From the NCBI RefSeq assembly GCF_017571475.1, contig NZ_JAGETW010000001.1, positions 496,001-560,000 of the forward strand: DNA of 64,000 nt. The letters are read 5' to 3'. The notes beneath the pieces were generated by a model. That model ran no database searches. It was not told the DNA's origin and saw nothing but the letters and a program-made list of their open reading frames with translations. Position 1 is the stretch's first letter, and every line of letters begins with the position of its first letter. Source of the stretch: Thiomicrorhabdus sp. 6S3-12. GTDB lineage: Bacteria > Pseudomonadota > Gammaproteobacteria > Thiomicrospirales > Thiomicrospiraceae. The translations under genes were made by a program, and so were the position numbers. This document shows positions 1 to 64,000 of this stretch, piece after piece.

Positions 1-161
1 TCCGCAAGTTGCTCGTCTGACGCACCTTTAACCTGATTCGCCTGTTCGGATGTCAATTCGACACCGGCATTCTGTAAAGCAGAAAGAGCTGCTTCATCCG
101 CCATAACCGGATTGGAAAGCAACATTAAACCTAATGCCGCACTTAAAATTGTTCTTCTCAT
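1..161 (-). CDS. Secreted hypothetical protein, 3' end cut by window
   Basis: Only the first 53 codons are inside the window. The ATG at 161 is preceded by a good ribosome binding site (AGGTGAAGG). The N-terminus is a Sec signal peptide: MRRT, a hydrophobic stretch, then a likely cut after NPVMA. The mature part begins DEAALSALQNAGVELTSEQ and looks soluble and helical. I do not recognise a family. Its C-terminus lies outside the window, so size and function are open. Confidence 0.7.
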   Translation of the reverse strand, partial: MRRTILSAALGLMLLSNPVMADEAALSALQNAGVELTSEQANQVKGASDEQLA

Positions 162-333
162 CCTTCACCTCTGCCATTCAGACTTTCAATAGGGTTCAAC
201 AATATAAGTAGATATGAATACGAATTATATACGTAAATTTATTTTACTCAACAAGAGAGTAAAAAATTTCACATTTTTTTAACCTATTGAAAACACATCA
301 TTTTTGACATGCAGAGATTTCTGTTCATTTTCA

Positions 334-1488
334 TCAGGACTCAGGAACTGTTAAGGCTTCGGGCTGATATGGTTCGATCAAGATCTCCTCGCCTATCCAG
401 CTCCAGCGGAATTCGCCGTTCACCTTCTGCCATTTCGGATCGTCTTTCTGAGCCAGAGGCAGGGCCAGATGTTTGGACCACAACGGCAAATCAATCTCTT
501 TGGCTTTCAATTCGCCTGTAATATCCAGGGCCGCTCCGAAGCGTCCGCTGAAATTGGTCTGCAGTTTACCGTTCAGCCCTTCGAGATTAAGCTGCTCCAT
601 CTGCACCCGCTTCTGAGCCAGATCGACTTTCATCGCTGAACCGGATGTCGTCAAATGCGCTTGCGGTACTGCAAACTCTTCCGGCAATGAAACCGTGACA
701 ACGCCCTGCCAGTCGGAAAACAGATAATTCTGCAACTTCTGATCCATCTCGAAATTCGACGTTATGCGAAAATTCACCGTTCGCGGCGACAAACTGTGGT
801 GATACTGAAAATCGCTGCGAACTTCAAACGGCTTGTTTGCCTGAAGATTGAGTGCAAACAGATTTACTTTCTCCAGGTTCATTCGATAGTTTTCCTGCTG
901 CTCACTCAGGTTAATACAGCCGTCACTGATCACCAGACTCTGCAGACTCCATGCATCCGTGTCGCTCTGTGCCGAAGCATTCGGTGTAAAGAACGCATTC
1001 AGCGGCAATGGTTGCACGCCGTTATCAGAAACTTGGCGCTGAGCAGGTAACAGCGGAAGCAGATTCGACAGAGCCGGAAGATCCGACCAGTTATCCTGTC
1101 CGTCAGCGTTACGTAGCAGATTCAGCGTTGGTCCGACCAGCTCGACACTCAGAATTTCCAGTTTCTTATGCAGCAGCAGAGACCACATCGACAACTCGAC
1201 TTCGACACTTTTCATGCTGAACTGAGGAGTTTCGGGATCAAAGCCCTGCGGCTGCGCCAGAGAGGCCTTACCGACCGAAAAAACAAACGGCATTACAGAA
1301 ACGTCAATACTTCCCTCGATCTTGAAATTCCGACCTGTGTAGTCGGAGACCTCTTTTTCGATTTGCGGTTTATAGCCGTTGAAATCGATAAAGTTGATCG
1401 CCCCCAAAAACGCCAGAAAGATTAACATCGGAATAATCGCCAGTATCAGTACCAGACGTTTAAACCATTTTCTTGCCATTGCAGTCAT
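334..1488 (-). CDS. AsmA-family inner-membrane-anchored protein
   Basis: A 384-residue protein with one N-terminal membrane anchor (about residues 8-30, after MTAMARKWFKRL) followed by the AsmA N-terminal pattern: FNGYKPQIEKEV, then GRNFKIEGSIDVSVMPF and alternating beta-strand sequence. AsmA-like proteins span the periplasm and are linked to phospholipid transport and outer-membrane assembly. At this length it is nearer to the short AsmA N-terminal type than to full AsmA (about 600 residues). I chose ATG 1488 because GAGGG sits 4 bases upstream; a longer in-frame start at 1527 has no clear binding site. It lies downstream of the barrel gene and its terminator, so it probably has its own promoter. 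Confidence 0.75.
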   Translation of the reverse strand: MTAMARKWFKRLVLILAIIPMLIFLAFLGAINFIDFNGYKPQIEKEVSDYTGRNFKIEGSIDVSVMPFVFSVGKASLAQPQGFDPETPQFSMKSVEVELSMWSLLLHKKLEILSVELVGPTLNLLRNADGQDNWSDLPALSNLLPLLPAQRQVSDNGVQPLPLNAFFTPNASAQSDTDAWSLQSLVISDGCINLSEQQENYRMNLEKVNLFALNLQANKPFEVRSDFQYHHSLSPRTVNFRITSNFEMDQKLQNYLFSDWQGVVTVSLPEEFAVPQAHLTTSGSAMKVDLAQKRVQMEQLNLEGLNGKLQTNFSGRFGAALDITGELKAKEIDLPLWSKHLALPLAQKDDPKWQKVNGEFRWSWIGEEILIEPYQPEALTVPES

Positions 1489-1540
1489 ACAGCCCTCATG
1501 TTCCTGTGTTTTTTTATTTAGATGCACTTTATTATGCCGA

Positions 1541-1569
1541 AAAAAAAGCCATGCATTGCATGGCTTTTT
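1541..1569 (-). terminator. Rho-independent terminator of the barrel gene
   Basis: An almost perfect dyad (AAAAAGCCATGCA / TGCATGGCTTTTT) starts about 20 bases past the stop of the barrel gene. Read on the minus strand it ends in a run of T. The A tract on the other side could also let it work in the opposite direction. Confidence 0.8.
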
Positions 1570-1591
1570 ACGCTCAAGGAAGATTCAATCC

Positions 1592-2791
1592 TTAGAAACC
1601 GTAATAGACACCGATTTTGGTAAAGAAACCGTGACCGTAGTCAGGTTTATCATTAATCAGGTCTGCTGTTTCGCCCTTACCGGTTGAGCCCAGAGCAAAA
1701 CGCGCCATCCAGTTTTTCTGGTCGCTGAATCCGAAAGGCACATCCAGGTTCATCTGACCGAAAAGATTGGTGGTCGCATCTGCAGTCGAGATATCGTCCG
1801 CTTTATCCATATATTCCAGACCAAGGGTCGCGTTCATGGTTGCAAAACCACCCAGATCGGCCAAGGTACGATTCACACCAAGAGAGTAGCTCTGATAAGG
1901 ATGCCATTTGGAATCTTCGCCCGCCAAAGCCCCTTCGATATAGTTGGTGTGCGCACCCAGCTCGACACCGTAAAGACTATTAATGCGGTAGTGATATTTA
2001 AATGCACCGCCTTCATTGCCGTTTAGCTGATAGGTGTCGTAACCGATAAAGTGTTTTGCAGGCCCTTTTTTCTTGACAACAGATGACTTGCTGTTATCCG
2101 ACGCATTGAACTGATAACGCATCCCCAGAAGGAAGTGCACGGCGGTATTGCTCAGTTCAGTCGAACCGTTTTCCAGATCGATCTTGGCATTCGGAGAATA
2201 GGTCAGTTTCACTTCCGGAACCAGCGCCCAGTTTTTGTTAATTTCGAACGATTTTTCCGCGGCAACCTGTACCGATGGCCCTGCTACCTGATAGCCTTCG
2301 CCGATAGGAAGTGCGCCACCGCCTTGCGTGTAGGTTTCAGTATTACGAACCGTAATCTGCGGATGCGCCAGAACGAAACCGGCACCGGCACGAACCGCGT
2401 AGCCATCGCCCATTTCACGTTTCAGGTTCAGATAGAACAGGTTAAAACCGTCGGTAATTTCATAGTGCTGAACATCGGCCGGAAGGTCATCGATATAGAT
2501 CTTCTGGTGAATATGTTCGAATTCCAAGGCATAGCCTTCCCAGTTACCGTGCAGGTTTTTACCGATTTTCACCGCATAGTAAGGAGGCGCTGTAAACGGC
2601 TTAGTCTTCAACTCGGCGTCTTTGATTTCAATATCGCCACCGGTATCTTTAATCGTGACGTCTTCGTTCATGCTGATCGAACCGCCAAGAGAGCCGGTAA
2701 AATACCAGTCGCTCAATTCTTTCGCCTGAGCCGATCCGGCTGAAAATACAGCGACACCCATCACCGCCGCCAATACTGTTTTAAGCTGCAT
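1592..2791 (-). CDS. Outer-membrane beta-barrel protein, possible two-domain barrel
   Basis: A 399-residue exported protein. The start ATG at 2791 follows GAGGTGGGT; an upstream in-frame ATG at 2839 has no such site. Signal peptide MQLKTVLAAVMGVAVFSAGSAQA is followed by ELSDWYFTGSLGGSIS, typical of OmpA-like eight-stranded barrels. The first half ends near residue 235 with FLLGMRYQFN, itself a barrel-like terminus. After a basic linker (SSVVKKKGP) a second set of amphipathic strands runs to a C-terminal YYGF with the terminal Phe recognised by the BAM complex. The second half is faintly reminiscent of small outer-membrane enzymes such as PagL, but I cannot confirm catalytic residues. Function unknown. 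Confidence 0.7.
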   Translation of the reverse strand: MQLKTVLAAVMGVAVFSAGSAQAKELSDWYFTGSLGGSISMNEDVTIKDTGGDIEIKDAELKTKPFTAPPYYAVKIGKNLHGNWEGYALEFEHIHQKIYIDDLPADVQHYEITDGFNLFYLNLKREMGDGYAVRAGAGFVLAHPQITVRNTETYTQGGGALPIGEGYQVAGPSVQVAAEKSFEINKNWALVPEVKLTYSPNAKIDLENGSTELSNTAVHFLLGMRYQFNASDNSKSSVVKKKGPAKHFIGYDTYQLNGNEGGAFKYHYRINSLYGVELGAHTNYIEGALAGEDSKWHPYQSYSLGVNRTLADLGGFATMNATLGLEYMDKADDISTADATTNLFGQMNLDVPFGFSDQKNWMARFALGSTGKGETADLINDKPDYGHGFFTKIGVYYGF

Positions 2792-2879
2792 ACCCACCTC
2801 ATTTACAATGCTGTTTTCCCGCCTACCTGCAACTAACAAATAAGCAAAGACTTAAATAAAAACAAAATTTTAGCAAATT

Positions 2880-4028
2880 TTACAGAAACAAACTGACTAC
2901 ATTATTCAGATAGGTCTTACCGCTCTTAGTCAGAATCAATTTATTGTCCTGTATTTGCGCCCAGTTATGCTGCTGCATGGTTTGCAGATGCGGCTGTAAC
3001 ACCGATAATTCCAAGCCCGTATGCTGCGTAAACAGACTTAAGTCAAAACCATCCTGCAAACGCAAGGCATTGAGCATAAATTCAAATAGCAGCTCGCCTT
3101 CGTCCACTTCGGTAGTACGCCCCGGATTCGGCTGTTTCATGGTCTCGACATAGCCTCCGGGCGATGCCGGCATCTGAGTGCGCAGAACTCTACCTTCGGG
3201 TGCCATGGTGATTTTGCCGTGCGCTCCGGCGCCCAGCCCGATATAGTCGCCGAAGCGCCAGTAGTTCAGATTGTGCCGGCACTGATGACCCGGCTTGGCG
3301 TAGGCGGACACTTCATAATGCTGATAGCCGGCTTCGGCAATCACTTCCTGGCAGGCTTGCTGCATCTCCCACGCCAGATCGTCGTCCGGCAGTGGCGGCG
3401 GCTGTTTATAAAACGGCGTGTTCGGTTCCAGCGTCAGCTGATAATGCGAGAGATGCGGCGGCTCGAAATCCAGCGCCTGCCGAACATCCTCAATCGCCTG
3501 CTGCAGAGACTGCTGCGGGAGCGCAAACATCAGATCGAGGTTAAAGTTGTCGAAACCGGCATCTTTGGCCGCCTGAATCGCTTTTTTCGCTTCCTGCGAA
3601 GAATGTATCCGCCCGAGCGCCTTGAGTTTATCGTCGGCAAAACTCTGAATTCCCATTGACAATCGGTTGATCCCGGCCTGACGGAACATAGCGAATTTCC
3701 GGTAATCGACCGTTCCCGGATTGGCTTCCAGCGTTATTTCGATCTGCGGCGAGAAACCGAGCAAGGCTCTGGCCTGAGACATAAACTCGTTAATGCCCGC
3801 TTCGGAAAACAGGCTCGGCGTCCCGCCGCCGAAAAAGATACTGCGGATCGGTCGCCCCCAGATCATCGGCAAAGTCTGCTCCAACTGGCGCAACAGGGAC
3901 TGGACATACTGCGCTTCATCAATCTCCTGTTTGAGGGTATGAGAATTGAAATCACAATAGGGGCACTTTTCGATACACCACGGATAATGCACATAAAGGC
4001 TTAAAGGAAGCGGCTGGGTAAAATTCAA
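2880..4028 (-). CDS. hemW: Radical SAM haem chaperone HemW
   Basis: HemW is a radical SAM protein that binds haem and delivers it to respiratory enzymes; it was long annotated as an oxygen-independent coproporphyrinogen oxidase. The signature CIEKCPYCDFNSH (CxxxCxxC) lies near the N-terminus, then FFGGGTPSLF and GINRLSMGIQSF, and the C-terminal HemN-like domain. I place the start at TTG 4028, giving 382 residues, because AGGAGGG sits just upstream and the protein then begins MNFTQPLPLSLYVHYPWC, where HemW proteins normally start. An ATG at 4091 would overlap the pump gene by 55 bases. Last gene of the rph-rdgB-pump-hemW operon; the pump stop codon is part of the hemW binding-site region. Confidence 0.9.
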   Translation of the reverse strand: MNFTQPLPLSLYVHYPWCIEKCPYCDFNSHTLKQEIDEAQYVQSLLRQLEQTLPMIWGRPIRSIFFGGGTPSLFSEAGINEFMSQARALLGFSPQIEITLEANPGTVDYRKFAMFRQAGINRLSMGIQSFADDKLKALGRIHSSQEAKKAIQAAKDAGFDNFNLDLMFALPQQSLQQAIEDVRQALDFEPPHLSHYQLTLEPNTPFYKQPPPLPDDDLAWEMQQACQEVIAEAGYQHYEVSAYAKPGHQCRHNLNYWRFGDYIGLGAGAHGKITMAPEGRVLRTQMPASPGGYVETMKQPNPGRTTEVDEGELLFEFMLNALRLQDGFDLSLFTQHTGLELSVLQPHLQTMQQHNWAQIQDNKLILTKSGKTYLNNVVSLFL

Positions 4029-4036
4029 ATTCCCTC

Positions 4037-5272
4037 CTAAGAATTCTGCGAAGCGGCGATGGGTTCGAAACTCGAATGCGTCTTCAACCAACGCCAGATA
4101 ACAAGGGCGCTCAGCAGCATCAACGCTTGAGAAACCGCCATCATTAACAGACTGTCGTGGACCACCGGAACAATCAGCGAAGTCACCAGCCCCGCGGTCC
4201 CCATCTGAACCAGACTTTGCAGCGAAGCCGCCATACCGCGTTTATCCGGCAGGCAATCCAGACCGAAAACCGTCAGACCGGGATTGGCCAGAGCGAAGCC
4301 AACTGCATATACACTCAAGGGCGCGATTACCCAGAACGCCTGCTGCATCGACAGACTCTGCAGCACGACATTCAGAGCGATTGCCGACAATGCCAGCATA
4401 AAGGCCAGATTGACCATCGACACTGCGGCAATACGATGGGCCAGACGATGCGACAGCCAGGAACCCAGAAGGATGCCGCCGACCATCGGTAGGAACAGAA
4501 TCCAGAAATCCTGCTCCTGAAGATGCAGGTGGTCGAAAATCAGACTCGCTGAAGAGGCGACATAGATAAAAAAACCGCCGATTAACAGCCCCTGAACAAT
4601 AACTAGACGCAAAAACAGCGGATGACGCAGACTGTGCACATAAGAGCGCGTCAGAAAACGCGGATGTATCGACTGTACCGATTCCGGAGCCTGCGTTTCC
4701 GGAATCTTCAGCGCAAAAATCGGCAAAATCAAAAGCGCAAAACCGGCCAGAAAATAGAACACCGAACGCCAGCCGAGGTGGGCATCCAGCCAGCCGCCGA
4801 TAATCGGTGCCAGCGCCGGCGCCAGAGTAAACAGCATCATCACGACGGCGAGCGCTTTCTGCGCTTCGGGGCCGCGGAAAAAATCGCGGATCATCGCCCG
4901 GCTCGCGACCACACTACCGGCTGCCATTACGCCCTGCAACGCACGACCGACCAGCAACCAGAAGTAATCTTCAGCCAGGGCGCACAACAGCGCCGCCATA
5001 AGATATCCGAGCAGACTCAGCAGCACTACACGCCTGCGCCCGAAGCGGTCGGCCAGCGGTCCCCAGAGCAGTGTCGAAACGGCAAAAAACGCCAGATAGA
5101 CAGACAGACTTTGCGTCAGCCATTCGCGACTGACGCCCAATTCCGCTTCGATTGCCGGAAAAGAGGGCAGATAGGTATCAATCGAAAAAGGCGCCAGCAT
5201 ACTGATCAAGGCCACCAGAGTGATCAGCCACCAGGGCGACAGCACGCTATGCCGGGCCTGCATCGACATCAT
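4037..5272 (-). CDS. Bcr/CflA-type multidrug MFS transporter
   Basis: A 411-residue, 12-helix major facilitator protein. The N-terminus (SMLAPFSIDTYLPSFPAI) and LWGPLADRFGRRRVV, the MFS loop 2-3 motif, are characteristic of the Bcr/CflA drug:H+ antiporter subfamily (bicyclomycin, chloramphenicol). Its ATG overlaps the rdgB stop as ATGA, and hemW begins 8 bases after its stop, so it is co-transcribed and translationally coupled. In many relatives rdgB and hemW are direct neighbours, so this pump looks like an insertion into a conserved housekeeping pair. Substrate unknown. Confidence 0.85.
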   Translation of the reverse strand: MMSMQARHSVLSPWWLITLVALISMLAPFSIDTYLPSFPAIEAELGVSREWLTQSLSVYLAFFAVSTLLWGPLADRFGRRRVVLLSLLGYLMAALLCALAEDYFWLLVGRALQGVMAAGSVVASRAMIRDFFRGPEAQKALAVVMMLFTLAPALAPIIGGWLDAHLGWRSVFYFLAGFALLILPIFALKIPETQAPESVQSIHPRFLTRSYVHSLRHPLFLRLVIVQGLLIGGFFIYVASSASLIFDHLHLQEQDFWILFLPMVGGILLGSWLSHRLAHRIAAVSMVNLAFMLALSAIALNVVLQSLSMQQAFWVIAPLSVYAVGFALANPGLTVFGLDCLPDKRGMAASLQSLVQMGTAGLVTSLIVPVVHDSLLMMAVSQALMLLSALVIWRWLKTHSSFEPIAASQNS

Positions 5273-5874
5273 GCGCCTCGTCTTAACTGCATCAAGAGTG
5301 CATTCAACGCCTGAGCGCGATGGCTGATCTGATTTTTCTGCTCTTTCGGCAGTTCGGCCGCGCTTTTACCGAGTTCGTCGACCCAGAAAATCGGATCATA
5401 GCCGAACCCGCCGTCGCCGCGTTTGGCATGCAAAATTTCACCATACCAGCGCCCCAGACCGACAATCGGCGTCGGATCTTCGGCGTGCTCCACATACACC
5501 ATGGCGCAGTAATAACTCGCCTGACGCGCACCTTCCGGCACACCTGCAAGCGCTTTCAGCAGCTTCTGCAAATTGCTTTCATCGCTGACCTGCGCCACTT
5601 CGTCGGCCGAATAGCGTGCCGAATAGATCCCCGGACGCCCTTTCAGCGCATGCACCTCGATTCCGGAATCGTCGGCGATCGCCGGCAAGCCGGTTTTCTG
5701 TGCGGCAAAACGCGCTTTGAGAATGGCATTTTCGATAAAACTCAGGCCGGTTTCTTCGGCTTCTTCACTGAAAAACTCGCTCTGCGCATGAACCTCCCAA
5801 CCATAAGGGGCCAGAATATCACTCATCTCTTTAAGCTTGCCGGCATTGCCGCTGGCTAAAACGATTTTTTGCAT
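5269..5874 (-). CDS. rdgB: dITP/XTP pyrophosphatase (RdgB/HAM1)
   Basis: A 201-residue house-cleaning nucleotidase that hydrolyses dITP and XTP to monophosphates, preventing incorporation of deaminated purines into DNA. The family opening (M)QKIVLASGNAGKLKEM with the SxNxxK substrate loop is complete, followed by ETGLSFIENAILKAR, GLPAIADDSGIEV and a C-terminal GDGGFGYDPIF. An AGAGG site precedes the ATG. It lies 21 bases after rph, a common rph-rdgB pairing, and overlaps the next gene by 4 bases. Confidence 0.95.
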   Translation of the reverse strand: MQKIVLASGNAGKLKEMSDILAPYGWEVHAQSEFFSEEAEETGLSFIENAILKARFAAQKTGLPAIADDSGIEVHALKGRPGIYSARYSADEVAQVSDESNLQKLLKALAGVPEGARQASYYCAMVYVEHAEDPTPIVGLGRWYGEILHAKRGDGGFGYDPIFWVDELGKSAAELPKEQKNQISHRAQALNALLMQLRRGA

Positions 5875-5895
5875 TTTTCGAGCCTCTCCCCGTTT

Positions 5896-6630
5896 TTACT
5901 CGGCAAGCGCCTGACGCTGAATTTCAGTCAATTCGGCAATCCCTTTGCGTCCCAGCTCAAGCATCGCCTGCAGCTCATCCATCGAGTAAGGCGCAGCTTC
6001 CGCCGTCCCCTGTACTTCGATAAACGTGCCTTTATCGGTCATGACCAGATTCATATCGGTTTCCGCATTCGAGTCTTCAGCATAGTCCAGATCCAGCACC
6101 GGCGTCCCCTGATAGACACCGACCGAGATCGAAGCGACTTGCTGAATAATCGGGTTCTCGGCAAGCAGTCCTTTTTCGATCAGATGCTCGATCGCAATCG
6201 ACAGAGCGACAAAGCCGCCGGTAATCGATGCGGTGCGCGTACCGCCGTCGGCCTGAATGACATCGCAGTCAATGTGAATGGTGCGCTCGCCCAGACGGGT
6301 TAAATCCACAGCTGCGCGCAATGAACGTCCGATCAGACGTTGAATTTCCTGAGTGCGCCCGCCTTGTTTTCCGGCGCTGGCCTCACGGCGCATACGCGTC
6401 CCCGTGGAACGCGGCAACATGCCGTATTCGGCGGTGACCCAGCCTTGCCCCTGCCCGCGCAGAAATGGCGGCACTTTTTCCTCGACACTGGCGGTACAGA
6501 TCACTTGCGTATCACCGAACTCGATCAGAACCGAGCCCTCTGCATGTTTGGTAAAGTGTTTGGTAATTTTTACCGCGCGCAGCTGATCGGCCGCGCGGCC
6601 GCTCGGGCGAGACCCGTTTATGTCCGTCAT
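5896..6630 (-). CDS. rph: Ribonuclease PH
   Basis: RNase PH trims the 3' ends of tRNA precursors phosphorolytically and acts on damaged rRNA. The 244 residues match the usual length (about 238). Family stretches visible: [11 protein letters not shown] at the start, [33 protein letters not shown]-like [11 protein letters not shown], and a [18 protein letters not shown] phosphate-binding region. First gene of the minus-strand operon; AGGA lies upstream of the ATG. It is divergent from yicC, and the 91 bases between them must hold both promoters. Confidence 0.95.
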
Positions 6631-6721
6631 CCTGTATCCTTTTTGATCAAAACGTATAGAATGGCTGGATTATAAACGATTCCCTCCCATCTTATGGACG
6701 CAAACCCTGAAAGGAGTCTCA

Positions 6722-7615
6722 ATGAATACGACCGCCAAAGTTTACAGCATGACAGCGTTTGCCCGCAGCCAACAGCTGTTGAACAGCGCGTATTATCAGG
6801 GGCAATTCAGCTGGGAACTGCGCTCGGTCAACCAGCGCTATCTGGAAATCAATTTCCGCATGAACGACAGTCTGCGCCATCTGGAAATTCCGATCCGCGA
6901 CAAGCTCAAGCAGCACTTCGCGCGCGGAAAAATTGACGTCAGCCTGAGCATCGCCACGCAAAGCGCGCAAGCGTTGGTCATTAACCGGCAATTACTCGGC
7001 TCACTGAATCAGGCGATCGGCGAAATCCAACAACATCTTCCCGAAGCGACCCACGTTAATCCACTGGAACTTCTGCAATGGCCCGGCATACTTAAGGAAA
7101 ACAGTGACCGCGAGCAACAGGAACAACTCGATCAAATCCTGCTCGAAGCACTGGACGAAACCATCTCTGAGCTCAAAGCGCACCGTGCCCGCGAAGGCGA
7201 AGCCTTAAAGTCGATGATTCTGCAAAGATGCGACCTGATTGAACAGCAACTGTTGGCCCTGCAGCCTCTGATGCCGGAAATCCAGCAGTCTCAGGCCGAT
7301 AAACTTCGTCAGCGATTGCTCCATCTGCAGGCACAAGTGGATGAACACAGGCTGCATCAGGAGGTCGCTTTGCTGGCACAAAAGACCGATGTGGCCGAAG
7401 AGCTGGATCGGTTACAGGTACAAGTGAATGAAGTACGCCACGTACTGGAGAGCGGGCAGCCGATCGGACGCCGACTGGATTTTCTGATGCAGGAACTCAA
7501 CCGCGAAGCCAATACCCTCGGCTCGAAGTCGGTGGATGTACGCACATCGCAGGCCAGTGTAGAGCTGAAAGTCTTAATCGAACAGATGCGCGAACAGGTG
7601 CAGAATATCGAATAG
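6722..7615 (+). CDS. yicC: YicC-family endoribonuclease
   Basis: A 297-residue protein opening with MTAFARSQ and then WELRSVNQRYLEINFRM, the YicC_N signature. It closes with the conserved C-terminal (DUF1732) block: GRRLDFLMQELNREANTLGSKS and ELKVLIEQMREQVQNIE. YicC proteins are metal-dependent endoribonucleases implicated in sRNA turnover in E. coli. A strong AAAGGAG site precedes the ATG. In many bacteria yicC is followed by gmk; here it is not, and no gene follows for 240 bases. Divergent from rph. Confidence 0.9.
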   Translation: MNTTAKVYSMTAFARSQQLLNSAYYQGQFSWELRSVNQRYLEINFRMNDSLRHLEIPIRDKLKQHFARGKIDVSLSIATQSAQALVINRQLLGSLNQAIGEIQQHLPEATHVNPLELLQWPGILKENSDREQQEQLDQILLEALDETISELKAHRAREGEALKSMILQRCDLIEQQLLALQPLMPEIQQSQADKLRQRLLHLQAQVDEHRLHQEVALLAQKTDVAEELDRLQVQVNEVRHVLESGQPIGRRLDFLMQELNREANTLGSKSVDVRTSQASVELKVLIEQMREQVQNIE

Positions 7616-7782
7616 TTTCTCAATCCCCAAAACCGCTCCAAACAACCTATTACGACGATGCCAGAAATAATTGCACAACATTTCTTATGGCCTGACATAA
7701 CAAGGACTTATCGCCTTGCCCCCGCCCTTTGGCCCGCAAAGAAACAGGCAAATAGAAACTTACTTCAAATCAATCCGAATGA

Positions 7783-7811
7783 TTGAAATTTACCCCTAAC
7801 AGCAGTATAGT
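7783..7811 (+). promoter_or_regulatory. Sigma-70 promoter of the 71-residue membrane protein gene
   Basis: TTGAAA at 7783-7788 and TATAGT at 7806-7811 are separated by exactly 17 bases, a near-consensus housekeeping promoter ending about 45 bases before the start codon. It marks the following small gene as an independent transcription unit. Confidence 0.7.
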
Positions 7812-7855
7812 TTCGCTGCGTAATAAAAATATTTCTTACTGAGGCGCAGGAAATT

Positions 7856-8071
7856 ATGAGTAACTTAATGAAAATGCTACTGGTTTTGGCCATCACAGTA
7901 GTCATTCCTCTAGCGGTTCTACTTGGTATTTGGGCAGATATTCTTCCTCAATCACTACAAGTAGCTATCGGGCTTGCAGGAGTTATTCTCGCAATCGTTT
8001 ATATCGTAGGCGGGAACTTAGTCCTAATGTGGAGCGACATCAAAACAGGTCGTTATTCTAAAAAATCCTGA
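7856..8071 (+). CDS. Small two-helix membrane protein
   Basis: 71 residues with two predicted transmembrane helices (about 5-27 and 37-57) joined by a short loop (WADILPQS) and a basic C-terminus (GRYSKKS). It has a good binding site (GAGGCGCAGGAA), its own near-consensus promoter and a terminator right after the stop, so it is a real monocistronic gene. Family not recognised; no function can be assigned. Confidence 0.75.
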   Translation: MSNLMKMLLVLAITVVIPLAVLLGIWADILPQSLQVAIGLAGVILAIVYIVGGNLVLMWSDIKTGRYSKKS

Positions 8072-8095
8072 TTCAGGGTACGGAATAAACCACAT

Positions 8096-8122
8096 AAAAA
8101 CCGGCTTTACGCCGGTTTTTTT
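8096..8122 (+). terminator. Rho-independent terminator
   Basis: AAAAACCGGC / GCCGGTTTTTT stem with a 5-base loop followed by a T run, 25 bases after the small membrane protein gene. Confidence 0.85.
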
Positions 8123-8318
8123 ATGCGCAAAGTGCGCCGCATATCGCCATCCTTCTTCCATAATTTGTCCCCATTCCGTAAAGATAAAAAGCTATAATCA
8201 GAGTCAAAATTTTCATTATTGACCTTGATCGTAAAAGATCTGAAAACAACATAAAAACCTGACCAAAAGTAACTGAAAGACCTACAGCAGGCAGGGAAAT
8301 ACAATTTTCGAGTAAAGA

Positions 8319-10829
8319 ATGAGCGAATCTAAACCGCAAATCACTTCTGACAATGAAATGCCGTCCGTGGGCTCGGCCAAAGAAATTATGGGTGCCGACT
8401 CGGACGCGTCCTCTCCGGAACAGCCTTCCGAGAACAAACCGTCATCCGAGAAGCTGCCTAAAAAATCTTCCGGACGCCGCCTGTTTAAATGGTTTGTCTG
8501 GTTCAATTTTGTCGGTGCATTTTTCGCAATCCCTCTAGCGGCCGGGCTTTTCTACTACCTGACCATCTACCCGACTCTGCCGGAAGTCAGCGAACTTAAG
8601 GAAGTTTCCTACCAGGTTCCTTTGCGCATCGAAACGCAGGACGGCAAGCTGATTACCGAAATCGGCACCAAAAAACGTGTTCCACTTGAGTACCCGGAAA
8701 TTCCCGAACGCATGACGCAGGCGATTATCGCCGCCGAGGATGAGAGTTTCTTCGAACACAACGGTGTCGACTTCAAAGGTCTGGGACGCGCAGTTTATCA
8801 GCTGATCACTACCGGCGAAAAGAAATCCGGCGGCTCGACGATTACCATGCAGGTAGCCCGTAACTTCTTCCTTTCCAAAGAGAAGACCTATCTGCGTAAA
8901 TTGAATGAGATCATTCTGTCCTACAAGATCGAAAACGAACTGTCCAAACAGGAAATACTCGCCCTCTATCTGAACAAGATTTTCCTTGGTTACCGTTCCT
9001 ACGGTGTTGCGGCTGCCGCACAGACTTATTACGGTAAACCGCTTGCCGAATTGACTCTGGACGAGTTTGCGATGATTGCCGGTTTGCCGAAAGCGCCATC
9101 GGCCTACAACCCGATCCGCGATGCGGAAAGAGCCAAATTGCGCCGCAACTATGTTCTGCGTCGCATGAACGAATTGAACTTTATTACCGAACAGGAAATG
9201 CAGGAAGCGCTGGCGGTCGAAGTACATGCCGAGCTGCACGGCCCGATTATTGAAGTCGAAGCGGACTATGTTGCCGAACAGGCACGCGCCTTTGCCTTGG
9301 AGAAATTCGGAGAAGAAGCGTTGCAGAACGGTCTGACTATTGTTACCACTCTGGACAGCCGTCTGCAGCAACAGGCGAGCATTTCGATCCGCCACGGATT
9401 GCAGGAATACGAACGTCGTCACGGCTATCGCGGAGCCATCGAGCAGATTGACCTTGCGGAATTTCAGGACGATCTTCCGGCCTTGATCACTAAACTGCAA
9501 GAAGTCAGCAACTACGGCGACCTGCAGGTTGGTGTGGTCACCGGCTTCAACAAGCAGGGTTCAGACGTTCTGCTGGAGACCGAAGAAGCCGTTCAGATCG
9601 ACTTTAAAACAATGGAATGGGCTGCGCCCTATATCGACGTCAACCGCAAGGGGAAAAGCCCGAAATCGGCTAAAGACGTGCTTAAGGTCGGCGATGTAAT
9701 CTATGTCCAGAAACTGGACGACCAGTGGCAACTGGCTCAGGATCCGCAGGTCGAATCTTCGCTGATTTCCATGGACTCACACAGCGGCCGTATTCTGGCG
9801 ATGGTTGGCGGTTACGACTATTTCCGCAGTAAATTCAACCGCGCCACTCAAGGAAAACGTCAGGTCGGTTCCAATATCAAACCGTTCCTGTATTCGGCGG
9901 CCCTGAACAGCGGTATGAGCGCTGCCAGCACGGTAAACGATGCTCCAGTTGTCTTCCATGACCGCAATCTGGAAGACTACTGGCGTCCTGAAAACTACTC
10001 CGGTCAGTATTACGGCCCGACCCGTCTGCGCAAAGCGCTGGCTTTGTCGCGCAATCTGGTTTCGATCCGTCTTCTGCAGCAGATAGGCATTAATAACGCG
10101 GTCGATTATTTCCAGCGTTTTGACTTCCCGCGAAGTGAAATCAATGCGCATAAAGACCTCTCTCTGGCTCTGGGAAGCGTCGAACTTACGCCGCAGGAAG
10201 TCGCCCGCGGCTATGCGGCTTTCTCTAACGGCGGTTTCCTGATTACCCCTTATCTGATCGACGAAGTACGCGACTTCAACGGGGATACCCTGTATCAGGC
10301 GGAACCAAACCGAGTCTGTAACGAACCGAGCTGTCTGGGCGAAAACAGTCCTCCGCGCATTATCGAAGAACGCAACGCCTACATTATGACCAGCATAATG
10401 CAGGATGTTATTCACTACGGCTCCGGTAAACGTGCCCGCGCTCTGAAACGCGAAGACATCGCCGGTAAAACCGGAACCACTAACGACCAGAAAGACGCCT
10501 GGTTCTCCGGCTTCAATCCGAATATCGTCACTACGGTCTGGGTCGGTTTCGATCAGCCATCGACTCTGGGTCGCTATGAAGTCGGCGGTCGCGCCGCTCT
10601 GCCGATCTGGATGGAATATATGGGCGAAGCACTGAAAGATCAGCCGAACGAACCTTTCAGCATGCCGCAGGGCATCGTCGAAGTACCGATCAACAAGGAT
10701 ACCGGTCTGGCGGTACCGCACGGCACTCCGGATGCCTTATACGAGATCTTCCGCGAAGAGAACGCTCCGGAAGTGCCGAAAATCTCGCAACAACAGATCG
10801 AATCGATCACCGAAGAGTTATTCGATTAG
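8319..10829 (+). CDS. mrcA: Penicillin-binding protein 1A
   Basis: Bifunctional class A PBP of 836 residues that polymerises and crosslinks peptidoglycan at the inner membrane. A cytoplasmic acidic/basic tail of about 65 residues precedes one transmembrane anchor (WFNFVGAFFAIPLAAGLFYY region). Glycosyltransferase motifs: EDESFFEHNGVD, GGSTITMQVARNFFLS. An OB-like insert follows, then the transpeptidase triad: SNIK (in KRQVGSNIKPF), SRN and KTGTT. The long charged N-terminal tail is larger than in E. coli PBP1a. The next gene starts 12 bases after the stop, so the two are probably co-transcribed. Confidence 0.95.
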   Translation: MSESKPQITSDNEMPSVGSAKEIMGADSDASSPEQPSENKPSSEKLPKKSSGRRLFKWFVWFNFVGAFFAIPLAAGLFYYLTIYPTLPEVSELKEVSYQVPLRIETQDGKLITEIGTKKRVPLEYPEIPERMTQAIIAAEDESFFEHNGVDFKGLGRAVYQLITTGEKKSGGSTITMQVARNFFLSKEKTYLRKLNEIILSYKIENELSKQEILALYLNKIFLGYRSYGVAAAAQTYYGKPLAELTLDEFAMIAGLPKAPSAYNPIRDAERAKLRRNYVLRRMNELNFITEQEMQEALAVEVHAELHGPIIEVEADYVAEQARAFALEKFGEEALQNGLTIVTTLDSRLQQQASISIRHGLQEYERRHGYRGAIEQIDLAEFQDDLPALITKLQEVSNYGDLQVGVVTGFNKQGSDVLLETEEAVQIDFKTMEWAAPYIDVNRKGKSPKSAKDVLKVGDVIYVQKLDDQWQLAQDPQVESSLISMDSHSGRILAMVGGYDYFRSKFNRATQGKRQVGSNIKPFLYSAALNSGMSAASTVNDAPVVFHDRNLEDYWRPENYSGQYYGPTRLRKALALSRNLVSIRLLQQIGINNAVDYFQRFDFPRSEINAHKDLSLALGSVELTPQEVARGYAAFSNGGFLITPYLIDEVRDFNGDTLYQAEPNRVCNEPSCLGENSPPRIIEERNAYIMTSIMQDVIHYGSGKRARALKREDIAGKTGTTNDQKDAWFSGFNPNIVTTVWVGFDQPSTLGRYEVGGRAALPIWMEYMGEALKDQPNEPFSMPQGIVEVPINKDTGLAVPHGTPDALYEIFREENAPEVPKISQQQIESITEELFD

Positions 10830-10841
10830 GGAGACGCGACT

Positions 10842-11726
10842 ATGAACTGGCAGGATTTTGCAGAAACGCTCTCCGAGCAACTCGGGCAAACCATTCAGAT
10901 TCATAGCGCCACCCCGGTGTCCGGCGGCGATATCAGTCAGGCTTACAAGCTGCATACCAGCGCCGGTAATTTTCTGCTGAAAACCAATCGCGCCGAATTT
11001 GCCCAGCTTTTCAGCAGTGAACTGCACAGCCTGCAGAAAATCGCCGACTCGCACAGCATTCTGGTGCCGAAAGGGATCGCCAGCGGTCTATTCGACAACA
11101 GCGCCTGGCTGCTGCTCGAGTTCGTTGAAATGACCTCCCATGGCGACGACGCCCAACGCGGACGCGACCTTGCACTGATGCATCAGCACCTCAATCGCAG
11201 CGCCAAGCCTTTCGGTTGGGATGAAAACAACTTTATCGGTCTGACGCCGCAATACAATCACTGGCATAAAGATTGGGTCGAATTTTACGCTCAACAGCGC
11301 CTGACGCCTCAACTGGAAATGGCCGAGCGCAACGGCATGCACCCGGCGACTCTCGACAGCGGTTACCGTCTGATCGAATCACTCGATTTCTGGTTTCAGG
11401 ATTACCGACCCAAAGCCTCTTTACTGCATGGCGATCTCTGGGGCGGTAACAGCGCTTTTACCCGCGGAGGCGATGCCATCATTTTCGATCCGGCCAGCTA
11501 CTATGGCGACCATGAAACCGATCTGGCCATGACCGAACTTTTCGGCGGCTTTTCGCAGGCTTTTTACCGGGGTTATAACGAGGTTTTCACTATCGACAGT
11601 GGATACCAAAGCCGTAAACCGCTGTATAACCTGTACCATATCATCAACCACTTCAACCTGTTTGGCGGTCATTATCAGCAGCAGGCGGCCAATACGATAC
11701 AGTCCTTATTACATCAGGCGGGCTGA
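10842..11726 (+). CDS. Fructosamine kinase / ketosamine-3-kinase family protein
   Basis: 294 residues of the fructosamine-kinase fold, related to aminoglycoside phosphotransferases. Key points: the N-terminal nucleotide-binding lobe with NFLLKTNR, catalytic loop HGDLWGGN, and metal-binding IFDPASYYGDHE. Family members phosphorylate Amadori or ribulosamine adducts on proteins (deglycation repair) and are often linked to core genes. AGGGAGA lies upstream of the ATG, and the gene sits 12 bases after mrcA. The true substrate is not evident. Confidence 0.88.
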   Translation: MNWQDFAETLSEQLGQTIQIHSATPVSGGDISQAYKLHTSAGNFLLKTNRAEFAQLFSSELHSLQKIADSHSILVPKGIASGLFDNSAWLLLEFVEMTSHGDDAQRGRDLALMHQHLNRSAKPFGWDENNFIGLTPQYNHWHKDWVEFYAQQRLTPQLEMAERNGMHPATLDSGYRLIESLDFWFQDYRPKASLLHGDLWGGNSAFTRGGDAIIFDPASYYGDHETDLAMTELFGGFSQAFYRGYNEVFTIDSGYQSRKPLYNLYHIINHFNLFGGHYQQQAANTIQSLLHQAG

Positions 11727-11751
11727 TCGAAACCCGATCCTCCGGATAATT

Positions 11752-11779
11752 TTGTACCCTCGCGCAAAGCCCGTATAAT
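11752..11779 (+). promoter_or_regulatory. Sigma-70 promoter of adk
   Basis: TTGTAC (11752-11757), a 16-base spacer and a perfect TATAAT (11774-11779), ending 42 bases before the adk start codon. Confidence 0.7.
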
Positions 11780-11811
11780 AGTCGGATTTTCGAAATCCAT
11801 TAAAACTTTAG

Positions 11812-12468
<657 letters not shown>

Positions 12469-12494
12469 TCCGCTGACTGTTTCTCTTTACGAAT

Positions 12495-12526
12495 AAAAAA
12501 GGCGCTCAATTTGAGCGCCTTTTTTA
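12495..12526 (+). terminator. Rho-independent terminator of adk
   Basis: AAAAAAGGCGCTCAA / TTTGAGCGCCTTTTTT, 27 bases after the adk stop. The symmetrical A and T tracts mean it can also end transcription of the convergent metal-efflux operon. Confidence 0.9.
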
Positions 12527-12552
12527 GTTGCGGAAACCGCTTCGCCGTCGCT

Positions 12553-12855
12553 TTACAGCCAATCCGGCTCAAGCAGCGGCATTAGCTGCACCTGAATCCC
12601 CCCTCGCGGAAGCTGCTCGCGGATATGCAGGTAAATCGATTTCGACTGCTCACAATCGACCGTCACTTCCAGCATCGTCTTGTTTTTATAACCCGACACC
12701 TGTTCGCTGATATTTTCCAGCGGATAAGTGTGCGCCTGCACCGGCAGAGCGACAAAGGTCAACTGCTCCTGTGGATAGCTTAAAAGCGCATCCGTGACGC
12801 TGTCGTACAGCTCGGAATCAAACTGCAGACGTAAAATACATTGTTTAAATTCCAT
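12553..12855 (-). CDS. DUF3240-type small protein of the metal-efflux operon
   Basis: 100 residues, last gene of the heavy-metal RND operon, starting 3 bases after the pump gene. Sequence features fit DUF3240, a ferredoxin-like PII-type fold: an opening beta strand (CILRLQFDSELYDSVTDALL), a middle THTYPLENISEQVSGYKNK-like segment (positions about 42-60) and a closing strand ending LMPLLEPDWL. Family members accompany Czc/Cus-type pumps and are suspected metal or nucleotide sensors; their role is not settled. AGGAAGGA lies 10 bases before the ATG. Confidence 0.7.
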   Translation of the reverse strand: MEFKQCILRLQFDSELYDSVTDALLSYPQEQLTFVALPVQAHTYPLENISEQVSGYKNKTMLEVTVDCEQSKSIYLHIREQLPRGGIQVQLMPLLEPDWL

Positions 12856-12858
12856 AGC

Positions 12859-15800
12859 TTATTGTCCTTCCTGAGTTGCTTGATCACAACATTTAACCGG
12901 ATTGAAACGACGGTAGATAATCGGCAATATCAACAGTGTCAACAGGGTCGAGCTGATCAGTCCGCCGATCACCACGATCGCCAGCGGACGCTGTATTTCC
13001 GAGCCCGGGCCTGTGGCAAACACCAGCGGAACCAGACCCAGCGCAGCAATCGAAGCGGTCATCAGAACCGGGCGCAGACGGCGCATGGCACCTTGCACCA
13101 CGACCTTGCCGATCTCCATCCCTTCCGACAGCAGCTGGTTGAAGTAACTGATCATCACCACCCCGTTCAGAACCGCGATACCAAGCAGTGCGATAAATCC
13201 GACCGACGCCGGAACCGAAAGATATTCACCGGTTATCCACAGGGCCATAACGCCACCGATCAGTGCGAATGGCACGTTCGCCATAACCATGACCGCCTGC
13301 GGAATCGAACCGAAAGTACTGAACAGGATCAGGAAGATCAGCACCAGTGCGATCGGCACCACAATACTCAAAGTCTGAGCGGCACGCTGCTGATTCTCGA
13401 ACTGTCCGCCCCACTCGAAATAATAACCGGCTGGAATATCCAGTTCTTTAGCCTTGGCTTTGGCCTCTTCAACAAAGCCGACCAGATCGCGACCGGACAC
13501 ATTACTGACTACGACCGCAAAACGCTTACTTTGCTCACGCTGGATCGAAACCGGCCCTTCAACTTCTTGCGCATTCACCAGCTGGCTCAACAGAACCGTC
13601 TGCATACCAAACGGACTGTTGACCGTTACCGGCTGCTGCAGCATGGCATTAATCGAACTTTTCTTATCCTCGTCGGCACGCACCATTAAAGGAACACGGC
13701 GAATTCCCTGATAAAGGTAACCGACTTCCAGTCCGTTGATCTGTACGCGCAGCATTTCTTCCACCTGAGCGACGCTCAAACCGAGTCGGCCCGCCATCTG
13801 ATGATTGACCTGCAGCTGCAGATAACGCAGACCGTCGTTGGTCGGTGTAAAAACGTCCTGAGCGCCATCGATTCCCTCAACCATGGTCACCATTTTCTTG
13901 GCCACTTCATTCAGCTCCTGAGGGTTGTCACCGAAAATCTTGATCGCGACATCACCGCGCGCCCCGGTCAGCATTTCATCGACACGCATCTGAATCGGCT
14001 GCGTAAAGGCATAATTCACGCCCGGAAAATGACTTTCCAGGGTCTGACGAATCACCTCGATCAGTTCGTCCTTCGTCTCCATGCGCCACTCTTCTTTCGG
14101 CTTCAAGACCAGAAAGGAATCGGTATCATTCAGACTCATCGGATCCATACCGATTTCATCGGAACCGACACGGGCGACAATTCGAGTAATCTCCGGCACT
14201 TCCTCCAGCAAAGCGGCCTGAATGCGACGATCCAGTTCCGTCGAAGCGTCCAGACTGACCGACGGATTCTTCTCGATCTGCAGAATGACATAGCCTTCGT
14301 CCATTTCCGGAATAAAGGTTTTACCGACCTGAGTAAAGCCGATCACAGCGACGACCAGAGCGATCAAGGCACCGCCGACGACCTTCTTGTCATTCGCCAG
14401 ACTCCATTTAAGAGCCGGCTGGTAGAAGGCGCTGATTTTACGGATCAGCCACGGCTCCTGATGCGAAGGCTTGCCGAGAATGAACGACGCCAGCGTCGGA
14501 ATCACCGTCAGGGATAGCAACAGAGATCCGCCGAGCGCAAATATGATTGTTACCGCGACCGGAACAAACAGCTTACCTTCCAATCCTGACAGCGTCAGCA
14601 ACGGCAGGAAGACCGTCATAATAATCAGGATCCCGGAAATAACCGGCACCGAGACCTCTTTCAAGGCACGGAAGATGATATGCATCTTCGGTAATCGTTG
14701 CCCCTGATGCAGCGCTTTTTCCTGGTGGGAGACGATATTTTCAACCACCACCACGGCCGCATCCACCAGCATCCCGATGGCAATCGCCAGACCGCCAAGC
14801 GACATCAGGTTGGCGGAAAGACCGAACCAGCGCATTAGAATAAAGGTTGTCAGAGCCGCCAGCGGCAGGATCAGCGCCACCGTCAGCGCGGCGCGCACAT
14901 TCCCCAAAAAGACCAGCAAAACCAACAGAACCAGCACTACCGCTTCAAGCAATGCTTTGGAAACCCCGTAAATTGCGGTATTAACCAGATCGCTTCGGTT
15001 ATAGAAAGCACTGACCTCGATTCCTTTCGGAAATGCCGGTTCCAGATCGGCTAGTCGTGCCTGAACGCCTTCGACCACATCGCGGGCATTAGCGCCACGC
15101 AGCGCCATAACCAACCCCTGCACCGCTTCGGATTTACCATTCTGAGTTACCGCGCCGTTACGATAGATCGAATCAATTTCAACCTTAGCGACATCGGCCA
15201 CTCGGATCGCGGCACCGTTTTGATAAGCGACCACCAGATTTTCGATGGTTTCAATCGATTCCAGATTACCCTGAGTTCGAACCAGAAGAACTTCTTCACC
15301 CTGATTCAATCGCCCGGCACCATCGTTGCGGTTATTTTCCTGCAATACCTGGATCAAACGATCCAGCCCGATCTCGCGCGCCGCCATTTTCTGATAATCC
15401 GGCTTAACCGCGTACACACGCGCCAATCCGCCCAGAACGTTGACATCGGCAACGCCCGGAACCGACCGCAAGGCCGGACGAATCACCCAGTCGAGCAGGT
15501 CGCGTTTTTGCATATTGCTCAGGCCATCGCCTTCGATGGTAAACATAAAGACATCACTCAGAGGCGTCGATAAAGGCGCCATACCGCCGGTCACGCCGGG
15601 AGGCAGATCGGCATTACCGAGACGTTCCGCCACCTGCTGTCGCGCCCAATAGATATCGGTGCCCTCTTTAAAATCGAGCGTAATATCCGCCAGCGAGTAT
15701 TTCGCCAGCGAGCGCAAGACTTCCTGTTTCGGCAGTCCGAGCAACTCCAGTTCCAACGGCGCAATCACGCGCTGCTCGACTTCGGATGGCGTCATCCCCG

Positions 15801-15960
15801 GCGCTTTGAAAATCAGCTTCACCTGCGTCGGAGAAACATCCGGAAAGGCATCGATTGGAATCTTCTGGAAAGCTTGCCAGCCACCGCCGACAACCGCCAG
15901 AACCAGCAGCAGAACCAGCGTCCGCTGCACTAAAAAGAACTGTAAAAATCGACTTAACAT
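12859..15960 (-). CDS. Heavy-metal RND efflux pump (CzcA/CusA family)
   Basis: 1033-residue inner-membrane proton antiporter that exports metal cations through a tripartite complex. It has the RND layout: helix near the N-terminus, large periplasmic loop, six helices, second loop, five helices. Helix 4 carries AIGMLVDAAVVVVEN with the proton-relay Asp and Glu. The pattern AIAIGxLVDAA without the CzcA-type DFG suggests the HME3/HME4 (Cu/Ag or other) subclass rather than the Zn/Co/Cd CzcA type, but specificity cannot be read reliably from this. Start 15960 is 4 bases from the adaptor stop. Confidence 0.9.
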   Translation of the reverse strand: MLSRFLQFFLVQRTLVLLLVLAVVGGGWQAFQKIPIDAFPDVSPTQVKLIFKAPGMTPSEVEQRVIAPLELELLGLPKQEVLRSLAKYSLADITLDFKEGTDIYWARQQVAERLGNADLPPGVTGGMAPLSTPLSDVFMFTIEGDGLSNMQKRDLLDWVIRPALRSVPGVADVNVLGGLARVYAVKPDYQKMAAREIGLDRLIQVLQENNRNDGAGRLNQGEEVLLVRTQGNLESIETIENLVVAYQNGAAIRVADVAKVEIDSIYRNGAVTQNGKSEAVQGLVMALRGANARDVVEGVQARLADLEPAFPKGIEVSAFYNRSDLVNTAIYGVSKALLEAVVLVLLVLLVFLGNVRAALTVALILPLAALTTFILMRWFGLSANLMSLGGLAIAIGMLVDAAVVVVENIVSHQEKALHQGQRLPKMHIIFRALKEVSVPVISGILIIMTVFLPLLTLSGLEGKLFVPVAVTIIFALGGSLLLSLTVIPTLASFILGKPSHQEPWLIRKISAFYQPALKWSLANDKKVVGGALIALVVAVIGFTQVGKTFIPEMDEGYVILQIEKNPSVSLDASTELDRRIQAALLEEVPEITRIVARVGSDEIGMDPMSLNDTDSFLVLKPKEEWRMETKDELIEVIRQTLESHFPGVNYAFTQPIQMRVDEMLTGARGDVAIKIFGDNPQELNEVAKKMVTMVEGIDGAQDVFTPTNDGLRYLQLQVNHQMAGRLGLSVAQVEEMLRVQINGLEVGYLYQGIRRVPLMVRADEDKKSSINAMLQQPVTVNSPFGMQTVLLSQLVNAQEVEGPVSIQREQSKRFAVVVSNVSGRDLVGFVEEAKAKAKELDIPAGYYFEWGGQFENQQRAAQTLSIVVPIALVLIFLILFSTFGSIPQAVMVMANVPFALIGGVMALWITGEYLSVPASVGFIALLGIAVLNGVVMISYFNQLLSEGMEIGKVVVQGAMRRLRPVLMTASIAALGLVPLVFATGPGSEIQRPLAIVVIGGLISSTLLTLLILPIIYRRFNPVKCCDQATQEGQ

Positions 15961-15963
15961 AGA

Positions 15964-17103
15964 TTACTCACCCTGCTCTGCGTCGCTTTGTGACAGGAAA
16001 GCCAGTTTGATTGCCGTCGTACCGTGCGAAACAACCTTCGGTGCACTCAAAACGTCGCTCTTCTTGCTTGAGAAGTACAGATAGTCGCCGTCAATCTGGC
16101 GAATCTCGATCGGCAGACTTTCAACCTGGTTCTCGGCTGTCTGTAAAAAGACCACGGCCTGTCCGTCCAGCTGAGCAACCGCATTGCGCGGAGCGCGGAA
16201 TGTTTGTTGCCCCGGCATCATGAAGCGTACCTGTAACGCCTGTCCCGGAAGGATTTTCGCTGCGGAATTATCCAGCAGAACATGCACTTCGACTTTCTGC
16301 GTCAAAGGGTCAACCATCTGCTCGATATGATGAACTTCCCCGATTTGCGAATAGCCTTCTACCGAAACCTGCATTCCTTCGTTCAACTTGGCGACGAATT
16401 CCACCGGCACCAACACATTGAGCATAATCGGATTAACCGGCCCGAGCGCGAAAAGCTTCTGATTCTGCTCGACTCTTTCGTTAAGACGCACCGCCACTTC
16501 GAACAGAGCACCGTCGATTGGCGAAACAATCGATAACTGCGTGCCTTGAACCTTGTTCGTGCTCAGCAGACGTTCAATTTTGTCAGCGGCGAAACCGATC
16601 AATTTCAGCGTTTCCACTCTTTGAACTTTGGCTGCCTGCAGACGACTGACTTCCGCCTGAGCCTGCTGCAACTGTTTGGCCGAAGCCACTCCGCTGTTAT
16701 GCAGCTGCTTGGTACGTTTCAGCGATTGATAAGCCAGATTCAATTCCGCGCTGATACCGAGTAACTCGCTCTGAATCGCCGCCAACTCTGCACTGTCGAG
16801 CGTAGCGATCTCTTCACCCTTGACGACCTGACCGTGCACCTTATTCAGGCGAACGATCTTTCCGCTGACCGGACTGGAATAATTCTGCACCTCTTTCAAA
16901 GGCATCATCGCCTCGGCCTGAAAGAGAATTGACGGAACCATTGAGGACTTTTCCGCCTGAGCGGTTTGCACGCCCATCGCTTGCCATTGCTGAGCATTCA
17001 ACGTTAACGGGGTTTGCGCCAGTGCGCTATGACTGGCCAAAAGAGAAACGAAAGCCAGAGAAAGCCCCAATCCCTTTGCTTTGATAATGTGATGAACTGT
17101 CAT
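15964..17103 (-). CDS. Periplasmic adaptor of the metal RND pump (CzcB/CusB type)
   Basis: 379-residue membrane fusion protein bridging pump and outer-membrane channel. Signal peptide ends near SHSALAQ. A lipoyl-like half (GKIVRLNKVHGQVVKGEEIATLDS), a coiled-coil hairpin (about residues 110-165, SELLGISAELNLAYQSLK) and the returning half (IVSPIDGALFEVAVRLNERV) are all present. AGGAGT lies ahead of the ATG. No extra N-terminal metal-binding domain or His-rich tail is seen. Second gene of czcCBA order. Confidence 0.88.
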   Translation of the reverse strand: MTVHHIIKAKGLGLSLAFVSLLASHSALAQTPLTLNAQQWQAMGVQTAQAEKSSMVPSILFQAEAMMPLKEVQNYSSPVSGKIVRLNKVHGQVVKGEEIATLDSAELAAIQSELLGISAELNLAYQSLKRTKQLHNSGVASAKQLQQAQAEVSRLQAAKVQRVETLKLIGFAADKIERLLSTNKVQGTQLSIVSPIDGALFEVAVRLNERVEQNQKLFALGPVNPIMLNVLVPVEFVAKLNEGMQVSVEGYSQIGEVHHIEQMVDPLTQKVEVHVLLDNSAAKILPGQALQVRFMMPGQQTFRAPRNAVAQLDGQAVVFLQTAENQVESLPIEIRQIDGDYLYFSSKKSDVLSAPKVVSHGTTAIKLAFLSQSDAEQGE

Positions 17104-17157
17104 TCAAGACTCCTGAAATTTGATCTGTTACTAAATTCGATTCTAAATTCGGCTTAA

Positions 17158-18384
17158 TTAATTCGAACTGAGACTGTGGCCGTAGATTTGATTCAACTCG
17201 GCCGTTGCAAAGCCCAACTCGACTTCGGTCGTAGCCAACTGACGTTGAGCCATTAGAAATTCCTGCTGCACCCGCAAAAGCGATTCAATGGAAACCGCCC
17301 CCAGCTGATAGGCTTTTTGCATCATCTGCAGCTTTTCCTGATTCAATTGCAAATTCTTCTGCCAAAGCGACTGTTGTTTCTGCAGATCGAAAAGTCGCTG
17401 TTCGCCGCTGACCATTTTCTGTTGCAGATCCAGTTTGGCCTGCGCCAGATTGACTTTCTGCTCGGTCAATTTTTCGCGTTCCATGGCAATGGATACCCGG
17501 CGCTGCTGATCCAGGCCGAGCGGTACGCTGAACTCGGCAATCAAAGTACTGTGATCGGTTCCGGGGTTGCTGTCATGCTTGGCCCCGAAATAAAAGCTCG
17601 GTGGCGCGGTCTTGCGCGATTGGGCGACAGACAGCTGCGACTGGGCAAGATTCTGCTGCGCTTGCAGCCATTTCAGCTGAGGATGCGCTGTTTCATCAAG
17701 CTTGGCCAGCAGTTTCTCTTCCAGATTTTGCGGAAGGTTTGCTTCCTGAGTCCACAAAGTGAATTGCTGCTGCGCCAGTTGCAGCTGATGACTGACCGCT
17801 TCAAGCTCGGCTTCCTGTTTGACCGTCTCGCTTTGCGCCAGAAGACGTTCCAGCTGCGTTGCATCACCGGCCTGATATTTCAGTTCGACCTTCTGCTGCA
17901 GCTCTTGACTTTGCGCAAGCGCTTCTTTGGCGGTAGCGAATTGAACCTGAGCCCGTTTCAACTGCCAGCTAAGCTCGCGAACCTTGGCCGAAGCCTGCCA
18001 TCGCAGATAGGTTTGCTGAATTTCGGGAAGCGCCTGATAAGCACCGGCAACGTCATTCAGCGGCTTCTGTCGACCCGGCAACTGCAAGGCCGCCGAAGCG
18101 CCGACTTCGTAATTACGCAGATCATCGTTGCTCATCAGCGCATCGTTTTCATAATGCAGCGTCAATTCGACATCTTCGGAGATCCAACGCTCGGACTGTT
18201 TACGATAGGTTTTGGCCAGATCCTGCCAATCCTGCTGCTTAAGCGTCTGCGGCTGCTGCTGCAAAACCTTATCGATCAGACCCGCATAGTCGCCCGAGAC
18301 CGTACTGTCCGCCAGAACCGGAGCGGACAATAAGGCTCCGGAGAGAAAAATAGAAAAATAACGTTTCCAAACGTACATAGACAT
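17158..18384 (-). CDS. Outer-membrane efflux channel (CzcC/TolC family)
   Basis: 408 residues with a signal peptide (ending around APVLADS) and two long coiled-coil repeats rich in Gln, Leu and Ala typical of TolC-like channels: SAKVRELSWQLKRAQVQ and MEREKLTEQKVNLAQAKLD. First structural gene of the pump operon. The start could be ATG 18384 or ATG 18378; AGGA lies 3 and 9 bases upstream respectively, so 18378 is a real alternative. The 91 bases to the sensor kinase stop contain an inverted repeat that may be an operator. Confidence 0.88.
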   Translation of the reverse strand: MSMYVWKRYFSIFLSGALLSAPVLADSTVSGDYAGLIDKVLQQQPQTLKQQDWQDLAKTYRKQSERWISEDVELTLHYENDALMSNDDLRNYEVGASAALQLPGRQKPLNDVAGAYQALPEIQQTYLRWQASAKVRELSWQLKRAQVQFATAKEALAQSQELQQKVELKYQAGDATQLERLLAQSETVKQEAELEAVSHQLQLAQQQFTLWTQEANLPQNLEEKLLAKLDETAHPQLKWLQAQQNLAQSQLSVAQSRKTAPPSFYFGAKHDSNPGTDHSTLIAEFSVPLGLDQQRRVSIAMEREKLTEQKVNLAQAKLDLQQKMVSGEQRLFDLQKQQSLWQKNLQLNQEKLQMMQKAYQLGAVSIESLLRVQQEFLMAQRQLATTEVELGFATAELNQIYGHSLSSN

Positions 18385-18436
18385 CGATCCTGTTTCGGTA
18401 GTTTGAGGCTAGCCTAAACGGCCAAGCTGAAATAAA

Positions 18437-18459
18437 CCTGAAAATAGAGCAATTTCAGG
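18437..18459. promoter_or_regulatory. Inverted repeat ahead of the metal-pump operon
   Basis: CCTGAAA and TTTCAGG face each other across 9 bases, about 55 bases upstream of the czcC-like start and 17 bases past the kinase stop. It is a candidate binding site for the adjacent response regulator or a minor attenuator hairpin; there is no T run, so it is not a classical terminator. Confidence 0.4.
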
Positions 18460-18475
18460 AGGATTCTGGGAAAAA

Positions 18476-19831
18476 TTATGAATTCGCAGCGAGCGAGATC
18501 TGTGAAAAACGGATTGTCACCTTAAGACCGCCCAAATCGGAATGCGTAAGTTCGAGCTCCGCTTTGTAGGCACTGATTAGCTGTTTGACAATCGACAGCC
18601 CGATACCGTGACCGGGTTTGCTTTCATCGGTGCGATAGCCACGGTTGAGCAATCTTGCCAACTGAGCGTCGGAAACGCCCGGCCCGTCGTCTTCGATAAC
18701 CAGAGTCTGGCCGTCGAAAGCGCAGTGAATCTTGCTGTGCGCCCATTTATAGGCGTTATCCAGCAGGTTTCCGAATAATTCGAAGGCATCTTCCTGTTCG
18801 ATCAGCAGAGTGGCGTTTTCTTGCACGTCGCATTCAAACCGGATCGACTTGTTCGGATAAAGCCGGGCAAAACTGGCTTGCAGATCATCCACCAACGGCG
18901 GCAGCGCCAAAGGCTGAATAATCTGGTTATGCGCAAAGCGTTCCGCTTTCAACTCGCGTTCAATCAGTTCCAGAATTCTCTGGCTTTGCTGTCTCAAAAG
19001 CGTTTTTAACTCCGGCTTATCCCGTAATGCAGGGTCTTCAAGTAATTGGAAAATCAGGTTCAGCGGCGTTTTCAGACTGTGCGACAGATTGCTGTTATGC
19101 TGCCGCGACTGCTCGAACTGCAAACGCGACTTCTCTAAAGCGAGATTGAGGCTGTGTAACAGAGAATGCACCTCCTGCGGCAGATCATCCTCTCTCAGCC
19201 CGAGCGACTGACCGAGACGGAACGCCTTGAGTTCCTCCTCAAGCGGAGTCAAACGTCCAAAAGCGCGTCTTAACAGCCATTTATGTAAGAAATACAGGCT
19301 CAATAGCGCAACCAGCGTCAGAAACGCGAACAAAAAATCGTAGCGCAAGACCATTCTCTGAATCGGCTCGTGGTTTTCCGCTATATAGATGCGCACATCC
19401 TGACCGTCCTTATGCAGCAGTTGCGAACGAACCAGCACCCGCTGCTCGGCAGGTCCTTTGGTTTCATACACATCTACCCGATCGTTGCTGGGCCGCATAT
19501 AGAGTCGAAAATCGCCCAGAGAAGGAGAGAAAAAGCGCTGCTTGGGAGTCTGAATCGCGTAATAATGACCGGAGTGCGGGGTCAGATAGATCGGGCCGAT
19601 ACTGGCGGAGCCCATCCACCAACGTTCATTCCGAAAAACCAGATGTTCTTCGACCAGATCTTTATCATGCTCAAGACGCGTCAGAAGATACGATTCACTA
19701 ATCGTATGCAACGCCGTTTGCGACAGCCACCAGAAAACTGTGAAAATCGCCACCAGGCTCAAGGTCAAGGTGAGAAAAAGCTGTCCTTGTATGGATCGGG
19801 ATGCGATCTCCCGCGTCTTGAAAAATGCCAT
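18476..19831 (-). CDS. PhoQ-like sensor histidine kinase
   Basis: 451 residues: TM1 about 16-37, periplasmic sensor domain about 38-160, TM2 about 163-184, HAMP-like linker, then H-box SNLSHSLKTPLNLI with phospho-His 251, and the ATPase domain with N box (ELFGNLLDNAYKWA), G1 (EDDGPGV) and G2 (GHGIGLSIV). The HSLKTPL H-box is the PhoQ subgroup type. I chose ATG 19831, one base after the regulator stop, with GGGGA upstream; a longer frame to 19939 overlaps the regulator and has no binding site. Its place directly upstream of the metal pump suggests it senses periplasmic metal or envelope stress. Confidence 0.9.
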   Translation of the reverse strand: MAFFKTREIASRSIQGQLFLTLTLSLVAIFTVFWWLSQTALHTISESYLLTRLEHDKDLVEEHLVFRNERWWMGSASIGPIYLTPHSGHYYAIQTPKQRFFSPSLGDFRLYMRPSNDRVDVYETKGPAEQRVLVRSQLLHKDGQDVRIYIAENHEPIQRMVLRYDFLFAFLTLVALLSLYFLHKWLLRRAFGRLTPLEEELKAFRLGQSLGLREDDLPQEVHSLLHSLNLALEKSRLQFEQSRQHNSNLSHSLKTPLNLIFQLLEDPALRDKPELKTLLRQQSQRILELIERELKAERFAHNQIIQPLALPPLVDDLQASFARLYPNKSIRFECDVQENATLLIEQEDAFELFGNLLDNAYKWAHSKIHCAFDGQTLVIEDDGPGVSDAQLARLLNRGYRTDESKPGHGIGLSIVKQLISAYKAELELTHSDLGGLKVTIRFSQISLAANS

Positions 19832-19832
19832 T

Positions 19833-20519
19833 CTAAGATTCCCCGCCTGTATCCGGAACGAACTTGTAACCCAGACCCCGCAAAGTCTGAATAGCTTCCT
19901 TGCCGAGCATTTTTCGCAGTTTGCGCACATAGACTTCAATCACGTTCGACTCCCGCTCCTGACTGTGGTCGGAAATACGCTGTAAAAGCTGTTCTTTGGA
20001 TAAGACACGATGCGGATTTTTAAAAAACGCCTGCAGCAGACGGAACTCGGTCAGCGTCGGCACCACTTCCTGATCACCGACCAGCAGCGTTTTAGCACTC
20101 AAATCCAGACGATAGGGAGGAAACTCCAGAACATCTTTCATTTCCACTTTCGCAGCCCGACGCCCGAGCACTTCAACGCGCGCCCAAAGTTCTTCAAATT
20201 CGAACGGTTTGGCCAGATAGTCGTCCGCACCCAGCTTTAAACCTTCCACCTTTTCCTGCCACGAACTGCGGGCACTGAGGATCAGCACCGGCGTGTGATT
20301 GTTTGGCCCCGCCCCGCTGCGCAGCTGCTGCAGAACTTCCAGCCCATTGAGATCCGGCAAACCGATATCCAAAATTACGACATCGTAGGCAAACTCCTGC
20401 AGATAATAGAGACCTTCGCGAGCGGTCTCAGCCGTATCGACCAGCGCCGCTTTCGAAGTAAACTGTAACTGCAAACGCTCCTGTAACAGCGATTCATCCT
20501 CAATAATCAACAGCTTCAT
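19833..20519 (-). CDS. OmpR/PhoB-family response regulator
   Basis: 228 residues: receiver domain with acidic pair (IIEDES), phospho-Asp 51 in VVILDIGLPDLNG, conserved Thr/Ser (LILSARS) and Lys (YLAKPFEF), then a winged-helix domain ending ESNVIEVYVRKLRKMLG and RGLGYKFV. Pairs with the PhoQ-like kinase in a tightly packed operon leading into the metal pump, which it most likely activates. No strong Shine-Dalgarno sequence is visible. Confidence 0.92.
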   Translation of the reverse strand: MKLLIIEDESLLQERLQLQFTSKAALVDTAETAREGLYYLQEFAYDVVILDIGLPDLNGLEVLQQLRSGAGPNNHTPVLILSARSSWQEKVEGLKLGADDYLAKPFEFEELWARVEVLGRRAAKVEMKDVLEFPPYRLDLSAKTLLVGDQEVVPTLTEFRLLQAFFKNPHRVLSKEQLLQRISDHSQERESNVIEVYVRKLRKMLGKEAIQTLRGLGYKFVPDTGGES

Positions 20520-20533
20520 TATTTACCGCTCTT

Positions 20534-20560
20534 CTCTCTATCCCGCCACTCTCTATCCCG
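20534..20560. repeat. 12-bp tandem direct repeat upstream of the response regulator
   Basis: CTCTCTATCCCG occurs twice, at 20534-20545 and 20549-20560, spaced 15 bases start to start and 15 bases before the regulator start codon. OmpR-family regulators bind direct repeats, usually about 11 bases apart, so autoregulation is possible but the spacing is off. Confidence 0.4.
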
Positions 20561-20822
20561 AGAGACCTCATCGACGGTTTTAGATTCCCGCCGCAAGCGA
20601 AAGCTTAGCAGAATAATCGATCCAAGTAATCTTCCTACCAGGAATGGAATCAAGCGGTCTTTGCAATTCACCTTCTTAAACAGTGCGTTTTCGACATATA
20701 AACAAAAATAAATATCTGCTAAGCGCCTTGCTCTTCATCCTCAAGACTCTATTCAGCTTTTTACCCGAAAAAAACCGCTTTTCACTCTTGCCAAGCCCGA
20801 ATAAAGCTGATTAAATACGCGT

Positions 20823-20967
20823 TATATCTTCTTGGGAATAACGACTGTTGCGAGTCGTTTTCGCTGTAAACTCCTTCCCATTTAGGTATCAAGATATCTT
20901 TATCTGTCATTTTTGAAGAGTTAAATATTGACGACCGCCCGGTAGAGGAATCTGCCGGGCTTTTTTT
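20823..20967 (+). ncRNA. Candidate small RNA with two hairpins
   Basis: This 586-base stretch between the divergently oriented regulator and the second pump (20520-21105) has no convincing coding frame but contains a plus-strand terminator with no plus-strand gene upstream of it. A 7-bp hairpin (AACGACT, loop, AGTCGTT at 20840-20859) is followed by the strong terminator at 20937-20960. Upstream, TTGCCA with a TAAATA-like -10 near 20810 would give a transcript of roughly 140 bases. The 5' end is a guess. Confidence 0.4.
20937..20967 (+). terminator. Strong orphan Rho-independent terminator
   Basis: GCCCGGTAGA, tetraloop GGAA, TCTGCCGGGC, then seven T. A 10-bp stem (one G-T pair) with no coding gene upstream on this strand; it defines the 3' end of the candidate sRNA. 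Confidence 0.8.
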
Positions 20968-21058
20968 ATTCTTCCCGCCAAATTCGTTCTCTGCCTCGGC
21001 AATTCACACAAAGCGCTTGCTTTTTCGCTATCGCTGTTTCATATTTATTGCACATTCC

Positions 21059-21079
21059 AATGATAATAATAATGATTCA
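21059..21079. promoter_or_regulatory. Fur-box-like motif upstream of second RND operon
   Basis: TGATAATAATAATGATTCA (21061-21079) resembles tandem GATAAT hexamers of a Fur box, 27 bases before the start codon of the adaptor gene. Match to the 19-bp consensus is partial, especially in the right half. If real it would repress the pump when iron is plentiful. Confidence 0.4.
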
Positions 21080-21105
21080 CCTAACCGCTTCAGAGGATTC
21101 AGGGC

Positions 21106-22266
21106 TTGTCCTTCGCTAACTTATTTTTTTACCGCTCCCTTTCCGCTTTCCGGTTTATGCCGCTGTTCGTTAGCCTGCTTGCTTTGACAGCGGTCGCTTT
21201 CGGCACTCCCGCCTTGGCACAGGAAAACAAAAAACCGCCGGTCAGCGTTATAGCCTATCCTGTCGAATCCGAGACCGTTCCGCAGACATTACAGCTGCTT
21301 GGGCTTTTACAGGCCAAACAGGCGGTTGAAATCCGTTCTACCGTTACCGAAACGGTACTGACTCTGCCCTTTACCGAAGGACAGAAAATCGCTCGCGGCG
21401 AGGTCATTGCCGAACTCAACAAGCAGGAAGAATTGGCCGAACTGAAACAGGCCGGAATTATCGCCGCCGAAGCGAAACGCCAGTATCAGCGTGCAAAAAA
21501 CCTGAAAGGCCGCGGCAATATTACCGAAGCGACGATTGATGAACTCAAAGCGCAGTGGCTCAGCGCCGAAGCGGAGATCGCCATTATCGAAGCCAGAGTG
21601 CAGGACCGTACCCTGCGCGCGCCTTTCGACGGTCAACTCGGGTTTAAACAGGTCCACCCCGGCGCTCTGGTCAATAACAATACCCTGATCACCACTCTGG
21701 ACAGTACCGAACAGATGTATCTCGACCTGCAGATACCCGACCGTTATATCGAACAGATTCGTCTTGGTCAGCAGATCGCGGTCAAACTCAATGGCGGCAC
21801 TCTCTATCACGGCGAGATTCACGTCATTAATCCGCGCATTGATCCGCAAAGCCTGCTGTTGCAGGTTCGCGCCCTGATTGACAACCCGGACGGTCTGTTA
21901 AAAAGCGGCATGCAGGTTGCCGCGCAGTTGAATCTGGGTTCCGAGCGTCAGCTGCTGGTGCCGGAAACTGCAATTTTGATGCAAGGCGAAAAAAACTTTG
22001 TCTACCTGATCGCTAAGGAAGAGAGCGAGTCGAAAACCTTCGGCGTGCGTAAACAGCCGGTCGAGCTAGGCAAACGCTATCAGGACCGGGTACAGATTCT
22101 CGAAGGCGTCGCGGATGGCGATACCGTCATCAGCCAAGGCATCTTCAAAGTTTCGCCGAAGGGTCGAATCCGCATCAAAGCCTATCAGCAACAGCAACCG
22201 CTGATTGAACTGTTACACGGCAAGCCGTTAAGCGTGCCGGGCGGCAAATCCGCAGCGGAGAACTGA
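21106..22266 (+). CDS. Periplasmic adaptor of HAE1-type RND pump
   Basis: 386-residue membrane fusion protein. TTG at 21106 is the best-supported start: AGAGGA and AGGG lie just upstream. The resulting signal peptide is long, with its hydrophobic core at MPLFVSLLALTAVAFG and a cut near PALAQ; ATG 21157 would give a normal-length signal but no binding site. Lipoyl-like motif (VEIRSTVTETVLTLPFTEGQ), coiled-coil hairpin about 100-150, then RTLRAPFDGQLGFKQVHPGALV. The pump gene starts one base after its stop. No outer-membrane channel gene is adjacent, so it presumably uses a TolC encoded elsewhere. Confidence 0.88.
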   Translation: MSFANLFFYRSLSAFRFMPLFVSLLALTAVAFGTPALAQENKKPPVSVIAYPVESETVPQTLQLLGLLQAKQAVEIRSTVTETVLTLPFTEGQKIARGEVIAELNKQEELAELKQAGIIAAEAKRQYQRAKNLKGRGNITEATIDELKAQWLSAEAEIAIIEARVQDRTLRAPFDGQLGFKQVHPGALVNNNTLITTLDSTEQMYLDLQIPDRYIEQIRLGQQIAVKLNGGTLYHGEIHVINPRIDPQSLLLQVRALIDNPDGLLKSGMQVAAQLNLGSERQLLVPETAILMQGEKNFVYLIAKEESESKTFGVRKQPVELGKRYQDRVQILEGVADGDTVISQGIFKVSPKGRIRIKAYQQQQPLIELLHGKPLSVPGGKSAAEN

Positions 22267-22267
22267 T

Positions 22268-25200
22268 ATGTGGCTTTCCGATACTTCGGTCAAACGCCCG
22301 GTTCTTGCGTTTGTGGTGTCAATGCTGTTGCTCGCTTTCGGCCTGCTCTCGTTCGAGCGCATGAGTCTGCGCGAATACCCCAATATCGATCCGCCGATCG
22401 TCTCCATTAACACCGATTACCTAGGCGCTTCCGCCAGCGTCGTCGAGAGCCGTATTACCAAAGTGATCGAAAACCGGATTTCCGGCGTCTCCGGGATCGA
22501 ATACATCGAATCCTCTTCCGAAGACGGGCGTTCGCGGATCAAGGTCGAGTTTTCACTGGATCGGGATATCGATGCCGCCGCCAACGATATCCGCGACCGC
22601 GTTTCCAGAGTCCTCGATAATCTTCCTCAACAGGCCGATCCGCCGGAAGTGGTCAAGGTCGACGGAGACGAAAACGTCATTGTCTGGTTTAACCTCGCCA
22701 GCGACCGCATGACCGTCAGCGAGCTGACCGACTACGCCGAACGCTATATTGTCGACCGTTTCTCGGTACTGGACGGCGTTGCGCGGGTACGTGTCGGAGG
22801 CGGCCAGTCGTATGCTCTGCGCATCTGGCTCGACCCGGTCAAACTGGCCCGCAACGATCTGACCATTGCGGATATCGAAACCGCCTTGCGCAACACCAAT
22901 ATCGAATTGCCCGCCGGGAGCGTGCAAGGCGATCAGGTGATGCTGACGGTACAAATCGCCAGACAGCTGGCCTCAGTCGAAGACATCGAAAACTTGGTAT
23001 TGAAACAGTTTGCTACAGGCCGCATCACTTTGGGTGAAGTGGCCAAGGTCGAACTCGGTGCGGTCGAGAAACGCCGCCTGTTTCGCGGGAACGGCATCCC
23101 GATGGTCGGAATCGGGATCATCAAGCAGTCCACGGCCAATACTTTGACCGTCGCCGAATTGGCGCGGGAACGCAAGGCGCAGATCAATCAGAGCCTGCCG
23201 GAGGGAATGTCCCTCGAAGACAGTTACGATGCCTCGGTGTTTGTGCAGAATGCCGTGCACGAAGTCTATAAGACACTGTTTATTGCACTCGGTCTGGTGG
23301 TTCTGGTGATGCTGATTTTCCTGAAGAACCTGCGCGCTGCGCTGATTCCGGCCGTGACCCTACCGGTTTCCCTGCTGGCCACTTTCTGGATTCTGTGGAT
23401 GCTCGGATTCTCGATCAATCTTCTGACTCTGCTGGCTCTGGTACTCGCCATCGGTCTGGTCGTCGATGATGCGATCGTGGTACTGGAAAATATTCAACGC
23501 CACCTGACCTTGGGACACAAATCCCTGTCCGCCTCCTATCTCGGCACGCGTCAGGTCGGTTTTGCCGTGGTCGCCACCACTCTGGTGCTGATTTCGGTGT
23601 TTATGCCGATCAGCTTCCTGCAGGGGAATATCGGCCGGCTGTTTACCGAATTTGCCGTCACGCTGTCGGTCGCCGTCCTTTTTTCCAGCTGGGTTGCCCT
23701 GACGCTCTCTCCCGCTCTGGCATCGAAAATCCTGAAACCGGTTGTTGCCAATACGCAGAACGCGCCTAAAAAGTCCTTTTTATGGCAGAAATTCCGTCCT
23801 CTGCTCAAGTTCAACCTGCGCCATCCGTGGGTCGCCATACTGATCTTTTTCGGTCTGCTGGCGCTGATGTTCCAGCTTTTCAAGCAGGTGCCGCAGGAGT
23901 ATGTGCCCAAAGAGGATCGCGGTGCATTTTTTATCAGCGTGAAAGGACCGGAAGGCGCCAGCTACGAATATATGCAGAGTTACATGCAGGAGATCGAACG
24001 CCGTCTGATGCCGCTGGTTGAATCCGGCGAAGCCAAACGCCTGTTGATCCGTTCGCCGCGTTCTTTCAGCAATGCGCAGGTATTTAACACCGGATTCGGC
24101 ATAGTGATTCTCAACGACTGGAGCGAACGCCGCTCGGCTTTCCTGATTATGCAGGAAATCCGTAAAAACCTCAGCGATCTCAGCGGCGTCAAGGTCGCGC
24201 CGATTATGCGCAACAGCATCGGCGGACGCGTCAGCCGCCCGGTGCAGTTCGTAATCAGCGGCAACAGCTATCAACAGCTCAGCGAATGGAAAGTCCTTCT
24301 GAACGATGCCATTGCCGAGAATAATCCCGGCCTGACCGGAATCGACTGGGATTACGAAACCAATAAACCACAGCTCGGCGTCACGGTCGATTACGCAAAA
24401 GCCCGTTCTCTCGGAATCGAACAGAAAACGCTCAACGAGACTCTGCAGACGCTGCTCGGCGCCAAGAAGGTAACAACCTTTATGCATCAGGGCGAAGAGA
24501 TCGATATTCTTCTCGAAGCGGATCATAAGCTGTTGCAGTCGCCTGAAGACCTCAATAAGGTTTATCTGCGTGCCGACAGCGGCGCCATGATTCCATTGAC
24601 TCAGGTCGCGACTCTGCAGACATACGCCGACGCCGCCGTACTGAACCGCTATAACCGCATGCGCTCAATCACGCTTTCGGCCAACCTCGAAGATGACTAT
24701 CCGCTCGGCGACGCGCTGCAGTATTTAAACCAGCTCACCCGCGACACCCTGCCGGAAGAGGCGATTATCAGCTATAAAGGGCAAAGTAAGGAATTTGCGC
24801 AAAGCAATCAGTCGCTGTACTTCGTCTTCCTGTTTGCGCTGGCGGTCATTTTTCTGGTGCTGGCCGCGCAGTTCGAAAGTTTCAAATCGCCCCTGGTCAT
24901 TATGCTCAGCGTTCCTTTGGCGGTGGTCGGCGGTCTGCTGGCGCTTCTTATCCATGGGCAGACACTGAATATCTACAGCCAGATTGCTCTGGTACTGCTG
25001 ATCGGGCTGGCAACCAAAAACGGAATCCTGATTGTCGAATTCGCCAACCAGCTCAGGGATCAGGGAAAAAGCCTGTATCACGCGCTGATGCAGTCGGTCA
25101 AACTGCGTCTGAGACCGATTCTGATGACCACCATTACCACCTGCGCCGGAGCCATTCCGCTAATTTTTTCCAGCGGCGCCGGAGCGGAAACCCGACAAAT

Positions 25201-25369
25201 CCTCGGACAGGTTCTGCTGTGGGGCGTCGCCTTTTCAACGCTGTTGAGTCTGTTTATGGTGCCGATGTTCTACGCGCTGATCGCCCGCCGTGCACATGCA
25301 CCGCAATACACCAGCCGACTGCTACAGCAACAGCTGCATAAAAAGACCAGAGAAAAACAGACTGACTAG
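22268..25369 (+). CDS. HAE1-family RND efflux pump (AcrB/MexB-like)
   Basis: 1033-residue proton-driven inner-membrane exporter of hydrophobic compounds or siderophores. Opening WLSDTSVKRPVLAFVVS is typical of HAE1 pumps, and helix 4 carries the Asp-Asp proton relay in AIGLVVDDAIVVLENI. The C-terminal half has QFESFKSPLVIMLSVPLAVVG and GLATKNGILIVEFANQ. It differs clearly from the metal pump at 12.9-16.0 kb. The Fur-box-like motif upstream hints at iron control, which some siderophore exporters show. Confidence 0.92.
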   Translation: MWLSDTSVKRPVLAFVVSMLLLAFGLLSFERMSLREYPNIDPPIVSINTDYLGASASVVESRITKVIENRISGVSGIEYIESSSEDGRSRIKVEFSLDRDIDAAANDIRDRVSRVLDNLPQQADPPEVVKVDGDENVIVWFNLASDRMTVSELTDYAERYIVDRFSVLDGVARVRVGGGQSYALRIWLDPVKLARNDLTIADIETALRNTNIELPAGSVQGDQVMLTVQIARQLASVEDIENLVLKQFATGRITLGEVAKVELGAVEKRRLFRGNGIPMVGIGIIKQSTANTLTVAELARERKAQINQSLPEGMSLEDSYDASVFVQNAVHEVYKTLFIALGLVVLVMLIFLKNLRAALIPAVTLPVSLLATFWILWMLGFSINLLTLLALVLAIGLVVDDAIVVLENIQRHLTLGHKSLSASYLGTRQVGFAVVATTLVLISVFMPISFLQGNIGRLFTEFAVTLSVAVLFSSWVALTLSPALASKILKPVVANTQNAPKKSFLWQKFRPLLKFNLRHPWVAILIFFGLLALMFQLFKQVPQEYVPKEDRGAFFISVKGPEGASYEYMQSYMQEIERRLMPLVESGEAKRLLIRSPRSFSNAQVFNTGFGIVILNDWSERRSAFLIMQEIRKNLSDLSGVKVAPIMRNSIGGRVSRPVQFVISGNSYQQLSEWKVLLNDAIAENNPGLTGIDWDYETNKPQLGVTVDYAKARSLGIEQKTLNETLQTLLGAKKVTTFMHQGEEIDILLEADHKLLQSPEDLNKVYLRADSGAMIPLTQVATLQTYADAAVLNRYNRMRSITLSANLEDDYPLGDALQYLNQLTRDTLPEEAIISYKGQSKEFAQSNQSLYFVFLFALAVIFLVLAAQFESFKSPLVIMLSVPLAVVGGLLALLIHGQTLNIYSQIALVLLIGLATKNGILIVEFANQLRDQGKSLYHALMQSVKLRLRPILMTTITTCAGAIPLIFSSGAGAETRQILGQVLLWGVAFSTLLSLFMVPMFYALIARRAHAPQYTSRLLQQQLHKKTREKQTD

Positions 25370-25404
25370 GCAAATTACCTCTAAAAAATAGAGGTGAAAT
25401 GCCA

Positions 25405-25432
25405 TTAAAATTCAATTTTAAGCATCTATACT
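25405..25432 (+). promoter_or_regulatory. Possible promoter of the small-ORF/diguanylate cyclase unit
   Basis: TTAAAA (25405-25410), 16 bases, TATACT (25427-25432), about 32 bases before the 47-codon ORF. The -35 match is weak. Confidence 0.35.
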
Positions 25433-25464
25433 TAAATTTTGGTCGGACAATTTAAAGGTGGCCG

Positions 25465-25608
25465 ATGAGAGAATTTAAGTTTATTGGCACGGGCACGGTA
25501 CATCTCAAACGTGCGCAAGCGCTATCTTCGTTATATTGCCTGACGGTCAATTGTTCCCTCCTTTCTGCTTTACCGGATTCGGCGGCGTCATTCGAGAGTG
25601 TTAATTGA
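25465..25608 (+). CDS. 47-residue upstream ORF translationally coupled to a diguanylate cyclase
   Basis: ATG 25465 follows AAAGGTGG at good spacing. The frame runs 47 codons (begins MREFKFIGTGTVHLKRAQ, ends SFESVN) and its TGA shares its last A with the ATG of the downstream cyclase (TGATG at 25606-25610). This geometry is typical of translational coupling or of a regulatory leader peptide. It has no recognisable domain and could alternatively be non-functional sequence; the binding site and overlap argue for real translation. Confidence 0.5.
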   Translation: MREFKFIGTGTVHLKRAQALSSLYCLTVNCSLLSALPDSAASFESVN

Positions 25609-27104
25609 TGCCGAACTCGAACCATCCACACCACCAGCAGACCCCGAACCGATCACACAGCCCGCTCTCCTTAAAACCCTGGCAGATTTTAATTGTCGAT
25701 GACGATGAAGAAGTGCACTTCATTACCGAACTGGTCTTAAAAGATCTGTATTTCGAAGAACGTGGCATAGAAGTATTGCACGCCTACAATCTGAATCAGG
25801 CGACCACTCTGCTGCGGCATAATCCCGATATCAGCGTGACCTTACTCGAAGCGGTCATGAATCACGAGAATTGCGGCTTGAAACTGATCGATATCATCCG
25901 CAATGAATTGAAGAATCAGGCACTGCGCATTATTCTCCGCACCGCCTATCCGCAGGAGATTCCGGAACAGGAAACCATTATTCAGTACGACATCAACGGC
26001 TATAAAAGCAAGCAGGAACTGAGCGCACAAAAACTCATTACCACCGTCATCGCGTCCCTTCGCGCCTTTAAAACCATCCATGCGCTGGAAACCACCCGGC
26101 TGGGCATGGAAATGATCCTCGACAGTTCAGAAAGTCTGTTTGAATTTCAGTCCACGCAGAAATTCGCCTCCGGAGTCCTCACCCTCTTGAGCGCCTTCTT
26201 AAGAGCCTCCCCCGACGGAATCTTATGCGTTCAAACGGACACGCTCAATCCGACTCCGCCGCCGGATAAAAATTTCCGCGAAATGCATATTATCGGCGCA
26301 ACCGGCGATCTTCAGCTCGCCGAAGGTACGATAGCGCACCATGCCGGTGCTTTATCGGCACTCGAACTCGCTCGCGAAGTCTTCAAACAGAAGCACAGCA
26401 TCCTTAGAGAGGACACCTTAGCGCTATTTCTCAAAGCGCCGAACGTTCCGGACGCCGTCGCAGTGCTCAAGGGCGTTCAGGAAATCAACGACGAAGACCG
26501 CCTCTTACTGCGATATTTCAGCACGAAAATTTCACTGGCTCTGGCGAACGTCATTCATTTCAAGAAATTCAAAGAAGCCCGAAAGGCCGCCGCCATCGAC
26601 TTTCTGACCAAATTACCCAATCGCCGTGAGTTTCTGACAATCGGTGAACAACTGATTCGCTTATGCAAGAATTCAAATCAATCGATCACACTGGCCATGA
26701 TTGATATCGACCATTTCAAAGAGATCAATGACCTTTACGGCCACGAAGCGGGAGATCTCGCCCTTAAAGCGTTTTCCCGCTTTATGAGCGATCATATCCG
26801 CGAGGAGGACATCTTTGCGCGGATAGGCGGCGAAGAGTTCTGTCTGATTTTGCCGAGAACCGATCAGCAAAAATCGAAAACCATTCTGCAGAGAATTTGC
26901 AGAAGTCTGGCCGAGCATATTTTTGAAATCAATCAACTGCAGATCAAACTGACCATCTCGATCGGTGCAGATTTCACGGCCGACGACCTGAACCACATGA
27001 TGTCGCGTGCCGATAGACGCCTTTACCGGGCGAAAAACAGCGGGCGCAACCGTCTCTTTATGACAGACGAGCGGGGCGATGAAAACTTCTGCGAAGAAGC
27101 CTGA
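25608..27104 (+). CDS. Receiver-DUF3369-GGDEF diguanylate cyclase with Glu at phospho-site
   Basis: 498 residues. A receiver-like domain (ILIVDDDEEVHF, acidic pocket Asp 31-33; switch IILRTAY; Lys in NGYKSKQ) is followed by a DUF3369-type region (about 165-320) and a C-terminal GGDEF domain. The active site reads RIGGEEF and the inhibitory site REED lies five residues before it, so c-di-GMP synthesis with product inhibition is expected. The usual phospho-Asp (LLDVVM in relatives) is Glu 81 in LLEAVM. I start at ATG 25608, which overlaps the upstream small ORF; a TTG one codon earlier is the alternative. Confidence 0.88.
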   Translation: MPNSNHPHHQQTPNRSHSPLSLKPWQILIVDDDEEVHFITELVLKDLYFEERGIEVLHAYNLNQATTLLRHNPDISVTLLEAVMNHENCGLKLIDIIRNELKNQALRIILRTAYPQEIPEQETIIQYDINGYKSKQELSAQKLITTVIASLRAFKTIHALETTRLGMEMILDSSESLFEFQSTQKFASGVLTLLSAFLRASPDGILCVQTDTLNPTPPPDKNFREMHIIGATGDLQLAEGTIAHHAGALSALELAREVFKQKHSILREDTLALFLKAPNVPDAVAVLKGVQEINDEDRLLLRYFSTKISLALANVIHFKKFKEARKAAAIDFLTKLPNRREFLTIGEQLIRLCKNSNQSITLAMIDIDHFKEINDLYGHEAGDLALKAFSRFMSDHIREEDIFARIGGEEFCLILPRTDQQKSKTILQRICRSLAEHIFEINQLQIKLTISIGADFTADDLNHMMSRADRRLYRAKNSGRNRLFMTDERGDENFCEEA

Positions 27105-27151
27105 GAAAAGTCCGATGCTCCGACACCCGTCATAAAGCCGCTGATTGCCGA

Positions 27152-29860
27152 CTAAGAATTTCCGGGGGGTACATAGCGGTAATTATTGCGTCCATGCGAC
27201 TTAACATAATACAGTCCGGCATCAGCTCTGTGGATTGCCTTGTCGATTTCCGCTTCGTTGACAACCAGCGTGCCGCCAAAGCTGCTGGTGACAGGGCCTG
27301 CTGAACTTTGATATTCCTCAACAGCGCTGCGGATTCCGTTCGCAACCTGCTCCAGCCCGCTTTCGCCATCGACCGAAAGCACAATCAAAAACTCTTCGCC
27401 TCCCCAGCGAATCAACAGATCGCTTTCCCGCAGATTGCTGCGGATAAGCGCGCTCAAGTCACGCAAAACTTCATCACCTCGGGCATGTCCGAAGACATCG
27501 TTGATCTTTTTAAAGTGATCGATATCCATCAGAAGCAGACCGACTCTACGCTTATTACGATGCACCAGATTCATGAAAGAACCGATCGACAGCTCAAAGA
27601 AGTAACGGTTGTAGGCACCGGTCAACGCATCCATCGATGCTTTCTGACGCCACATCAGTTTTTCGGTAAAGGTATCGCTGATATCGGAAAAGGAAACCAC
27701 AAAATGTCTGTCATCGAAGTGATTCACTTCGACCGAAAATGTCGCCAGACTGCCCTTGGCATCTTTCATCGCGACATTCCGCTCGCTCGGCGGATAACGC
27801 AAAATAGCGTCAACCCAGTGACGATCTTCGAGCGTCAGTTTACTTAAATCGAAGAAGTGCTCGCCGGGCTGGAAAAAGTCGCAGATGCAACGGTGGTTTT
27901 CGCTGCCCTCGGCCTCTCTGTCCAATCCGAAAAAATCATAATAAGCGCTGTTGGCGAATGCCAGCACATAACCGTCGGTCAGAATGACAATATTTTTCTG
28001 GGTGTCGATGAATTTTTGCAGCTTGGCGAGCGCTTTTCTCTGAGCGGTAATATCGGTGATGACCCCTTCCACCTGCCAGTCGTCCTGTTCGCCGATAATT
28101 TTCCGCCCCCGGTCGCTGACATAGATTTCAGTACCGTCCAAACGGCGCAACCGGTACTCGATTTCATAAGGTTTATCCGCCTCGAGAGCGCTGTAGATAT
28201 GCTGCTGAACCCGCTCCAGATCCTGCGGATGAATCATATCCAGCAAGCGAACTTTCTTGGCCAGCAACTCGTAAGCATAATAGCCGGTAAAGAAACGTGC
28301 CGAGGCATTGGCAAACTGCATTTTCCAACGGTTCTCTTTCCCCCAGTCAAAGCGATAAACCAGATTAGGAAGCCTTTCAATCAGCGACTGATAGCGGTTG
28401 CCGAGATATTCCAGACGGTTCTCGCGCTCGACAATGTCAGTGATATCGTGAATCGTACCGAAAGAGCGCACCACGATTCCGTTTTCATCCGTTTCATGCT
28501 CGCACTCTTCGGCGACATAAATCATCGAACCGTCCGATCTGAAAATACGGTGTTTGATCTGATAAGCGGAGCCATTTGCCAGAGAAGAATGGAAAGCATA
28601 GTCCAGCTCTTCCCTGTCTTCCGGGTGGACATAACTCAATAGACGTTCATAACTCGGACTAAAACTTTGCGGCGTCTCGCCGAAAATACGAAAGACCTCG
28701 TCACTCCAATACAGCGTCTGAGACTCCGAATCAAATTCCCAGGTTCCCAGATTGGCGATTTTCTGCGCTTTTTCGAAACGCTCGACATTTCGGCTCAACA
28801 TCTTCTGACTCTCGGCCAAAGCCAGTTCATTGGAACGGCTGCGATACAGCAGAAGCACCACAATGGCGGCCACCAGCGAGGTAAACACAAAGATCAGCAG
28901 ATATTGCCCGATCAGGTACTTGTTTTCGGCATCCTGCTGATAAAAAACCAGAAAACCGATTGTCTTATCGCTGACGGCGTTGTTCACCGGTAACAGCGTG
29001 ACCATGTAACTGTTGCCGTCCGCGTTGATCATTCGAGTCACCGAATCGGCCAGCACAACACTCTCTTTCAAAGGCTCACTGCGGTTCCATTTCGACAGCA
29101 GCTGTGTAAACAGCATGCGCGTATTCAAGTGCATCAGAGAGGCTTCATACATAAAATCCGTCGAAAACGGCGTCACTTCATAATTACCGATCTCGTTCTT
29201 AAACACTTTCGACTCGACAATATCGCGGCGGATAATGAAACTGACATTCCCGCCCAGTTCACGGGCGATCGCATTCATAATCACTTTCATCGAAACCGAG
29301 GTTTCAACCGAACCGGCAGGTTCCTTGTTCCAGAACAGAGGGAAAACAAAACGGAAACCGTTGAAAATACGACCCTCTTCAAATCCTTGAATAGAGAGAC
29401 CGGTCTGATTGGTGAACGCGACGGTCGAACGAACATCCGTCAGGTCGTCGCCGAATTTATTCGGGCGGTGAAAACGCAGGAAACTTTCGTTGTTATGCAG
29501 ATGAAAATGCAGCTGCTTGAGTTTGAATTTATCCATTGAGTTATACAACGGATAAAGGCTGTTGAAGATTTGATCACGAATCTGCTGCTTGCGCGTGTCG
29601 TCGGCGCGGTTCGCTTCCCACATCAGGCTCTGGTAGAGGGGGGTATCAAGAACGTTGTCAAAGATCAGCTCGGCGTTATTGGCAAAGCCGTGCAGAACGG
29701 ACTGCTTGGTGACCGACAAAAGCTGATTCTGCGCCTCGACATTTTCGCTGCGCTGCTGATTGAACAGCTGCAAAAGAAAAACCGCATCAAGGCAGATAAA
29801 CACCACCACTGCCAATGCATAGTATTTTGCAGATTTGAAAAGCCCTTTTGAACGTAGCAT
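27152..29860 (-). CDS. Membrane diguanylate cyclase with three PAS domains
   Basis: 902 residues: TM1 about 13-32, a periplasmic sensor of about 280 residues, TM2 about 312-336, three PAS domains (roughly 350-475, 490-615, 625-735; PAC-like VVRSFGTIHDITD and VEGVITDITAQR), then GGDEF about 740-902. The catalytic motif is WGGEEF and the I-site RESD is five residues upstream, so it should make c-di-GMP under product feedback. Convergent with the other cyclase across 47 bases with no obvious terminator. Ligands of the sensor domains are unknown. Confidence 0.9.
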   Translation of the reverse strand: MLRSKGLFKSAKYYALAVVVFICLDAVFLLQLFNQQRSENVEAQNQLLSVTKQSVLHGFANNAELIFDNVLDTPLYQSLMWEANRADDTRKQQIRDQIFNSLYPLYNSMDKFKLKQLHFHLHNNESFLRFHRPNKFGDDLTDVRSTVAFTNQTGLSIQGFEEGRIFNGFRFVFPLFWNKEPAGSVETSVSMKVIMNAIARELGGNVSFIIRRDIVESKVFKNEIGNYEVTPFSTDFMYEASLMHLNTRMLFTQLLSKWNRSEPLKESVVLADSVTRMINADGNSYMVTLLPVNNAVSDKTIGFLVFYQQDAENKYLIGQYLLIFVFTSLVAAIVVLLLYRSRSNELALAESQKMLSRNVERFEKAQKIANLGTWEFDSESQTLYWSDEVFRIFGETPQSFSPSYERLLSYVHPEDREELDYAFHSSLANGSAYQIKHRIFRSDGSMIYVAEECEHETDENGIVVRSFGTIHDITDIVERENRLEYLGNRYQSLIERLPNLVYRFDWGKENRWKMQFANASARFFTGYYAYELLAKKVRLLDMIHPQDLERVQQHIYSALEADKPYEIEYRLRRLDGTEIYVSDRGRKIIGEQDDWQVEGVITDITAQRKALAKLQKFIDTQKNIVILTDGYVLAFANSAYYDFFGLDREAEGSENHRCICDFFQPGEHFFDLSKLTLEDRHWVDAILRYPPSERNVAMKDAKGSLATFSVEVNHFDDRHFVVSFSDISDTFTEKLMWRQKASMDALTGAYNRYFFELSIGSFMNLVHRNKRRVGLLLMDIDHFKKINDVFGHARGDEVLRDLSALIRSNLRESDLLIRWGGEEFLIVLSVDGESGLEQVANGIRSAVEEYQSSAGPVTSSFGGTLVVNEAEIDKAIHRADAGLYYVKSHGRNNYRYVPPGNS

Positions 29861-29996
29861 GCAATCCGTTACTTTGTCCGGTTCAATAAGTTAAACAGTA
29901 TAGCAAATCCTTGAAAAAATTCGGGATTTCCATGCCGTTTTCCAGCGATTATTTGCCGGAAATACCGTGAATTTCACCCTCTTTTCAGGTCGATGA

Positions 29997-31094
29997 TTAT
30001 TTCGGTATTTCCGGAATGCTGTTGTCGGGGTAGAGCACGCTGGCTTTCTGAATTTCTTCATGAAACACATCGACCTTTTCGGCGACGATATCGCTGCGTG
30101 CAAAGCGCGCAATATGAAACAGCGCTTCGCCCTCATTCACCAGCGGCATTTTCATCTGCCCGATAACGATACCGCTGGCTGCGGAGTACACCTCTTTTTC
30201 GCACTCGCCGAAAGGATCGGAAATGATCCCCAGACAGGTCTGCTGAGCAATCACTCGGGTACCGTCGGCAACCAGCGAACGGAAAATTCCGCTCTGCTCG
30301 GCCCGCACCCAGAAGCTTTTACGCGAGATCACCGCTTTGGACACTTTGGATTGCGGCGTTTTCCGGCTCGGCGTTGCAATCTGTCCTAGCTCGCGCATGA
30401 CATTGATAATACCGCGCACACCGGCACGAATGGACACTTCGTCGAAACGCAAAGCTTCTCCCGCCTCGTACAGCAAGATCGGAATACCGCTTTTGACCGC
30501 GGCGGCACGCAGTGAGCCTTTTCTCAGTTTGGCATTGAGGATCACCGGTGCGGCAAAGGCCTGCGCCAGCTTCAGGGTAAGAGGCTCGTCCAGATCCGCG
30601 CGAATCTGCGGAAGATTGCTGCGGTTAATCGCGCCGGTATGCAAATCGATTCCGACATCCGCCTGACTGACGACTTCGCGCATAAACAGATAAGCGGTGC
30701 GCCCCGCCAGAGTGCCGTCCTCCGCGCCGGGAAAAAAGCGGTTGAGATCACGACGGTCGGGCAGATAGCGACTGCCGTGAATAAAACCGTGCAGATTGAC
30801 GATCGGCACGGCAATCAGCGTTCCGCGCATACGCTTCAAGGATTTAACTTTCAGGAGTCGGCGGATAATCTCGACACCATTGAGTTCGTCACCGTGAATG
30901 GCCGCACTGACAAACATCACCGGCCCGGCCAGACGCCCGCATACCACCTGAACCGGCATCGAGAGCTGGGAATGGGTATAAAGCCTGCCCATATCAAGAT
31001 CGATCGTTTTTCGCTCGCCCGGTTTTACGGTCACTCCGCCAATCGTAATCGGTTTATTCATCTGCCGTTTGCCCGGATTTAAATCCATCGCCAT
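29997..31094 (-). CDS. Succinylglutamate desuccinylase/aspartoacylase-family metallohydrolase
   Basis: 365 residues of the M14-like AstE/AspA family. Zinc ligands are visible in SAAIHGDELNG (HxxE) and DLHTGAINR, with NPDRRDLNRFFPG-type substrate loop (YLPDRRDLNRFFPG). The C-terminal part is a small beta domain (YSAASGIVIGQMKMPLV). Start ATG 31094 follows GGAGGGACA. Genes of this family often accompany rimK, which lies 3.2 kb away here, separated by RegBA and a copper-protein gene, so a link to removal or recycling of glutamate-type modifications is plausible but inferred. Confidence 0.85.
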   Translation of the reverse strand: MAMDLNPGKRQMNKPITIGGVTVKPGERKTIDLDMGRLYTHSQLSMPVQVVCGRLAGPVMFVSAAIHGDELNGVEIIRRLLKVKSLKRMRGTLIAVPIVNLHGFIHGSRYLPDRRDLNRFFPGAEDGTLAGRTAYLFMREVVSQADVGIDLHTGAINRSNLPQIRADLDEPLTLKLAQAFAAPVILNAKLRKGSLRAAAVKSGIPILLYEAGEALRFDEVSIRAGVRGIINVMRELGQIATPSRKTPQSKVSKAVISRKSFWVRAEQSGIFRSLVADGTRVIAQQTCLGIISDPFGECEKEVYSAASGIVIGQMKMPLVNEGEALFHIARFARSDIVAEKVDVFHEEIQKASVLYPDNSIPEIPK

Positions 31095-31240
31095 TGTCCC
31101 TCCACAGCGCTCTGTATCAGCTTATCCAATCTCAGCAACATAATGCCCTAATTCCCGAAAACTCCACAGCGTTTTTTTCGCTTTGCACGCATTTCAATGT
31201 ATGAAGAAAAGCTTACTGTTTTGCGCACCGGATACCCCCT

Positions 31241-31261
31241 ATCGCAAGCGATTACTATAAA
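31241..31261 (+). promoter_or_regulatory. Promoter region of regBA with short palindrome
   Basis: A 12-bp perfect palindrome ATCGCAAGCGAT (31241-31252) ends 3 bases before a TATAAA -10-like hexamer (31256-31261), about 28 bases upstream of the TTG start. It would lie in the spacer and -35 zone, where a repressor or autoregulator could act. Confidence 0.45.
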
Positions 31262-31289
31262 ATAGCTATTTTGCTCCGAGGGCTTCCCA

Positions 31290-32582
31290 TTGAACGTCAA
31301 AACGGCTGAACGATCAAAAAGTAGAAAACCGCCCCAACAGTACTATTACCTGAGCCTTCTGGGCTTTCTGTTACTGCTTTGGGGCGCGACCCTTTTATGG
31401 TTTCATTTTGAGCTGCAGATGCATTTCTCGCATCTGGCCGTCGGCATTTCAATGGCCCTGTTTGCCGCGACCATTCCGGTCGTCTCCTGGCTGATCCCTT
31501 TTAATACTCTGCAGCAGCATCAGCGCCAATGTCAGCTGGTCTGGTTCTCTCTGCTGGCCTGGCTGCTGCTGTTGAACAGTCTGCTGCTGTACCACACCGG
31601 CGGAACGATCAACCCTCTGATCTATCTTCTGCTGGCACCTCTGGTTCTGGGCATGCTGATCCTGTCGACATCTTGGTTTATGAGTCTGGCGCTGCTGGCC
31701 TCGGCCTGTTATCTGTCACTGGGCTTTTTCTATGTTCCGATCATGTCCCTCAAGGTACAGAGCCTGCCGGCGTTTTTCGCCTGGTACCTGCACGGTTCCA
31801 TGCTGGCGTTCATTCTTCTGGTCATGCTGCTGGCACTGCTGATTTTCCCTTTAAGAAAACGGCTTGAAGCGCAACGCTCGGCGCTGTCGCAACAGCAGAA
31901 CCGCGCCCTGCAGAATGAATATCTGCTTTCGGTAGCCAGCCTTGCCTCGGCCTCCGTTCATCAGCTCAGTACGCCTCTGAACACGCTTTCGCTGCTACAG
32001 GATCTGTTGAAAAACGAAATTACCAGCGATCAGGGCAAAGCCTACCTGCAAACCGCCAATCAGCAGCTTTCGGTATGCATCAACGCTCTGCACAGTCTGC
32101 GCAATAAAGCGGAAGAGGTTTCCCAGCCGGCCAACGCGGGGATTGAAATCGGCGCGCTTCTGAAAGATCTGCGTCAGGAATTTGCCCTACTGCATCCGCA
32201 AAGCGAACTACAGACCTCCACCGACATCGCTTCAGGGCTGCTGTATGTCGATGCCGCCTTTAAACTGGCGATTATGAATCTGCTCGACAATGCCGCCCGC
32301 TACAGTCCCGACTTTATCCGCCTCAAGGTGTCAAAACACGCCGGAGGCTGGACGCTGCGTGTTGAAGATCAGGGAGGCGGCCTTGTGCAAAACGATCTCG
32401 AAACGCTTGGACAGGGATTAATGGAAGAGTACCACGGCACCGGTATGGGCGTATTCCTCAGCCGCATGATTATCGAGCGCTTCGGCGGTTCCCTGAATTT
32501 CCGCAACGGCGAGATTGAAGGGCAGCCGGGACTGATCGCCGAAGTATCGCTCCCGATTTCCGAACCGCATGACAAAGCATAA
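31290..32582 (+). CDS. regB: Redox sensor histidine kinase RegB/PrrB
   Basis: 430 residues with about six transmembrane helices in the first 190, carrying the RegB quinone-binding signature as GGTINPL (104-110; Phe is more usual at the last position). Phospho-His 224 sits in ASVHQLSTPLNTL; the ATPase domain has NLLDNAARYS and GTGMGVFLSRMI. Cys 263 in QQLSVCIN lies 39 residues after the His, matching the redox-active Cys of Rhodobacter RegB (His225/Cys265). Start is TTG 31290 with GAGGG upstream. It phosphorylates RegA encoded next, a global switch of respiration and carbon/nitrogen metabolism. Confidence 0.9.
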   Translation: MNVKTAERSKSRKPPQQYYYLSLLGFLLLLWGATLLWFHFELQMHFSHLAVGISMALFAATIPVVSWLIPFNTLQQHQRQCQLVWFSLLAWLLLLNSLLLYHTGGTINPLIYLLLAPLVLGMLILSTSWFMSLALLASACYLSLGFFYVPIMSLKVQSLPAFFAWYLHGSMLAFILLVMLLALLIFPLRKRLEAQRSALSQQQNRALQNEYLLSVASLASASVHQLSTPLNTLSLLQDLLKNEITSDQGKAYLQTANQQLSVCINALHSLRNKAEEVSQPANAGIEIGALLKDLRQEFALLHPQSELQTSTDIASGLLYVDAAFKLAIMNLLDNAARYSPDFIRLKVSKHAGGWTLRVEDQGGGLVQNDLETLGQGLMEEYHGTGMGVFLSRMIIERFGGSLNFRNGEIEGQPGLIAEVSLPISEPHDKA

Positions 32583-32593
32583 GGACGTTACCG

Positions 32594-33148
32594 ATGACAC
32601 AACTGAATAACCTGTTACTGGTAGACGACGATCTGACTTTTTTGAATATCCTGCAACAGGCATTCAAATACCGGGATATTGCCACGGAACAGGCGCAGAC
32701 CCCCGAGCAGGCCATACAGCTGATGCAACAGAAAGCGTTTGAATACGCCGTGATCGATCTCAATATTGACGGTCAGAGCGGACTAAACCTGCTCAGTGAA
32801 CTGCTCAGCCTGCAGCCGCAGTGCAAAATCCTGATTTTGACCGGCTATGCCAGCGTGGCGACCGCGGTTGAAGCGATGCGCCTGGGTGCCATCAACTACC
32901 TGTGCAAACCGGCCAATATCGACGACATCATTCAGGCGTTTTCCCCGCAAACCGGCCATCAAACACCCCCGCCGGCCAACGAACAGGAAGAAACTTTTCA
33001 GGCAATGTCGGTCAAGCGTCTTGAGTGGGAACACATCCAGAAAGTGCTGATGGAAAACGACGGCAATATCAGCGCTACCGCACAAGCGTTAAACATGCAC
33101 CGCCGGACGCTGCAAAGAAAATTACAGAAACGGCCGGTCGAAAAATAA
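32594..33148 (+). CDS. regA: Response regulator RegA/PrrA/ActR
   Basis: 184 residues: receiver with LLVDDDLTF, phospho-Asp 55 in AVIDLNIDGQSG, Thr (LILTGYAS) and Lys (YLCKPAN), then a Pro-rich linker and a Fis-type helix-turn-helix. The C-terminus (LEWEHIQKVLMEN, NMHRRTLQRKLQKRPV) is almost diagnostic of RegA. Eleven bases after regB, same operon. Confidence 0.95.
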   Translation: MTQLNNLLLVDDDLTFLNILQQAFKYRDIATEQAQTPEQAIQLMQQKAFEYAVIDLNIDGQSGLNLLSELLSLQPQCKILILTGYASVATAVEAMRLGAINYLCKPANIDDIIQAFSPQTGHQTPPPANEQEETFQAMSVKRLEWEHIQKVLMENDGNISATAQALNMHRRTLQRKLQKRPVEK

Positions 33149-33251
33149 ATAGGTGATTACCATCAATTTAACGCAATAACGACATATAAATTTCACCCTT
33201 ATTGCATTACTATTTTTCATGCTTTATTCCATTTTCACAAAGGACACACAA

Positions 33252-34184
33252 ATGAAACCGACTTCTCTCTTAGCGATCGCTGCCGGCTGCCTGATCGGAT
33301 GGCAAACCGCTTTCGCCGCAACGGTTGCCGAATCCGTTGAAATCAGCGACCCTTATGTCCGCATGGTACCGCCTACAGCTCCGGCCTCAGCCGCATTTAT
33401 GACCATTAAAAACACCGACGGCAAAGATCATTCTGTGGTTTCTGCCAAAGGTTACATCAACAAGATCACTGAGCTGCACACTCATATTCACGACAATGGC
33501 GTGATGCGTATGCGTCGGGTCGAAAAAATCGACCTGCCTGCAGGACAAACCACCGCGCTGCAACCGGGCGGACTGCATATTATGCTGATCAACCTTAATG
33601 AGCCGGTTAAAGACGGGCAAAAATATCAAATCGATCTGACTTTTGAAGACGGCTCGACGAAAACCGTCGAAGCACAGGGACGCCCGATCGTACCGCCACG
33701 AAACGGTATGGGAGCTGGCCCTAAAATGGGTACCGGCATGGGGCCGGGCATGAAATGCGGCGGCATGATGATGAAAGGACCGGGAGCCATGTCCGGCGCA
33801 CAACTTTCCAACGGTCGCAACAGCAACCCAATGCGGATGGTCATGCACGCGAACCCGGCTTTCCCGAATCTGACCGGTATTGCCGTTAAAAACGCCGCCG
33901 AACTGAATCTGAGCGCTGAGCAGGTATCTGAACTGAAAGGCTGGACTGCCAAACACGGTGACAAAATGCAGAAAATGTTCCAGCAGGTTGATGTTCTGGA
34001 AAAAGAGTTAATTCAAGATGCTTTGGCTGGACAGCCTAAAGCGGAATTAATGGCCAAATTCGAAAAAACGCTGGCCTTGCGCAAACAGATTGCGGAAACC
34101 AAAATCGATTGCCGCGACAATATGAAGAAAGTGCTGAGCGCCGAACAGTTCGACAAACTGGCGTCGATCTATCCGATGATGTAA
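33252..34184 (+). CDS. Secreted PCu(A)C copper chaperone fused to a Spy/CpxP-like domain
   Basis: 310 residues. ATG 33252 follows AAAGGA; an earlier frame start at 33219 has none. Signal peptide to about residue 23 (QTAFAA). Residues 28-145 are a PCu(A)C (DUF461) domain with the copper motif in exact spacing: His 76, X10, Met 87, X21, His 109-X-Met 111. A Met/Gly-rich linker follows (about 141-172, with KCGGMMMKG), then a helical Spy-like domain (about 210-310; LNLSAEQVSELK and LSAEQFDKL resemble LTxxQ repeats). PCu(A)C proteins deliver Cu(I) to cytochrome oxidase; Spy proteins are periplasmic chaperones. Directly behind RegBA, which suggests a tie to oxidase control. Confidence 0.85.
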   Translation: MKPTSLLAIAAGCLIGWQTAFAATVAESVEISDPYVRMVPPTAPASAAFMTIKNTDGKDHSVVSAKGYINKITELHTHIHDNGVMRMRRVEKIDLPAGQTTALQPGGLHIMLINLNEPVKDGQKYQIDLTFEDGSTKTVEAQGRPIVPPRNGMGAGPKMGTGMGPGMKCGGMMMKGPGAMSGAQLSNGRNSNPMRMVMHANPAFPNLTGIAVKNAAELNLSAEQVSELKGWTAKHGDKMQKMFQQVDVLEKELIQDALAGQPKAELMAKFEKTLALRKQIAETKIDCRDNMKKVLSAEQFDKLASIYPMM

Positions 34185-34206
34185 TCGTTTGCGGATCGCA
34201 TTAAAC

Positions 34207-34243
34207 AAAAACACCGCGCGGAAATTCCGTGCGGCGTTTTTTT
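34207..34243 (+). terminator. Rho-independent terminator
   Basis: ACACCGCGCGGAA / TTCCGTGCGGCGT stem with one mismatch, followed by seven T, 22 bases after the copper-protein stop. Confidence 0.85.
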
Positions 34244-34324
34244 CGCCCGACAACTGGCGGTCGGATATTCAGAGGCGCTGTCTCAACACACCCGGCAGCT
34301 TATGCTGCTTTTGACAAGCGGCAA

Positions 34325-35230
34325 TCAGCCTTTACCGCGCGTCTTGGTGTTATGGGCACGACAGTTCTTTTCCAGAAACTCGATAATCATGCCGGCGATA
34401 TCTTTGGCAATCGCCGCTTCGATCCCTTCCAGACCCGGCGAAGAGTTCACCTCCATTACCACCGGCCCGTGATTGGATCGCAGCAGATCGACACCGCAAA
34501 CATTCAATCCCATCACTTTCGCGGCACGAACCGCCGTAGAGCGTTCTTCCGGCGTAATCTTAATCAAGCTGGCCGAACCGCCGCGATGCAGGTTCGAGCG
34601 GAATTCCCCCTCCTTGCCCTGACGCTTCATCGCCGCCACGACTTTATTGCCGATCACGAAACAACGGATATCCGCGCCCTTGGCTTCCTTGATAAATTCC
34701 TGAACCAGGATATTCGCTTTCAATCCCTGAAAAGCCTGAATAACACTCTCGGCCGCCGAATGGGTTTCCGCCAGAACGACTCCGACCCCCTGAGTACCCT
34801 CAAGCAGTTTAACCACCACCGGCGCCCCGCCGACCATTTCCAACATATCGTCGATATCGTCCGGACAATGCGCAAAACCGGTAACCGGCAGGCCGATTCC
34901 TTTACGCGACAGAAGCTGCAGACTGCGCAATTTATCGCGCGAACGGCTGATGGCCACCGATTCATTCAGCGGATAAACGCCCATCATTTCAAACTGGCGC
35001 AAAACTGCGGTGCCGTAGAAAGTGACCGAAGCACCGATACGAGGAATCACCGCATCAAAGCCTTCCAGCACCCGCCCCTTATAGTGAATCTGAGGATTAT
35101 GCGGACTGATATTCATATAACAACGCAGAGCATCGATCACTTCGATCTCATGACCTCTACTCTGTGCCGCTTCGACAAGACGACGGCTGGAATATAGGTT
35201 CGCGTCACGCGACATCAGTGCAATTTTCAT
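34325..35230 (-). CDS. rimK: Alpha-L-glutamate ligase RimK
   Basis: 301-residue ATP-grasp enzyme that adds glutamate residues to the C-terminus of ribosomal protein S6 (and can make poly-glutamate). N-terminal [25 protein letters not shown]-binding loop [25 protein letters not shown], and metal-binding [14 protein letters not shown] are all typical. GAGGAG precedes the ATG. It stands alone here; the protease partner often next to rimK is absent. Confidence 0.95.
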
Positions 35231-35613
35231 AGCAGACTCCTCAAAAAGTCATAAAAATCATGATAAAACAGGATTTGTCAGAGGCAGGACAAACCGGATA
35301 AGACCGGATGTAAAAAACTGCAATTATCACTCTTAACAGGCATTTTGCCTATCGAAATTTTGCATTAAACAAGAAAAAATTGATAACGGAGAACTTCGTT
35401 TTCCGGCAGAGAATCCGCCTGGAAGGAGAAATAAAAAAACCGCAGCTGATTCAGCCTTAGACAAAGGGACTGACGGGAGTTCAGACTGCGGGAAACGTGG
35501 GAATAAGTTACGAAATATTGCAAGATGTTGCGAAATATCGCGAACCGTACCGCTACTTTCGCTGCCGGAAAACGCCGGGGAAAGCGCTTTCTACAGCTTC
35601 GCACAAGCAAAGG
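35231..35613. other. Intergenic stretch, 383 bp
   Basis: Holds the rimK upstream region and the 3' flank of the DUF2149 gene. I see no credible coding frame. A short imperfect direct repeat (CGAAATATTGC near 35512 and CGAAATATCGC near 35532) is the only structure noticed; no clear terminator for the DUF2149 gene. Confidence 0.5.
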
Positions 35614-35949
35614 TTATTTCTTGGTGGAATCCTCCGGAACATAAATCATGCTGCCGTCTTCCAAGCGGTAAGCCACACCCGCTTTAGACCCTTTACCTTC
35701 ACCCATCTGGCCGGTCGACTTATACTCTTTAAGCTCATCGCCCTCTTTGACCAGAATTTCCATATTCGGCTGCCCGGCATTTTTAATGACCATGACATCC
35801 TCGGCACTGTTAAACGGATTGATCGGGTTGCTCATTACGATAATCAGCAACACCGCGATCACGACCAGAAACAGATCCACCATATTGACCACGCTCAGAA
35901 TCGGATCGTCTTCGTCTTCTTCAATAATATTCAAATCAATCTGACTCAT
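35614..35949 (-). CDS. DUF2149 protein, ExbD-like partner of the adjacent channel (HmuV-like)
   Basis: 111 residues: an acidic cytoplasmic N-terminus (IIEEDEDDPILSVVNMVD), one transmembrane helix (about 22-42) and a periplasmic domain. Topology and the Asp at the start of the helix recall ExbD/TolR, and DUF2149 proteins accompany MotA/TolQ/ExbB proteins in hmu-type loci (HmuV). It starts 9 bases after the channel gene. Expected role: stator-type proton channel subunit that energises the TonB-dependent receptor encoded 8 kb away. CAGGG lies upstream of the ATG. Confidence 0.75.
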   Translation of the reverse strand: MSQIDLNIIEEDEDDPILSVVNMVDLFLVVIAVLLIIVMSNPINPFNSAEDVMVIKNAGQPNMEILVKEGDELKEYKSTGQMGEGKGSKAGVAYRLEDGSMIYVPEDSTKK

Positions 35950-35958
35950 CGCCCTGTC

Positions 35959-36471
35959 TCAAGCCGCTTTTAACTTAGGTTCTGCTTCAGCCTCTTTCGC
36001 CTTGGCTTTCAGCAATGCCTTGAGTTCTTCCAACAACCAGCGACGACGCACCGATAGCGTCATAAAGGTCATCGAAGCCGACAAGAGCGCGATAATAACT
36101 GCGGCAAAAGCGACCGTTAGTTGGCTGGCCACTTCCTGAAAGTTACCGTTGGCGACCGCCATAAGCGCCGGCCCCATCGGAATCATGGTCGCTACCAGCC
36201 CAAGCATCGGCGCAATCCGGCTAACCAGACGCAAAGGCTCGATCTGTCTCAGCAATTGAAGCTCGACTTCCTGTTGATCGGCCTGAGGATTTTTCGCCCA
36301 AAATTGTTGTAAAGGCTGATGGGCATCCTTGCCCAAAGAGCGCATGAGCCACTCCCAGCCAAATCTTCCTAATTCGTAGAACGCAAACGCAAACATCAGT
36401 GCCAGAATAATCAGCACCGGCATTAAAAACAGACCGGCGATCTCCGCCATCGTCATTTCGATAAAATTCAT
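35959..36471 (-). CDS. MotA/TolQ/ExbB-family proton channel (HmuU-like)
   Basis: 170 residues with three transmembrane helices (about 8-35, 90-112, 125-150). RIAPMLGLVATMIPMGPAL is the conserved MotA/TolQ/ExbB pore helix pattern. The start is ATG 36471 behind AGGAGA; a longer frame reaching 36588 would run into the promoter palindrome and has no binding site. Paired with the DUF2149 gene; together they match hmuU and hmuV of Bacteroidetes haem-uptake operons. Transcribed from a promoter that mirrors the receptor promoter. Confidence 0.85.
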   Translation of the reverse strand: MNFIEMTMAEIAGLFLMPVLIILALMFAFAFYELGRFGWEWLMRSLGKDAHQPLQQFWAKNPQADQQEVELQLLRQIEPLRLVSRIAPMLGLVATMIPMGPALMAVANGNFQEVASQLTVAFAAVIIALLSASMTFMTLSVRRRWLLEELKALLKAKAKEAEAEPKLKAA

Positions 36472-36551
36472 AGTTTCTCCTGAATACGCTCTTTTGATCA
36501 GTTCACACCTCTGCTGAGCAAAGGTCATCATGGCGCTTTTATATGCGAAAA

Positions 36552-36597
36552 ATTTTAGAGGGCGGGAGACAAATAGACAATGCGACAAATTGTCGCA
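36552..36597 (-). promoter_or_regulatory. Operator-promoter A: 17-bp palindrome plus -35/-10
   Basis: Perfect palindrome TGCGACAAATTGTCGCA (36581-36597; 8-bp arms around one base) abuts a -35 hexamer (minus strand TTGTCT, 36580-36575), 17-base spacer and TAAAAT -10 (36557-36552). The start of the channel gene is 80 bases downstream of the -10. The same arrangement, base for base in spacing, precedes the TonB receptor (45352-45397). The palindrome centre lies near -44, a position used by class II activators, but repression is also possible. Confidence 0.75.
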
Positions 36598-36718
36598 CTC
36601 CAGACAATTACGCTCGGTTGCAGGCAGTGATTTGTATTTTTACAAAAGCAGGAGTTTTAGGAGCACAACCCCACAATAGAGTTAATACAGGGAGTTTAGA
36701 AGTTTCGGAACCGCAAAT

Positions 36719-36756
36719 AAAAAAGGGATTAGCGCCTTATTCTGACACTAATCCCC
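36719..36756 (-). terminator. Terminator of the 101-residue Cys protein gene
   Basis: GGGATTAG and CTAATCCC separated by 15 bases; on the minus strand the stem is followed by TTTTTTA. About 60 bases past the stop at 36818. Confidence 0.7.
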
Positions 36757-36817
36757 ACTTTGGAAGTATTATGAATTTCTCCCTGCACCATTCCCGCGAG
36801 GAAACGCACGAAAATCC

Positions 36818-37123
36818 TTAATATTTCGGATAGATCGTTAACAGCTGCTCAACTTCTTCACGACAGCAACCCAGGTCAAATGCCAACTTAGCCAGTTGCG
36901 ATGCACGTGACTGCAGGTTTTCCATCGTTTCACCCTTTTCAATCGCTTCCTGCAACCAGGAAGAAAGCTTGGATAATTCGCGAATCTTGGATTCCATCTC
37001 CTCCGCCGGAAGACCGCAACTGCAAAGGTTTTCTAAATTAATATCAAAACGTCGTAAGGCTTCATCCGAACTGATATTGGTATCCTTAACGATATTTTTA
37101 AAATGGCTGCTTCCCGGCATCAT
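36818..37123 (-). CDS. Hypothetical 101-residue protein with Cys pairs
   Basis: Soluble, helical protein starting MMPGSSHFKNIVKD, with CSCG around residue 35 and a CC pair (LGCCREEVEQ) near the C-terminus; four Cys in 101 residues could bind metal or a cofactor. I chose ATG 37123 because AGGTG lies 7 bases upstream; a GTG at 37132 is less likely. It lies inside the hmu-like locus, between the channel genes and the chelatase, but has its own terminator. Family not recognised; a role in the locus is only inferred from position. Confidence 0.6.
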   Translation of the reverse strand: MMPGSSHFKNIVKDTNISSDEALRRFDINLENLCSCGLPAEEMESKIRELSKLSSWLQEAIEKGETMENLQSRASQLAKLAFDLGCCREEVEQLLTIYPKY

Positions 37124-37357
37124 GCAAATCACCTACTCTCTGGAATATTTAGGAAGAGTTATTTTAATCAACGTTCGACAAGCGATTCATAACAACAATT
37201 TATTGAAATCATTAGATTACAAGGAACCAATCTATAAATAGCAATGTGTTTACATCCCATCGCTTATAAGCTTCTTTGACCTTTTCTTTTCTTGTCCAAA
37301 GAAAAGGTCAAAAAGAAAAGACACCCTCTACCGTTCGATTAAGACTGGCTAGCGTTC

Positions 37358-37423
37358 AATTTTGCGCGGCTTCAACTCCCTCGCTTTGCTCGGTCAGACA
37401 GCCACCGCCGCTCCTGCAAAATT
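37358..37423 (+). repeat. Left 66-bp arm
   Basis: Starts AATTTTGCGCGGCTTCAACT and ends CTCCTGCAAAATT; exact reverse complement of 37597-37662. Confidence 0.95.
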
Positions 37424-37596
37424 ATCACTAAGCCACTCTAAATCTCAGCTCTAAAGGGAACCCATTTATTTGGCATTGTTTTCGTCGAAAGAACGAAGAT
37501 TCTCTATCGCCTCAAAATAGTAGAAAAGGTGTTATACGCAAGCATAGCCTAAAGACAATAATCCCCTTTGGAGTGCGCTTAGGCTGAGTCAGCGAA

Positions 37597-37662
37597 AATT
37601 TTGCAGGAGCGGCGGTGGCTGTCTGACCGAGCAAAGCGAGGGAGTTGAAGCCGCGCAAAATT
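37597..37662 (-). repeat. Right 66-bp arm
   Basis: Starts AATTTTGCAGGAGCGGCGGT; exact reverse complement of the left arm, 173 bases away. Confidence 0.95.
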
Positions 37663-37842
37663 AAGCGCTACTCAGCCTTAGTAAGCGGAACGGGGTGTCC
37701 TTTTTTGCCTACTTTGTTGGACAAGCAACAAAGTAGGGGGAAGCCTTTAGATGAAAACAAGGCAAAGTGAAATTTTAAAAAGGCTTCTCAATTAAAAAAC
37801 CAAATTTAATTTTACTCTGACCCCAATTATTAATTTGATGAT

Positions 37843-38619
37843 ATGTTCAAACATGGATGGCAAAAGCTACATAACCAGAATGAGAACCGAATTAAATTTG
37901 GTCACAATGACTTTTTTGGTATGCAGAACTTTTTATTTTTTTCGGTTGATAACAAAGCAATTTCATACGATTCAAAAAAATATAGCTTTGAAGAAAGCAA
38001 GCTGAACTTGATTGATAGCTGGAACAAGATGTATCAACTGTTATTGGTTCAAGCGTTTGAAGCTTTTTCAGAGTTCATGAAAAGTTTGTATTTAATACTA
38101 TTAGATTTAGGATTTGAATTTAAGCAACCATGCTTAAAAGGTGGTTCATCTCTTCCATGTGATAAAAATTTCAAATTAACAGTTACTAACATTCGTACTG
38201 AATTTTTTAGGTTATATCCGACTCTTGAAGTTTATGACACCAAAAATCAACTTGGTGCCAATTTTAAGTTTATGCTGCCCTTTATTGAAAAACTAAGACA
38301 TATCATTGCGCACTCACATGGTGAGTTCAAAAATTCAGAAAAGTTCATTCGTGAGGTTCTAAATGTGAATAGGCTTTTTAATAATGGAAAATATGACCAA
38401 GAGTTTGACCAATACTTTGATTCATTTACCAGGAATAAAAATGGGATCGTTGAAATTGCCATGATGCCAATACCTCAAGAGCCGAATGGTGCTTTTGAAG
38501 TTTGGACAAATCGATTTGATATGCTGAATAATTATTTAATGGCTTATACCGAACTCATGCAAAGAGTGTTTACACACGAAATTGACAAGAAAATCAAATC
38601 AGGCAGCACTGCGGATTAA
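37843..38619 (+). CDS. AT-rich orphan gene, possible HEPN-like protein
   Basis: 258 residues, rich in Phe, Lys and Asn, with clearly lower GC than its neighbours, next to the inverted-repeat element: signs of horizontal gain. Largely alpha-helical. KLRHIIAHSHGEF (residues about 147-159) contains Rx4H, the signature of HEPN nucleases, flanked by helices (NSWNKMYQLLLVQAFEAF-like before it). HEPN proteins often serve in toxin or phage-defence systems. The rest of the fold is not verifiable by eye, and the binding site is poor. No antitoxin-like partner is adjacent. The upstream TTTTACTCTGACCCCAATTA resembles flanks of dispersed proteobacterial repeats. Confidence 0.65.
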   Translation: MFKHGWQKLHNQNENRIKFGHNDFFGMQNFLFFSVDNKAISYDSKKYSFEESKLNLIDSWNKMYQLLLVQAFEAFSEFMKSLYLILLDLGFEFKQPCLKGGSSLPCDKNFKLTVTNIRTEFFRLYPTLEVYDTKNQLGANFKFMLPFIEKLRHIIAHSHGEFKNSEKFIREVLNVNRLFNNGKYDQEFDQYFDSFTRNKNGIVEIAMMPIPQEPNGAFEVWTNRFDMLNNYLMAYTELMQRVFTHEIDKKIKSGSTAD

Positions 38620-38707
38620 CGATTACCAACACAATCAAGTGCCTGGAAACGAGGTAAAAAGCAATGGAGCCAGCAACCTTACTACTCCAAACTCTAATAA
38701 TCAAAAC

Positions 38708-38735
38708 AAAAAACGCCCATTTAAGGGCGTTTTAT
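38708..38735. terminator. Bidirectional terminator
   Basis: AAACGCCC / GGGCGTTT stem with A tract on one side and T tract on the other, between the convergent AT-rich gene and the CobN-like gene. Confidence 0.8.
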
Positions 38736-38755
38736 TAGTTAGAAAAAGCTTTGTT

Positions 38756-41700
38756 TTACTTTCTTAAATAGATTTGACGCAAAGCCCCTGCCGCGAGCAG
38801 AGCGGCGAGTAACAACCACCATTTCGGTTGGTCGATTGGCTGTTGCTCTTCGGGCTGTTGTTCTTGCATCACTTGCCCTTGCACGGTTTCCAGTTCTTCG
38901 CTTTGCTCGGTCTGTTCCGAGTTTTCAGACTCTGGCTGATCCATACTTTCAGCAGGCGTAGGTTCGGCGGCAGAAGTGGCCATATCCGGTGCCGGAGCGG
39001 CGCTCAGACCATAACCCGCCGCCAATTCGGCAACATAGGCTTTAAAAGTCTGGTTATCGGTATGCACATCATACTTCTCGGCCATTTCCTGATAGACCTG
39101 CACCAGTTCCTTTTTGGTCTCCTCACTCGCTTTCCAATAGTCCTTGCGAATCGCTTCCAGCATACGCTCGGCAATTTGCGCCATGGCAGTTGGATTGGAC
39201 TTCTCGAACCACTCTTTCATATCCAGTTCGTATTTGTCCTTGATATAAACTTCGTGGAACTCCTGCCACTGATCGTCGCGCACCACATTGCGGTCCATGA
39301 CCTGCCAGCCCCAGAAGTTGTTGATGGTATTCAACATCTGCAAAGTTCCGGCATAGCCCTCTTTCTGCATCTCCTTGACCCAGTTCGGGTGCTGATATAC
39401 GGCACGCAATTCGGTCGCCAGGAAACGCTCGGCAGTTTGCAGCTTGGCCTTTTTTGGGTCGCGCATATTTGAGATATACAACTGCGGCGCTTCGCCTTCC
39501 AGGTGTTGCAGAGCCAGTGAAATCCCGCCGAGATATTCAAACGGATGATCGGTGTCCAACAACCCACGCAGGTTTGAGGAACGTGAGAAGACCGCCGCCG
39601 AGGTTCCTTTTAACTGCTCGGCATAGACATTGACCGGCTTGCCGTCTTTAGTGGTCAGCTTTCTGCTCCACTGCGAGGTATCCGGACCGTAAGCCCAAGA
39701 CATGCGCGACAGATACAGCTCAGCCAGTTTGCCGTCGTCTTCTTCCCACTTGTCCGAAGCCAGCGTGGCATCCGGCAATTTGGTGCCGTAGTCGCCGCTT
39801 TCGGTGCCGAAGACACGCGTTAGCGCGAAGTTCTTGGCCGCTTTGGCTTCTACGCCCTGCTCGATCAGAGCCTTTTCAATACGCAAGGTATTGGCACGGA
39901 TAAAGTTATCCTCTTCACCTTCATTAAGACTGGCAAGCATGACAATCGCTTCGTTAAAGCGCTCCATCACATTCGGGAACTGGTCGCGATACAGACCCGT
40001 CAGCGAGATGACCGTGTCGATACGCGGACGCCCCAACTCTTTGAGCGGAATCACTTCCAGACCGGTAACGCGCCCGCCTCGATCCCAGATCGGCTTGACG
40101 CCCATCGCATAGAATACCTGTGCTTCCAGCATCCCAAGATGACGCAGAGTTTCGGTACTCCACATCGAGAATGTCAGCTTTTTCGGGAATTCGCCGTGTG
40201 TCGCCTGATGACTTTCAATCAGTTGCTGCATCGCTTGAACACCTGCTTCATAGGCGGCTTTGGTCGGAATACGCGACGGATCGAAACCGTACATATTGCG
40301 CCCGGTCGGAATCGCATCCGGATTCCGGATCGGATCGCCTCCATAAGACGGATCAACCCATTTCGCAGCCAATCCTGCCAAGATTCCATCCGTTTCCGAC
40401 ACGGCACGCATATTACGCGCATGTTTAATACCCTGCTTGACCGCCGCAACCAATTCCGGCTTAGCGGCATCAACGGAACTTAAAGACTGCTCGTCAATAA
40501 TATGCGATCGCACAAATTTGAAAGGCGCCGTCTCTTTCAGCAACTTATAGTCGGTTCGAAACAGTTGGCGACTGTTTTCGACACCAAGCGGCTTCATCAG
40601 GTCATCACCGAGCATCAGCATAATATTCAACGCCAGATGATCCTGCTCGGCGGTTTCGCCGAACGTATGCAACCCTAAAGGCTGCATCGCCGAACCGAGA
40701 TCTTCCAGATAGTCTTCGATATCGCGCAGGAAGCTGTCGAAGTTCGCGTGCAGATCGGCCACCTTCCAACCCATATCTTCCGGAATCTTCATTTTCACCG
40801 CCTGTTCGATAATCAGGTCTTTTGCGTTGGATTTGACCAGACCCTCGTCAAGCGAGATATATTCGCGGATAGCGTCGTTAATGGCGACAAAATCGTCCGA
40901 CAGGCCTGCCGGCGAGAAAGGCGGTACCTGATAGCTAATGATAACGCCGCGCCCGCGACGTTTCACGTGAAGCGCTTCGCCGATATTATCAACGATATAC
41001 GGATAAACCACCGGCGTATTGCCGACCGCCAGATTCGGATAATCGTAAGCCCACAGACCGCGTTCTTTGCCCGGATGCCATTCCTGAGTCCCGTGGGTTC
41101 CGAAATGGATAATCGCGTCGGTGCCGTACACTTCGCGCAGCCACAGATAGGCCGCCGCGTAATAATGATTCATCGGTTTTTTAGTGTCGTGGAAAAGATC
41201 CTTATCCTGTTCGGCGGTCGAGCCGCCGCGGTTCGGCTGCGGCATAATAATCAGGTTGCCCAGTTTCAGACGCGGAATGACAAACCCTTTCTGCCCCTGA
41301 TAATCGACCACCCAGCCGTTTGTCGCGGCATCGCCCCAATGGCCGTTCATATCATCCTGAATCGACTGCGGCAGCGTCGCAAACCATTGGCGATAGGTTT
41401 CCAGCGGCATAAAGTCCCACAGCTCGGTTTTCATCAGATTTTCGACTTCGTTGGGTCTATAGGCCGGACGCAACATGGTGGCCACCGCATCAATCATTTC
41501 CTGCTCACCGACATTTTCCAGCGCATAACCTTGCGCCTTAAGATCGGCAACCAGCTTCTCGATCGAGCGCGGTACATTCATATTCGAAGCGCCCTGATTT
41601 TTCTCGCCCGGAGGATGATTCCAGAACAGCAGCGCCAGCTTTTTATCCTTATTGGCTTTGCGTTGTAGCTTGGCCAGATTAATCGCCTTGCCGATCAGCA

Positions 41701-43018
41701 AGTCCATCTGTTCCAGCAACGGAATCATTTCACCGTCCGGATTGACCGTCAACACCACCGGATCCTGAATCCCGATATATTCGGCATTGGTCAGGGTAAA
41801 CGGCAGTCGGAAAGAGCTGACACCGGCCAAATCCTGCATATAGACTTCGCGACCGCCGTCGCGGTAGTGCAGAATATTGATGACCGGAATCCCCTGCGCC
41901 TGATAGCGCAACTTGCGTCCTTCGACATCACCACCAAGGAAGGTATTGACCAGCATCACCTGCGGCAAGACCTTGCCCCGCCAGGTAATCAGCGGCTCGT
42001 TGAATTGGTACGGACGCCCTGTTTTCGGATTCGGGAAAGGATTATCATCAGCGGCAGGCTTGGCTGGAGCGCCCCAGCGCGCCGCAGCAGGGTTACCGGA
42101 AGCATCGGCCGGACGGCCAGATGGACGACCTTCCGCTTTAGAGGAAGTCTGCGGCCGGCCGTAACCGGCCGGCTTGTCTTGCGCCGACTTTAACGCCGCT
42201 TCGCGCTCGACGGACTGCTGCGATTTAAAGGTGTTCTGAGTCACACGGGCGGCTCGATAGAAAAACAGCGGCATGGCACCACGCTTTTCGATTTCGGCAA
42301 TGGTTTCGTCCAGATGACGCGTCTGACCGTCGGCGATATAGCTCGACGTAGTTTCCATGGCAATCACCAGTCCCTCGGTACCGTCTTTGCCCGAGCGCTG
42401 ATTCCACCACTGAATATATGTATCCAGATCCGCGAAGACCTGTTGCTGGTACGCAGGATGGTAAATACCGCCGCTGGGCATCTCAATCGGCAAAGGTACG
42501 GCGTCGAGATCCGTACCGTTGATCATTGCCGCCGCATAGTCAAACAGCAGACGATGGTTGTCACTCATACCGCCCAGATAGTAACCGTACACCTGCTGAC
42601 CGATTTCGGTCGGCAGGTTGACCGTTTTCAGGCGAACCGGACGGCTCATACGATTGATATGCACAACCGGCACCTGCAAAGCGCGCAGACTGTCACCGGC
42701 GATCGAATCCACTTTCGCCTGATCGTCGGTACGCGGCGCATCGACAATTACCAGTCCGGCATTTTGCAACGCCTTGTGCACACCATCCTTACCGCCGGAA
42801 CCGTCTTTGGCATCCACCTGCACCCAGTTCAGTTGCACGCCCTGTTGTGCGGCCGCTTCGCTCAGCAGCTTAAACTTTTTGCTGAGCACAAAATCGGTGG
42901 AAACAATCGCCACCTTGGGCTCTTTTTTATCGAGGCTTTCCGACGCAAAAACGGGCGCCGTCAAAAATGACAGACACCCGCCGATCAGAAACACCCAGTT
43001 CACCAAGGGTTGCATCAC
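38756..43018 (-). CDS. Periplasmic membrane-anchored CobN-like chelatase (HmuS-like)
   Basis: 1420 residues of the CobN/magnesium-chelatase H-subunit family. Unlike cytoplasmic CobN it has a signal peptide (MQPLVNWVFLIGGCLSF..VFASE) and, after a Glu/Gln-rich tail, a C-terminal helix (WWLLLAALLAAGALRQIYLRK), so the catalytic body faces the periplasm. Core blocks are present: LLFWNHPPGEKNQGASNMNVP, AIIHFGTHGTQEWHPGKE, YPYIVDNIGE. A Pro/Gly linker with GRP repeats (about 285-335) is an extra. The architecture and neighbours match HmuS, reported in Bacteroidetes to act on haem. No CobS/CobT partners occur here. GTG 43018 has the best spacing to AAGGAG; ATG 43015 is the alternative. Stop of the receptor gene is 12 bases upstream. 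Confidence 0.88.
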   Translation of the reverse strand: MMQPLVNWVFLIGGCLSFLTAPVFASESLDKKEPKVAIVSTDFVLSKKFKLLSEAAAQQGVQLNWVQVDAKDGSGGKDGVHKALQNAGLVIVDAPRTDDQAKVDSIAGDSLRALQVPVVHINRMSRPVRLKTVNLPTEIGQQVYGYYLGGMSDNHRLLFDYAAAMINGTDLDAVPLPIEMPSGGIYHPAYQQQVFADLDTYIQWWNQRSGKDGTEGLVIAMETTSSYIADGQTRHLDETIAEIEKRGAMPLFFYRAARVTQNTFKSQQSVEREAALKSAQDKPAGYGRPQTSSKAEGRPSGRPADASGNPAAARWGAPAKPAADDNPFPNPKTGRPYQFNEPLITWRGKVLPQVMLVNTFLGGDVEGRKLRYQAQGIPVINILHYRDGGREVYMQDLAGVSSFRLPFTLTNAEYIGIQDPVVLTVNPDGEMIPLLEQMDLLIGKAINLAKLQRKANKDKKLALLFWNHPPGEKNQGASNMNVPRSIEKLVADLKAQGYALENVGEQEMIDAVATMLRPAYRPNEVENLMKTELWDFMPLETYRQWFATLPQSIQDDMNGHWGDAATNGWVVDYQGQKGFVIPRLKLGNLIIMPQPNRGGSTAEQDKDLFHDTKKPMNHYYAAAYLWLREVYGTDAIIHFGTHGTQEWHPGKERGLWAYDYPNLAVGNTPVVYPYIVDNIGEALHVKRRGRGVIISYQVPPFSPAGLSDDFVAINDAIREYISLDEGLVKSNAKDLIIEQAVKMKIPEDMGWKVADLHANFDSFLRDIEDYLEDLGSAMQPLGLHTFGETAEQDHLALNIMLMLGDDLMKPLGVENSRQLFRTDYKLLKETAPFKFVRSHIIDEQSLSSVDAAKPELVAAVKQGIKHARNMRAVSETDGILAGLAAKWVDPSYGGDPIRNPDAIPTGRNMYGFDPSRIPTKAAYEAGVQAMQQLIESHQATHGEFPKKLTFSMWSTETLRHLGMLEAQVFYAMGVKPIWDRGGRVTGLEVIPLKELGRPRIDTVISLTGLYRDQFPNVMERFNEAIVMLASLNEGEEDNFIRANTLRIEKALIEQGVEAKAAKNFALTRVFGTESGDYGTKLPDATLASDKWEEDDGKLAELYLSRMSWAYGPDTSQWSRKLTTKDGKPVNVYAEQLKGTSAAVFSRSSNLRGLLDTDHPFEYLGGISLALQHLEGEAPQLYISNMRDPKKAKLQTAERFLATELRAVYQHPNWVKEMQKEGYAGTLQMLNTINNFWGWQVMDRNVVRDDQWQEFHEVYIKDKYELDMKEWFEKSNPTAMAQIAERMLEAIRKDYWKASEETKKELVQVYQEMAEKYDVHTDNQTFKAYVAELAAGYGLSAAPAPDMATSAAEPTPAESMDQPESENSEQTEQSEELETVQGQVMQEQQPEEQQPIDQPKWWLLLAALLAAGALRQIYLRK

Positions 43019-43030
43019 TCTACTCTCTCC

Positions 43031-45307
43031 TTAGAATTTCACTTTCAGACCTGCCATCCAGACACGGCCCGGATCGACGTTGATCGACAGGTCTTCGGCG
43101 TCATACACGCCGTCGGAATTGCTGTCGTAGGTACCGCGAACAATCGAGTAGAACTGATCATTAAACACATTGTCTACTTTCAGGAACAGGGTCAGCAGCC
43201 CTTGCGTTCCGCCGACAACCTGCGCTTTGGTCTGATATTCCAGACCTAAATTCAGCAGTGTACGCGCCGGCATCTTTTCCTGATTGATCTCATCGGCATA
43301 ACTCTCGCCGCGATAATCGATTTCAGTGGTAAAGGTTACTTTGCTTGTCGGATACCAGTTAATGCGCAAGTTCGCCATATGTTGCGGAGTACGCGGCACA
43401 TAATTACCGCTGTTGTCGTAAGGCTTAAAGTAAACACAGTCGTCCGGGGTACAGGTCTGCGTCCCGGCGCGCGTGGTATAGGTGCCGGTCGTCAACTCCT
43501 CTTCCGAATTCACCACCACACCATATGGATTACCCAAAGCCAGATAGAAATCGTCATAGCTGCCGAACTTGCTGATCAGGTAGGTGTAGGCGAAATCAAA
43601 CGAGAAATTGTGTTTTTTCTCGGTTTGCAGCGCCAGTTCAAAACCTTTGGAAGTCGTTTGCCCGATATTGTCATAGTAGGACTCGACATCGTCGAGCTGA
43701 TCGACATTCGAGTTGACGTACTGGCCGGTGGAATTGGTAATGAAATCCCGTCGGTCGATATAGAACACGGAACTGTTCATATGGGTATTCCAACCGAACA
43801 GATTCAGCTCGGAGCGCACACCCAACTCATAGTTAAAGGTCGTTTCAGGCTCCAAATCGGCATTGGTACTAAGTTCGCTCAGGCTCGGCGCACGGAAACC
43901 GGTGGAAACCGCGCCATACAGAGAGGTTTTTTCGGACAGATTCTGATCCGCACCGAAGCGCCAGGAGTGAACATTGAACTCATTACTGTCATAGCTGTCT
44001 TCCAGACGATCATGTCCGTCCAGCTCGATGCGGTCAAAACGGTAGTTCCCGGTCAGCGTCGTGCTTTCGGTCGCTCTAAACTTCGCCTCGCCGTAGACCG
44101 CTTTAGTGATCTCTTCGCGGTAAGAGTCCGACTTTATCGTCCCGGCGGTAATCGTTTCGCCGCGCGAATAGGTACGATAGTCCTCTTTCACCGTGGTCTG
44201 CTCATCGAAGGTATTTTTCTTCAGTTCAACCCCACCCATTAAGGCAAATTCGCCGAACGAATCGCGCAGTTCCAGTTTCAGACCGCGCTGCACCTGCTCG
44301 TAATCGTTGAGATTGGCATACATATCGACCTGATCGTCACCGACCGGATTGCCGTCGCCGTCGTATTTAATCGGTGCCGACCAGAAATCGGTTATGTCTT
44401 TGTACTGATAGGCGACCGCCATAAAGTTACCGCTGTCCGAAAAGTCGTTCGAATAGGTCAGATTCAGTCGCGACAGATCGACATTGAACATTCGGGTGTA
44501 GCCGCGTCCGGCCTCTTCCCCTTCCGGATCCTCTTCGGCGGCGGTGACCCCGCGTACAGAGCCGTCTCGATCACGGAAGCGCTGCGCATCTTCAAAACCG
44601 AACGTCAACTCGCTATGATCGTTCAGGTAATATTCCAGCGCACCGGAGACCGCTTCAGCATCGCGTTGCGACAAAGCATAGAAGCCGTCGTTATGACGAT
44701 CGGTTACCTGCACATGACCGGCAAAATCCTCTTCGGCAACGCCCGCTTTGACCAGAGTACGCGTATAACCGTAAGAGCCGAGATCCGCTTCAAGGGTCAC
44801 GCCGGCATGCGCAGCGCCGCGCTTGGTGGTAATAATCACCGCACCGGCCAGCGCATCTTCACCGAACAGATAGGAAGCGCCCCCTTTGACGACGCGGATC
44901 GATTCGATATTATCCAGATCGATATTCACCTTACCGGTACGCTCGAAAACCGGAACACCGTCGATCACAATCGCCACACCCGGCTTCTCGCCCATATAAC
45001 GCTGATTATCCACACCGCGGATTTTGATCTTGATGCCATCGCCTTCACCGGCCAGATCAGCGGTAACTCCGGGAATGGAACGCAGTACCTCGATAATATT
45101 GGTCGCGTGCTTTGCTTCTACCGCTTCACCGCTGATCACCGTCGTACTGGCCGGAATATCGGCATCCGATTCAAATCGGTCTTCGATGGTCGAAGAAGAA
45201 ATCGTTACTTTGGAAAGTTCGCTGCTGTCGTCGGCGTAACCGAATTGAGTGAAGCTCAGCAATAAAGCCGAAATTAATGCATTGTAGTGAAAAGGTTTAG
45301 GATGCAT
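43031..45307 (-). CDS. TonB-dependent outer-membrane receptor (HmuR/BtuB-like)
   Basis: 758 residues. Signal peptide ends near FGYADD; a TonB box-like KVTISSS follows; plug domain with STTVISGEAVEA, VLRSIPGV, IKIRGVDNQRYM, VVIDGVPV and IRVVKGGASYLFGEDALAGAVIITTK; then a 22-strand barrel ending MAGLKVKF with terminal Phe. It imports a haem-like, corrinoid or metal ligand using TonB energy. First gene of the unit with the CobN-like chelatase. AGAGGCGG precedes the ATG. The promoter carries the same palindrome as the channel genes. No TonB gene is present in the window. Confidence 0.92.
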   Translation of the reverse strand: MHPKPFHYNALISALLLSFTQFGYADDSSELSKVTISSSTIEDRFESDADIPASTTVISGEAVEAKHATNIIEVLRSIPGVTADLAGEGDGIKIKIRGVDNQRYMGEKPGVAIVIDGVPVFERTGKVNIDLDNIESIRVVKGGASYLFGEDALAGAVIITTKRGAAHAGVTLEADLGSYGYTRTLVKAGVAEEDFAGHVQVTDRHNDGFYALSQRDAEAVSGALEYYLNDHSELTFGFEDAQRFRDRDGSVRGVTAAEEDPEGEEAGRGYTRMFNVDLSRLNLTYSNDFSDSGNFMAVAYQYKDITDFWSAPIKYDGDGNPVGDDQVDMYANLNDYEQVQRGLKLELRDSFGEFALMGGVELKKNTFDEQTTVKEDYRTYSRGETITAGTIKSDSYREEITKAVYGEAKFRATESTTLTGNYRFDRIELDGHDRLEDSYDSNEFNVHSWRFGADQNLSEKTSLYGAVSTGFRAPSLSELSTNADLEPETTFNYELGVRSELNLFGWNTHMNSSVFYIDRRDFITNSTGQYVNSNVDQLDDVESYYDNIGQTTSKGFELALQTEKKHNFSFDFAYTYLISKFGSYDDFYLALGNPYGVVVNSEEELTTGTYTTRAGTQTCTPDDCVYFKPYDNSGNYVPRTPQHMANLRINWYPTSKVTFTTEIDYRGESYADEINQEKMPARTLLNLGLEYQTKAQVVGGTQGLLTLFLKVDNVFNDQFYSIVRGTYDSNSDGVYDAEDLSINVDPGRVWMAGLKVKF

Positions 45308-45351
45308 CGCCGCCTCTGGTCTTCTGTTCTAATGATTTGAATTAGCGCAAA

Positions 45352-45397
45352 ATTTTAGGGGCAAGCCAGCAACGAAACAATGCGACAAATTGTCGCA
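45352..45397 (-). promoter_or_regulatory. Operator-promoter B: same palindrome plus -35/-10
   Basis: TGCGACAAATTGTCGCA at 45381-45397, -35 (minus strand TTGTTT, 45380-45375), 17-base spacer, -10 TAAAAT (45357-45352), followed on the minus strand by TTTGCGC. Spacer sequence differs from site A while palindrome, -10 and distances are the same, which points to selection on the regulatory elements. Confidence 0.8.
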
Positions 45398-45501
45398 CCG
45401 GCGCGGCATAGGCGGTTTTTAAGCGACCATTAAAAACCGGTACCGAAAGCCATTAATGACAAAACGGTTAAAGGATCTACAGCAAGTGAGGGCAACCGTT
45501 A

Positions 45502-45529
45502 TTGACATCAGTAAATTCTTATGTAGAAT
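45502..45529 (+). promoter_or_regulatory. Strong sigma-70 promoter of the 50-residue peptide gene
   Basis: Perfect TTGACA (45502-45507), 16 bases, TAGAAT (45524-45529). Divergent from the receptor promoter. Confidence 0.75.
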
Positions 45530-45532
45530 CAA

Positions 45533-45558
45533 ATTAACTTATATTAGTAAAAGTTAAT
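45533..45558 (+). promoter_or_regulatory. Inverted repeat in the 5' leader of the peptide gene
   Basis: ATTAACTT and AAGTTAAT, perfect 8-bp arms with a 10-base gap, begin right after the -10 and end 10 bases before AAGGAG. It could be an operator over the start site or a leader hairpin affecting translation. Confidence 0.45.
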
Positions 45559-45580
45559 ATTCATACCAAGGAGAATATTT

Positions 45581-45733
45581 ATGAAAACACTATTGGCTTC
45601 ACTCTTTATCGCCGGATCACTATTTACTGTAAACGCTACGGCGGACTCATGGTCATTTGACGGCCAACCGGTTACCGGTTCTAACTCCGGCGGCTGTACT
45701 TGGTCTTTCGACTGCGAAAAACCGCTGAAATAA
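45581..45733 (+). CDS. Secreted 50-residue peptide with repeated WSFD motif
   Basis: ATG 45581 follows AAGGAG at 7-8 bases and a near-consensus promoter; a perfect terminator follows, so this is a real small gene. Signal peptide MKTLLASLFIAGSLFTVNATA leaves a mature peptide of about 29 residues, DSWSFDGQPVT..SNSGGCTWSFDCEKPLK. WSFD occurs twice, the second copy flanked by two Cys (CTWSFDC) that may form a disulfide in the periplasm. Family not recognised. Lies divergent to the receptor/CobN unit. Possible ligand, signal or small envelope factor; no function claimed. Confidence 0.7.
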   Translation: MKTLLASLFIAGSLFTVNATADSWSFDGQPVTGSNSGGCTWSFDCEKPLK

Positions 45734-45759
45734 TTCTCGATTCATAGCCTCCTAAAAGC

Positions 45760-45798
45760 AAAAGGGCCTGGTGAATACTCACCAGGCCCTTTGTTTTT
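45760..45798. terminator. Bidirectional terminator between peptide gene and mtnN
   Basis: A 14-bp perfect stem (AAAGGGCCTGGTGA / TCACCAGGCCCTTT) with a 4-base loop and T tract on the plus strand; serves both convergent units. Confidence 0.9.
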
Positions 45799-45818
45799 GC
45801 ACATCAATCAATGGCGGT

Positions 45819-46511
45819 TTAGAGGTGCTGCAACATCCCTAAGATGACTTTGGCGGAGTGGGTCGCCGCCTGCTCAAGATACTGCTCGAAAGTCACCTTG
45901 TTCTCTTTACCGGCAATGTCCGACAGAGAACGGATAATCACAAACGGTTTCCCGAAGCTGTGACACACCTGTGCAACGGCCGCAGCCTCCATTTCGCAGG
46001 CAATCATCTCCGGAAAAGCTTCACGCGTACTGGCCACATCATCCGGGTGATGCATAAAACGGTCACCGGTCGCAATCAGGCCATGCATATGCACCACTTC
46101 GCCCAAATCTTCAATGGAAGCCTGCGCCGCTTTGACCAGCTTGTCTTCCGGCATAAAATGCGTCGGCATTCCCGGAACCTGTCCCTTGTCATAGCCGAAA
46201 GGCGTCACATCGACATCGTGATGACAGACCGAACTGCTGATGACCACATCGCCGACATTCAAATCAACATGAAAGCCACCAGCGGAACCGGTATTGATAA
46301 CAAAATCCGGATCATACAACTGCAGCAGGATCGTGCTGCTGATAGCGGCGTTGACCTTACCGATACCGGAACGCAGCAATGCGACCTCGATACCGTCGAT
46401 CTTGCCCAGATAATATTCAAAACCGGCGTGGGTTTCGGTCTGCATATCGGTCAAATTGCTGCGCAGCAATGCAACCTCTTCTTCCATCGCCCCGATAATG
46501 GCAACTTTCAT
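45819..46511 (-). CDS. mtnN: 5'-methylthioadenosine/S-adenosylhomocysteine nucleosidase
   Basis: 230 residues (family length 232). Cleaves MTA and SAH, giving S-ribosylhomocysteine for LuxS. Visible: start MKVAIIGAMEEEVALL with catalytic Glu, FVINTGSAGGF, CEMEAAAVAQVC and the catalytic Asp in IIRSLSDIAG. Starts 3 bases after the luxS stop, its binding site (GAGGT) lying inside luxS, so the two steps of SAH detoxification are co-expressed. Confidence 0.96.
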   Translation of the reverse strand: MKVAIIGAMEEEVALLRSNLTDMQTETHAGFEYYLGKIDGIEVALLRSGIGKVNAAISSTILLQLYDPDFVINTGSAGGFHVDLNVGDVVISSSVCHHDVDVTPFGYDKGQVPGMPTHFMPEDKLVKAAQASIEDLGEVVHMHGLIATGDRFMHHPDDVASTREAFPEMIACEMEAAAVAQVCHSFGKPFVIIRSLSDIAGKENKVTFEQYLEQAATHSAKVILGMLQHL

Positions 46512-46514
46512 CGA

Positions 46515-47036
46515 TCAGACCTCGTTACCCAGCTTGCGCAGGGTCTCTTCATCCATTTTAAGCTCTTCGTTCTTATTCACGCCGATGCCATGTTCAAGAA
46601 TGTCCTGTGCAATCTCTTTCGCTTCTTCCAGAGAGTGCATCATATAGGTACCGCACTGATACTCGTTCAGCTCAGGAATGTCTTCCATACGCTCGACATT
46701 CAATACATCCTGCATGGACTCGGACCACGCTTTGGCCACACGCTCTTCGCTCGGCGCGCCCATCAGACTCATATAGAAACCGGTACGGCAGCCCATTGGC
46801 GATACATCGATAATTTCCACACCGTCACCGTTCAGGTGATCACGCATAAAACCGGCAAACAGATGCTCCAGAGTATGAATCCCCTTTTCGCCCATCATGC
46901 TTTCGTTCGGTTTATTGAAACGCAGATCGAAAACCGTAATGGTATCGCCGGACGGAGAAGTCATGGTCTTGGCGACACGCACCGCAGGCGCATTCATAAT
47001 CGTATGGTCAACAGTAAAACTATCTAGTAAAGGCAT
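46515..47036 (-). CDS. luxS: S-ribosylhomocysteine lyase LuxS (AI-2 synthase)
   Basis: 173 residues. Converts S-ribosylhomocysteine to homocysteine and DPD, precursor of autoinducer-2. Metal ligands HTLEH and Cys in [11 protein letters not shown] are intact, as is [19 protein letters not shown] precedes the ATG. First gene of a luxS-mtnN operon; no AI-2 receptor genes are seen, so its role may be mainly metabolic. Confidence 0.97.
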
Positions 47037-47066
47037 ATTTCTTTCCCAAAATATATAGGTTAAAAA

Positions 47067-47519
47067 TCAAATTTGTTCGTGACCGTCGTCGTTTTCAAGG
47101 CGGCCCTTAATCATCCAGCCGTTATCGGTCTTGATAAACAGGTAGTTGCGTTTAAAGTCCAGCTGATCACCGGCGGCAAACTCGGGCAAGGTCATTTTCC
47201 ACATCCCGATCGCCATGGTGCGGGTAATCTTATCCAGACTGGAAGTCGCTTTGTCTTTCATAATCTCGCGCGCATAGTCATCCAGCGAACGCTGCGCCGT
47301 CGCCTTGATGCTCAATTCGGCAACATAATGAGTATCGTTTTGCTTATAGCCATTTTCTTTAATCACTTCGTCCGCCAGAAACAGTCCGGCAAACTCCTGA
47401 TTGAAGGTATTCTTCGCCATCTCTTCTACGTCCGATTCTGTCGGCTGAGTAATGCCGAGACATCCGGACAGCAACAGACTGAGCCAGACAGCGGCTAAAA
47501 CAGGTAAAGATTTGTACAT
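47067..47519 (-). CDS. Predicted lipoprotein
   Basis: 150 residues starting MYKSLPVLAAVWLSLLLSGC, with a lipobox (LSGC) for lipidation at Cys 20. The mature part looks like an alpha/beta domain (YVAELSIKATAQRSLDDYAREI, ending WMIKGRLEND). GGAG lies 9 bases before the ATG 47519; a longer frame to 47546 lacks a site. Family not recognised. Upstream of luxS on the same strand (31-base gap), so possibly co-transcribed. Confidence 0.75.
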   Translation of the reverse strand: MYKSLPVLAAVWLSLLLSGCLGITQPTESDVEEMAKNTFNQEFAGLFLADEVIKENGYKQNDTHYVAELSIKATAQRSLDDYAREIMKDKATSSLDKITRTMAIGMWKMTLPEFAAGDQLDFKRNYLFIKTDNGWMIKGRLENDDGHEQI

Positions 47520-47735
47520 AGCATCGATCTCCAGGCGCGGCGGCAAAACCTGTACGGCCTTTTCGCGGTCTTAAAAACGCCCCGAATAAGGCGTCGCATT
47601 CAAACCCAAAAGGATACCATAAACGCCGTCATAAACCTATTCCGGCACATGCCACTACCGGCATATGCAATGCGCCGCAACGACTTTGGCTAAAGGACCG
47701 AATTCCCTCTCAGAAAAAGCTGAATTTCCGTTAAA

Positions 47736-47966
47736 ATGGCTGCTATCACCTTTATCCCGGAAGCGCGCGTGGAGCTGCAGAATCTGACTGTTCAATGTCC
47801 TTACTGCTGGAGTGAAATCGAGATAATTATCGACCCCAGCGATCCATCGGAGCATTTCATCGAAGACTGTTCCGTGTGCTGCCGCCCGATCCATTTTCAT
47901 AAAATAATACAGGATGATGGTGCTATCGAACTGATCGCCAAACACGAGGACGAATCCTATGACTGA
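47736..47966 (+). CDS. CPXCG-motif Cys-rich small protein
   Basis: 76 residues with CPYC near residue 21 and a second pair in DCSVCC, a four-Cys zinc ribbon pattern of the CPXCG-motif family, of unknown function. ATG 47736 lacks a clear binding site; GTG 47769 (protein starting VELQNLTVQCPYC) has GGAAG upstream and is nearer to typical family starts. Overlaps pdxH by 8 bases, so coupled to it. Confidence 0.8.
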   Translation: MAAITFIPEARVELQNLTVQCPYCWSEIEIIIDPSDPSEHFIEDCSVCCRPIHFHKIIQDDGAIELIAKHEDESYD

Positions 47967-48630
47967 TAACGCACACAATAACCACTCTAAACGCGATCTG
48001 AGCGCTTATCGCCAGCGCTATCTGCGCGGCGGTTTGGATGAAAACGCCGTTCCGACCGTTCCGACCGAACTGTTCGGAGAGTGGTTTGCGCAGTGCGAAG
48101 AAGCCGGAATCAATGAGCCGAATGCGATGATTCTGGCCACCGTGGATGAAGAAGGTCAGCCTTCCACCCGTACCGTGTTGCTGAAGTATTTTGACGAACG
48201 CGGTTTCGTTTTCTATACCAATTACGGCAGTGATAAGGCGAAACATATCGCCAACAACGCCAAGGTCAGCCTGCTGTTTCTATGGCTCGACCTTGAACGT
48301 CAGGTCAAAATCGAGGGTATCGCCGAAAAGGTCTCTACCGCCGAGTCCCTGAAATATTTCACCAGCCGCCCGAAAGGCAGTCAGATCGGCGCCTGGGTCA
48401 GTCAACAGAGTCAGGTCATCACCTCGAAAAAACTGCTGCTGACGCAATATCAGAAAATGCTCGACAAGTTTAAGAAAGGCGATGTACCTTTGCCGGATTT
48501 CTGGGGCGGATTCCGCGTCAAACCGCACAAGATTGAATTCTGGCAAGGCGGCGACAATCGCCTCCACGACCGGATTCTGTACACGAAAGCGGACAACGAT
48601 CAATGGGATATCAGCCGTTTATCGCCTTAG
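47959..48630 (+). CDS. pdxH: Pyridoxamine/pyridoxine 5'-phosphate oxidase
   Basis: 223 residues. FMN-dependent last step of vitamin B6 synthesis/salvage, making PLP. Family features: DENAVPTVPTELFGEWF-type N-terminus, NAMILATVDEEGQPSTRTVLLK, FVFYTNYGSDKAKHI, ASxQSQ-like WVSQQSQVI and C-terminal RLHDRILY. GAGGA upstream of the ATG. Overlaps the CPXCG gene. Confidence 0.96.
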   Translation: MTDNAHNNHSKRDLSAYRQRYLRGGLDENAVPTVPTELFGEWFAQCEEAGINEPNAMILATVDEEGQPSTRTVLLKYFDERGFVFYTNYGSDKAKHIANNAKVSLLFLWLDLERQVKIEGIAEKVSTAESLKYFTSRPKGSQIGAWVSQQSQVITSKKLLLTQYQKMLDKFKKGDVPLPDFWGGFRVKPHKIEFWQGGDNRLHDRILYTKADNDQWDISRLSP

Positions 48631-48706
48631 ATTGTGTTCCATCAAGTTCGCTGTTTGCTCTTGGGGCTAAGATGAATTCCAAACCTCTGCCCCCTCAGGA
48701 GGAAGC

Positions 48707-49870
48707 ATGCCCGACTACTCAACGCCCGGCGTTTACATCGCGGAAAACTTAACAGCCCCACCTCCAATAGAAGCGACGTCCACCACGATCGCCGGTTTTG
48801 TCGGCGTAGCGGAAACGAGCTACCGGCTCAATCAACCGACGAAAATTCACAGTTGGGCCGAATACACGCGTCATTTCGGACGCTACTCTCAAACTGCACC
48901 TTATCTGGCTCCTGCGGTATGCAGCTTTTTTAAAAATGGCGGCCAAGCCTGCTATATCGTCAATGTCGCCGATCAGAGCGACTCGTCCCTGATCGGATTC
49001 GACTCAACTGATGGAAGCGCAAGCGGCCTGCAAAGCCTGAAAGCCGTCGACGAAATCAGTACGCTCTGTATTCCCGGTGCAACCTCTCTGAACGTACAAC
49101 TGGCGATGATTACACACTGTGAATCGCAGGACGACCGCTTCTGTATCCTCGATTCGCAAGAGGCCGCGATACTTAACGATATCCAGCAACAACGCACGCT
49201 TCTACATTCCGACCGAGGATTTGCCGGCCTCTACTATCCGTGGATTGAAGTCGCGGTCGAAAAACAGTCGGCCACAGGCGAACTGCAGTTGGAAAACCGT
49301 TTTATTCCGCCCAGCGGCGCCATCGCCGGCATTTACGCCTTGAATGACTTGCAGCGCGGCGTGCACAAAGCCCCTGCTAATATGGCGATAAGGGATGCTA
49401 TCGGCCTCGAACGCAACATATCCCAATCGGAGCAAAGTCTCCTTAACCCGCAAGGTATTAATTGCATCAGACTGATTGACAGCCAGGGAATTCGTGTCTG
49501 GGGAGCCAGAACGCTGGCGGATACCTCAGACGAATTGAAATATGTTCCCGTGCGCCGTCTGCTGCTTTTTCTGCAAGAGTCAATTCAAAAATCCATCCAA
49601 TGGTCCGTGTTCGAACCGAATGACGAACCGCTTTGGGCGAACATTCGCCTCTCTGTCGAGAATTTCCTGCTACAAAACTGGCGTGACGGCGCCTTTCAGG
49701 GAAGTCGTCCGGACGAAGCGTTTTTTGTGCGCTGCGACAGAAGCGGCATGACGCCTGAGCAGATCAGGGCAGGCATTATGATCGTTACCATCGGCATCGC
49801 AGCGATCAAACCGGCCGAATTCATTGTCTTTAGAATTGCTCAGAAAACCGGCGATGCCGACATCACCTAA
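48707..49870 (+). CDS. Orphan contractile tail sheath protein
   Basis: 387 residues related to phage/CIS tail sheath proteins. N-terminus YSTPGVYIAENLTAPPPI is the sheath strand-exchange arm; then TTIAGFVGVAE and FFKNGGQACYIVNV; the C-terminal sheath domain contains INCIRLIDSQGIRVWGART, VPVRRLLLFLQESIQ and NWRDGAFQGSRPDEAFFVRCD. CAGGAGGAAGC upstream of the ATG. No tube, baseplate, spike, ATPase or structural phage genes are nearby, so it is either a relic or a recruited sheath. Followed by a secreted coiled-coil protein with 26 bases between. Confidence 0.85.
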   Translation: MPDYSTPGVYIAENLTAPPPIEATSTTIAGFVGVAETSYRLNQPTKIHSWAEYTRHFGRYSQTAPYLAPAVCSFFKNGGQACYIVNVADQSDSSLIGFDSTDGSASGLQSLKAVDEISTLCIPGATSLNVQLAMITHCESQDDRFCILDSQEAAILNDIQQQRTLLHSDRGFAGLYYPWIEVAVEKQSATGELQLENRFIPPSGAIAGIYALNDLQRGVHKAPANMAIRDAIGLERNISQSEQSLLNPQGINCIRLIDSQGIRVWGARTLADTSDELKYVPVRRLLLFLQESIQKSIQWSVFEPNDEPLWANIRLSVENFLLQNWRDGAFQGSRPDEAFFVRCDRSGMTPEQIRAGIMIVTIGIAAIKPAEFIVFRIAQKTGDADIT

Positions 49871-49896
49871 ACGGAACGGACGGAGGAGTGACACAG

Positions 49897-50364
49897 ATGA
49901 AGCGATGGTTGTTAGGAATAGGCTTCGCTCTGACTTTTCAGGCTCAGGCATTTGAGTGTACCGTCGAGGAGTGGGACGTCATCGCACTGCAGCAGCAGAA
50001 TTTATCCAATCAGCTGACGCAGCATGTCAAAGAATACAAAGCGCTTTGCGATTCCGATTTTAGCCAGTTGCCGGACGACAGCGCCTGCTCATCCCTGACG
50101 CATACAAACAAACAGCTGGCGGATATGACTTCGCGCCTTGACGAGACTCTGCTTGGACTGAAACAAGAAGCCGACGAATGGAAGAAAATGAGCGAAGCCT
50201 GCCAGAGGAAGGAATTTACCAAACTGGCGGAAATTTCTCTGGTCAAACACGATAACCTGCTTCGCTTAGTGGATAAGCTGGCGCAAGGTGAGAAAAGCTT
50301 TAAAACCCAGGTCCGGCAATGTCAGGAATCGCTCGAAAGAGAAAGCGAAAAACGTTGCCGCTGA
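49897..50364 (+). CDS. Secreted Cys-containing coiled-coil protein
   Basis: 155 residues, signal peptide MKRWLLGIGFALTFQAQA; mature part begins FECTVEEWD, is strongly helical with heptad-like stretches (QLTQHVKEYKAL, ADMTSRLDETLLGLKQEADEW) and contains six Cys likely in disulfides. ATG 49897 is 8 bases from GGAGGAG; a GTG at 49888 is inside that site. Probably in one operon with the sheath gene. Family not recognised. Confidence 0.7.
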   Translation: MKRWLLGIGFALTFQAQAFECTVEEWDVIALQQQNLSNQLTQHVKEYKALCDSDFSQLPDDSACSSLTHTNKQLADMTSRLDETLLGLKQEADEWKKMSEACQRKEFTKLAEISLVKHDNLLRLVDKLAQGEKSFKTQVRQCQESLERESEKRCR

Positions 50365-50375
50365 AAGAGATCCGT

Positions 50376-50690
50376 CTAAACCGCCTGCTGCTTTTGAATC
50401 ACAAACATCGCATCGAACTTGAGACTTTGCAAAAACAAATAGGCACTTTCGCTGACATTAATCAGTTTCAGTCGGCTCGCCTCGAAATTAACGGCCTCAT
50501 AAGCCCCGATAATATACGAAACAATATGGCTGCCTAAGAATTCGACCTTGGCAAAATCAAGCATCAGCAGCGTTTTAGGACCGACCTTTTCACCTAACAA
50601 GCCTTTCAGCTGACGACAGAAAGTGTTATCCAGAGAATCTTTAAGATCCACCTTGAGCAGATTGGCAGTTTTTTGGTATTCGATCTTCAC
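50376..50690 (-). CDS. STAS-domain (anti-sigma-antagonist-like) protein
   Basis: 104 residues with STAS pattern: opening strand (LLKVDLKDSLDN), LMLDFAKVEFLGSHIVSYIIGAY, LKLINVSESAYLFLQSLKFD. In classic SpoIIAA-type proteins the loop reads DSSGL with phospho-Ser; here FLGSHI keeps a Ser but loses the Asp. I start at GTG 50690 (GGGAGAA upstream); a TTG at 50705 is the alternative. Convergent to the coiled-coil gene with 11 bases between. Target unknown. Confidence 0.72.
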   Translation of the reverse strand: MKIEYQKTANLLKVDLKDSLDNTFCRQLKGLLGEKVGPKTLLMLDFAKVEFLGSHIVSYIIGAYEAVNFEASRLKLINVSESAYLFLQSLKFDAMFVIQKQQAV

Positions 50691-51085
50691 AAACTTTTCT
50701 CCCAAACACCCCGGAAAACCAAAACAAATACAATTTAAACTTGAAATACTGCGCTAAATAAACATTTAAATCGCATTAGTATCATACACGCAGAAACGCA
50801 ATATTAAATACCAAGATTCACTTTTTTACTTTTAAAAAGTAAATTTGCGCGTGGTCTACAAGGCTTGTAAGCGCTTTAAAGCCATCGATACTGATTGGCA
50901 AAGCATTTTTCAACTATAAAAAAACCGGCGTATTTTGCAATTCATTGCCTGCGATTTTCACAAAACGATCTCACTTCCGTAACCTTGCATTCATAACGCC
51001 CTTGCTTATTTACCACCGCCCCTTTTTGGTTTGATAAGATTGTTTGCACAACAAGATATACAGTAAACGACACAGGAAAATCAGC
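50691..51085. other. AT-rich intergenic region, about 395 bp
   Basis: Between divergent STAS and aldo/keto reductase genes, so it must hold both promoters. TTTACTTTT/AAAAGTAAA around 50824-50842 forms a dyad. No coding frame is convincing. Confidence 0.5.
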
Positions 51086-52132
51086 ATGCGTTATACGACT
51101 CTCGGAACAACCGATATCAAAGTCAGCAAAATCTGCCTGGGTACCATGACCTGGGGTGAACAGAATACTCGCGACGAAGCTTTCGAACAGATGAACTACG
51201 CCCTGGATCAAGGGGTAAACTTCTGGGATACCGCCGAACTCTACTCGGTCCCGCCGAAAGCGGAAACCTACGGATCGACTGAAACCATTATCGGCGAATG
51301 GTTTGCCAAACACGGGCGACGCGACGAAGTGGTACTGGCCTCGAAAATAGCCGGGCCGGGTGAATTCGTCGAGCATATCCGCGGCGGTAAAACCCGTTTT
51401 AACAGAGAGATGATTGAACAGGCGCTAAACGCCTCGCTAAAACGATTGCAGACCGACTACCTCGATCTTTATCAGCTGCATTGGCCGGAGCGCGAAACCA
51501 ACTTTTTCGGTCAGCTCGGTTTTGCCTACCCACAAGAAACCCAAAACGACCTGACGCCGATGGCCGAAACGCTACAGGCGCTTTCGGAACAGGTTAAGGC
51601 GGGGAAAATCCGCACCATCGGACTATCCAATGAAACCGCCTGGGGAACCATGAACTTCCTGCATCTGGCAAAAAGCATGGGCTTGGAAAAAGTTGTCACG
51701 GTGCAGAATCCTTATAATCTGCTTAACCGCAGCTACGAAGTCGGTCTGGCGGAAATCGCCCATCAGGAGCAGGTCGGTCTTCTGGCATACTCTCCTCTTG
51801 CTTTCGGCGTACTGGCCGGAAAATATCTGAATAACCAGCGCCCTGAAAACGCCCGAATCACGCTTTTCCCGCGTTTTGACCGCTATTTGAATCCGCAGGC
51901 GGACGCGGCGACAAAAGCCTATGTCGAACTTGCCCAGCAACACGGATTATCTGCGGCGCAGATGGCACTGAGCTATATCAATTCACGCCCGTTTGTCACC
52001 GCCAATATTATCGGCGCCACCACGATGGAGCAGTTGAAGGAGAATATCGAGTCGATTGATCTGGAGTTGAGCGACGAAGTCTTGGCGGGAATCGAACAAA
52101 TTCATCAACGCTATACCTATCCGTCGCCATAA
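51086..52132 (+). CDS. tas: NADP(H)-dependent aldo/keto reductase (Tas-like)
   Basis: 348 residues (E. coli Tas 346). Opening MRYTTLGTTDIKVSKICLGTMTWGEQN and DQGVNFWDTAELYSVPP with catalytic Asp and Tyr, Lys in LASKIAG and His in LYQLHWPER give the AKR tetrad. NADPH-binding C-terminal INSRPFVTANIIGAT. AGGAAAA precedes ATG 51086; a longer frame to 51044 has no site. Substrate unknown. Confidence 0.9.
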   Translation: MRYTTLGTTDIKVSKICLGTMTWGEQNTRDEAFEQMNYALDQGVNFWDTAELYSVPPKAETYGSTETIIGEWFAKHGRRDEVVLASKIAGPGEFVEHIRGGKTRFNREMIEQALNASLKRLQTDYLDLYQLHWPERETNFFGQLGFAYPQETQNDLTPMAETLQALSEQVKAGKIRTIGLSNETAWGTMNFLHLAKSMGLEKVVTVQNPYNLLNRSYEVGLAEIAHQEQVGLLAYSPLAFGVLAGKYLNNQRPENARITLFPRFDRYLNPQADAATKAYVELAQQHGLSAAQMALSYINSRPFVTANIIGATTMEQLKENIESIDLELSDEVLAGIEQIHQRYTYPSP

Positions 52133-52155
52133 ACCGAAACCGGTACACAACACAT

Positions 52156-52193
52156 AAAAAATGCCAAGCCCGAATCAAATCAGAGCTTGGCAT
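52156..52193 (-). terminator. Terminator of the sulfurtransferase gene
   Basis: ATGCCAAGC / GCTTGGCAT with a 15-base loop; on the minus strand followed by six T. Lies between the convergent reductase and sulfurtransferase genes and may serve both. Confidence 0.75.
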
Positions 52194-52253
52194 CGTTTGT
52201 CATTCCATTGCGGACGTACCGCAGACGGGTGTCCGCTCAGGTTACCAGTTCAA

Positions 52254-53105
52254 TCAGAAAGGCTTGCCTTCTTCGATCGGCAACTCAGGAATTCTCGACC
52301 ATTCGTTCCATGAACCGAAATAAAGCTTAACATTTTCGATTCCAGCCGACTTCAGTGCCACCAGAGTATTCGAAGCGCGCGCGCCCTTGAAGCAGTACAG
52401 ATAGACTTCGCTGTCCTTAGTGATCCCCGCCGTTTTACACTCCGCAAGAATTTCATCCGGAGTCTTAAACAGCGGAACCAGTCCCGGCTTCATCATACGA
52501 TACCACTCGATCCAAACCGCACCCGGCAAACGACCTTTGCGCGGACAGAAGTCTTTACCGTATGGCGATGAGCTGTCGGCAACCCATTCGTCAACGTCGC
52601 GAACGTCCAGCAGGATCTTGTCGCTATCCAGCGCGGACAGAACATCATCCTTATCGATCATCAGACTGTTTCCGGTATCTTTAAGCGGGAAGGTTTTCGC
52701 TTCCGGCGTCGGCGTTTCCAGACTGATTTCAAATCCTTCTGCATGCCAGGCCTGATAGCCGCCATGCAAAATCGACACATTTTCATAACCCAGGTAGTTC
52801 AAAAGAAAATAGCCGCGACAGGATTGACCGAAACCGGTGTTCATCGCATCTTCATACAGAACCGCCGTTTCGGCACCGGAAAGTCCCGCTTCCCCGAAAG
52901 TAGAAGCGAAATTCTCTTTCAATTCTTCAACCCCTTCCGGAGTTGAGGTTGCCAGAAAAGTAAAAATAGAGTGAATATTCACCGCACCGGGAATGTGCCC
53001 CTGTTCATAGGCCTCCGGTGAACGGGTGTCGATAATGACAACAGGCGTGTCACTTGAAAGCATTTCGTTGAGTGTAGCCGCATTGACGAGTAGTGGACTT
53101 GGCAT
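52254..53105 (-). CDS. Two-domain rhodanese-type sulfurtransferase
   Basis: 283 residues with tandem rhodanese domains, as in thiosulfate and 3-mercaptopyruvate sulfurtransferases. First domain: VVIIDTRSPEAYEQGHIPGAVNIH, with Asp in the catalytic loop region (VLYEDAMNTGFG). Second domain: ILLDVRDVDEWV and active Cys in YLYCFKGARAS. The loop CFKGAR is neither the CRKGVT of thiosulfate nor the CGSGVT of mercaptopyruvate enzymes, so the donor is uncertain. Start ATG 53105 follows AAGGAG. Would fit a sulfur-oxidising host. Confidence 0.88.
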   Translation of the reverse strand: MPSPLLVNAATLNEMLSSDTPVVIIDTRSPEAYEQGHIPGAVNIHSIFTFLATSTPEGVEELKENFASTFGEAGLSGAETAVLYEDAMNTGFGQSCRGYFLLNYLGYENVSILHGGYQAWHAEGFEISLETPTPEAKTFPLKDTGNSLMIDKDDVLSALDSDKILLDVRDVDEWVADSSSPYGKDFCPRKGRLPGAVWIEWYRMMKPGLVPLFKTPDEILAECKTAGITKDSEVYLYCFKGARASNTLVALKSAGIENVKLYFGSWNEWSRIPELPIEEGKPF

Positions 53106-53508
53106 CTTGGTTCTCCTTAAGCGTAGGTTTTTCAGTAGCGAAAGCACTTATCAAGATGCATAAAATGTACTTATCACAAAAATGACAATAAATACAATAA
53201 CTTAACTAATTTTAAGGCTTAATTTCCTCTTGGCAAACCCCGACTTTTACACATAAAAAAACACAATAAGCACCAAATTCAATCAATTAAACGGTGCACG
53301 CGATTCCAAAAACGAGCGACTTGCGAGTTCACACAGAAAAAGAAAATGTTCTGCTTTCATTGAAATGTAAAATTCTTATACTTACTTAAAGTAAAAAAAT
53401 CACATAATATATTTATTTCCTAAAAAATAGTCTTTTAAGAAACTATTCAGCCACAAAAGTTCTTCATAGCAATGTTAGTTCTGTTTGATTCAGGCATTAA
53501 TTTCGGGC
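53106..53508. other. AT-rich intergenic region, about 400 bp
   Basis: Between divergent sulfurtransferase and TadG-like genes. Markedly AT-rich, with TTATACTTA-type elements near 53377, but no unambiguous promoter pair or hairpin and no credible frame. Confidence 0.5.
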
Positions 53509-55311
53509 ATGCAGGTAATGAAATCAACATCCAATCGCAGCCGCTTCTTTCGGCAACGCGGTTCCATCACCCTAATGGGAGCAGGCGCCATTATTTCCGC
53601 CCTGTACGCCTTCAGTCTGGTCATGGAGTATTCCAAGTTAAAAATCATTGATCATGAGCTGGATAACTACGCGAGAAGCATCGCTGAAACCGCACTCCGC
53701 TCGGAAATGGCCTTGACCCTGAAAGGTTATCAGGAAGGCAGTATGGATCTGCAGGTCTCCGACTACCTTTCGGAAAGTGTATTGCATACCCTCGGCTACA
53801 ATTCCGACGAAGCGCCGTCCGATAGAGTCATTTACAAGGAATTGACCTACGGGAGAATAGAAGCCGACGGCGCTTTTTACGCTTTGGGGGACGACAACCC
53901 TTATTACAGCGCCAGCAGTACACTGACGACTTACCGCAATAATCCGCGACTGGCTCTGCAAGAAATCGCCAGTGGCGACATGACACCGGAAAATTTGCCT
54001 AAATTCAATGCCGTTGCCGTACAACTATGGACCAACGACAACTTTTTGAACCTGTATACGCCTGAAGGCCGGGCGATATTCGGAGCGGATCCGAGTAACC
54101 AGAAATGCTACTGCGACATCCGTTATGAGATGTGCATGAACGGGGATCTCAGCAAACAGGATATTCTTGACGGCTTATACCCCAAAGATATCGAAAAACT
54201 CAAAAATCAGGGGGTCGTAAAAGTCCTGTTAAACGGCTTGCTCGATTTTGCGGCCATTCCAGCCCATTCATTGACCGAAGCGCAAGCCGATGCGCTCGCC
54301 GAAGCCATTGCCGATCCAACCTCCGAAGCGCGCAGAAATTATTGCGAGTACGGTTTTACGGCGACGCACCCGAACCTTTCCGACACCAGCAAATACCCTT
54401 ATATCGACTTTTTCAAACGTCAGGGCTGGATCGGCATTGAACCCTTTGTCGAAAATAACGGGGTTATCGGCAACCTGCTGGTTGAGAGCAACTTTTCAAA
54501 GGGCGATTATCTTCGGGCGGTCGGACAGCTTCCGGTATTTGTCTATGATGGCGCCGATACGCTGGCGAACGACGCCGGACTGGTCACCACCGTCGATGAA
54601 CTGCTCGTGCTCTTAAACCCGCTTTCAGGCGACGGCTCGATGCACCCGCAAAGTACCACCGGCGACAATTTGCAGAAAGAAGATCTGCTGGCGACGACCT
54701 TTAACGGACAAGGCTACCGCTGCTCGCTGCTGACGGTTAATGTCGACGTTACACTGCTGAACTGGCTGACGGATTTTCTAGGTCTCAGCAATCAGGTTCT
54801 GGCAATGAGATGCGACAACCTTCTCAACAGCCTGCTAACGGTCGTTGACTCGATTGTCGACCCCATTTTATGGCTGGTTTTAAAGATCCTCCCGCTGGAT
54901 CTTCTGCTCAACTGGCTGTTGGAGAATATTCTCGGATTCGGTCCTCTTGGCGATGCGCTTATGAACCTGCTCGATCCGGATGTAGTTGTGCATGACCCAA
55001 TCTATATCGGGCGCTCCGGCACCTGTATTTACGGCACCGATACAGACAACCTTAGCTCGCAAAGATGCCTGTACAACGCAAACGACGGCGCTTACCAGAG
55101 CTGTAATTACCTGCTTTCCGCCGAAGATGAAAGCGGCCTGCCCAAAATTGAGGCGCCGAACCTGGTCAACCGGTTAAGTATCTTCCTTTTCGGCCCGGTG
55201 AAAGATTTTTCCGCCGGAGTGGAAAGTCTGAACTGCGAAATGCGCTACTTGCGCTATTCACCAACAAACCGCTGGGGGCTTGGCTCCGGGGGCTGGAAAG
55301 AGATCAATTAA
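53509..55311 (+). CDS. Large TadG-like envelope protein with pilin-type N-terminal helix
   Basis: About 600 residues. Near the N-terminus RGSITLMGAGAIISALYAFSLVMEY is a positively charged turn plus hydrophobic helix followed by a long amphipathic helix (DNYARSIAETALRSEMALT), as in TadE/TadG-like pseudopilin proteins. The rest faces the periplasm or surface: Cys-containing segments (KCYCDIRYEMC) and a Leu-rich stretch about residues 415-480 that may dip into a membrane. Start uncertain: ATG 53509 or ATG 53518. No other tad genes are nearby. Exact family not recognised. Confidence 0.65.
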   Translation: MQVMKSTSNRSRFFRQRGSITLMGAGAIISALYAFSLVMEYSKLKIIDHELDNYARSIAETALRSEMALTLKGYQEGSMDLQVSDYLSESVLHTLGYNSDEAPSDRVIYKELTYGRIEADGAFYALGDDNPYYSASSTLTTYRNNPRLALQEIASGDMTPENLPKFNAVAVQLWTNDNFLNLYTPEGRAIFGADPSNQKCYCDIRYEMCMNGDLSKQDILDGLYPKDIEKLKNQGVVKVLLNGLLDFAAIPAHSLTEAQADALAEAIADPTSEARRNYCEYGFTATHPNLSDTSKYPYIDFFKRQGWIGIEPFVENNGVIGNLLVESNFSKGDYLRAVGQLPVFVYDGADTLANDAGLVTTVDELLVLLNPLSGDGSMHPQSTTGDNLQKEDLLATTFNGQGYRCSLLTVNVDVTLLNWLTDFLGLSNQVLAMRCDNLLNSLLTVVDSIVDPILWLVLKILPLDLLLNWLLENILGFGPLGDALMNLLDPDVVVHDPIYIGRSGTCIYGTDTDNLSSQRCLYNANDGAYQSCNYLLSAEDESGLPKIEAPNLVNRLSIFLFGPVKDFSAGVESLNCEMRYLRYSPTNRWGLGSGGWKEIN

Positions 55312-55335
55312 TCTCCGGCCGGCTTTCGGGAAGTT

Positions 55336-55755
55336 TTAAACCTTATTTGCCGGAGTCATTCCCGAACGTCTGCAGAAAACCCGAGCGCCAATAAGCGCCG
55401 ACGGAATGCCGGCAATACTGATCCACAAGATCAGTTCGGGGTGCTCTTTATTGGTACTCAGCCAAACCGCCAGCACAAGAATAACGACCGACATCCCATA
55501 AACCGTTGCGCAGTTGAGCCCCCCGCGTTTTTTCATAACAAAGTAAAACGGCACCCCGACAAGCATCGCAACGACCAGCGCAATCACCGCACCGAGAATA
55601 GCGATCAGCAGCGAAACCACAAAATACCCGGAAAAATATGCGCTGATATCGGAACCTGCAATCAATAAGACCGCCAATACCGTAAAAAACAAAGTCGCAC
55701 CGGCCGCCAGACTGGCAAGGGCAATATTTGCGATGACTTTCTTAAACTCATCCAT
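55336..55755 (-). CDS. Four-helix membrane protein of unknown function
   Basis: 139 residues, four predicted transmembrane helices (about 10-34, 41-75, 85-102, 108-124), short loops, basic segments KKRGG and CRRSG. AGGA lies upstream of the ATG. Convergent with the TadG-like gene, 24 bases apart. No family recognised. Confidence 0.65.
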   Translation of the reverse strand: MDEFKKVIANIALASLAAGATLFFTVLAVLLIAGSDISAYFSGYFVVSLLIAILGAVIALVVAMLVGVPFYFVMKKRGGLNCATVYGMSVVILVLAVWLSTNKEHPELILWISIAGIPSALIGARVFCRRSGMTPANKV

Positions 55756-55891
55756 AAGTTATCCTCCAGGACCTGTACAACAAGCCTTCCTTTTGTTGGC
55801 AAAACACGATTTTTCGCTTCCCGAGTAAACACGGAGGATGTATTCTAATTATTCTTTCACATCCCCCCAACTCAACGAGGAACTGACATTA

Positions 55892-56371
55892 ATGCCCCCG
55901 AAACGCTCTTTCAGCAAACTTAACCACTATATCCAAAATCAAGCGGAAAATACGCTTTCTCAGAGCGTTACACTTCTCAGGCTGATCTTTATCATCTTTA
56001 TGGTCATCTATCTCGCCGCCTGTCTGGTAAGCATCTCCAGTAAACTATTCGAATTCAGCGTTACTCAGGGCATTCTGGATTTTCATTCGATGAAGATTTT
56101 GCTCACCGACGCACTTTTCACCCTGATCGTACTCGCGATTGTAAAAGCCCTGTTTATACACAACAGCTTCGACTACGCTCTGACCTTTCTGGAAATCGCT
56201 TTCGTGGTAATTATTCGAAAACTGATTTTGCTGGATACCGTCCCGGAAGAGAACTGGACATTACTGATTCTCGGCGTGATCTCAACCGCGTTTTTCGTGT
56301 TGATCATTTATATCCATAACCTGAAACGCAAATGGCTGCTTGAAAAGAGCATTGAGGACAAGGGCGAATAA
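55892..56371 (+). CDS. PsiE-like membrane protein
   Basis: 159 residues with four transmembrane helices. FHSMKILLTDALFTLIVLAIVKAL and FLEIAFVVIIRKLILLD resemble the phosphate-starvation-inducible PsiE family, of unknown biochemical role. I favour ATG 55892 (GAGGAAC about 11 bases upstream); an in-frame ATG at 55838 with GGAGG too close is the alternative, adding 18 residues. Confidence 0.6.
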   Translation: MPPKRSFSKLNHYIQNQAENTLSQSVTLLRLIFIIFMVIYLAACLVSISSKLFEFSVTQGILDFHSMKILLTDALFTLIVLAIVKALFIHNSFDYALTFLEIAFVVIIRKLILLDTVPEENWTLLILGVISTAFFVLIIYIHNLKRKWLLEKSIEDKGE

Positions 56372-56454
56372 ATTCCGTCCTTTTGGGCAAGCGATGACAA
56401 ACCGCATGGCTTGCCAAAAATCTATCAACGCCGAAACAGGGAATTTCGGGCAAT

Positions 56455-56489
56455 AAAAAAGCCCGAGTTGAAAACTTCAACTCGGGCTT
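56455..56489 (-). terminator. Terminator of the tRNA pair
   Basis: AAGCCCGAGTTGAA / TTCAACTCGGGCTT stem, followed on the minus strand by TTTTTTATT; 8 bases past the tRNA-Leu CCA. Confidence 0.9.
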
Positions 56490-56496
56490 AAGAATA

Positions 56497-56580
<84 letters not shown>

Positions 56581-56586
56581 AATTTG

Positions 56587-56662
56587 TGGTGGTCGCACCT
56601 GGAATCGAACCAGGGACACATGGATTTTCAATCCATTGCTCTACCAACTGAGCTATGCGACC
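56587..56662 (-). tRNA. tRNA-Phe (GAA)
   Basis: 76 bases with encoded CCA. Acceptor GGTCGCA / TGCGACC, D-loop AGCTCAGTTGGTAGAGC, anticodon loop TTGAAAA, T-loop GGTTCGATTCC. Six bases upstream of tRNA-Leu in the same transcript. Confidence 0.96.
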
Positions 56663-56798
56663 TGAACTTGATGGCGCGTAGTATATAGAGCACCCTGACA
56701 CCTGTCAAACACTTTTTAAAAAAAAGTGTTAATTTTTAAACGGACAGATTTAAGGGTCTTCTGAGACAGTTTTCTTAACTTGAGTAAAGGTAAATGCC

Positions 56799-57224
56799 TT
56801 ATCGCATCAATCGATGCGTCTGTCGAGTTTTAGATTCAGCAAATATTTTTTTGATCTTAGTCTGCAAAACAGCAGGCTGGAAAGGTTTCACGATAAAATC
56901 TGCCGCCCCTTTTTGAAAAGCCTTATTCAAGCTATCCCTACTTGCATCCGCAGTTACCATAATGACATGCGGCGGAAATAATATTGGTAATGAGTTGATT
57001 TGATCAAGAACATCTAAACCGTCCATGCCTTCCATATTGATATCCAGCAGGACAAAATCGAAATCTTTTTCTTTAAGTAGCGCCAAGGCTTTTTCTCCAC
57101 TAGTGGAAACAGAAACATTTTTCCATCCAAAATCATGGAGAATTGAAGAAAATAGTGTACAGATATTAGGCAAATCATCTACCACTAAAAATCTTAATTC
57201 AGAAATATTAAATCCGGTACTCAT
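56799..57224 (-). CDS. Stand-alone receiver-domain response regulator
   Basis: 141 residues, one CheY-like receiver: FLVVDDLPN, phospho-Asp 61 in VLLDINMEGMDG, Thr in IMVTADAS, Lys in IVKPFQP. No output domain. ATG 57224 follows GGAAG. Divergent from an Hpt protein, a natural phosphorelay partner. Confidence 0.88.
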   Translation of the reverse strand: MSTGFNISELRFLVVDDLPNICTLFSSILHDFGWKNVSVSTSGEKALALLKEKDFDFVLLDINMEGMDGLDVLDQINSLPILFPPHVIMVTADASRDSLNKAFQKGAADFIVKPFQPAVLQTKIKKIFAESKTRQTHRLMR

Positions 57225-57600
57225 CGAACTTCCATGCCCAGCTATCCAGAGTAAAAAAATCACTGAAAAGCACTATAAAACAATGAGTTAAAGGCCTAAA
57301 AAACCTTTTAATTAATACGAGTATAGCAAGCTTTACATTCATTTCAACGAAATCCATTTTTATTTTACTTAAGAGGCCTATTGTGATTTGTTGCCTTATA
57401 GATTTAAGAGCAAAAAAGCTTCTCATTCCCGCCCGCCACTAAGCGGTAACAACACAGATATGAATCATTTAGTAACAGAATGTATTTACCCAAGCAAGCT
57501 TCAATATGTTTTGCCGCCATCATGCTTTAACCACAATTTCTTTGGTATCATTCAGTGACATGCAGAGCACCTTTTAACCAAAAATCTTTTGGGGTCATGA
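57225..57600. other. AT-rich intergenic region, 376 bp
   Basis: Shared upstream region of the divergent receiver and Hpt genes. Several AT-rich -10-like stretches but no clear promoter pair, hairpin or coding frame. Confidence 0.5.
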
Positions 57601-58251
57601 ATGGCGCAAACCAATATGGAAAAGACAATTATGCCGGACAAAGACAATGTTACTTTTAACAAAGAAGTCGCATTAAGGATGATGGGAGGCTCTGAAAAAT
57701 TGCTTGTATCAACATTGGAAAAATTTGTAAAAAAATATTGCCACATTTCCGATGAATTAAGCGCCCTTTTAGTTGAACAAGATGTCGCCGCTTTAACACG
57801 ATTAGCCCACTCCTTAAAAGGAATGGGGGCCACTATAGGCGCTGAAAAACTTTCCTATCAGGCCGGCTCACTTGAAAAGTGGCTAACACAACATAACGAA
57901 TCATGGCTAGATCAAGAGAAGTTCGACCTAGGGCTGAAGCCTCTTTTAAAAAGCCTGGCTGAAAACTATTCACTGCTGCATATCGAAATAGACGAATACC
58001 TTCGAGTTAAATGCGAAAAAAATGACGCGCCACTTAATAGAAAGATCGACAAGGAAGAAGCTCTCAAGGAGATCGCTGTTCTCAAACAGATGCTAAAGAC
58101 ATTTGATGCATTTACATATCAATACTGGACGGAGCGCTCCGCACAATTTCAACATTTACTTGGCGCTTCAAATTTTGAGCAATTTGACCAACTCATCGAG
58201 TGCTTTGATTTTGATATCGTTTTAGAACGATTAGAAAGTTTGAACCTATAA
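57601..58251 (+). CDS. Hpt-domain phosphotransfer protein
   Basis: 216 residues; N-terminal Hpt four-helix bundle with phospho-His 70 in RLAHSLKGMGATIGA. The C-terminal half (about 130-216) is helical, without a recognised family. Binding site GGGGT upstream of the ATG. Lower GC than the housekeeping genes. Likely relays phosphate between a hybrid kinase elsewhere and the adjacent receiver. Confidence 0.82.
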   Translation: MAQTNMEKTIMPDKDNVTFNKEVALRMMGGSEKLLVSTLEKFVKKYCHISDELSALLVEQDVAALTRLAHSLKGMGATIGAEKLSYQAGSLEKWLTQHNESWLDQEKFDLGLKPLLKSLAENYSLLHIEIDEYLRVKCEKNDAPLNRKIDKEEALKEIAVLKQMLKTFDAFTYQYWTERSAQFQHLLGASNFEQFDQLIECFDFDIVLERLESLNL

Positions 58252-58298
58252 ACCCTTGATTGCGTTTTCCTCTTTTCACCCTCTGTATTCTCTTAAAT

Positions 58299-59200
58299 TT
58301 ATGCTTCTCGATTTTTGAGTAAAACCGCTTGTTCGATATGCGCTCGAGACGCCAGATAAACCTCGGTTACTTTCTGAAGCAAAGATAAGGTTATTGGTAA
58401 ATTTTCTCCGGTTGCTGCGCTTTCTAATTCCTCAAACACGGTTTGCATTTCATTTCAACAGCACCAATATTTTTCGCGGTTCTCTTTAAGGTAGCCGCCA
58501 GCTTTTGGGCGCTCTCTAACTCCCCTGTATCAACCATATTTTGTAAAAAATTAACCGTATCTCTATCGTAAAGTTTCAGAAATTTCTCCAGAACTTTGAT
58601 ATAGATTAAAGAGTCATTGTTGAACCGGGTTACCGCCCCTTTAACGTCAAATCCCTGCAAGATATCGACGAGTTCTTCCTGAGAGATTTGGAGTGGTTTA
58701 GCGACTTTAGAAAGGGTTGGAATGTTCTTTTCTGATGATGTTACCCAGCGTGAGAGCGTCAAATAGAGTCTTTTCGGATCAATTGGTTTAGAGACAATAT
58801 CATTCATTCCTACATTCAAACATTCCGTGTTGCCGCCGTTCATCGCACTTGCCGTTAACGCAATAATAACCATTTTTGAAATGCGAGGGTCACTGCGAAT
58901 TAATCTGGTGGCTTCATAACCATCCATCACTGGCATCTGTACATCCATTAATACCGCATCAAATTTGGTTTCAAGAATTTTGTCAATTGCCTCACACCCA
59001 TTATCCGCAGTACTGACTATTACATTCACCTGTTCTAACAGTTCTTTTACAACATCCTGATTAATTTTATTGTCTTCGACTAACAACACATGACTACCGC
59101 GCAATACATCCTCATACAAGGTTTTATCACGGGATACACTCTGATTAACGAAGGGCTTTTTTTCTTGCATAAGACAACAACACTGATGAGTTTTTTTCAT
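58299..59200 (-). pseudogene. Frameshifted receiver-Hpt gene
   Basis: From ATG 59200 (AGGTGG upstream) a receiver domain reads HVLLVEDNKINQ, AVLMDVQMPVMDG and IVSKPIDP, typical of hybrid-kinase receivers, followed by an Hpt-like domain. The expected phospho-His motif (AHTLKG) reads AATLKR, so the His is gone. At about 58440 the frame ends in KCKPCLRN-stop, while the +1 frame continues as MQTVFEELESAATGENL for about 50 codons to 58299: a one-base indel in the run GAAATGAAATGC. No kinase part is present. Most likely a decaying gene; the receiver could still be made. Confidence 0.75.
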
Positions 59201-59431
59201 CATACCACCTGATCTAAAAACCAAAATAATTTCAGTTTTATGCCTCAAGACCTATTCATCTTTATTCTGTATTTTTAAGCATGATCCGTCTGTTTTATCG
59301 TCACAGGAAGTTACCCGCTTAATTCACGCATTAATGCCTGCGGATTTGACTTTGAATATGGCAGCGCCCACGGCAATAGGATAAGATTTGACCTAAATAA
59401 TAGCTAAAACACAAAAGATATAAGAAACCCT

Positions 59432-60019
59432 ATGGATAAACACACTAACCTGGACGCATTCATTGGCCGCACCATCCATGAATTCCGTAAAAAACAAGGT
59501 TTGACGATTGCCGAAGTTTCCGAACAATCGAATATCAGTCGCGGCATGTTGAGCAAGATTGAGAACGGACAGGTATCTCCGAGTCTGGATTCGCTTTTAA
59601 GAATCTCTCAGGCGCTGGGCATCCCGATTTCGGCACTGTTCAAAGAATTCGATACCGAGGGTGAGACCGCGCAACACGTTAAAGCAAACGAACGTCTGGA
59701 AGTCGTGCGAAGAGGAACCAAAGTGGGTCATACCTACCACCTGCTGGCCTATGATTCCGGTCCGAAGAAACTTTTTGAACCCTTCCTGATATCCTTGGAT
59801 AATCAAAGCGAAATCTTTCCGACGTTCTCGCATGAAGGAAAAGTCTTTATGTTCCTGCTTGAAGGCGAACTGATCTACCGTCACGGAAAAACCAAGTACC
59901 ATATGAAGCCCGGCGACTCTCTGACTTACGATGCCAAAGTCTCTCACGGCCCGGAAGAACTGATTAAAGTACCGATTAAATTCCTCAACGTTGTCATCTA
60001 TGACAGCCCTGTCTCTTAA
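59432..60019 (+). CDS. XRE-family regulator with C-terminal cupin
   Basis: 195 residues: N-terminal helix-turn-helix (KKQGLTIAEVSEQSNISRGMLSKIENGQVSPSLDSL) and a cupin domain (MFLLEGELIYRHGKTKYHMKPGDSLTYDAKVSHGPEEL) that would bind a small ligand. This layout is common in regulators of amino acid, polyamine or nitrogen metabolism. 262 bases upstream of glnK with a terminator-like hairpin between, so control of glnK-amtB is possible but not shown. Confidence 0.88.
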   Translation: MDKHTNLDAFIGRTIHEFRKKQGLTIAEVSEQSNISRGMLSKIENGQVSPSLDSLLRISQALGIPISALFKEFDTEGETAQHVKANERLEVVRRGTKVGHTYHLLAYDSGPKKLFEPFLISLDNQSEIFPTFSHEGKVFMFLLEGELIYRHGKTKYHMKPGDSLTYDAKVSHGPEELIKVPIKFLNVVIYDSPVS

Positions 60020-60092
60020 TCCTCCAAAAACCGTACCTTTCTCTCTTTTCTGCGCGCACCAAAACAAATAATTTTCCCGCCATTGGTGCAAT

Positions 60093-60118
60093 AAAAAGTT
60101 TCTTAAAAGGAACTTTTT
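60093..60118 (+). terminator. Terminator after the XRE-cupin gene
   Basis: AAAAAGTTTCTT / AAGGAACTTTTT, a U-rich but GC-poor stem; weak to moderate strength, 73 bases past the stop. Confidence 0.5.
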
Positions 60119-60219
60119 ATTCCTGAAAAATCACAAGTTATTGAAATATAAGAATTTTATTTTACTGGCAAGAAACTATCTAATGGCTAGTCGGTATACT
60201 TGTTCCATACCAATGTTTA

Positions 60220-60246
60220 GAGGGCAATCCATTTGCCCTCTTCTTT
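60220..60246 (+). promoter_or_regulatory. Terminator-like hairpin in the glnK leader
   Basis: GAGGGCAA, loop TCCAT, TTGCCCTC, then TTCTTT, 36 bases before the glnK start codon. A TATACT at 60195-60200 may be a -10 just upstream, putting the hairpin at the head of the glnK-amtB message. Candidate attenuator or processing site. Confidence 0.5.
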
Positions 60247-60281
60247 AATGAATTAGACATTTTTCCTCATGGAGGTCGCTT

Positions 60282-60620
60282 ATGAAACAAATCAAAGCGA
60301 TCATAAACCCTCACAGATTAACTGATGTACGTGAAGCTCTAACAACGTTAGGAATAAACGGCCTTACAGTGACGGAAGTGAAGGGATATGGTCGTCAGAG
60401 AGGGCACAAGGAGATCTATCGTGGTACCGAATACGAAGTCACATTTGTCCCTAAAATCATGCTTGAGCTGGTCGTTCTCGATGAGCAATTGGAGGAGATT
60501 ATCACAACCATTTCTTCCAGTGCCCATACAGGCAAACTCGGGGACGGAAAACTCTTCGTATCCCCGGTCGAAAACGCGATCAGAATCAGGACCGGTGAGT
60601 CTGGCGAAGCCGCTTTATAA
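60282..60620 (+). CDS. glnK: Nitrogen regulatory protein P-II
   Basis: 112 residues; trimeric sensor of 2-oxoglutarate, ATP/ADP and, through uridylylation, glutamine. T-loop YRGTEYEVTFVPK includes the uridylylation Tyr 51; B-loop TGKLGDGKLFV is intact. Directly upstream of amtB, hence named as glnK, the paralogue that blocks AmtB when nitrogen is plentiful. GGAGG precedes the ATG. The T-loop starts GHKEIYRGTE rather than the more usual GxTExYRGAE, a minor variation. Confidence 0.95.
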   Translation: MKQIKAIINPHRLTDVREALTTLGINGLTVTEVKGYGRQRGHKEIYRGTEYEVTFVPKIMLELVVLDEQLEEIITTISSSAHTGKLGDGKLFVSPVENAIRIRTGESGEAAL

Positions 60621-60672
60621 CTTCACTTCTAATTTCAATTATGAGGGAACAAATTAATTGAGGTAAAACTTT

Positions 60673-61926
60673 ATGGAAAGCAATTTTTTACAATTATCTT
60701 ATGCACTGGATACCTTTTATTTCTTAGTCAGCGCCGTTCTTGTTATGTGGATGGCGGCCGGCTTTGCAATGCTCGAGGCCGGTCTGGTGCGCAGCAAAAA
60801 CACCGTCGAAATTCTCACCAAAAACGCCTTGCTATACAGTGTGGCCTGTACCGTCTATCTGTTCGTCGGTTACAACGTCATGTATCCGGGCGACCCGATC
60901 AGCGCTTATCTTCCTAACCTGAGCTTCCTGCTGGGTGCGGATAATACCGTTGAAGCGGTTATTGCCGGCGGAGACGACGCGCCTTACTACTCAGGCATGT
61001 CGGACTTCATCTTCCAGGCCGTATTTGCGGCAGCAACCATGTCCATCGTATCCGGTGCTATTGCCGAACGTATGAAACTGTGGCCTTTCCTGGTCTTTGC
61101 AGTTGTCATGACGGCGATCATCTATCCTATGGAAGGTTACTGGAAATGGGGCGGCGGCTGGCTGGATCAGCTTGGCTTCCAGGATTTCGCAGGTTCCGTC
61201 GTGGTTCACATGGCCGGTGCAGCAGCCGCTTTAGCTGCCGTCATTATGGTTGGCCCGCGTATCGGTCGTTACGGTCCTAACGGTGAAGTGCGTGCGATTC
61301 CGGGTGCAAACCTGCCAATGGCGACACTGGGTATGTTTATCCTGTGGATGGGCTGGTTCGGTTTCAACGGCGGTTCAGAACTGAAAGTTGCCAACGTTGA
61401 CGAAGCGAATGCGGTCGCAAAAATCTTTGTTAACACCAATGCCGCGGCGGCTGCCGGTATGATCGTTGCCGCTCTGCTCAGCAAGTTCAAATTCGGTAAA
61501 ACGGATCTGACTATGGTTATTAACGGTGCTTTGGCCGGTCTGGTGGCAATTACAGCCGAACCGCTTGCTCCGTCTCCAGGCTTGGCGGTATTTGTTGGTG
61601 CTGTCGGTGGTGCGATCGTATTCTTCTCGGTCATGTTCATGGACAAAATCCGCATCGACGATCCTGTCGGAGCCATTTCGGTTCACGGTACGGTCGGTAT
61701 CTGGGGGATTTTCGCAGTGCTGTTCAGTAACGGTGATGCGACTTTCACCGGTCAGCTGATCGGGACTCTGGCAACCTTTGCATGGATGTTCATCGCTTCA
61801 ATTATTGTCCTGTTTATTATCGATAAGGTAATGGGACTTCGCCCTTCAACAGAAGAAGAGCTGGAAGGTATGGACATGAAAGAGTGCGGTATGGAAGCTT
61901 ATCCTGAGTTTGATCACAAACAATAA
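60673..61926 (+). CDS. amtB: Ammonium transporter AmtB
   Basis: 417 residues, 11 transmembrane helices. The twin-His pore pair is present: His 169 (VVHMAGA) and His 328 (SVHGTVGIWG), with Phe gates and AxxAERMK (AIAERMKLWPF). Unlike E. coli AmtB there is no long cleaved signal peptide; helix 1 starts almost at once. GAGGT upstream of the ATG, 52 bases after glnK, same operon, ending in a terminator. Confidence 0.95.
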   Translation: MESNFLQLSYALDTFYFLVSAVLVMWMAAGFAMLEAGLVRSKNTVEILTKNALLYSVACTVYLFVGYNVMYPGDPISAYLPNLSFLLGADNTVEAVIAGGDDAPYYSGMSDFIFQAVFAAATMSIVSGAIAERMKLWPFLVFAVVMTAIIYPMEGYWKWGGGWLDQLGFQDFAGSVVVHMAGAAAALAAVIMVGPRIGRYGPNGEVRAIPGANLPMATLGMFILWMGWFGFNGGSELKVANVDEANAVAKIFVNTNAAAAAGMIVAALLSKFKFGKTDLTMVINGALAGLVAITAEPLAPSPGLAVFVGAVGGAIVFFSVMFMDKIRIDDPVGAISVHGTVGIWGIFAVLFSNGDATFTGQLIGTLATFAWMFIASIIVLFIIDKVMGLRPSTEEELEGMDMKECGMEAYPEFDHKQ

Positions 61927-61948
61927 GGTTAAACGCCTCTAACCCACA

Positions 61949-61975
61949 ACAAAAAGCCGCATATGCGGCTTTTTG
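61949..61975 (+). terminator. Terminator of glnK-amtB
   Basis: Perfect palindrome AAAAAGCCGCAT / ATGCGGCTTTTT followed by more T, 24 bases past the amtB stop. Confidence 0.9.
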
Positions 61976-62030
61976 TTTTTAAATGCTTTAATCTTGTATA
62001 AATGTATTTCGCTTTCACCAAGGATAAATC

Positions 62031-62477
62031 ATGAACATCACCATTCAACACGCACAGCGGCAAAACATTGCGCAAATGACCGAACTGCTGCGAATCCTCT
62101 TCGCTATCGAAACGGATTTCGAGTTTGCTCCGGAGAAACACCGTTCCGCACTGCAGAAAATTGTCGAACAGCCGGACTGCGGCGCACTGGTCGCACTGGA
62201 CGGCGGTGAATTGATCGGAATGTGCACGGCACAGTGGGTCTACTCGACAGCGACAGGACAGAAATCCGCATGGATTGAAGACGTTGTAGTTCACCCTGAA
62301 TATCAGGGCAAAGGGGTCGGGACACAGTTAATGAAGGCACTGAAAGAATGGTGCCGGGAAAATGGCTGCAATCGAATGCAACTGGTTTACGATCTGGATA
62401 ACCATCCGGCAATCGATTTTTATCGAAACCAGGGATTTGCGAACACTCGACTCGGGGTTTTTACCAAACCGATTTGA
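62031..62477 (+). CDS. GNAT-family N-acetyltransferase
   Basis: 148 residues of the GNAT fold; acetyl-CoA pyrophosphate loop in VVHPEYQGKGVGTQLM, then NRMQLVYDLDNHPAIDFYRNQGF, the usual closing block. Substrate unknown. AAGGATAA precedes the ATG. Confidence 0.88.
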   Translation: MNITIQHAQRQNIAQMTELLRILFAIETDFEFAPEKHRSALQKIVEQPDCGALVALDGGELIGMCTAQWVYSTATGQKSAWIEDVVVHPEYQGKGVGTQLMKALKEWCRENGCNRMQLVYDLDNHPAIDFYRNQGFANTRLGVFTKPI

Positions 62478-62549
62478 AATAGGCCGAAGCCAAGGTGGTC
62501 AATCGCCCACACCATGATTCGGCGATCATTCCTCTCCGGCCGTAAAAAC

Positions 62550-63242
62550 TCAGGCAGAAGCGGTTAAATACTCCAAAAGATCGAACAATACCGGTCTGAC
62601 GGCGAGCATTTTGCGATCGGCGTCATCCAACATTTCCGACGGACTCTGCACATAATCCCCTTCGACCATCTGCCCGCCTATTTCATCCACCCATTGCTGA
62701 ATTTCTTGAGCCCGAACTTCCGGATGGCACTGCAAGCCGATTATGCGCCTGCCGATCTGAAAGCCCTGATTCTCACAAACCCGGCTGCGCAGCAAACGCA
62801 CCGCCCCTGGCGGCAGTTCAAACGTCTCGCCATGCCAGTTGAAAATCTCCATGCTTGGCGGAAATTGAAAAACGTCTGCGGAATTCGAAGTTCGTTCAAC
62901 CTGATGCCAGCCGATTTCCGTTTCAGGATTCAGGGTGACACTGGAACCCAGAGCGGTGGCGATCAACTGCCCGCCGAGGCAGATTCCCAGCAACGGGATA
63001 TCCGCCGCAACCACTTCGCGGATATACGCCTTCTCGCTGACCAGCCAAGGGTATTTATCCTCTTCATTAACACTCATGGGGCCGCCGAGCACGATTACCA
63101 GATCGGTCTCGTCCAACGCAGGATAAACGGCACCCTGCTGATAAAGCAGCACTTCATGAATTACCGCCGAGCGTTGCTCAAGCCATAGGCGGATCTGCCC
63201 CAGTCTTTCAAAAGGCGCATGGATTAACACCGCAACATTCAT
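62550..63242 (-). CDS. Class I glutamine amidotransferase domain protein
   Basis: 230 residues with a complete triad: Cys in GICLGGQLIA, His and Glu in LQCHPEV; LGGPMSVNEED is the oxyanion region. Stand-alone GATase of the GMP-synthase-like type, often for glutamine-dependent amination or gamma-glutamyl hydrolysis in nitrogen salvage. Start ATG 63242 follows GGAGG; a longer frame to 63272 overlaps the folD terminator. Near glnK-amtB, but the link is only positional. Confidence 0.88.
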   Translation of the reverse strand: MNVAVLIHAPFERLGQIRLWLEQRSAVIHEVLLYQQGAVYPALDETDLVIVLGGPMSVNEEDKYPWLVSEKAYIREVVAADIPLLGICLGGQLIATALGSSVTLNPETEIGWHQVERTSNSADVFQFPPSMEIFNWHGETFELPPGAVRLLRSRVCENQGFQIGRRIIGLQCHPEVRAQEIQQWVDEIGGQMVEGDYVQSPSEMLDDADRKMLAVRPVLFDLLEYLTASA

Positions 63243-63261
63243 CAATTTAAACCTCCAAAGC

Positions 63262-63294
63262 AAAAAAGCCATGTGTCTTAGCGATCAACATGGC
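63262..63294 (-). terminator. Terminator of folD
   Basis: GCCATGT and ACATGGC across 13 bases; on the minus strand followed by six T. Between folD and the amidotransferase gene. Confidence 0.75.
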
Positions 63295-63326
63295 AAAACG
63301 AAGTGAGTGAGTCAACAAAAATAATA

Positions 63327-64000
63327 TTAAGTAGAAAAATACGGGCTCTGCTGATGCCTTTCACAGGCAAGCAGCGTATTTTCCAACAGCGTTGCAATGG
63401 TCATAGGGCCGACGCCACCGGGAACCGGCGTGACGTAATCGGCGATATCGATCGCGCCCTTATCGACATCCCCGGTCAGAGTGCCGTCTTGCAGACGGTT
63501 GATACCGACATCAAGCACGATGCAGCCCGGCTTGAGCCATTCCGCCGGAATGAAATTCGGCTTTCCGACCGCCACGACAAGAATATCCGCCATCGAAACA
63601 TGCGTTTGCAGATCGTCGGTGAAACGGTGACAGACTGTGGTGGTCGCCCCCGCCAAAAGCAGTTCCAGCGACATAGGTCGACCGACAATATTCGACGCCC
63701 CGACAATTACGGCATGCTTGCCCTTGGCCGATAAACCGTAATGCTTTAACAGCGTCATACAGCCGTATGGTGTACAAGGGCGCAAAGTCGGCATCCGTAC
63801 CGTCAAACGCCCGACATTGTAGGGATGAAAACCGTCAACATCCTTATCCGGATGAATCGCTTCAATCACCGTTTCGGCTTCGATATGCGCCGGTAGAGGC
63901 AGTTGCACCAGAATTCCGTCAATCGAACGGTCTTCGTTCAACTCTTTGATCAAGGCCAGCAGCTCTCCCTGCGTCGTGGTTTCCGCCCAGTGCCAAGACT
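63327..64000 (-). CDS. folD: Bifunctional methylenetetrahydrofolate dehydrogenase/cyclohydrolase, 5' end cut by window
   Basis: The last 224 or so codons of a gene usually about 285 long. Reading stays open to the window edge ([21 protein letters not shown] just before the visible [19 protein letters not shown]), so the start lies beyond 64000. Family blocks: [76 protein letters not shown]. Makes 10-formyl-THF for purine and initiator-tRNA synthesis. Confidence 0.96.

Follow-up and report, generated by a model that had tools for sequence, protein, structure and literature searches.

An HmuS-like chelatase homologue in Thiomicrorhabdus and its possible part in a copper-scavenging system

Background

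The uptake of chelated copper by Gram-negative bacteria is little known beyond methanobactin and yersiniabactin, which the cited passages of PMC7558416 give as the two well-characterised cases. The role of CobN-like proteins outside cobalamin synthesis is called unclear in the cited parts of PMC12583661 and PMC4542158; for one of them, HmuS of Bacteroidota, conversion of haem to PPIX and Fe(II) is described there (PMC12583661). We analysed a window of 64,000 nucleotides (the whole stretch of DNA considered) from Thiomicrorhabdus sp. 6S3-12, a member of the same genus as Thiomicrorhabdus heinhorstiae, in which a CobN-like protein is encoded next to a TonB-dependent receptor. Which metal would such a protein handle, and from what complex would it be taken? 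The best explanation, to which we give an even chance, is a copper-scavenging system in which a copper complex is imported by the TonB receptor and de-chelated in the periplasm by an HmuS-like enzyme, under RegB/RegA-like control.

Gene content of the cassette

A preliminary description of this DNA had named genes for a TonB receptor, a CobN-like protein, an ExbB-like channel and a DUF2149 protein. All four are real and were confirmed in place on the minus strand by open reading frame and Pfam checks.

43031..45307, minus strand: TonB-dependent receptor, first gene of the cassette (Pfam Plug and barrel)
38756..43018, minus strand: predicted HmuS-like class I chelatase homologue (CobN-like), 1420 aa (Pfam CobN, 949 bits)
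37288..38619: inserted stretch with an inverted-repeat element and an ORF of 258 aa that has no Pfam match; cassette contiguous in G027, G026 and G049
36818..37132, minus strand: Cys protein, 104 aa (close homologues in seven of nine cassette genomes and in G041)
35959..36471, minus strand: ExbB/TolQ/MotA-like channel protein, 170 aa (Pfam MotA_ExbB; the 27.7 bits refer to the longer TTG form)
35614..35949, minus strand: DUF2149 protein (Pfam DUF2149, 100 bits)

The start of the ExbB-like gene was placed at the ATG at 36471; the longer TTG reading frame (to 36588) would overlap the operator described below. In relatives the ExbB-like gene comes after the CobN gene, and the cassette genes are contiguous in G027, G026 and G049, whereas in the window they are split by the insert, which is no part of the system. 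By eye, the DUF2149 protein has an ExbD-like anatomy, with a hydrophobic segment at the N-terminus and a soluble part after it; its identity is 85-99% in the five genus relatives whose compared stretch covers the gene and 61% in G034. The occurrence of the locus outside Bacteroidetes had been stressed in the preliminary description. It is not new, and rarity is not supported: the four-gene cassette is widespread in Proteobacteria, including the published zinc-regulated PA1922-1925. DUF2149 accompanies it in 70 of 80 named relatives; since these were selected as the best 80 of 246, the frequencies within clades do not give population frequencies. Rfam gave just two tRNAs in the window, and the idea of a cobalamin riboswitch or another RNA element was dropped.

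HmuU of the hmu operon is ExbB-like and HmuV is a DUF2149 protein. The cassette has in common with hmuYRSTUV of Bacteroidota, as far as the cited part of its description goes, a TonB receptor, a class I chelatase homologue and two small energising proteins (PMC12583661).

Kinship and active site of the CobN-like protein

A tree against HmuS and true CobN had been proposed as a check. In this unrooted tree the window protein groups on the HmuS side, apart from CobN and ChlH, with a split of 99/91 that has to be read with a long-branch caveat, since the branches of HmuS, CobN and ChlH are very long (1.6 to 7.2) and HmuS is represented by a single sequence; the CobN rows L127, L131 and L139, which are broken into frames, were left out. 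The top PDB match is HmuS (9d26, 415 bits), with CobN at 351 bits, and in the N-terminal part of the profile ChlH (116 bits) scores above HmuS (95 bits). An HmuS-like chelatase homologue, and not a CobN of cobalamin synthesis, is the supported assignment.

A hydrophobic stretch with an AxA-like site (MMQPLVNWVFLIGGCLSFLTAPVFA) marks the N-terminus of the protein and a hydrophobic helix its C-terminus, so that the signal peptide and C-terminal helix claimed earlier were seen again by hydropathy and by eye, in place of the cytoplasmic location expected of the cobaltochelatase CobN. With a simple hydropathy cut-off of 1.8, 72 of 84 rows (window protein included) passed at the N-terminus, 66 at the C-terminus and one in any internal window; the window protein itself scored 2.02 and 1.79, the latter slightly below the cut-off. 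It is apparently exported and C-terminally anchored. HmuS likewise has membrane segments at both ends, according to the cited part of PMC12583661, and lies on the same side of the tree.

The catalytic His pair of HmuS is kept. In the residue table, H538 of HmuS corresponds to H642 of the window protein, and H1209 and E1212 to H1158 and E1161 (HmuS residues as given in the cited part of PMC12583661). The stretch HFGTHG at 638-643 agrees with the HmuS-family motif HFG(T/A)HG that holds the catalytic His538, and both His 638 and His 642 are present in all 85 rows covering them. Of the second motif, LSLDHxxEFMGG in HmuS, the window protein has LLDTDHPFEYLGG, with His and Glu retained and their neighbours changed. 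This His and Glu recur in 50 of 50 rows of the H-type, as we call the proteins with a His/Glu active site; the D-type is a sister group with Asp/Gln. W1202 of HmuS is replaced by R1151.

The chelatase-like protein might also be a periplasmic carrier or docking protein that passes the metallophore on intact. The de-chelation reported in the cited literature concerns one member of the group, HmuS, the head and neck of which resemble binding proteins. However, all H-type rows covering these sites retain HFGTHG as well as the second His and its Glu, and we consider a carrier without demetallation unlikely. An enzyme that removes the metal from its complex is the reading we follow below.

A shared operator and a RegA-like regulator

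Both operons of the cassette are preceded by identical copies of a palindromic operator, and a putative two-component system is encoded nearby.

45381..45397: operator TGCGACAAATTGTCGCA, 17-bp palindrome, 73 bp upstream of the TonB receptor start
36581..36597: identical copy of the operator, upstream of exbB-DUF2149
33219..34184, plus strand: PCu(A)C copper chaperone beside the regulator pair (Pfam PCuAC, 123 bits)
32594..33148, plus strand: RegA/PrrA-type response regulator, proposed operator binder (Pfam receiver and Fis HTH)
31290..32582, plus strand: RegB-like sensor kinase partner (Pfam HATPase_c)

The end coordinate given for the locus in the preliminary description, 45397, is the end of the palindrome. 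A third site, with one mismatch, lies upstream of an OprC-like receptor gene in the same genome. Over the family, 50 sites were found in 24 of 62 genomes, against three for the reversed control. An ortholog of the RegA-like regulator (above 130 bits) is present in 24 of the 62 genomes as well, 23 of them shared with the operator (Fisher p 9e-15, shared ancestry ignored). G027 has the cassette without the operator (best match with six mismatches), and its regulator has diverged.

The response regulator has the receiver and Fis-type HTH that mark the RegA/PrrA/RegR group, and its PDB matches are 3rqi (172 bits) and PrrA (1umq). The GGTINPL stretch of the kinase and its H-box HQLSTPLNTL are features that we take to be RegB-like, and homologues of this kinase adjoin operators in G029 and G031. 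The operator layout GCGAC-N5-GTCGC fits the published RegR box GNGRC-N5-GNCGC. The RegA-like regulator would bind the operator directly. In the cited parts of PMC5506826 and PMC9147068 the RegB/RegA, PrrBA and RegSR systems resemble the present one in sensor and regulator architecture and, for the RegR box, in half-sites and spacing; they differ in that the operator-marked genes found here are mostly for copper acquisition.

Genes behind the operator

The operator marks OprC-type copper receptors, MbnP (217 and 177 bits) and MbnH (468 bits), all three scores above cut-off, and receptor-SCO-PCuAC operons (SCO1/SenC, 128-146 bits; PCuAC, 123-125 bits). The OprC-like receptors carry CPNHM and HxM in nine of ten cases, and six more have CPNRM and HxM; OprC is the top PDB match, with the Cys and first Met aligned. 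Neither copper motif is found in 4 of the 21 non-cassette regulon receptors examined, and some sites precede genes without a copper link, e.g. for an ECF sigma factor and membrane proteins of unknown family. That 45 of the 50 sites could be labelled is a description, as the label references were drawn from the same neighbourhoods. In G025 a PCuAC gene is divergent from the cassette receptor, with the operator in between. Membership of the cassette in a copper-acquisition regulon is well supported by these genome comparisons, and the regulon suggests copper as the metal.

The cassette receptor itself is far from solved receptors, with YncD (72.8 bits, phmmer against PDB) and PqqU as top matches, and a motif scan found neither CxxxM nor HxM in it. 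OprC takes up ionic copper, and most relatives of the OprC/NosA receptors in the regulon have CxxxM and HxM, whereas the cassette receptor lacks such a site (OprC/NosA as in the cited part of PMC8610252). The imported cargo would be a copper complex and may be a copper porphyrin; a tetrapyrrole such as copper coproporphyrin III would fit.

Which metal is extracted

Under limiting copper or copper-dependent respiration, the RegB/RegA-like pair would act on the 17-bp operator and switch on the cassette, the OprC-type receptors for ionic copper and the periplasmic copper carriers, this direction of regulation being the one we assume. The copper complex would cross the outer membrane through the TonB receptor, for which the dedicated ExbB-like/DUF2149 pair would supply the energy. 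The anchored CobN-like enzyme would grip the complex between H642 and H1158, and the freed metal could be passed to periplasmic carriers, e.g. PCuAC. Given this wiring into a copper-scavenging programme, the enzyme probably strips copper rather than iron. The ammonia oxidation of Nitrosomonas depends on copper, and the operator is also found upstream of cassettes in Nitrosomonas, among them those of Nitrosomonas europaea, which speaks for copper. Against it speak the cassette of G027 without operator, the neighbours of the G049 cassette, which would suit zinc, and the lack of a copper motif in the cassette receptor; RegA-type regulators may also govern respiration generally. R1151 in place of W1202 and the rank of ChlH above HmuS in the N-terminal profile count against it as well.

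Acquisition of haem iron as in the Bacteroidota, with a receptor that imports haem and an enzyme that extracts Fe(II), is rather unlikely, even though HmuS, a haem de-chelatase, is the nearest relative of solved structure, the catalytic His pair of HmuS is retained, and the regulon also includes genes for cytochrome oxidase, CtaA, a UbiA-family (CtaB-like) protein and the di-haem MbnH. The Met-rich insertion of HmuS (domain IV; 229 residues at 700-929) is absent, about 65 residues without a Met-rich stretch (805-870) taking its place, and the Met79-Gly80/His254-Gly-Arg haem site of head and neck was not found. DAPR and NTFLGGDVEGR align there, in an uncertain register, since the N-terminal profile alignment reaches only 95 bits. 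Of the 28 H-type loci, 27 lack a Fur-like box at threshold, against 15 of 27 D-type loci that have one; for these motif statistics the upstream region was usable in 64 of 99 loci (35 excluded), the mismatch thresholds (2, 3 and 5) were set post hoc, and the random background windows contain coding DNA. A His in the FRAP...NADL stretch is important in haem receptors. The stretch of the cassette receptor contains none, a weak point because this His is likewise missing in 12 of 15 D-type receptors having the stretch; as a test for haem receptors it tells little, most Fur-associated receptors that have the stretch failing it too. Of the periplasmic extraction of a metal or haem suggested earlier, the part on an HmuS-like chelatase homologue that is apparently exported and anchored is supported; haem as the substrate is not supported, and the regulon, rich in copper genes, suggests copper instead.

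Zinc acquisition like that by the Zur-regulated PA1922-1925 of Pseudomonas aeruginosa (cited part of PMC4542158) is less probable still. An operon of the same kind is under Zur there, and a Zur-box-like site lies at most 4.5 kb upstream of CobN in 12 of 13 Pseudomonadaceae loci, including in the 13 one (L218) whose active-site motif was not matched by the search pattern; in a stricter 400-bp test a Zur-like box was present in only 3 of the 5 His-type loci of the Pseudomonadaceae that could be evaluated. This His-type group, in which we would place PA1923, scores about 1001-1083 bits against the genus profile. Genes for a COG0523 GTPase, a Zur-like FUR protein and a hexapeptide protein stand in divergent orientation next to the cassette of G049. 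This had raised the idea of Zur as operator binder, which was rejected, as the window genome has a single FUR-family match (140.7 bits) and the operator, unlike a Zur box, tracks the RegA-like regulator. None of the 28 named H-type loci has a Zur-box-like site, and the regulon genes are copper markers.

Handling of cobalt or a cobamide by a true or repurposed cobaltochelatase subunit, to which the NCBIfam label points (cobaltochelatase CobN, 1664 bits), is very improbable in view of the export-type N-terminus and anchor, the position outside the CobN branch, the replacement of the CobN Asp/Gln by His/Glu, the lack of a riboswitch in the window and the search of the genome for cobS and cobT, whose co-regulated occurrence elsewhere had been named as telling against the hmu-like reading; it gave no CobT match and CobS-model matches (46.9 and 32.1 bits) far below the cut-off of 558.55.

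Comparison with known systems

Copper remains our preferred metal for the window cassette, which differs from hmu in the lack of the Met-rich insertion, in the Met79/His254 site, which was not found in it, in Arg for W1202 and in its copper-linked regulation. PA1922-PA1925 likewise combine a receptor, a CobN-like, an ExbD-like and a hypothetical protein in one operon regulated by metal starvation; they differ in the regulation by Zur and zinc (cited part of PMC4542158). BtuS1 and BtuS2 of Bacteroides fragilis are CobN-like too and are required for haem iron, i.e. they differ in metal and in belonging to the Bacteroidota (cited part of PMC6460266).

A wider and more doubtful idea is that HmuS is one branch of a set of metal-selective periplasmic de-chelatases. 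The same receptor-chelatase-ExbB-DUF2149 machine would serve iron (Fur, Asp/Gln), zinc (Zur, His/Glu) and copper (RegA-like, His/Glu and Arg), and the imported metallophore would be a porphyrin, for instance coproporphyrin III; the window would then stand for the copper branch, with the first de-chelatase for copper and the import side of a porphyrin-type chalkophore pathway. A testable rule follows: the upstream site (Fur, Zur or RegA-like operator) and positions 1151, 1155, 1158 and 1161 should predict the extracted metal. If true, Nitrosomonas gains a candidate copper-chelate uptake system.

The Cys protein

The hmu operon has six genes, including hmuY and hmuT (cited part of PMC12583661), against the four of the cassette, next to which no hmuY- or hmuT-like gene was seen. 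A search of the genome for HmuY gave no match either, a weak negative because the same search was silent in all 14 of its controls. A Cys protein of 101 residues had been proposed as a local replacement for HmuY or HmuT; the reading frame is real, with 104 residues. Its place as a needed local replacement is not supported, and a role as necessary hemophore substitute was rejected, as the cassettes of G026 and G049 lack the protein and none of the 80 named loci (chosen as the best of 246) has it. It is not a core part of the cassette. Its close homologues (at least 66%) are confined to seven of the nine cassette genomes and G041; in four of these eight genomes the gene adjoins exbB, and in the other four it lies elsewhere, without operator. 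Since close homologues track the cassette in part of the genus, the Cys protein may have an accessory role.

Gene content and layout of the cassette

The four genes named in the preliminary description (TonB receptor, CobN-like, ExbB-like and DUF2149) were all found, on the minus strand. The CobN-like protein is the only member of the CobN family found in this genome of 2.55 Mb.

43031-45307, minus strand: TonB receptor
38756-43018, minus strand: CobN-like protein, 1420 aa
37340-37441 and 37579-37680: inverted-repeat arms of 102 nt, 88% complementary, 137 nt apart (outer arms 37288/37702)
35959-36471, minus strand: ExbB-like protein
35614-35949, minus strand: DUF2149 protein

Between the CobN-like gene and exbB the cassette is split by an insert that contains the 102-nt inverted repeat, by its sequence a MITE- or REP-like element, and an ORF of 258 aa. 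The CobN-like protein was matched in 10 of the 62 family genomes, nine of which hold a full-length locus, and the four genes are contiguous in G027, G026 and G049. In G034 only fragments (46% and 28% identity) were found, and G031 contains a second copy (50% identity). This copy stands in tandem (L033 6357-10289); upstream of it lie an operator copy of its own and another, different TonB receptor, and its catalytic His is replaced by Cys (ACPFEYVGG).

A Cys protein of 104 aa (36818-37132) has no Pfam match; its close homologues (at least 66%) occur only in seven of the nine cassette genomes and in G041, half of them unlinked, and weaker paralogues are spread across many family genomes. The product of 48707-49870 gives the impression, from its sequence, of a phage or injection-system tail sheath.

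Relationship to HmuS

Among PDB entries the CobN-like protein matches HmuS, the haem de-chelatase of the Bacteroidota, best (415 bits, against 351 for CobN 7c6o and 348 for ChlH). The profile of the C-terminal third separates them further (HmuS 240 bits, best CobN 153, best ChlH 130), with an HmuS alignment that extends to the membrane helix, whereas the N-terminal third differs in scoring ChlH (116 bits) above HmuS (95) and CobN (74). The unrooted tree, built on 302 C-terminal columns of 89 rows, has a 99/91 branch that separates HmuS and the proteobacterial proteins from CobN and ChlH, although its branches are long. By sequence the protein is thus HmuS-like and not CobN, as the preliminary description had proposed. 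No CobT match was obtained in this genome, and the CobS model matched at only 46.9 and 32.1 bits, far below its cut-off of 558.55.

HmuS H538 corresponds to H642, and HmuS H1209 and E1212 to H1158 and E1161. In contrast to HmuS, the protein lacks the Met-rich insertion that the HmuS authors consider family-defining; the likewise family-defining Met79 and His254-Gly-Arg were not found in an N-terminal alignment (95 bits) of uncertain register.

A palindromic operator and its candidate regulator

A distance of 73 bp separates the palindrome TGCGACAAATTGTCGCA from the start of the receptor downstream, and an identical copy precedes exbB. The sole further site in the genome (at most one mismatch) lies 62 bp upstream of a gene for an OprC-like receptor. 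Under the same threshold 50 sites were found in 24 of the 62 family genomes; a reversed-pattern control gave 3. The gene at 32594-33148 encodes a RegA-like response regulator; its orthologs (>130 bits) are likewise present in 24 of the 62 genomes, and operator and ortholog occur together in 23 (p 9e-15, Fisher's test, shared ancestry ignored). Only G005 has the operator alone, at a site inside an ORF, and only G027 the ortholog alone; G027 is also the exception among the nine full-length-cassette genomes, in eight of which the operator precedes the cassette receptor. The closest solved relatives of the regulator are the response regulator 3rqi and, for the DNA-binding part, PrrA (1umq). The operator shares its half-sites and 5-bp spacing with the published RegR box GNGRCRTTNNGNCGC, as quoted in PMC5506826; the same text describes the RegA, PrrA and RegR sites as degenerate and dissimilar.

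Genes marked by the operator

Judged from the neighbouring genes, the operator regulon largely concerns copper. These neighbours, labelled with reference proteins drawn from the same neighbourhoods, include OprC-like receptors, PCuAC and the sensor/regulator pair. MbnP copper-binding proteins, at 217 and 177 bits over a cut-off of 140, and an MbnH, at 468 bits over a cut-off of 363, also adjoin it; a second MbnH, in G031, falls below the cut-off at 129.5. Receptor-SCO-PCuAC operons score 128-146 bits for SCO1/SenC and 123-125 for PCuAC, and in G002 only, cytochrome oxidase subunit I, CtaA and a UbiA-family gene are found beside the operator. Sites that do not fit copper precede genes for threonine dehydratase (these divergent from receptors), for an ECF sigma factor or for membrane proteins of unknown family. 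For five of the 50 sites no labelled gene lay within 350 bp.

The copper site of OprC is described in PMC8610252 as CxxxM plus HxM. Both motifs are present in nine of ten OprC-like receptors, the tenth (G004) having HxM only; the OprC-like receptor of the window's genome has OprC as its best PDB match, in an alignment that pairs the Cys and the first Met. Of 21 non-cassette receptors examined, 15 contain both motifs, one CPNRM only (cut by a contig end), one HxM only, and four neither. Neither motif was found in the cassette receptor of the window.

Several further genes were observed. A pair of membrane proteins of 466 and 409 aa (L067 2318-4951) has no Pfam match, and relatives of the first adjoin the operator in G002, G004 and G023. 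At L077 1473-4961 a receptor and a Fer4_5 iron-sulfur membrane protein share the same operator; Fer4_5-like genes also occur near cassettes in L099, L100 and L132. The PCuAC chaperone of the window (33219-34184) has a long C-terminal extension, Met- and Gly-rich in its first part.

Proposed import of a copper complex

Most likely, on these sequence comparisons, a copper complex is imported by the receptor and its metal then freed in the periplasm by the anchored chelatase. The complex would pass through the TonB receptor, energised by ExbB/DUF2149, and be held by the chelatase between H642 and H1158; the metal would be released in the periplasm to PCuAC and similar carriers. From the enzyme family we infer that the imported ligand may be a porphyrin. 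Coproporphyrin III has been proposed as a potential chalkophore (Anttila 2011, as cited in the review PMC7558416).

Distribution, active-site types and upstream boxes

Named genomes yielded 246 relatives in one scan. Among the loci of the best 80 of these, some cut by contig ends, tblastn found ExbB in 71, DUF2149 in 70 and a window-type receptor in 52. According to PMC4542158, the PA1922-1925 operon of P. aeruginosa is Zur-regulated, and it is the same kind of cassette. Since the cassette is common among these relatives and PA1922-1925 was already published, its occurrence outside Bacteroidetes, pointed out in the preliminary description, is not new in itself. Among the papers listed, no title or abstract start connected a CobN- or HmuS-like protein to copper uptake, with most subscription papers outside coverage.

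The 85 non-reference rows could be divided by positions 1158/1161 into 50 His-type (His/Glu) and 34 Asp-type (Asp/Gln, the residues of true CobN) proteins, the remaining one being Cys/Glu (G031 copy 2). Position 1151 (HmuS W1202) is R/K/H in all 50 His-type and Y/F in all 34 Asp-type rows; position 1155 is Asp in 48 of the 50 and Thr/Ser in 34 of the 34, respectively. Among the best 80 of 246, a Fur-like box precedes the receptor in 15/27 Asp-type and 1/28 His-type loci (background 7/289), and the operator in 1/27 Asp-type and 7/28 His-type loci (background 0/289), two of the latter from Thiomicrorhabdus. Operator-bearing loci include Nitrosomonas europaea (L104, L127) and N. eutropha (L116). 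Outside Thiomicrorhabdus there are 26 His-type loci within the same best 80 of 246, and in 21 of them none of the scanned boxes was found. In the Pseudomonadaceae, 12 of 13 loci have, in the 4.5 kb preceding CobN, a site that resembles a Zur box with no more than 3 mismatches, and the His motif is present in 12, none being found in one. In an uncultured Burkholderiales (L135), MbnP- and MbnH-like genes lie directly 3' of the cassette. Could one machine serve three metals?

In G049 (L036 13559-15848) genes for a COG0523 GTPase, a Zur-like FUR protein and a hexapeptide protein, by eye gamma-CA-like, are divergent from the cassette. One CobN-like gene of Nitrosomonas europaea is broken into frames (L127 8920-11650), and breaks also occur in L131 and L139.
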